Origin: a virus
Direction: 5' to 3' (one strand)
IMG/VR virus record: IMGVR_UViG_3300006874_000126
Coordinates: 1 to 25,320 of that record
DNA length: 25,320 nt
The position numbers and the translations under genes were made by a program. Below are positions 1 to 25,320 of the stretch, in pieces. The notes beneath the pieces were generated by a model. The model ran no database searches. It had not been told where the DNA came from and was given only the letters and a program-made list of their open reading frames with translations. The first letter of the stretch is position 1; each line of letters opens with the position of its first letter.

Positions 1-2809
1 GAGCGTTTCCAGCTGCACCCAATATTCCTTGTTTACCGGCATATGCCAAAGAGTAGGGTCCGGCGTTCGCTGCCATAAAGTTTGCAGCAGCTTGAGCAGT
101 CATCTTAGCACCCAGCTGTGAAATACCACCGCCGAGCATGCTGGCCAGTCCGCCGCCTTTAAACAATTGATATATACCCAATCCGCCGCTTAGTGCGCCA
201 CCAAGAGTTGTAGAATCACCATTAAAGATGCTCATTATAGCACCAAGCCCGCCAGCAAATCCGCCAGGCCCAGCGAGTGCACCTTTAATTCCAGCCATTC
301 CAGTTCCAGGCGTTAACAAACTTTTCGTAACGTCAAACGCGGCGTTAGCACCAACACCCGATAATCCAAGTTTCTCCGTTACAGTAGATCCTAAAAGTGC
401 GGTTAATGGATTCATGCCTCCAGTGCCACCACCAAAACCTGGCGTACTAAAAATACTTTTTCCTACACTAGTACCGCCACCACCTACTTTAAATAAATTA
501 GTAAATTCAGATACGGTTTCTTTAAGGCCACCAAAAGTATTTTTGAAGAATCCCGAAACGCTATCAAACAATCCGCCCTTACCTTTACCTAAAAGATTTC
601 CGAGTGCATCACCTATACCACCCAACGGGCTGTCATTGCCAAAAATATTTTTAAATATTGTTCCTAACGGCCCACCACCTTCTTGCCCCTTGAGCAAAGG
701 CCCAAGCAATCCTCGAACAAGTTCAGACTGACCAGCCAACATTTTATCAACACCACGAGAATATTCTTCCCGCATTCTAGTGTTGAGTTCTTCCTGTTGT
801 GCTGCCGCAGCATCAGCAAGTCTCTGTTGATGCAATTTTTCTTCTTCAGAGATTTCAATGGAGGCTTCCGTTATAGCCTCGGTCTGATCTTTTGTATCGG
901 ATTTAGTTGGTAATTGTTCATCTGGTGTATAAGATTCTTTGGCAATTTCAGAGTCTTCAGCTAATTTCTTTTCTTGTTCCGCAAGATAATTATAGAAAAA
1001 AGTTCTTTCATTTTCTATGTCAGCCATTTTGGCATCATAATTTTGTTTAGATTCGGTCCCGAGCGATTTTATCTCATCGTCTATCTCCCCTATTCTTTCT
1101 TCCCTACCTTTATTGTCGGTAGCTGGGACGTATCTATCAAATTTTTTATTACCAAGTTTCAAATTTTCCCTAGACACACTTTCCGGCAAATTATCCGCGA
1201 GCCAATATGGCATCGCATCAAAGGCATCGTCAATAAACCCATTGATTCCATCTATAATCCCGTTGATTACCGATTCGTACCAAGAAACTATATTGTTCAT
1301 AAGCTTGCTAGCAACATCTTCTGTACCAAATTCTATATTTTGTATCCACCACTTTTTAAACTGTAACCCTTGTTCAATAAACCAATCACCAATTTCACTC
1401 ATCTTCAAAACCATTAAAGCAACAGTTTCTTGGAAACTCCATTTTATTTCATTAAAAATCCCCAGCAAAGGTGCTGCTATTTGAAATTCTAACCAAGCTA
1501 AATCTTTTAATTTTTTATTAAGTTCGTTATCGTCCCCGTTAAACCAAGCAGTCCAAGCATCAATGCCTGTCCCTATCCAATCAAAAAGAAAATCAAAAAA
1601 TCCAGTTATTTTTTCTGTAAATATACCTTCGTTATCTCCCATGATTTTATCATAATCTGTCCCCGTTATCCACGAGGTCAATTTGGCTGCAATAAAATAT
1701 ATTGCATCAAAAAGTCCACCAACCCAACCACCAATAAATCCTGCAAGTCTTTCTGCGAATCCCAAGTCCTTAACATCTTTGTCGACCTGTTGTGCCAAAT
1801 AATCATCATCGAAAAATGCGTTTATGGCTCCGAATATAGGGCCCAACAACCTACCAAAAAACACCAAAAATTGTCGACCAACATTTAATATATTTTTTAG
1901 AAATTGAGATTCTTTAAGGAAAGCCAAAAACCTAGATACAACTTCAGTAGATTTTATTGCAGACAGTAAATTTTTTATTGTAGTTCCTATAGCTACAAAT
2001 GGCGCCATAATCTTTGTTATTAATCCGGTGGGACCAACAAATAAAGATTTTATTGCTGCAGCCGTAACAAGAAAAGGTTGTAACAATTTTTCTACAGTAA
2101 GACTTTCTTTTATTGAAGTTGTGAATGTTCTTAAACTAGAAAGAAACCTTTCATTCATGGTTTGTTGTAAAATTTTAAATTCGCCCTCAATAATTCTGGC
2201 TCCACCAAAATTTTGACCAAATCCTTGCAGTCTGGGTCCACCAATTCTTGGCGGTGTGGGTCCACCAATTCTTGGCGGTCTGGGTCCACCAATTCTTGGC
2301 GGTCTTATAGCCCGAGTGACCTGAGTAACACCACGGGCGGCCGCTTGGGCGGTTTGAGCAATTTGTCTAGAAGCTCGAATAATATCTTCAGTCCCAGCAA
2401 CAGTCCCAGCAAGAAATGGGGGTATAAGATCAGTGAGAGAAAATTCAAAATTTTCTTTATATCCGGTTGAACTTTTAGTTAATGCTTTGAGAATCTTTTC
2501 AAGTTTATCGTCCATCGACTCAAAGATTTTTTGCTGTTGTAGTTCAGCATATTTTCTTTCGCGATTATTTTCTTCTTGAAAACCTCTTTGACGTTTTTGT
2601 TCGGCTTGTTCTCTTTTATTTTTTCTATTATCCTGTTCTCGCGTTCGGGAAAACTCTTTTTTCAGAGCATCTATACCACTTTCCATGCCAGAAAATATAG
2701 CAGGATTTGCAGAATATACAGCAGATTTTGCGCCAAAAGCAAAATCTGATGCAGCGCCTTTGACTTTATCGCCAATGAAACCGCCGAATCTTTGTAAATT
2801 AGATGCCAT
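1..2809 (-). CDS. Probable tail tape-measure protein, C-terminus beyond window (gp29-like by position)
   Basis: Open on the minus strand from ATG at 2809 to the window edge (936 codons, no stop), so the gene is 3'-truncated here. It is placed directly after the gp26/gp51-like pair, where tailed phages carry the tape measure that sets tail length and binds the chaperones. Residues about 50-115 are very rich in K, R, E and Q and look like a coiled coil. Residues about 169-192 hold three copies of an RPPRIGGP-type octapeptide. Residues about 235-280 are hydrophobic and could cross a membrane. A second charged helical stretch covers about 590-680, and from about 770 to the edge the chain is Gly/Ala-rich and hydrophobic. 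AGAGAGAA lies just upstream of the start, and the gap to the preceding ORF is 15 nt. The tape-measure role is inferred from length, composition and neighbours; I see no clear sequence match to T4 gp29. Another large baseplate-hub or structural protein is the alternative. Confidence 0.7.
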   Translation of the reverse strand, partial: MASNLQRFGGFIGDKVKGAASDFAFGAKSAVYSANPAIFSGMESGIDALKKEFSRTREQDNRKNKREQAEQKRQRGFQEENNRERKYAELQQQKIFESMDDKLEKILKALTKSSTGYKENFEFSLTDLIPPFLAGTVAGTEDIIRASRQIAQTAQAAARGVTQVTRAIRPPRIGGPRPPRIGGPTPPRIGGPRLQGFGQNFGGARIIEGEFKILQQTMNERFLSSLRTFTTSIKESLTVEKLLQPFLVTAAAIKSLFVGPTGLITKIMAPFVAIGTTIKNLLSAIKSTEVVSRFLAFLKESQFLKNILNVGRQFLVFFGRLLGPIFGAINAFFDDDYLAQQVDKDVKDLGFAERLAGFIGGWVGGLFDAIYFIAAKLTSWITGTDYDKIMGDNEGIFTEKITGFFDFLFDWIGTGIDAWTAWFNGDDNELNKKLKDLAWLEFQIAAPLLGIFNEIKWSFQETVALMVLKMSEIGDWFIEQGLQFKKWWIQNIEFGTEDVASKLMNNIVSWYESVINGIIDGINGFIDDAFDAMPYWLADNLPESVSRENLKLGNKKFDRYVPATDNKGREERIGEIDDEIKSLGTESKQNYDAKMADIENERTFFYNYLAEQEKKLAEDSEIAKESYTPDEQLPTKSDTKDQTEAITEASIEISEEEKLHQQRLADAAAAQQEELNTRMREEYSRGVDKMLAGQSELVRGLLGPLLKGQEGGGPLGTIFKNIFGNDSPLGGIGDALGNLLGKGKGGLFDSVSGFFKNTFGGLKETVSEFTNLFKVGGGGTSVGKSIFSTPGFGGGTGGMNPLTALLGSTVTEKLGLSGVGANAAFDVTKSLLTPGTGMAGIKGALAGPGGFAGGLGAIMSIFNGDSTTLGGALSGGLGIYQLFKGGGLASMLGGGISQLGAKMTAQAAANFMAANAGPYSLAYAGKQGILGAAGNA
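2233..2304 (-). repeat. Three tandem 24-bp repeats inside the tape-measure gene
   Basis: Three head-to-tail units of 24 bp (2233-2256, 2257-2280, 2281-2304) are identical except for one base at 2256. On the minus strand they encode an in-frame Pro/Gly/Arg octapeptide repeated three times (residues about 169-192). This lies between a helical N-terminal region and the next helical part, so it is probably an extended, flexible linker. Near-perfect identity at the DNA level, including silent positions, suggests recent expansion. Confidence 0.9.
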
Positions 2810-2824
2810 TTAATTCTCTCTATA

Positions 2825-3022
2825 TTACCGTCTTCTAGACTGCATTTTCCTGTTTTGTTCTTCTATTTTTTCATTTTCTTTTTTCACATGTTCTGAAAGT
2901 AGAGCCAAATAAATCTCCCTTTCAAACGGTATCATATCTTCAAGTTCAGTCAAACTATATTTATGATGTTGCATCATAGCAAAGTTTGTTTTATAATAAT
3001 TTAAAAGATTGTCATGAGACAA
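2825..3022 (-). CDS. 51: gp51-like tail assembly chaperone ORF, probably made as a -1 frameshift extension of gp26
   Basis: This short ORF ends 15 nt before the tape-measure start. Its core LTELEDMIPFEREIYLALL resembles the small gp51-like baseplate-hub assembly proteins of marine T4-like phages, followed by a charged helical tail ending in RRR. The nominal start at 3022 is TTG with no Shine-Dalgarno in range; the first in-frame ATG codons (residues 15-16) would cut into the protein. The frame stays open upstream to 3055 and lies -1 relative to gp26, overlapping its 3' end. A slippery site at 3031-3040 would join them into a protein of about 313 aa: gp26 residues 1-245, then R-I-G from the overlap, then 65 residues of this ORF (its TTG being read as Leu). 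Family assignment is by motif and position; frameshift expression is inference. Independent translation from TTG coupled to the gp26 stop is the alternative. Confidence 0.75.
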   Translation of the reverse strand: MSHDNLLNYYKTNFAMMQHHKYSLTELEDMIPFEREIYLALLSEHVKKENEKIEEQNRKMQSRRR

Positions 3023-3052
3023 GCCTATGCGAAAAAATTTGCCATTCCCTCC
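3009..3052 (-). promoter_or_regulatory. Putative -1 programmed ribosomal frameshift cassette at the end of gp26
   Basis: On the minus strand, in order: GGAGGG (3052-3047), an internal SD-like element; two overlapping heptamers in the gp26 frame, A AAT TTT (3040-3034) and T TTT TTC (3037-3031), both fitting X XXY YYZ; the gp26 stop TAG (3027-3025); and TTGTC-TCAT-GACAA (3022-3009), a perfect 5-bp stem with a 4-nt loop starting 8 nt after the slippery run. The order and spacing match known bacterial -1 sites such as dnaX (upstream SD-like element, slippery run, downstream stem). The stem is short and AU-containing, so its stimulatory effect is uncertain. Confidence 0.65.
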
Positions 3053-3765
3053 AACTCAGTAGTCTCATCCTTTTCACATAGGGGACAAGTCCACTGAATA
3101 TCTTTTTTTAGTTTTGGCATAGAACTAAAAAAGTTTGTAATCTTTTCAAACTGTTCTTGCGACAGTTCATTTAGAAATTCTGAAATTTCTTCGTGCGTAG
3201 ATTCTGACGCAGGATATACATCATCTTTGTCAAAAATCACATCCACACAAGTAACTACCATATCGGTAATGACTTCGATTTGAGATTTTTCTGCCGCTTC
3301 TTGAATATTGTCTGCCATATTCAATGTTGGATATTTAAGTATAATTCCAATACCATCCTCTTCGTCCAATATAATTTTTGGATCGTGGCCTTCTTCTTTG
3401 AAGACTTCGACTTGTAATAAGTCCAACGCATACTGATAAGAGCCCTCACATTTTTCACCTTCAGAGTTTTCACCATTAAAGTGAGAAAGATTCAAATCAA
3501 TAATTTCACCAACAGAACGAGCCCGCAATTGTAAAAAAACATATTCCAAATCGAACATAGGCAGAGAATCTATGTCAATTTCCCCAACCACACAATTTGC
3601 GATAATTTGTTTTATTGCTCTAAGCATTTCTGATTGTTCTTCACTTTCTAATGCCATCAATAAAATTTTCTGCTCCTTAACAAGAAAGGGGCGATAAGTC
3701 AAATTGACTCCATTAGACGGGAGTGTCAACTCATGAGTTGCCGTTTTAATTTTTGGTAAAGCCAT
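3025..3765 (-). CDS. 26: Baseplate hub / tail assembly chaperone gp26
   Basis: This 246-aa protein resembles the T4-like gp26 family (T4 base plate protein), which acts in baseplate-hub assembly. Diagnostic parts are the N-terminal region with LTYRPFLVKEQKILLMAL near residues 23-40, an acidic middle, and a C-terminus with SMPKLKKDIQWTCPLC, giving a C227-x2-C230 pair followed by LEGMANFF. Only one CxxC pair is present, so a full zinc knuckle would need dimerisation or other ligands. T4 gp26 is 208 aa, so this one is somewhat longer. The start at 3765 has a strong AAGGAG (3774-3779 on the plus strand, 8 nt away). It lies 22 nt after the tail-tube-like gene. The last codons form a -1 slippery sequence leading into the gp51-like ORF, so two products are expected. 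Confidence 0.85.
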   Translation of the reverse strand: MALPKIKTATHELTLPSNGVNLTYRPFLVKEQKILLMALESEEQSEMLRAIKQIIANCVVGEIDIDSLPMFDLEYVFLQLRARSVGEIIDLNLSHFNGENSEGEKCEGSYQYALDLLQVEVFKEEGHDPKIILDEEDGIGIILKYPTLNMADNIQEAAEKSQIEVITDMVVTCVDVIFDKDDVYPASESTHEEISEFLNELSQEQFEKITNFFSSMPKLKKDIQWTCPLCEKDETTELEGMANFFA

Positions 3766-3787
3766 ACTATTTACTCCTTTTCATAAA

Positions 3788-4594
3788 TCATTCCAAGTTT
3801 ATTTCAAAATTGTCGTAATCAACATTGTGATATCTGTACGCAAAAGTTACAGTAAATCTCTGATATGTATCATTTTCTTGCCAATTCAAATTCATGCTAC
3901 TTAACGCTATAGGATAAGCTTCGGCTAAAGTCGCAGTAACTACATTGTTAGACTCAGTATCCAACTGAACAACTTTTATACTACCAACAATGTTGTCGTA
4001 AAAGTTTACTTGTCCCGCAGATAGTATCGGATTATTCAGTCTAGATGTATTTTTAGGTTGCCCATTACCTATTATACCTTCCATCCAAATATCGAAAAAG
4101 GCTCTTTCATACATTTCTTTTCTTGCGAGGAAAGTTAACGTTATGTTATTATATATAGTCTCGTAAGGTAAAGTATAAGCGGCTCCGGCAGAAGTGTCTT
4201 GAGTAGTAGCCAAAGTCTTGCCTGGAAACTCTGCAGACTCACATACCATTTGCAGTTCTTTATCTCTAACCGCGTCGCCAGCTGCGCCGTTCACCCAAGC
4301 AGAAACAATTTCAGCCCAAATCGCAGAATTTACAGTAGATCCTCCGATTTCTTGTTGTACGGAAGAAAAGCCAGCAGCAATTAAATTGTTGCGTTCTGCC
4401 AACAATGAAAAAAGTTGTGCATATGTGAACCCATATTTATCTATAAGAGCCTTGTTTGCTGCAAGTTGGATTTGCTCATCAACAGACAATGAAAAAAGTT
4501 CAAAAAGAGGCGGAGGCTCAACTTGAACCAAAAATAGATTGGGTCTAACCAATTCCTTAATTACGGATTTAAACCGATTAATCGAGTATGCCAT
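3788..4594 (-). CDS. Tail-tube-fold protein (gp54 / gp19-like)
   Basis: This 268-aa protein has the pattern of the contractile-tail tube fold. There is an N-terminal strand 'RPNLFLVQV' near residues 17-25, a middle 'CESAEFPGKTLATTQ' near 118-132, then 'YETIYNNITLTFLARKEMYERAFFDIW' (144-170), and a C-terminal strand pair with 'SSMNLNWQENDTYQRFTVTFAYRYH'. These correspond to T4 gp19, gp48 and gp54, which form or start the inner tube. Residues about 31-117 make a large helical insertion compared with the simple gp19 tube subunit. That favours a baseplate tube initiator (gp54) over the major tube protein. The start ATG overlaps the previous stop (TAATG), with AGGAAAA just upstream. Its place beside gp26/gp51 and the tape measure fits an assembly-initiation role. 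The fold is fairly sure; the choice of gp54 over gp19 is not. Confidence 0.75.
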   Translation of the reverse strand: MAYSINRFKSVIKELVRPNLFLVQVEPPPLFELFSLSVDEQIQLAANKALIDKYGFTYAQLFSLLAERNNLIAAGFSSVQQEIGGSTVNSAIWAEIVSAWVNGAAGDAVRDKELQMVCESAEFPGKTLATTQDTSAGAAYTLPYETIYNNITLTFLARKEMYERAFFDIWMEGIIGNGQPKNTSRLNNPILSAGQVNFYDNIVGSIKVVQLDTESNNVVTATLAEAYPIALSSMNLNWQENDTYQRFTVTFAYRYHNVDYDNFEINLE

Positions 4595-5184
4595 TAAATT
4601 TTTCCTCGGCTATCTTTCCAAACTTCTTGAGCAGACGCCTTCTTAAAGTTTTCCATAGGCAAAAACAATGCCATGTCCCATTCTGTAGCAGTAATTTGTA
4701 AAAATGGTGTTTTGACATAAGAATATAAATATTTTTTTACCGTCGGTTTGAATGTTTTAAATTTTGACACACTTTTCAATAAATCATAACTAACTAAAAT
4801 TTTAGTTTCTTCGTCATACCTTTTGTCCGACACTACTGTATACAAAGCGTCCATTAGTTTAGCTCTCAAATTAAACGGTAAATAGTGAAAATTTATACCC
4901 AAAAATCCATCATTATAAAGTTCTGCTGGAAAAACTAGCGGAAACACATCATAGTAAGGTAAAGTTTTCTTATGTTTAGGATCATACTTAAAGGAATACA
5001 TATACCCAGGCTCTGGTCGACCAACTCGCTTTTTTTCGGAAAATTGGCGAACAACCGAAGACGGCCGAAAATCTCCCGAAGCTTGAGAAGCGGCGTCTCT
5101 ATACCATGTGCGAGCAGCTTTCGTTCTTGCAGGAATTTGCCCTGTTCGCACACCGTTATATATTAGTTCTTTAAATACTATCAT
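4594..5184 (-). CDS. Conserved T4-like phage protein of uncertain role (possible gp2-type DNA end protector)
   Basis: This 196-aa basic protein begins with a stretch I associate with a conserved protein beside gp4 in marine T4-like phages: FKELIYNGVRTGQIPARTK. Other recognisable blocks are YDPKHKKTLPYYDVFPLVFP (about residues 67-86), 'GINFHYLPFNLRAKLMDALY' (about 95-114) and 'EWDMALFLPMENFKK' near the C-terminus. No enzyme motif, signal peptide or membrane segment is visible. Because genes 2 and 4 are close together in T4, a gp2 (DNA end protector/head completion) role is a reasonable guess, but I cannot confirm homology. A baseplate or neck role is equally possible. An exact late-promoter octamer lies only 6 nt upstream of the start, and no Shine-Dalgarno is visible. 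The stop overlaps the start of the tube-like gene. Confidence 0.7.
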   Translation of the reverse strand: MIVFKELIYNGVRTGQIPARTKAARTWYRDAASQASGDFRPSSVVRQFSEKKRVGRPEPGYMYSFKYDPKHKKTLPYYDVFPLVFPAELYNDGFLGINFHYLPFNLRAKLMDALYTVVSDKRYDEETKILVSYDLLKSVSKFKTFKPTVKKYLYSYVKTPFLQITATEWDMALFLPMENFKKASAQEVWKDSRGKI

Positions 5185-5190
5185 AGATTC

Positions 5191-5198
5191 TATTTATA
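5191..5198 (-). promoter_or_regulatory. T4-type late promoter (TATAAATA), leftward
   Basis: The minus strand reads TATAAATA exactly, in the 15-nt gap between gp4 (stop 5200) and the 196-aa gene (start 5184). In T4 late promoters this octamer sits at about -13 to -6, which would put the transcription start at or within a base or so of the ATG. The resulting mRNA would have almost no leader. The match and location support a promoter; the start site is inferred. Confidence 0.6.
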
Positions 5199-5199
5199 A

Positions 5200-5646
5200 T
5201 CACTTCAACTCTTTTTCGGTCATTATTTTAAATTCCCACTTACGATCTTTGCAATAATCAATTGCAGCCTTCCACTTTGCTTCGTTCACACCCCATTCAA
5301 ACACTTCTTGAATATATCTTTGAGTTTTTTTTGATTTCTTAGGACGCATTGTTTTAGAATACGGCTTAACCTCAATCAATAACACTCGTATTTTACCAGT
5401 GTCATCTTGAATTTTAACTTTGAAGTCAACAAAATATCGATGCAATCTATTATCTTTAGGTGAAATATATGGTATAACAACTTCTTCCGAAGACCAAGAG
5501 ATAACGTTACAGTTATTGTCACAATACACCATAAATTTCCGTTCTAAAAGGCTCCTATAAATAATATTAGTAGGATCACCTTCGTATTTGGAATAATTTT
5601 TTGGTTTGAATTTTCCTTTGTAACCACGATATGTCATATTTTTCAT
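5200..5646 (-). CDS. 4: Head completion protein gp4 (PD-(D/E)xK nuclease-like)
   Basis: This 148-aa protein matches the T4 gp4 head-completion family. The N-terminus is 'YKGKFKPKNYSKYEGDPTNI', followed by YRSLLERKFMVYCD, 'SSEEVVIPYISPKDNRLHRYFVDF' and LLIEVKPYSK. It ends with 'EAKWKAAIDYCKDRKWEFKIMTEKELK', typical of gp4. The residues E35, D74 and E92-x-K94 form a TnsA/PD-(D/E)xK-type pattern, so a nuclease fold is likely. In T4, gp4 acts with gp50/gp65 in finishing the DNA-filled head before tail joining. I chose ATG 5646 over an upstream TTG (5658). ATG 5637 is also possible because the family usually begins just before the YKGKF block. No clear Shine-Dalgarno is seen for any of them. This is the first gene of the leftward block and is divergent from gp48. 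Confidence 0.88.
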   Translation of the reverse strand: MKNMTYRGYKGKFKPKNYSKYEGDPTNIIYRSLLERKFMVYCDNNCNVISWSSEEVVIPYISPKDNRLHRYFVDFKVKIQDDTGKIRVLLIEVKPYSKTMRPKKSKKTQRYIQEVFEWGVNEAKWKAAIDYCKDRKWEFKIMTEKELK

Positions 5647-5654
5647 TATAAATA
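5647..5654 (+). promoter_or_regulatory. T4-type late promoter (TATAAATA) for gp48 operon
   Basis: An exact TATAAATA on the plus strand ends 30 nt before the gp48 start, giving an expected transcription start near 5660 and a leader of about 25 nt that contains AGGAA (5674-5678). It lies immediately before the gp4 start codon on the other strand, so this 38-bp region must serve both divergent blocks. A weaker leftward candidate on the minus strand, CCTAAATA at 5676-5669 (6 of 8 matches), could start gp4. Confidence 0.75.
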
Positions 5655-5684
5655 ACAAACAGATATCTTATTTAGGAACATAAA

Positions 5685-6638
5685 ATGGCGCGTACTGTAT
5701 TTTCTATTGCTACAGATAAAGATGGATCTTATCCGGAGTACGACACTTCGTTAGAAAATGCCGTGAACAGATATGAACAATTTTCTGAGGATAAAATCGA
5801 ATTTATTGGGGAAGAAGAATATCAAGTTCCGATAATGAAATTTAATATAATTGCCGAAGACGGCGGTAGAATGCCGAATGCACCACGAATCGTGTTAAAA
5901 GCTCCACCGCAATTTAATTTATCCAATATAAACAATTACACACAAGACGGTCCTATTTTTGGTGGTGGTGTGGGAGGCGGAGAAGGTGCGGCGGCATTTC
6001 AGAAACTTTTTGATAGCACAAGAGAGGATTTTTTGAGTAATGCAGCAGATGCTTCGGCGCCATTCTTATTTAGTGCAAAAGATGCATTCGAGTACTCATT
6101 AAAGAAGGCAGGAGGAAATCTAGCGGGATTTATAGGGTCTGCAGGGTTGAGCAATATTTCACAATTTGAATTCCTAACAAAACGCACAATCAACCCAATG
6201 CAACAACAACTATTTAAAGGACCGAGTTTCAGGAGATATTCACTGAATTTTAATATGAAGCCTAGAAATTTAACTCAAGCACAAGCAATTAGGAATGCGG
6301 TATCATGTTTTAAGATTGCAGCGGCCGCAAGTCTCCCAGCAGAAAAGGTTGTAAACGGCAACGTAGAAGAAGGTAGTAATTTTACATTTGGATATCCACA
6401 CCTGTTGCAATTTGATCTTGAAATGAAAAGATTAAACTCAACCGATAGTGAGACACTATTTCAGAGTAAAGTTTGTGTAATAGAAACGGTGATTTCAGAC
6501 TACGGCGGACAGAAAATGACATTTTTACCTGCGAACTATCCAACAGAAACTAACTTAGCGATAAGTTTAATTGAAGTCACACCAAGAACTTTTGGCGATG
6601 CTAATATAGATATTACAAACGGAAGAAAAATAGTATAA
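5685..6638 (+). CDS. 48: Baseplate tail-tube cap gp48
   Basis: This 317-aa protein resembles gp48 of T4-like phages, the ring that sits on the hub and starts tube polymerisation with gp54. The supporting region is residues about 172-206, 'LFKGPSFRRYSLNFNMKPRNLTQAQAIRNAV', typical of this family. A C-terminal strand region follows ('FLPANYPTETNLAISLIEVTPRTF'). A Gly-rich loop at about residues 92-103 is poorly conserved-looking. T4 gp48 is 364 aa, so this is slightly short. The start at 5685 has AGGAA 6 nt upstream and a late promoter at 5647. It is the first gene of the rightward block. Its stop overlaps the gp53 start (TAATG), which suggests coupled translation. Its partner, the gp54-like gene, lies on the opposite strand about 1.1 kb away. 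Confidence 0.82.
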   Translation: MARTVFSIATDKDGSYPEYDTSLENAVNRYEQFSEDKIEFIGEEEYQVPIMKFNIIAEDGGRMPNAPRIVLKAPPQFNLSNINNYTQDGPIFGGGVGGGEGAAAFQKLFDSTREDFLSNAADASAPFLFSAKDAFEYSLKKAGGNLAGFIGSAGLSNISQFEFLTKRTINPMQQQLFKGPSFRRYSLNFNMKPRNLTQAQAIRNAVSCFKIAAAASLPAEKVVNGNVEEGSNFTFGYPHLLQFDLEMKRLNSTDSETLFQSKVCVIETVISDYGGQKMTFLPANYPTETNLAISLIEVTPRTFGDANIDITNGRKIV

Positions 6639-7165
6639 TGTTTAAAAACTATAAAAAATTAACGTATAAAGTTGATGATTACCATACGCTTAAAGCTATT
6701 GATATAACACAACGATTTAAGATAAATGAAAGAATATCTAGATTCGGAGCCTTAGGTGCCAGAAAATATATTATAAAAGAAGGCGAAAGACCCGAAAACA
6801 TTTCGTACAAAATTTATGGCACACCTAATTATGCATATGCGATTTTAATACTGAATGGTATTCACAATTTATACGACGAATGGCCAAAAGATTCCTCTAC
6901 ATTTAAGAAATACCTAATAAAAAAATATGGGTCAATTGAAGTTACGAGATCTACAAATGCTTATTATTATATTAATGGTGGGATTATTACAAGCGAAGAG
7001 AATTATAACAATTCTTCAGATACAGACAAATATGCGGAATCGATATACGTATACGAAGAAAGAATTAACAACGAAAAGAGATCTATCAACATACTAAGTT
7101 CAACATTGATCAAAAAATTGGACATCACAATCAAAGAAATATTGAACTCTACAGAGAACTTGTAA
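6638..7165 (+). CDS. 53: Baseplate wedge subunit gp53
   Basis: This 175-aa protein matches gp53, the last wedge component that joins the wedge to the hub in T4. The core at about residues 44-85 reads 'IIKEGERPENISYKIYGTPNYAYAILILNG', then 'YDEWPKDSSTFKKYL'. This is the LysM-like segment that recurs in gp53 homologues. T4 gp53 is 196 aa. Start and stop are both coupled by TAATG overlaps (to gp48 before and the hub gene after). The gene is very AT-rich with many AAT, TAT and AAA codons. No signal peptide or membrane segment is seen. Family assignment is fairly sure from the core motif and position. Confidence 0.85.
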   Translation: MFKNYKKLTYKVDDYHTLKAIDITQRFKINERISRFGALGARKYIIKEGERPENISYKIYGTPNYAYAILILNGIHNLYDEWPKDSSTFKKYLIKKYGSIEVTRSTNAYYYINGGIITSEENYNNSSDTDKYAESIYVYEERINNEKRSINILSSTLIKKLDITIKEILNSTENL

Positions 7166-8811
7166 TGCCTGCGCAAAAGTTTCCCGACTTAAACTCGCAA
7201 TCTACTTCAGCGGAAAGTGTTGTTGAATCCCATATTGCCGGAACTTATTCGTTAGAAAGAATTTCTCTAACACTCAGAAATGGTCAAGAAATATCATTAA
7301 GCGAAACTATGACCAGTTTGATATTATATGAAGACGTATATAATCCCAACATATCAGGATCAATCGAGATTATAGATTTCGTTGGTGGGTTAGAAAAATT
7401 TCAGCTTACTGGTGGAGAAACGATTAAGGTAAAAATTTACAAACCGAATTTGGAAGATATTCTTATAGACCGATCGGATTTGGTGGTTCATTCTATATCA
7501 AAGGGTAGAGTTGTCGCAAACAATTCGATACAATACAGTTTAGATTTTATTTCTTCGTCTGCTATTCGCTCTCAGAAAAAAAGAATATTCAAATCTTGGG
7601 GTAAAGAACGTAGCATATCAAAAATTGTAAAAGATTTGTGTTCGGAAATGAATACTCCGGTTAATATCTCAGACAGCATGCCCACACTGGATAAAACTTT
7701 TATTTGCCCCGGCTATACACCGACGGGAGCGATAAACTTTTTAGCAAAACGTGCGGGCGCAGTGGGTGATTATTTTTTATTTTTTGAAAGAGTTTCGACA
7801 GGAAAAGTTTTTGCTGGTATGTCTAATCTTAGGGCTTTAGCACCAAAGTTATCTGATGGTGACGGAAACAACATATACACAATTATATATCAGCCTTCTA
7901 TTACTTATAACGAAAGTTCGGGTGCTGAAACTAAGTTAAGAGCCGAGACGGTCGAGCCACAAGATAACTTTAATCATATATCGAATATGAGTAAGGGCTT
8001 GTACGAAAGTAAATTGACTAATATTAATATTGCTAGAAGAACATTCCGAACGTATGATTTTAATTATCGCAATCGTCCAAATGATTTTTATATAAATGAT
8101 ATTGTCAATAAGAATAGTATTTTTGGTAGGTTTGAAAGAAACGAAAAGCCCGGCGAGAGATTGTACACTCTAGCAATTAATGATCCAATGAAATCTAAAA
8201 CAGAATGGATAAAATCTGATATGCATGGGTCTCTAATGACAATGGGTATGAGAATTAATGTTACAGTTGATGGAGGAACAAATCAACTAGGCGCAGGAGA
8301 TATTGTTAACTTAATATTGCCTAGTGATTTTGCTAAAACTATAGATCCAAATTCTTCAGATGTTATAGAAAACAATATGTATTCGGGTAAATATTTTGTT
8401 ACTGCTTGCAAGCACATTATCACAAATGAAATATATAGCAAGTATATAGAACTTGCAAGATCTTCTGTAAGAGAAACTTTAGAAAATAATGATAGTTTAA
8501 TAGAAGATACGAGAGTAACTCCGGCTGAAGGATATTTAACTAACGCGACGCTAGAAGTGCGGCAGACAAGAACTACAGAAGATACGAACGCTGGATATTT
8601 ATCTGAAGCATACATAAGTAATTATGCTAGTTATTCTGAACAAGATGGACAATATGTACCCGACAATATACCACAAATAGAATCGCCAACAATTGTTTCC
8701 AACACTGATGCGAATGGAGTTGTGACACAATATGCAATAGACAGCAGAATAAAAACATCTGTAAGAACAGATATTATTAATAATGGTAATTTCGGCGACA
8801 CAGGAAATTGA
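7165..8811 (+). CDS. 27: Baseplate hub protein, gp27-like
   Basis: This 548-aa protein resembles the hub proteins (gp27) of marine T4-like phages, which form the ring under the tube and hold the gp5 spike. The N-terminal part 'SLTLRNGQEISLSETMTSLILYEDVYNPNISGSIEIIDF' (about residues 32-70) is the beta-barrel start common to this group. The next domain has 'SISKIVKDLCSEM' and 'GYTPTGAINFLAKRA' (about 150-195). A later barrel contains 'GAGDIVNLILP' and YFVTACKHIITNEIYSKYIEL. T4 gp27 is 391 aa; the extra length is mostly a polar C-terminal extension from about residue 435. The gp5-like gene starts two bases after the stop. T4 itself has 51, 27, 28, 29, 48 and 54 together, while here the hub gene is split from gp26/gp51 by strand. 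Confidence 0.8.
   Translation: MPAQKFPDLNSQSTSAESVVESHIAGTYSLERISLTLRNGQEISLSETMTSLILYEDVYNPNISGSIEIIDFVGGLEKFQLTGGETIKVKIYKPNLEDILIDRSDLVVHSISKGRVVANNSIQYSLDFISSSAIRSQKKRIFKSWGKERSISKIVKDLCSEMNTPVNISDSMPTLDKTFICPGYTPTGAINFLAKRAGAVGDYFLFFERVSTGKVFAGMSNLRALAPKLSDGDGNNIYTIIYQPSITYNESSGAETKLRAETVEPQDNFNHISNMSKGLYESKLTNINIARRTFRTYDFNYRNRPNDFYINDIVNKNSIFGRFERNEKPGERLYTLAINDPMKSKTEWIKSDMHGSLMTMGMRINVTVDGGTNQLGAGDIVNLILPSDFAKTIDPNSSDVIENNMYSGKYFVTACKHIITNEIYSKYIELARSSVRETLENNDSLIEDTRVTPAEGYLTNATLEVRQTRTTEDTNAGYLSEAYISNYASYSEQDGQYVPDNIPQIESPTIVSNTDANGVVTQYAIDSRIKTSVRTDIINNGNFGDTGN
8802..8806 (+). promoter_or_regulatory. Ribosome binding site that fixes the gp5-like start at 8813
   Basis: AGGAA lies 6 nt before ATG 8813, inside the last codons of the hub gene. 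An upstream in-frame ATG at 8783 has no such site and would add ten residues that do not resemble the family, so 8813 is preferred. Confidence 0.75.
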
Positions 8812-8812
8812 T

Positions 8813-9346
8813 ATGTTTTTAGGTAAAGAAGGCTTCGTTTGGTGGATAGGTGTTGTAGAAGGAAATTTAGATCCTGCATTGCTTGGTAGGGTTCAAGTTA
8901 GAATATTCGGTTATCATAGCGCAAAAGACACTAACGAGATACCGACAGAAGATTTACCTTGGGCCCCCTGTATGTTTTCTGCTAATGTACACGGAGCATA
9001 TGGTAGACCAAATCTTGGAGATTGGGTTGTTGGATTCTTCTTAGATTCACACGAAGCACAAGAGCCTATGGTTATGGGTATATTGCCTGGCAATGTCAAT
9101 TCTGATTTAGGAAGTGATGGGAATAAATGGTCAGTAGAAACAACACCTTCATTTCCATCAGTATACTATTCGGCTAATAATACAACAAACAGAAATGATT
9201 ATATTCATGAATTGGAAGGAAAAGTCAAGCTTCAGATGAGTTCTGATGATGAGAGAATAAGAATTAAAGCCAAATCTATAGAGTTTGAATTAGATGACGG
9301 TAGTGTTATAACAATCAAACAAATTAAAGATGCTTTGGGATTGTAA
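8813..9346 (+). CDS. 5: Minimal baseplate central spike, gp5/gpV-like OB-fold protein without lysozyme
   Basis: This 177-aa protein begins with the OB-fold seen at the N-terminus of T4 gp5 and in P2 gpV: 'FVWWIGVVEGNLDPALLGRVQVRIFGYH', then LPWAPCMF, GRPNLGDWVVGFFLD and 'QEPMVMGILPGNV' (residues about 8-100). The C-terminal part (about 135-177) has short strands, 'EGKVKLQMSSDDERIRIKAKSIEFELDDGSVITI', which may form a short beta-helix needle. T4 gp5 is 575 aa and carries a lysozyme domain; none is present here and no HxH metal-binding tip motif is visible. A separate tip (PAAR) protein or lysin must come from elsewhere if used. The start at 8813 is chosen from the AGGAA site. A 91-nt gap with promoter signals follows. 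Confidence 0.85.
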   Translation: MFLGKEGFVWWIGVVEGNLDPALLGRVQVRIFGYHSAKDTNEIPTEDLPWAPCMFSANVHGAYGRPNLGDWVVGFFLDSHEAQEPMVMGILPGNVNSDLGSDGNKWSVETTPSFPSVYYSANNTTNRNDYIHELEGKVKLQMSSDDERIRIKAKSIEFELDDGSVITIKQIKDALGL

Positions 9347-9357
9347 CAACAAACTGT

Positions 9358-9365
9358 TATAAATA
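9358..9365 (+). promoter_or_regulatory. T4-type late promoter (TATAAATA) before the small histone-like ORF
   Basis: An exact TATAAATA on the plus strand 12 nt after the gp5-like stop predicts a start near 9371 and a leader of about 67 nt, long for this genome. It probably drives the 57-aa ORF, gp25, gp6 and the next gene as one transcript. Confidence 0.75.
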
Positions 9366-9389
9366 CCCTTATGATCAGGCTACACAGTA

Positions 9390-9418
9390 ATAGTAGCACA
9401 ATGTCAAGCGAATGTCAA
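9390..9418 (-). promoter_or_regulatory. Possible leftward sigma70-like promoter (antisense to gp5/gp27)
   Basis: On the minus strand a perfect -35 TTGACA (9418-9413) is followed, after exactly 17 bp, by TACTAT (9395-9390, 4 of 6), preceded by TGC, which fits an extended -10. The second TTGACA arises from an 11-bp spaced repeat of AATGTCAAG (9400-9408, 9411-9419). Predicted start is near 9383. No minus-strand gene follows, so any transcript would be antisense. It may be chance. Confidence 0.3.
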
Positions 9419-9437
9419 GTAAAAATAAGGAAATATT

Positions 9438-9611
9438 ATGACAAATCATGAAATTTTTGTAAATCTTGTTGAAACATATCAAGCAGAAAGAGAAAAATTT
9501 GTAGAAAAGGGTGTAAAAGTGTCTGCTGCTCGAGCAAGAAAGGCATTGTCTGAAATCGCGAAAATATCCAAAGAAATTCGTAAAGAAATACAAGAGATGA
9601 AAGAAGGTAAA
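9438..9611 (+). CDS. Small histone H1-like (Hc1-type) basic protein
   Basis: This 57-aa ORF starts with AAGGAA 5 nt before ATG 9438 and ends in MKRR. It is predicted to be almost all helical: a polar, charged N-terminal helix (residues about 1-24), then 'VSAARARKALSEIAKISKEIRKEI' (about 28-51), which resembles the AA-x-RAR-K repeat-like core of chlamydial Hc1-type histone-like proteins and of similar small proteins in marine phages. Such a basic helix could bind DNA, but a structural or packaging role is equally open. It is the first gene after a late promoter and sits between the spike and gp25 genes, an unusual place for a DNA-binding protein. The start is well supported by the Shine-Dalgarno; the function is inferred from composition. 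Confidence 0.75.
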
Positions 9612-9619
9612 TAATTCTC

Positions 9620-9994
9620 ATGGCAGAACTGTATTCAGATCTATCTTTAAATTTTATTGCTAACCCAAACTCAGGAGAAGTTCGTCCGTTGACAGGGGAG
9701 CGATCCGTTAAGCAAGCACTACAGAATTTACTGAGAACTCCGATAGGAACACGGCCTTATAATCCGAAATACGGAACTCTTATATACGATTACATTTTTA
9801 GTTTGCAGGATGCAGAAACAGAAAGATTGATGATAAAAGATATTGAATATGCTATAAAGCGTTTTGAGCCTAGAGTAGATTTGACTGCTATAGAAGTGAA
9901 TATGTTAGAATATGGTATTGATATAAAAATTGAATACTATGTAAAAGGCATTAATACTCCACAAGAAATAAACACAGTAATTAACAGAGCATAA
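9620..9994 (+). CDS. 25: Baseplate wedge protein gp25
   Basis: This 124-aa protein is a clear gp25/GpW family member (132 aa in T4), also related to TssE of type VI secretion. It is the inner wedge part that forms the core bundle with gp6 and gp53 and contacts the sheath. The region 'SVKQALQNLLRTPIGTRPYNPKYGTLI' (about residues 29-55) and the EPR motif in 'YAIKRFEPRVDLTAIEV' (EPR at about 83-85) are diagnostic. ATG 9620 follows the previous stop by 8 nt; AAGG at the end of the small ORF is 11 nt away, a weak ribosome site, so coupling to the small ORF is likely. One base separates it from gp6. Confidence 0.93.
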   Translation: MAELYSDLSLNFIANPNSGEVRPLTGERSVKQALQNLLRTPIGTRPYNPKYGTLIYDYIFSLQDAETERLMIKDIEYAIKRFEPRVDLTAIEVNMLEYGIDIKIEYYVKGINTPQEINTVINRA

Positions 9995-9995
9995 A

Positions 9996-11819
9996 ATGGC
10001 TAATGACACAAACTTAAGAGTTGATGGATTGGAGTATGGTGATATCCGGAGCAATCTGGTAAATTACCTAAAAGGACAATCTCAATTTTCAGATTACAAT
10101 TTCGATTCTTCAGGTATTTCTAGCCTGTTAGATTTATTGGCATACAACACCTACTATAATAGTTTTTATACCAATATGGCGTCTGCAGAATCTTTTCTCA
10201 GTACAGCACAAAAAAGATCTTCTGTCACTGCGCTTGCAGATTCATTAGGCTATGTTCCAAGATCTGCTACTGCTGCAAATCTTAGCGGAACTTTAACTTT
10301 AGTTCCTACATCATCACCTGCATCTATTACCGTTCCTTATGGAACTCGATTTAAATCTACCTTAGATGGTCAGACATATATTTTTTCAGTTTCTGAGGCT
10401 TTAGTGGTAACTCCAGTATCAGGTGTCTATAGTTTATCGAATGTTATTTTGAAAGAGGGAACTTATACGACTGAAGCTTATGCTTATGATGCATCGGATC
10501 CGACTCGAAAAATTATTATCAATAATGCGAATGCCGACACTTCGACTTTAAATGTTCGAGTTGTAAATTCAGTTTCAGATTCTACTGTTCGTACATTTAC
10601 AGAAGCAACATCCATTATTAATGTAGATGCGACTTCGCAAGTATACTATCTGAAAGAAATCGACGAAGGAAAGTATGAAATTACCTTCGGGTCTGGCTCG
10701 TTAGGGCAATCTCTCGATGATGGAAATATTATTTACTTAAGCTATATTGTAACAAGCGGTGCCTCAGGCAATGGGCTTTTGAATGTTGTATTATCTGACG
10801 CAATTGACGGTGTAGAATCTGCAACATTTACAGCAACAGAATTTTCGGCTGGGGGTGAAGATGCCGAAACAATCGATTCGGTAAAATTCAATGCACCTAA
10901 ATCTTATGCCTCACAAAATCGAGCGGTGACAGCAGAAGATTATTCTGCTCTAGTGTCTCAGCAAGCTAATGTTTCATCAGTATTAGTTTGGGGTGGAGAA
11001 GATAACGATCCTCCCGCATACGGTAAAGTTTTTATTGCTATTCGACCTTCTATTGGTGAGGTATTGACACCTACCGAAAAACAGATCATTATCGATACGG
11101 TAATCAATCCTAAAAAAGTATTAACAGTTTCTACGGAAATTGTAGATCCAGAATATATATATTTGACTTTAAGTATCACTACGACATTTGATCCGGACTT
11201 GACAATATCTACAGACGCCAGTCTTAAAGAAACTATTGCGACAACAGTAAGTAATTATAACGAAAATAATTTAAATAAGTTTTCTCGCTACTTTAGATAT
11301 TCTGAATTATCAAGAGCCATTGACACCTCAGAAAGATCTATTTTGAGTTCGGATTTGACTGTGCGTATGAGGAAAGAGTTTGATGTTCAGCTAAACTCTT
11401 CCGCAAAGTATATTATTAGTTTTTCTAATGCTATTAATAACACAACAGAAAATCGCCCTACTACGCATCCTTATAATACCGGAAATCAAATTTCGTCAAA
11501 CTCGTTTAATTACGGCGGATTCACTAACTGTTTCTTGGAAGACAATGGTGGAGTAATTCGTGTTTTCCGCGTCAACGAAGCGGGTGATGCTATAGGTGTC
11601 GCGCAGAATATCGGATCAATAAATTATGTCACTGGGCAAATTATATTGGACGATTTCCAACCTACCGCAATTGGTGACGGCGGTGTTACACTTAGAATTA
11701 CTGCCGTTCCTCAAAACAAAGACATTTTACCATTAAGAGGTCAAATTGTAGTTATCAACGATACCGACGTTAATGTATCACTAATAAACGACAAAACAAT
11801 TAGCTTAGTGAATCGATAA
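9996..11819 (+). CDS. 6: Baseplate wedge protein gp6 (Baseplate_J-like)
   Basis: This 607-aa protein corresponds to T4 gp6 (660 aa), which dimerises to make the ring of the wedge and holds gp25 and gp53. The N-terminal part 'SLLDLLAYNTYYNSFYTNMASAESFLSTAQKRSSV' (about residues 43-78) and 'ADSLGYVPRSATAA' are typical of this group. The middle holds 'YEITFGSGSLGQSLDDGNIIYLSYIVT' (about 227-253) and the Baseplate_J core 'NRAVTAEDYSALVSQ' with 'YGKVFIAIRP' (about 308-350). The C-terminal third is beta-rich and less typical. The gene follows gp25 by one base, and its stop overlaps the next start (TAATG). No promoter is visible in front; it is likely on the transcript from 9358. Confidence 0.92.
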   Translation: MANDTNLRVDGLEYGDIRSNLVNYLKGQSQFSDYNFDSSGISSLLDLLAYNTYYNSFYTNMASAESFLSTAQKRSSVTALADSLGYVPRSATAANLSGTLTLVPTSSPASITVPYGTRFKSTLDGQTYIFSVSEALVVTPVSGVYSLSNVILKEGTYTTEAYAYDASDPTRKIIINNANADTSTLNVRVVNSVSDSTVRTFTEATSIINVDATSQVYYLKEIDEGKYEITFGSGSLGQSLDDGNIIYLSYIVTSGASGNGLLNVVLSDAIDGVESATFTATEFSAGGEDAETIDSVKFNAPKSYASQNRAVTAEDYSALVSQQANVSSVLVWGGEDNDPPAYGKVFIAIRPSIGEVLTPTEKQIIIDTVINPKKVLTVSTEIVDPEYIYLTLSITTTFDPDLTISTDASLKETIATTVSNYNENNLNKFSRYFRYSELSRAIDTSERSILSSDLTVRMRKEFDVQLNSSAKYIISFSNAINNTTENRPTTHPYNTGNQISSNSFNYGGFTNCFLEDNGGVIRVFRVNEAGDAIGVAQNIGSINYVTGQIILDDFQPTAIGDGGVTLRITAVPQNKDILPLRGQIVVINDTDVNVSLINDKTISLVNR

Positions 11820-14623
11820 TGGCAAACGATGTTACAAATCAGCCGTCGCTTTCTGTAGACACGTTATTACCTCTACTCGATAACGACAATTTTGAAACTT
11901 TCCTGCGGGCGTATTATGAGTGGATGGAATCCACAAAAGTTTCATATGTAAACGCGACAGGAACTTTTGTTGTTGGCGATATTATTACCGGAGCAACCAG
12001 CAATTCTCAAGGAAAGGTAAAGTATGTAGCTTCAGACCATATTGTTTTGGAGATGTATACTAAAAAATCGTTTGATATTGCTGAACTAATTCAAAGCGGT
12101 ACAAATGTTACAGCAACAGTCAGCAAATCTACTGACAATGTTCTTCGCAAAGCAGATCGTTTAATAGAAAGCAAATCCTTCGATGAAGGTTCCGGAGAAT
12201 ACTTTGAGTATCTAAAATCAGAACTCAATAAAGGTATTCCCACTATCACAGAATCTGATCGAAGACTTATCGGTAAGAAAATTAAAGATTTCTATTCTTC
12301 TAAAAGTACAGAGGATGCTTACCGATATTTTTTCAAAGCAGTATTCAACGATGATGTTATTTTTCGTTTTCCGGGCGACGAAATCCTTCGTGTTTCTGAT
12401 GGTAGATTTGAAAAAACTTCAGTACTAAGAGCAAGTACGACATACGATGCCGGTGAAGGCGATGGGCCTCAACCAGTAAATGCATTCTCATTCTTAAACA
12501 AAACAGTTCGCGGTAAGAGTAGTGATGCTGTTGCTAACATCATCGACATTCGCGTCACGTTTTTAGGTGGTGTAGAATTCGCAGAATTTACGTTGTCGCT
12601 TGTGTCTGGAGAGTTTGAGTCTGGCGAAGAAATATTTGCGGTTAGCGACAGCAATTTAATTACAACAATCTACGGATTAGTTTCTGGATTTGACATATCT
12701 GATGGTGGATCAGGATACTCAGTTGGTGATAATATCACTATTTCGGGTGATGGATTTGAAGCATCTGCTTCAGTATCTTCTGTTAACTCTGGCGTCATAG
12801 ACACATTAACGGTAAATCAAGTTGGACATGGATATCAACTAGGAGTTCGAGCGACAGTAAACAACACTAATACTGGCGGAACCGGATTTGCAGTAGAAGT
12901 TACAAAGATAAAAAACACCTACGAAATTGGTGGTTATACTGCGGGAGAAATTGAGGAACTCACGATTATCAATCGAGGCGAAAACTATTTTTCGGCTCCC
13001 ACAATAACACTAGAAGACACTTTAATATCTGCAATCGGTGCGCTGTCGGATAAACTTATTACAATCAACAATGCTGGCGACAATTATGCGGTAGGCGACA
13101 CACTTGTTTTTAGTTCCGGCACAGCAGCAGGGTTAGTTGCTTCAGTATCGCCTAGTGCTTCTACTTCCGAATTTGCTTTCGAAGACGATTTTAATTTATC
13201 TTTAGAGGGTGAATCTGGTATATTGATTAATGACGACCCTCTGGTTGACGGGTTGGGTCCGATTTCTAGAATAGAACTTACAGACTTTGGTACAGGATAT
13301 ACAAATGAAACACTTCCTACTATCAGTAGTATTACAACATCAACAGGATCTAGTGCGACGTTAACTGTAACTGGAATTCAAGGAACTTCTGCTGATATTG
13401 AAGTTGTTGCTGGAGAAACTGGTATAGGTTTGGGTTCTATTCGCGAAATACAAATTGATAACTTTGGTGTGTCTTACACTTCAGCAACAGCAGAAGTTTC
13501 TGGAGGAACTGGGGCAACAATCACACCAACAATAAGTGGTATAGGAATTAGTGCGGGAGAATTTTTAACCACCGACGGTTTGGTTGGCAGAAGAATTATT
13601 CAAGATTCTTTATTCTTCCAAGACTTCTCGTATGTTATTCGCAGCGGGTTAGGATTCAACAGTTACAGATCTATTATTAAAGATGTTCTGCATCCAGCAG
13701 GAACCGAATTCTTCGGTGAGATTTTGATCTCTACTTTGATTTCTGTGGCTTCGAACTTTTCTAGCGTTATTACTCAGCCACGTCCTTCTTCAACAGTTGT
13801 TGTACTGGAAGAAATACTCGCATTTACTCCGAGCACAAGTTCTGCTATCAAGTTGCTGAAACTCTTTACTTCAGCATTTACAGATCCTTCTCCTATTGTA
13901 TCTACAAACAGTTATAATGTGGAGATTGCACTTAAAACAGAAACTCCAATTAGTGCGTCTGTTGGTTTTGCTATGGAAAACGAGATTTCTAGCATAATAT
14001 ATACTGCACCAGAAACTTCTATTGACATCAAGCGAAATATTGTAAAAGAACTCGAGAATCTCGATGTATCTTCTGATTTTGCTAACAACAATTATACCTT
14101 GGACATAGTATCATCTGGAGTAAATATATCTCCAGCGATATCTTTGTTCATAGAATTTCCAACATATAGTCCCACAGAAATTCAAATTTCGAGCACTATA
14201 TATACTTCACCAGAAACACAAATTGTTCTTACAAGAGAACTCAAACAAGAACTTGAAATTGCGGTTCGTATTATAGAACCTCTTGGTTTAGGAACTGGTG
14301 AATTATTTGGAAATCTGGAAATTTCCGTTCTTGCTGCGGATCAGATTTCTACTTACAAAAATAAGAAGTTTTCAGACCCATATGACATACAGAGACCTTT
14401 ATATCGACAGGCTCGTATTTCGGGTACTGTATCAACCTCGGGAAATACTGTAACTGGAACATTAACTAGTTTTGATACAGAATTTACCGTAGGGGAGTAT
14501 ATTATTATAGACACAGAAAAGTTTATTATAACAAATATTAATAGTCCAACAGAACTTACAGTCAATGTTGTTCCGGTAGGAAGTTATTCCGGTGTTCAAG
14601 CATTACGAGAATTTTTGTTATAA
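11819..14623 (+). CDS. Large baseplate/virion structural protein in gp7 position
   Basis: This 934-aa protein lies between gp6 and gp8, where T4 has gp7 (1032 aa). The N-terminus 'FETFLRAYYEWMES' and the later 'DFYSSKSTEDAYRYFFKAVFNDDVIFRFPGDEILRVSDG' resemble structural proteins of cyanophages and related marine phages. Residues about 45-105 form a G-x-F-x-x-G-D-x-I module. Residues about 290-580 carry at least six 'GxGY' beta repeats (SGYSVGD, HGYQLG, ENYFSAP, DNYAVGD, TGYTNE, VSYTSA). Residues about 720-830 contain an imperfect pair (SSIIYTAPET and SSTIYTSPET). The C-terminus (about 863-925) ends in a T-V-T-G-x-x-T-x-F-x-x-x-F-x-x-G module shared with the 2089-aa protein. A gp7-like wedge role is inferred from position; sequence homology to T4 gp7 is not evident. 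Confidence 0.72.
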   Translation: MANDVTNQPSLSVDTLLPLLDNDNFETFLRAYYEWMESTKVSYVNATGTFVVGDIITGATSNSQGKVKYVASDHIVLEMYTKKSFDIAELIQSGTNVTATVSKSTDNVLRKADRLIESKSFDEGSGEYFEYLKSELNKGIPTITESDRRLIGKKIKDFYSSKSTEDAYRYFFKAVFNDDVIFRFPGDEILRVSDGRFEKTSVLRASTTYDAGEGDGPQPVNAFSFLNKTVRGKSSDAVANIIDIRVTFLGGVEFAEFTLSLVSGEFESGEEIFAVSDSNLITTIYGLVSGFDISDGGSGYSVGDNITISGDGFEASASVSSVNSGVIDTLTVNQVGHGYQLGVRATVNNTNTGGTGFAVEVTKIKNTYEIGGYTAGEIEELTIINRGENYFSAPTITLEDTLISAIGALSDKLITINNAGDNYAVGDTLVFSSGTAAGLVASVSPSASTSEFAFEDDFNLSLEGESGILINDDPLVDGLGPISRIELTDFGTGYTNETLPTISSITTSTGSSATLTVTGIQGTSADIEVVAGETGIGLGSIREIQIDNFGVSYTSATAEVSGGTGATITPTISGIGISAGEFLTTDGLVGRRIIQDSLFFQDFSYVIRSGLGFNSYRSIIKDVLHPAGTEFFGEILISTLISVASNFSSVITQPRPSSTVVVLEEILAFTPSTSSAIKLLKLFTSAFTDPSPIVSTNSYNVEIALKTETPISASVGFAMENEISSIIYTAPETSIDIKRNIVKELENLDVSSDFANNNYTLDIVSSGVNISPAISLFIEFPTYSPTEIQISSTIYTSPETQIVLTRELKQELEIAVRIIEPLGLGTGELFGNLEISVLAADQISTYKNKKFSDPYDIQRPLYRQARISGTVSTSGNTVTGTLTSFDTEFTVGEYIIIDTEKFIITNINSPTELTVNVVPVGSYSGVQALREFLL

Positions 14624-14626
14624 ATA
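14619..14626 (+). promoter_or_regulatory. T4-type late promoter (TATAAATA) for gp8
   Basis: An exact TATAAATA overlaps the TAA stop of the preceding gene. Predicted start is near 14632, with a short leader carrying a strong AGGAGAA (14647-14653) 5 nt before ATG 14659. Confidence 0.75.
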
Positions 14627-14658
14627 GAAAATACGAATAAAATTATAGGAGAAATACT

Positions 14659-15981
14659 ATGCCGGCAATTGCTACTAGTAAGTTTCGCGTTCATAATGCG
14701 GAGCAATTTTTAGAAGCGTTTTCTGAAGCAAACGATACTAAAATGTATTTTTACATTGGTGGTGTCAGTGCGTTTGCAGACGACGCAAATCCCCCAACCC
14801 CAACAAATGACACTTCATCAATTGAATTCTCGCCTTGGTCTGATATGTACGCAGCCAAGCGTGTTCAATCTACAGATGTAGTTCAGGTAGTTGACCGATA
14901 CAATTGGACAACAGCTACAACTTACGATCAGTATGACGATGTAGACACCGACATTTTAGATGACGATTTCTATGTTATGACTGATGAGTATAATGTGTAT
15001 AAGTGTTTGTCCAATGCCAACGGTTCTCCTTCCACAGTAAAGCCTACTGGAACTAGCACCACAGAATTTATCACGGGAGATTCTTATATTTGGAAATATA
15101 TGTATACGGTTACTACAGCCGATGCATTGAAATTCTTGACTAACGAATTTATTCCAGTTAGAACAGATTCTGCTGTATCTGCTGCCGCAATTGACGGTGG
15201 AGTTCATGTTTATAAGATTGCTAACGCAGGGTCTGGTTATACCGACGGTACATATTATTCACCCATCGTCGGTAACGGATCTGGCGGTATCGTTGAAATC
15301 ACCATTGCTTCTAATGTTATCACTTCTGCTGTTTTAAATGCTGCAGGGAGTGGTTACACCTCGGCTTCTGTCGATCTGAGTAACGTTTTTACTGATGCTG
15401 GGCTAACAAGCTCAACTACAGTTGGTGGTGGATCTGATGGATCTATTGTTCCTATTATCAGCCCCAAAGGTGGTCACGGCGCAAATGCTGTAGAAGAACT
15501 TGGTGGAAAATTTGTTATGTTGAATGTTCGTCTAGACGGCACCGAAAATGGTACTATTAGTGTAGACAACGATTTCCGAAAAGTTGGATTGGTAAGAGAT
15601 CCTTATGATTACGGAACAACCGATATTGCAACAGTTACTAATATGCGACAAACTTACAGATTTACTTTAACTGGCGTCACTGGTACATTTAATGTTGACG
15701 ATACTGTAACTGTAGGAACTAGCGAAGCTACTGTCGTAGAGTGGGATTCTGGTAATGGTTACTTATATACAACTTTACCTACACTCGATCCGACTGCTTG
15801 GACTGACGCTGCAGTTATCAACAATGCTACCGTTTCAGGAACGGGAACGATCGATACTAGCGGTGTAGACACTCCAGACTTAGAGCCTTATTCTGGTGAT
15901 GTTTTGTATGTTGAAAACAGAAGCCCGATTTCTCGTGCATCTGATCAAATTGAAGACGTTAAGTTAGTTATTGAGTTTTAA
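14659..15981 (+). CDS. 8: Baseplate wedge protein gp8
   Basis: This 440-aa protein resembles T4 gp8 (334 aa), the wedge dimer that binds gp7, gp10 and gp6. Matching elements are 'KMYFYIGGVSAF' (about residues 28-40), 'WSDMYAAKRVQSTDVVQVVDRYNW', 'DDFYVMTDEYNVYKCLSNANGSPS' (about 101-124) and 'YIWKYMYTVTTADALKFLTNEFIPV'. Relative to T4 it has extra segments: a GSGYT-type beta repeat pair (about residues 184-255, 'ANAGSGYTDG' and 'NAAGSGYTSA') and a module near 336-395 ('GTFNVDDTVTVG'). The core 'FVMLNVRLDGTENGTISVDNDFRKVGLVRDP' follows the insertion. A strong Shine-Dalgarno and a late promoter precede it, so this gene can be made independently of the upstream transcript. Confidence 0.85.
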   Translation: MPAIATSKFRVHNAEQFLEAFSEANDTKMYFYIGGVSAFADDANPPTPTNDTSSIEFSPWSDMYAAKRVQSTDVVQVVDRYNWTTATTYDQYDDVDTDILDDDFYVMTDEYNVYKCLSNANGSPSTVKPTGTSTTEFITGDSYIWKYMYTVTTADALKFLTNEFIPVRTDSAVSAAAIDGGVHVYKIANAGSGYTDGTYYSPIVGNGSGGIVEITIASNVITSAVLNAAGSGYTSASVDLSNVFTDAGLTSSTTVGGGSDGSIVPIISPKGGHGANAVEELGGKFVMLNVRLDGTENGTISVDNDFRKVGLVRDPYDYGTTDIATVTNMRQTYRFTLTGVTGTFNVDDTVTVGTSEATVVEWDSGNGYLYTTLPTLDPTAWTDAAVINNATVSGTGTIDTSGVDTPDLEPYSGDVLYVENRSPISRASDQIEDVKLVIEF

Positions 15982-15989
15982 TTTTACCC

Positions 15990-15997
15990 TATAAAAA
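15990..15997 (+). promoter_or_regulatory. Weak late-promoter-like box before the 2089-aa gene
   Basis: TATAAAAA differs from TATAAATA at one position and lies in the 28-nt gap after gp8, 12 nt before ATG 16010. Its position is suggestive, but an A-run makes chance likely. Confidence 0.3.
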
Positions 15998-16009
15998 AGA
16001 GAAAGCAAA

Positions 16010-19000
16010 ATGTCTAATCCCGGCGGTATTAATCTAAACATCAGCCCATATTATGATGACTACGACGAAGATAAAAAGTTTGCGAGGATTTTGTATAGAC
16101 CTGGTCGTGCAGTTCAAGCTAGAGAACTGACACAAGGTCAAAGTATACAACAAAAACAAATCCAAAGGTTTGCAAACTTTTTCTTCCGTCAAGGTTCTAT
16201 TGTTCAAGGTTGTGAACAATCCGTAGATTTAAATATGGATTATGTGAAACTCCAAGACAACTTTAACGGAAGTCTTGTCGCAGTTTCCAATTTTTTGAAT
16301 GGGGAAGTGTTTGGAAAAACCACTGGGATTAGAGCGTTTGTTGGTTTAGTTTCAGATTCTGACGGAGATGATCCCAAAACTCTTTATATAAACTACTTGA
16401 CTTCCGGATCTATTCGTGTTAAAGTATCAACAAGTTTAGTTACAGAATCTCTGATTATTGGGAATCCTGTAGAATTTTATGACGCTTCAGGTGGAAACTT
16501 GGAAGTTACCGGAACACTAGTGGATTTTGATATTGATCCAATAACATCAGAACAGTATGTATGGGTCAATGATTTGGATGGGAATTTCAGTGATATCCCA
16601 ACATCAGCAACTCCGGTTATTGTGCACAATTTATTGACTTACCAATATGACATTACATCACCTTTAGACAATCGGTCGAAGTCAAAGTTTGAAAATGCCG
16701 AACAGTTATTTGTTGGTGCTTACGGTAGCCGATTTTATTCGCTATCTGCAACGACTGACGCAACACAATATATCATTAATCAAGGTCTATCAACAGAAGT
16801 TGTTTATACCAAAGGATCAAAATCGACGATCGGTGAAGGTATCATGTATATTGCAGACCATTTCGTACTGCATACGCCTCAGACTATTATTCTCGACAAG
16901 TATAGTAATGTTCCTTCGTATAAAATTGGTTTAGTTCCTACAAAGTCTTTTATAGATTCTGCTGCAGACACTACGCTTCTAGATAACGCTCAGGGTACAC
17001 CTAACTTTCAGGCGCCTGGTGCGGATAGGCTTAAGATTGATACTTCTTTAGTCAAAGTTGCATACAATTCTGTCAGTTCAGAAACAGAATTTGTATCTAT
17101 GATTGAAGTTGAGAATGGAGTTATCAAAAAGCGAAGAGAAATTGAGATTGAGGGTAAGATCGAAGAAGCCATTGCAAAGAGAACTTTTGATGAGTCTGGT
17201 GATTACACTTTATCTGATCCTAGAATTTCTATTCGTGAACATTTGAATACAGGAAGCAATAACGGGCGATATTCAGTAGGAGAAGGCGGAGACCCTAATT
17301 TATTACTATTAGAAATTGATCCGTTCGTCGCATATGTTTCGGGATATAGAAATGAAATTATTTCTCGTGCAAATGTTAATATCAACAAAGGTTTAGACAC
17401 GCAAGAAGTAGAACAAGTAAATACTCAAATTAACTTGGGTAGTTTTGTTCCTGTCAATGAGTTCATTGGATTCTGGGATTTTGAAAACAGTGCGGAAATC
17501 GATTTATATGATACTGCACAAACAGTAATTACGTCAAGAAGTTTTGATGGGAGTACCTTTACACCTACAGGAATAAAAATTGGTACCGCAAGAATTAAGT
17601 CTACTGAATATGTTAGTGGTTTTCATGGAAGCCCCTCTACGGTATTTAATGCATACATTTATGATGTTGCAATGAATGCTGGTAAGACATTTCAAGAAGT
17701 TCGTTCTATCTATCAGAATAACACTACAATTGCAGACTGTGTTGCTGACATCGTTCTTGATGCATCAGGTAATGCAACACTTAAAGAACAAGCATACGAT
17801 AGATTATTATTTACTCTTCCTTATAATAGTATCAAAACTTTGCGAGACATCAACGGTCAGTTAGAAAACGGATTTAGATTTAGAACAGAATTTTCTCTTA
17901 ATCTTAGTTCTGGTACTGGTACGGTAAGTTCTTTGGCAACCAACGAAACCTTTGTTGGTACTGGTGTATTGACAGGCTTGCAAAAGAATGAAAACTATGT
18001 TATTATACCACAGACAACCGCATTTACTACGGCACTAGAAACAACTAACACTGCAGTAAACGGATCAACAACAGTAACTGGTACTGCATCAACATATACC
18101 AGCAATTTCGTTGCTGGAGATTATGTTGCAATCAACACTGTGGGTGATGATACAAACGGTATCTACAGAATTGTTTCAGTAGATTCTGATACACAGATAA
18201 CACTTGATGCTCCACATACACAAACAATCGGATCTCAAAGTATCTTCAAGGTATTCCCAGCCGGTGTTCCTATTGCTATGGATGTAGATGGTTCTGAAGG
18301 TGCGAGAAGTATGAATGTACTGACTCCATCTGCAATCTCTATTGATTTGCAAGAACCCGTTTCTTTGGACGTAAACTTCATAGCAACAATGGATCGTGCA
18401 AACGCAAGAGAAATCAAGAAAAATATTGTTCGAGATCAAAAAGTTTATATTTCGACAGAAACTAATTCTGCCGGACCTTACAGTTTAGGGTTCTCTGATA
18501 TTTTCGCGGTTAAGGGTATATACCAGTCTTCGAGCTTTACTTCTGTACCAACAACATCAGACACAGAAGTCACTCAATTATATACCTTAAATAATGGACA
18601 AAAAGATAACTCATACGAGAATGGTAGTATCACACCAAATGTCGGTGTTGTTGCTACTGGAAATCTGTTGGTTGTGTTTGATTACTTTACGCACGACACC
18701 ACACAGGGTATAGGATATCTGTCAATAGACTCTTATCCTATTGACGACGCTGCGGGAAATGTAAATACCACAATTTCCACAACAGATGTTCCTGTGCATA
18801 CTAGCCCCAAAGATGGTTCATTATATGATTTAAGAAATTCTTTAGACTTTAGACCTATTAAATCTAATGCGACTTCTTTGGCTTCTGTAAATGCAGGAAG
18901 TTTTATTGTAGGTAAATATTATGAAATTTTGACTGTAAGTGATGGCGGCACTGCAACAGACTTCACTTTGATTGGTGCAGATAACAATAACATCGGAACA

Positions 19001-22000
19001 CAATTTATTGCCACAGGCGCAGGCACAAACACAGGTACTGCTAAACAATTAATTTCAGATGCAACAGCATCCACTTCATTTGTAGTACCAGGCGGTGGCA
19101 CAGGGCTGCACATTCCAGTTCCAAATTCAGATTTTCAAGCAGACCTTCAGTACTATAAAGGAAGAAAATCAAAACTTTATATGAACTACAAAGGCGAGCT
19201 TGGGATTGTTGATGGATCGCCAGGCTATCCTAATCCAACAACTCCCCCTAGTGTTTCTGACACTATTGATTTGGCAGAACTTGACATTCCGGCGTTTCCT
19301 TCGTTGCCGAAGAATGTTGTTATTATGCCAATCAAGAATCGTCGATTCACCATGAAAGATATTGGTAAGCTTCAAGAGCGAGTCAATAACATCGAGTATT
19401 ATACAGCACTTAACTTGTTAGAAAAGGAATCGCGAGATAAAGTTATTGTAGATACTGATGGTATTGATAGATTTAAAAATGGTATTCTTGCTGATGCATT
19501 TACGGGGCATTCTGTAGCCGATGTTTCTTTACCTGAATATCAAGCAGCAATTGATCGTGCTAAGAAATATGCAACGTCATATTTTAATAACGAAAATCAA
19601 ATTGCTTTAGATTATAATTCGGTAACATCTACTGGCGTTACTAAAACACCAGATAATAAGTTGATGTTGAGTTACACTGAAGAAACATTCAGCGACCAAC
19701 CTTTTGCTTCTGTTGCTATTAGTTTAGCGACAGAGTTATCGTTCAGTTGGGTTGGCGACATGAAAGTCGTTCCTGCGACAGATAACTGGTTACAAACTTC
19801 TAGAAATCCTAATGTAGATTTAGTTTCAGATTTAACTGGAGAATCCGACAACTGGAAATCTCTGTCTAATGCATGGAATACAGAAGTCGATCCACTAACT
19901 CGACATTGGGTCGGAACTCCGAACAAAGCGCTTGTACTGTCGACAGGTAGCGCAGACTATACTATTAGTCGAGCGACTACAACTGATACAGGAAAGCAGC
20001 AAATAGAAAGTTCTAATATCGACTTATCTTCTTCAGACTTAAATGCTGCTCTCGATAGAATATCTGACATTTCTGTGTCTCATACTATGAGGACGAGAGA
20101 TTTTGTTTTCGAAGCTGCAGGGCTGAAAGATGGAACTCAGTTATATGCGTTCTTTGATGGTGTTGATGTTACTGCATCGTGTAAGCAAATTTCTCTTAAG
20201 AACAATCACACAATAAGTGAACTGAATGATTTGTTTGATAACGACGGCACATTAACTGCCGACGCAAATTACTGGGAAGAAGTTTCTGATGGCACTCTTC
20301 GTGTTTCAAAAGGCAAAGTCTTTGGAGTATTTCGAGTTCCCGCAAATTCATTTAATGTGGGATATCGTCAGTTAAAGTTGATCGACGATTCTTTAAATAG
20401 AGATTCTGTTGCGACAACAGTAGCAAAATATTCTATAGGCTCTACCGGAATATCAATAACAAAAGGGCAAAGTTCTATTAACACTCGTCCTTTCTCTATT
20501 GCTATCGACGAAGCTAATTATGTGCAGTCTGTTAGTCGAGTATCTACGACATCTACGAACTATACGACAACAAACTACAGAAGATTTGATCCGTTATCAC
20601 AAAGTTTTTATGTTGACGAATCTACATATCCAAGAGGTGTTTTCTTATCATCTATTGACTTGTTCTTTAGTTCGAAATCGGCAAATACAAATCTAGGTGT
20701 GACTCTAGAAATCCGCGAAATGCAAAATGGATTTCCGACAAGTAAGGTTATTGGAAATGAAGTTGTTAGAGCAGAAAACAGTGATATTACGACTTCTTTA
20801 AACTCAACTAGCGGAACAACTTTTACATTTGGAAGCCCTATTTACTTATTGCCTGGTACGGAATATTGTTTTGCTGTCAAGCCTGACGGTAATTCCACAG
20901 ACTTCAAACTTTGGTCTGCCATATTAGGTGATATAGACATTACAGACTCTTCTGTTAATCAAAGAATTGACAAACAGCCTGCTGCAGGGTTATTGTTTAC
21001 AGAGTCTAGCGATTTCAACTGGAGTGTTCGACCTAATCAAGATCTCAAGTATAGAATGAAAATTGCAACATTCTCTACAACTACAAATGGTATTGTCAAC
21101 TTTAACAATACCGAAATTGGATCTGATGTTGAGTATTCTCGCATAACGACAAACATCGAAAATTTAAATATTTCGGATACGGATATTGCGTATTCAATAA
21201 ATCTTTATGATCAAAATGACGAGCAAACTGGATTCTTGAATATCAAAAATCTTGAAAGATTAGAACTGAATAGGCAGTACGAAGTTAAAACTGGAGCAAC
21301 ACCTTCTTTGAATGTTCGTTCGACATTGAGTACCAACAACAAATACATTACACCTTATATTGATTTGGAGCGTGTCAATGTTATTCCAGAAGATATTACA
21401 ATTAATAATCTAACCGAGACAGAAACCACAGGAACCGTCTCAGTTGGTGTGGGAACTAATACAGTAACTGGAAATGGAACGCAATTTTCTACAGAAGTTG
21501 TTGCTGGACAATACATTAAAATTGGATCCGAATTGCAAAGAGTTTCTAGTGTTTCAGACAACACATCTTTGTTGACAGTGAATAACTTTGCACAGGAACA
21601 TATTGGAGAAACACTATACACGAAAGTGGAAGAAGCACCTTCACTTCCATATTCTTCCGACAGTCGCTACATTTCACGTCGAGTTGCTTTGAACGACGGA
21701 TTCGAGGCTTCTGATATCAACGTTTATCTTGATGTCAATCGTCCTGCTGCTACTGACGTAAAAGTTTACTACAGAATATTAAACGAATCCGATTCAGACT
21801 CGTTCGATGATAAATTCTATAGCGAAATGCTGCTTGATGGCACACCTTCAATTACACAAAACACAGAAGAGTATACTGAAGAAAAGTATGTTATACCAGC
21901 AGCATCTCTTACTGGCGGTGTTCAGATACTATACGGAACAGTATCGACTACAGGAAGCGACTCAACAGTAACTGGCGTAGGAACTCGTTTTACTGAAGAA

Positions 22001-22279
22001 CTTAGGATTGGAGATACAGTAGCGTTAGGCCCTAACAGAATTACTGCGATTGTTGCTAATGTAGCAAGCAATACTGAAATTACATTAGAAGAAAATTTCA
22101 CAACTGCACTAAGCGGTGTCGAGATATTTGAGGTGCTAAATAATGTAGTTGGGTATATTACGCCAGACGGAAGGTCTTACAGCGGATTTAAATACTTCTC
22201 AATCAAAATTGTATTCTTGTCTAGCAGCGCTGGATATGCTCCTAGAATCAAAAACTTACGAGCAATAGCATTAGCATGA
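16010..22279 (+). CDS. Giant DUF4815-type baseplate/virion structural protein
   Basis: This single 2089-aa ORF begins with a block typical of DUF4815 proteins of T4-like marine phages: 'PYYDDYDEDKKFARILYRPGRAVQARELTQGQ' followed by 'NFFFRQGSIVQGC' (residues about 12-70). The later part, 'SDFQADLQYYKGRKSKLYMNYKGELGIV' (about 1036-1063) and 'IPAFPSLPKNVVIMPI' (about 1093-1108), is also typical, as is the C-terminal 'FKYFSIKIVFLSSSAGYAPRIKNLRAIAL'. Extra modules are inserted: T-V-T-G-type beta modules at about 679-746, 1806-1870 and 1975-2041, and a TDFTLIGA module at about 963-1014. It probably forms a peripheral baseplate part linking wedge and fibres; this is inferred from its place between gp8 and the fibre. 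The ribosome site is weak. Its stop overlaps the next start (ATGA). Confidence 0.82.
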   Translation: MSNPGGINLNISPYYDDYDEDKKFARILYRPGRAVQARELTQGQSIQQKQIQRFANFFFRQGSIVQGCEQSVDLNMDYVKLQDNFNGSLVAVSNFLNGEVFGKTTGIRAFVGLVSDSDGDDPKTLYINYLTSGSIRVKVSTSLVTESLIIGNPVEFYDASGGNLEVTGTLVDFDIDPITSEQYVWVNDLDGNFSDIPTSATPVIVHNLLTYQYDITSPLDNRSKSKFENAEQLFVGAYGSRFYSLSATTDATQYIINQGLSTEVVYTKGSKSTIGEGIMYIADHFVLHTPQTIILDKYSNVPSYKIGLVPTKSFIDSAADTTLLDNAQGTPNFQAPGADRLKIDTSLVKVAYNSVSSETEFVSMIEVENGVIKKRREIEIEGKIEEAIAKRTFDESGDYTLSDPRISIREHLNTGSNNGRYSVGEGGDPNLLLLEIDPFVAYVSGYRNEIISRANVNINKGLDTQEVEQVNTQINLGSFVPVNEFIGFWDFENSAEIDLYDTAQTVITSRSFDGSTFTPTGIKIGTARIKSTEYVSGFHGSPSTVFNAYIYDVAMNAGKTFQEVRSIYQNNTTIADCVADIVLDASGNATLKEQAYDRLLFTLPYNSIKTLRDINGQLENGFRFRTEFSLNLSSGTGTVSSLATNETFVGTGVLTGLQKNENYVIIPQTTAFTTALETTNTAVNGSTTVTGTASTYTSNFVAGDYVAINTVGDDTNGIYRIVSVDSDTQITLDAPHTQTIGSQSIFKVFPAGVPIAMDVDGSEGARSMNVLTPSAISIDLQEPVSLDVNFIATMDRANAREIKKNIVRDQKVYISTETNSAGPYSLGFSDIFAVKGIYQSSSFTSVPTTSDTEVTQLYTLNNGQKDNSYENGSITPNVGVVATGNLLVVFDYFTHDTTQGIGYLSIDSYPIDDAAGNVNTTISTTDVPVHTSPKDGSLYDLRNSLDFRPIKSNATSLASVNAGSFIVGKYYEILTVSDGGTATDFTLIGADNNNIGTQFIATGAGTNTGTAKQLISDATASTSFVVPGGGTGLHIPVPNSDFQADLQYYKGRKSKLYMNYKGELGIVDGSPGYPNPTTPPSVSDTIDLAELDIPAFPSLPKNVVIMPIKNRRFTMKDIGKLQERVNNIEYYTALNLLEKESRDKVIVDTDGIDRFKNGILADAFTGHSVADVSLPEYQAAIDRAKKYATSYFNNENQIALDYNSVTSTGVTKTPDNKLMLSYTEETFSDQPFASVAISLATELSFSWVGDMKVVPATDNWLQTSRNPNVDLVSDLTGESDNWKSLSNAWNTEVDPLTRHWVGTPNKALVLSTGSADYTISRATTTDTGKQQIESSNIDLSSSDLNAALDRISDISVSHTMRTRDFVFEAAGLKDGTQLYAFFDGVDVTASCKQISLKNNHTISELNDLFDNDGTLTADANYWEEVSDGTLRVSKGKVFGVFRVPANSFNVGYRQLKLIDDSLNRDSVATTVAKYSIGSTGISITKGQSSINTRPFSIAIDEANYVQSVSRVSTTSTNYTTTNYRRFDPLSQSFYVDESTYPRGVFLSSIDLFFSSKSANTNLGVTLEIREMQNGFPTSKVIGNEVVRAENSDITTSLNSTSGTTFTFGSPIYLLPGTEYCFAVKPDGNSTDFKLWSAILGDIDITDSSVNQRIDKQPAAGLLFTESSDFNWSVRPNQDLKYRMKIATFSTTTNGIVNFNNTEIGSDVEYSRITTNIENLNISDTDIAYSINLYDQNDEQTGFLNIKNLERLELNRQYEVKTGATPSLNVRSTLSTNNKYITPYIDLERVNVIPEDITINNLTETETTGTVSVGVGTNTVTGNGTQFSTEVVAGQYIKIGSELQRVSSVSDNTSLLTVNNFAQEHIGETLYTKVEEAPSLPYSSDSRYISRRVALNDGFEASDINVYLDVNRPAATDVKVYYRILNESDSDSFDDKFYSEMLLDGTPSITQNTEEYTEEKYVIPAASLTGGVQILYGTVSTTGSDSTVTGVGTRFTEELRIGDTVALGPNRITAIVANVASNTEITLEENFTTALSGVEIFEVLNNVVGYITPDGRSYSGFKYFSIKIVFLSSSAGYAPRIKNLRAIALA
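18890..19051 (+). repeat. TDFTLIGA-type module, copy in the 2089-aa protein
   Basis: The stretch encodes 'GKYYEILTVSDG' then TDFTLIGADNNNIGTQFIATG and a GT-rich end. The same pattern occurs twice in the tail fibre gene (24239-24505). The segment 18956-18978 is identical, base for base (23 nt), to 24412-24434. It interrupts a region otherwise continuous with the DUF4815 pattern, so it looks like an inserted module. Confidence 0.75.
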
Positions 22280-22506
22280 ACAAAGTTGAACTAGAAGAAA
22301 AATTTCAGGGAATAACAGAAAGAGATGTTCATTCGAAAGCTCTATTGAATACTGACATTGAAGCGTATCGAAGATACAAACTAAAAAAACACAAAGTCGT
22401 TTCTCAAAAAAATGACATTGAAAGTATGAAGGCTCAGATGACAAACATAAATAATGAAATCTCAGAAATTAAAAATCTATTAACTGAATTACTAAAAACG
22501 GAATAA
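22276..22506 (+). CDS. Small coiled-coil protein between the giant structural protein and the fibre
   Basis: This 76-aa ORF overlaps the preceding stop by ATGA, so its translation is probably coupled. The N-terminal half is polar and charged ('EEKFQGITERDVHSKALLNT'), and residues about 44-74 show a heptad pattern of hydrophobics ('IESMKAQMTNINNEISEIKNLLTELL'), which suggests a short coiled coil, perhaps a trimeric one as in fibre-associated proteins. I do not recognise a named family; similar short ORFs are common in this place in marine T4-like phages. A fibre attachment or assembly-chaperone role is only a guess from position. Three bases separate it from the fibre gene. Confidence 0.75.
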   Translation: MNKVELEEKFQGITERDVHSKALLNTDIEAYRRYKLKKHKVVSQKNDIESMKAQMTNINNEISEIKNLLTELLKTE

Positions 22507-22509
22507 GAA

Positions 22510-25320
22510 ATGGCATCAATACTAAACATTCAGCAAGTTCAGTTATCGAATACCTTTGATGAGTTTAGACAAAGATCAAACACAGTAATCGATGAGCTTA
22601 ATAAATTAGGCACAGGGTCTGCCACATTATTAATAGGTTCTCTCGAAATTAGCACAACTCTTGGTGAGTCGGGAAACTTAACTGTAGGTGGAAATTTAGT
22701 TGTAGATACTGATACTTTATTTGTAGATTCTACAACTAATCGTGTCGGTATTCTCGATTCAACTCCAGAAGTTACTTTAGATATCGGTTCTGCCACAGAC
22801 GCTATTCACATTCCGGTTGGTACTACGGCAGAGCGCCCAGTATCTCCTGAGTCTGGATTTTTCCGATACAACACAAGTTTAAGTCAGTTCGAGGGTTATA
22901 CAACAACTTGGGGTGCCATCGGCGGTGGTGGTACGAACACATTTACCACAGACATTTTTACTGGCGATAATATAGAGACAGATTTTGTTCTTTCGCAAGC
23001 AACAGAATTTGACACAAGCTTGATGGTGTTTATTGATGGTGTATATCAAACTCCAAATGCTTACGATATTACCACAACTGCAGGCATAACAACACTTAGC
23101 TTTAGTGTTGCGCCTGAGAATGGAAGAACTGTTGTTGTATATACTGTCGCTGCCGGTATTAGTGGTAGCAACTTAAATCAAAACACCTTTGCTGGTGATG
23201 GAATTGAAGTTACTTTTACTTTATCAATTCCTCCAGTAACAGAAAAGAACACGCAAGTATTCATTGATGGTGTATATCAGCAGAAAGATGCTTACAGTGT
23301 TTCTGGTTATGATTTAACATTTGATGAAGCACCTCCAGTAGATAGCACAATTGAAGTAATGACATTTACACAAACTGAAGTAAATGTTCCTATAGACGAC
23401 ACTATTACTTCTGCAAAATTGAGCGGTGATTTAACGACGCCAGGGTCCTTGACAGTCACTACAGATTTGACAGTTACAGGCAATACCATAATTAACGGAA
23501 ATTTGACTTTCGGTAACGAAGCATCAGATACAATTACAATCGATGCTGTAGTTGCGAGTTCGATCGTTCCTGCTGCTAATATCACATACGATCTTGGAAC
23601 AGATACGCAAAGATGGAGAGATTTATATCTATCAGGAAACACTATTTTTATTGGTGGTGGTAAATTACAATATAACGACACATCGAATGCTTTTGAATTA
23701 AAGAATGCGGCTGACGCGGTTGTTCCTGTTAGCTTGAGCGCAAATACAACGACACAATTAGCAGAAGGATCAAATTTATATTTCACTGAAGCTCGCGCAC
23801 GAGCAGCAATCAGCGAAGGCTCAGACCAGTTGTCGTACAATAGTACTACAGGTGTATTAACATATACTCAAGGAGACACGGACACTGTTGCAGAAGGTGC
23901 TAATAGATATTACACTGCGGCTCGCGTTATTGCAGATGGGCCTGGCATATCGCTTGGTGGAAGTTTGGACGGAACTGTTGGTGATGCTGCTATTCAATAT
24001 AGAACTGACGGAAATTATTCTGGAACACCACAGCAAGGTTCTTTTTACTTTGATGCTTTAAATTCGAAGATGAAAGTATACACAGGATCATCTTTTATTG
24101 ATGTTTTGCCTGTATCTGGCGGTGGCGGTGGCGGCGCAACAACTGATGCTAACGCAACTTTCTTCAAATATCAATACACAACAACTTCGATTACAAACAC
24201 AATTTCTGGTGCAGACATTCAAGAAATTCCAGCAGGCAATTATGTTATCGGTAAAGATTACGAAATTTCTACTGCAGGAACTACAGACTTTACGGCTCTA
24301 GGGTCCGCAGACAATGTTTCTGGAACACAATTCACAGCAACAGGAAGTGGGCTATTCACTGCCGGCAATTTTGTTGCTACAGAAGAGTACACTATTGTAA
24401 GTTCTGGTGATACAGACTTCACTTTGATTGGTGCTGCGGATAGCAATCCCGGCACAACATTTACCGCAACAGGAGTAGGCACAGGAACAGGTACAGCAAC
24501 TCAAGGTTCCGGTACATCTCATGCTGTATTAGGATACGAGACTAATTCTTCTACAGATGTTGTAGTCTATGTTAACGGTATCAAGCAAAGAGAGAGTGCT
24601 GTCGATGGGTATGTAGTAACAACAGGAACATCAGTAAACTTTACATACAACTTACCAGTAGATTCTATTGTTGACGTTCAAGTATATGAATTGTTAACTA
24701 ATGATGCTTACTATACAAAATCTGAAACTTATACACAGTCGGAAGTCAATACTCAGATTTCTACAGCACTTTCTACTTACGACGACCAAGGGGCTAGTGA
24801 CGCACGATATGTAAATATTGATGGCGACTCAATGACAGGTACTTTGGAAATTTCCAATTCGCAGCCGATCATTGATTTTGATGAAACTGATACATTAAAC
24901 TTAAATTCCAGAATCACAAGCACTAACGGTGAGTTTAGAATTCTATCTGCTAATGATGATTTTACTTCAACAAACATTCGTTTTTTATTAGATCATTCTG
25001 ATGGATATATTGGATTAGGTACAAGTTCTACCGACGCACCTCTACATTTGGGTGTTGCTTCGCCTTGGATTGATTTGGGAGCGGCTGGTGGTAATAGAGG
25101 TAAAGTAGGATACGATAACACAAATCTGTATCTCGGCGTGTCTGATGCTGCAGGTTCAATAGTAATCAAAAACAATATAAGTTCGACAGATTCACCTCAA
25201 ACTAGCGGTGACAATTTAGTAGTCATCAGCGATACAGGCATCGACGTGACGGGTACTGTGACTGCTGATGGTGTTACCAGCGATGGCAACATATCAATGT
25301 CAGGGGCAGGAACTGGCGCA
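22510..25320 (+). CDS. Tail fibre / phage structural protein, C-terminus beyond window
   Basis: Open from ATG 22510 to the window edge (937 codons), so truncated. The N-terminus 'ILNIQQVQLSNTFDEFRQRSN' is typical of fibre-like proteins of marine T4-like phages. Next come a beta-helical head ('LTVGGNLVVDTDTLFVDSTTNRVGI', about residues 57-81), two FIDGVYQ modules (about 151-214 and 224-287) with a looser third (about 672-735), 'YDLGTDTQRWRDLYLSGNTIFIGGGKLQYN' (about 360-390), a YFTEARARAAI/YYTAARV pair (about 419-480), and a Gly-rich linker near 537-542. Two TDFT modules (about 577-665) and 'YVNIDGDSMTGTLEI' (about 768-782) follow. These repeats are typical of fibre shafts; the receptor-binding tip would lie further right. 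GGA lies 7 nt before the start. Confidence 0.85.
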   Translation, partial: MASILNIQQVQLSNTFDEFRQRSNTVIDELNKLGTGSATLLIGSLEISTTLGESGNLTVGGNLVVDTDTLFVDSTTNRVGILDSTPEVTLDIGSATDAIHIPVGTTAERPVSPESGFFRYNTSLSQFEGYTTTWGAIGGGGTNTFTTDIFTGDNIETDFVLSQATEFDTSLMVFIDGVYQTPNAYDITTTAGITTLSFSVAPENGRTVVVYTVAAGISGSNLNQNTFAGDGIEVTFTLSIPPVTEKNTQVFIDGVYQQKDAYSVSGYDLTFDEAPPVDSTIEVMTFTQTEVNVPIDDTITSAKLSGDLTTPGSLTVTTDLTVTGNTIINGNLTFGNEASDTITIDAVVASSIVPAANITYDLGTDTQRWRDLYLSGNTIFIGGGKLQYNDTSNAFELKNAADAVVPVSLSANTTTQLAEGSNLYFTEARARAAISEGSDQLSYNSTTGVLTYTQGDTDTVAEGANRYYTAARVIADGPGISLGGSLDGTVGDAAIQYRTDGNYSGTPQQGSFYFDALNSKMKVYTGSSFIDVLPVSGGGGGGATTDANATFFKYQYTTTSITNTISGADIQEIPAGNYVIGKDYEISTAGTTDFTALGSADNVSGTQFTATGSGLFTAGNFVATEEYTIVSSGDTDFTLIGAADSNPGTTFTATGVGTGTGTATQGSGTSHAVLGYETNSSTDVVVYVNGIKQRESAVDGYVVTTGTSVNFTYNLPVDSIVDVQVYELLTNDAYYTKSETYTQSEVNTQISTALSTYDDQGASDARYVNIDGDSMTGTLEISNSQPIIDFDETDTLNLNSRITSTNGEFRILSANDDFTSTNIRFLLDHSDGYIGLGTSSTDAPLHLGVASPWIDLGAAGGNRGKVGYDNTNLYLGVSDAAGSIVIKNNISSTDSPQTSGDNLVVISDTGIDVTGTVTADGVTSDGNISMSGAGTGA
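22960..23370 (+). repeat. Direct repeat of the FIDGVYQ module in the tail fibre gene
   Basis: Two consecutive protein modules of about 63 residues share TGD/AGDG-x-E, then VFIDGVYQ, then AYD/AYS and a closing strand pair. A 17-bp stretch is identical at 23032-23048 and 23263-23279, exactly 231 bp apart, which indicates a tandem duplication. A third, diverged copy ('VVVYVNGIKQRESAV') lies near 24520-24710. Confidence 0.75.
24239..24505 (+). repeat. Two tandem TDFT-type modules in the tail fibre gene
   Basis: Copy 1 (about 24239-24368) encodes 'GKDYEISTAGTTDFTALGSADNVSGTQFTATG'; copy 2 (about 24366-24505) encodes 'TEEYTIVSSGDTDFTLIGAADSNPGTTFTATG' followed by a GTGTA tail. Both match the module at 18890-19051 in the giant structural gene; copy 2 has the 23-nt identical core. 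Confidence 0.8.

Follow-up and report, generated by a model that had tools for sequence, protein, structure and literature searches.

The gene 26 region of an uncultivated T4-like phage contains what is very probably a tail-assembly-chaperone operon that makes two proteins, a short chaperone (TAC-N) and a long one (TAC-NC), by means of a -1 ribosomal frameshift. We studied 25,320 bases of that phage (IMG/VR record IMGVR_UViG_3300006874_000126), a fragment referred to here as the window. Four properties that can be read from sequence carry the argument: the frame relation between gp26 and a gp51-like domain, a conserved slippery site, selection on an SD-like element, and the homology of the predicted fusion to T4 gp51.

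Phage lambda makes a short form and a -1 fused long form, G and GT, immediately before its tape measure gene (Xu, Hendrix and Duda 2004, reviewed in PMC5009743), and the same older review excepts T4 from the G-T frameshift. As cited in later papers, the work of Vladimirov, Gautam and Davidson (2022, Virology 566:9-15) established poly-T sequences as -1 signals in the TAC-N genes of T4-like phages (PMC12846349), some of which have separate short and fused genes instead (PMC10885494). As these papers describe it, that study deals with the same type of chaperone pair, produced by poly-T frameshifting or from two genes according to the group. Since a poly-T frameshift has already been reported for T4-like phages, the one predicted in the window belongs to a known kind. 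The abstract of the 2022 study reportedly names genes 26 and 51. The phage in the window is about 43% identical to named phages at the fusion. What may be new is the evidence for a selected SD-like element, for downstream structure confined to certain lineages, and for the loss of the run at the codon level in T4-type phages.

The Gene 26 Region of the Window

Four scans of viral contigs, a fifth that was small, and a set of named phages supplied the relatives, giving 328 loci that form 95 clusters at 70% gp26 identity. On the minus strand, the genes of the window run in the order gp4-like, gp2-like, tail tube family, gp26, the -1 ORF and a long ORF that leaves the window, with the following features.

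5200-5658, minus strand: gp4-like gene
4594-5184, minus strand: gp2-like gene
3788-4594, minus strand: gp54/gp19-like tail tube family gene, upstream of gp26 (phrog_45 tail tube, E=2.8e-35)
3025-3765, minus strand: gene 26-like ORF, predicted TAC-N (short tail assembly chaperone), 246 aa (PF12322, phrog_150)
3047-3052, minus strand: GGAGGG, SD-like element (anti-SD pairing peak; GAG codon excess)
3034-3040, minus strand: A_AAT_TTT, second candidate heptamer that overlaps T_TTT_TTC, unconserved (AAT in 21 of 93 clusters)
3031-3037, minus strand: T_TTT_TTC, slippery heptamer in the gp26 frame, candidate -1 slip site (T_TTT_TTN in 93 of 95 clusters)
3009-3022, minus strand: weak hairpin TTGTC-TCAT-GACAA with a 5-bp stem, clade-local (6 of 93 clusters versus 6.8 in controls)
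2825-3031, minus strand: -1 frame, gp51-like TAC-C (T) domain, 68 aa past the shift (phrog_634, phrog_150)
1-2809, minus strand: probable gene for the tape measure protein, 935+ aa, extending beyond the window (weak phrog_3981 match)

A tail tube gene followed by gp26 is also found in phiM19, nt-1 and P10VF. The ORF at 1-2809 is probably the tape measure protein gene, a weak assignment suggested by a weak match to phrog_3981 ("tail length tape measure," E=0.0016), by hydrophobic segments and by a location directly after the chaperone pair.

The -1 ORF, which carries the gp51-like domain, overlaps gp26; its frame is open from 3055 to a stop at 2825, is bounded upstream by a TGA at 3058-3056, and has the TTG at 3022 as its sole start codon near the gp26 stop. 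The GGAGGG lies 6 nt upstream of A_AAT_TTT and 9 nt upstream of T_TTT_TTC, the hairpin starts 8 nt past 3031, and a slip on either of the overlapping heptamers would yield the same 313-aa fusion, ...EGMANFFRIGLSHDN.... The original prediction had described the ORFs, their overlap, the heptamers, the GGAGGG and the stem, and all of these were verified in the window. It had also proposed a gp26 of 246 aa and a gp26-gp51 fusion of about 313 aa; the predicted lengths are 246 and 313 aa, and the comparisons that follow support both products.

Conservation of the Frame Relation and the Slippery Run

The gp51 domain lies in the -1 frame at 328 of 328 loci, as it did without exception in an initial set of 79 loci that have both parts, and T_TTT_TTN occupies the homologous in-frame site in 93 of the 95 clusters (34 of 35 at 50% identity), in agreement with the -1 frameshift that had been proposed. 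The heptamer is TTTTTTC in 75 of these 93 clusters, TTTTTTT in 15, TTTTTTA in 2 and TTTTTTG in 1; elsewhere in gp26, an in-frame T_TTT_TT has a frequency of 0.0009 per codon. From amino acids and codon usage, NNT-TTT is expected at 43% per gene and was seen at 100%. Given the amino acids, the probability of finding it in every cluster is 10^-38.8 with clusters treated as independent; their shared descent means that this and the other cluster statistics fall short of full independence. No cluster has a stop in the -1 frame between the heptamer and the domain. In 10 of the 93 a stop abuts the heptamer upstream, so that the -1 frame is closed directly before it and the shift is pinned to the heptamer. 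With its conserved in-frame heptamer and its open, conserved -1 ORF, the locus is, as judged from sequence, very probably a programmed -1 frameshift site.

A_AAT_TTT, which had also been offered as a slip site, was rejected. The codon before the T-run is AAT in just 21 of the 93 clusters, AGT in 30 and GAT in 29, and T_TTT_TTC is the conserved site.

A sequencing error, or the decay of a gene pair that was once fused, would also leave two domains in different frames, and both domains do share one frame in T4-type phages. Such an explanation has next to no probability and is refuted by the 328 loci, drawn from many samples and isolates, every one of which keeps the two domains intact and offset by -1.

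The T-run is absent from two Ackermannviridae clusters, RC-2014 and SE14, in which the site reads GAAATTTTCATTTAA or GAGATTTTCATTTAA. Both (L092:2280-2300 and L093:2175-2195) keep the -1 relation, and the RC-2014 junction contains TAATG, which suggests that they may rely on reinitiation or on a slip of another kind. The distance from the heptamer to the gp26 stop also varies: in Mosig-like phages (L082:4200-4232, and pelagiphage loci like it) gp26 runs about 8 codons past the heptamer to a stop some 25 nt downstream, and at most other loci the stop falls within 1-3 codons.

Start Codons and the Annotation of gp51

Were gp51 a separate gene, expressed by termination and reinitiation at the TTG at 3022 or at some other weak start, no fusion would be made. 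The TTG does lie just past the gp26 stop, a start codon is found no more than 20 nt after that stop in 28 of 93 clusters (ATG in 18), and GenBank records annotate gp51 as its own gene. All five Kyanoviridae records that we opened (Mosig, Melnitz, S-CAM3, S-PM2 and P-SSM2) give it as a separate, often truncated ORF. In S-PM2 and P-SSM2 the annotated start is just past the gp26 stop; in Mosig, Melnitz and S-CAM3 (L082, L083 and L084) it is inside the conserved domain, leaving truncated products of about 37-47 aa. Other matched records carry no gp51 annotation, and in several cyanophage records the sole entry at the match is "baseplate hub subunit." Against a separate gene, 50 of 93 clusters have no ATG, GTG or TTG in the -1 frame before +40 nt beyond the gp26 stop (66 have no ATG), the alignment places the beginning of the conserved -1 domain right after the heptamer, and a start farther on would delete conserved residues. 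In addition, phages with a fused gene 51 have lost the T-run, and gp51 of T4-type phages has both domains in a single ORF. We consider a separate gp51 very unlikely and favor the frameshift, with the proviso that in the 28 clusters with a nearby start codon a protein consisting of the C domain alone could be produced by its own initiation. The original prediction had asked whether relatives share the run; once aligned, they have a conserved X_XXY_YYZ run and an overlapping -1 ORF, and the opposite pattern, a clear start with no slippery run, was not found in the phage group examined.

The SD-Like Element

The -1 frameshift of E. coli dnaX involves an SD-like element about 10 nt upstream, a slippery heptamer and a downstream structure. 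The window resembles dnaX in the first two, and many relatives of its phage appear to resemble dnaX in the third as well; it differs in that the gene and the heptamer are other ones and its own stem is weak. Across the 93 clusters, pairing to the anti-SD at the 16S 3′ end peaks at the element (-5.95 versus a background of -0.80 kcal/mol), with the pairing core 8-10 nt before the heptamer in nearly all of them. The mean minimum dG is -6.12, versus -5.09 +/- 0.14 under synonymous resampling, and the element's Glu codon is GAG rather than GAA in 35 of 52 clusters, versus 15.3 +/- 3.1 expected. Judged by this codon choice, the SD-like element is under selection beyond protein coding. The SD-like word is missing in 14 of 93 clusters, so the element is common and not universal.

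These data also bear on whether the -1 product could be made by RNA polymerase slipping on the T-run instead of by ribosomes. All but two clusters do have runs of T6-T7, as transcriptional slippage would need, yet the run is short for polymerase slippage, and the codon phasing, the common final C (75 of 93) and an SD-like element at 8-10 nt all fit ribosomal slippage. We think a transcriptional origin extremely unlikely.

Downstream RNA Structure

Folding downstream of the heptamer was scored in 45-nt segments against dinucleotide shuffles. Over all clusters the mean z is -1.03 at +5 and -1.24 at +8, with a background of about -0.2, and the signal is found chiefly just after the heptamer. By group, the mean z is -1.28 for S-PM2-like phages, -1.41 for Mosig-like phages and -0.28 for the window's own group. 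By this measure, downstream structure appears to be selected in the cyanophage and pelagiphage relatives and not in the window's group as a whole. The 5-bp stem that had been counted as part of the frameshift cassette is present in the window and is not a conserved element: a 5-bp Watson-Crick hairpin occurs in 6 of 93 clusters, versus 6.8 in synonymous controls, and the window's stem has no clear covariation. S-PM2-like phages have far longer stem-loops, of about 10-16 bp (L085:2211-2260, and the corresponding positions in L119 and L086); these start no more than about 10 nt from the heptamer and are candidate frameshift stimulators.

Protein Families and the T4-Type Phages

The gp26 of the window matches PF12322 (E=1.1e-59) and phrog_150 over positions 5-232 (E=2.9e-65); the -1 ORF matches phrog_634 (E=1.4e-28) and phrog_150 over positions 227-281 (E=1.4e-9). 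T4 gp26 and T4 gp51 are paralogues, both belonging to PF12322, and T4 gp51 spans phrog_150 positions 14-280 in one frame, which makes it an in-frame fusion with the same C-terminal domain. Its C-terminal segment is also matched by phrog_150 and phrog_634, and a profile of the -1 domain finds the C terminus of gp51 in T4 (E=5e-4), 44RR (1e-7) and 60AhydR15PP (1.5e-9), with the search space set to 20,000. The T4-type gp26/gp51 family that had been named for these genes is thus upheld by the profiles; "hub catalyst," the function attached to it, is a historical label.

A viral-contig scan with T4 gp26 yielded six loci, and nine T4-type phages were taken from a phage collection. In all 10 T4-type phages with a separate gene 51, T4 included, gene 26 ends without the slippery run. 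Phe-Phe is retained in six of these, spelled TTC TTT or TTC TTC; T4 gene 26 reads TTC TTT where the relatives have TTT TTC. We suggest that these phages lack the heptamer because they carry a ready-made fusion gene. Aeh1 and nt-1, which are Straboviridae by their records, retain T_TTT_TTC, and it seems that the switch to a separate fused gene took place within the Straboviridae.

For structure prediction, gp26 and the C domain were folded separately. The AlphaFold model of gp26 has a pLDDT of 91.7, and the PDB entry that it matches best in fold is 2ob9, the tail assembly chaperone of HK97, at a weak and non-significant level (E=0.51, prob 0.66). The gp51-like C domain gives a helical model (pLDDT 75.9), and a Foldseek search of it against viral models returned no significant match.

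Discussion

We propose that most ribosomes would translate gene 26 to its end and release TAC-N (246 aa). In a minority, GGAGGG would pair with the 16S anti-SD 9 nt upstream of T_TTT_TTC, a -1 slip would occur on that heptamer, and translation would continue through the gp51-like domain in the -1 frame to give TAC-NC (313 aa). By analogy with lambda gpG and gpGT, the tape measure protein would be bound by many copies of TAC-N and a few of TAC-NC, whose C domain would recruit tail tube subunits. That slippage occurs, how efficient it is and how the chaperones act are matters that we infer.

The likeness to lambda G/GT is one of gene arrangement, a short form and a predicted -1 fused long form ahead of what in the window is a probable tape measure gene; the window differs in having a T-run with an SD-like element. 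The link from gp26/gp51 to the lambda chaperone system, as first drawn from the window, is supported by comparative evidence: T4 gp26 and gp51 are one family, gp51 is an in-frame fusion, and the run is lost in T4-type phages, which together indicate that genes 26 and 51 are a TAC-N/TAC-NC pair. PF12322 and the C-terminal domain are common to T4 genes 26 and 51 and to the genes of the window. The difference is that in T4 the long form is a separate, divergently transcribed gene on the opposite strand from gene 26. T4 would therefore have its short and long forms as two genes, and most relatives appear to frameshift for the long form.

In a larger context, it is likely that marine and freshwater T4-like phages use a dnaX-style frameshift, in which T_TTT_TTC is preceded at 8-10 nt by an SD-like element and, in cyanophages and pelagiphages, followed by lineage-specific stem-loops, and that within the Straboviridae a separate fused gene 51 took its place and the run then decayed. 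The T4-type phages serve as a natural control: the run persists where the frameshift is needed and is missing where a fused gene has taken over. The marine T4-like gp51, annotated as a stand-alone "baseplate hub assembly catalyst," would instead be the C-terminal half of a protein made by frameshifting.

Two other ORFs of the window deserve mention. A short gp5-like ORF at 8783-9346 (187 aa) matches only the N-terminal part of hub/tail lysozyme families, and the lysozyme part is absent from it. A 2,089-aa ORF at 16010-22279 matches phrog_358 and phrog_877, both of unknown function, and its C-terminal stretch is tail-fibre-like.
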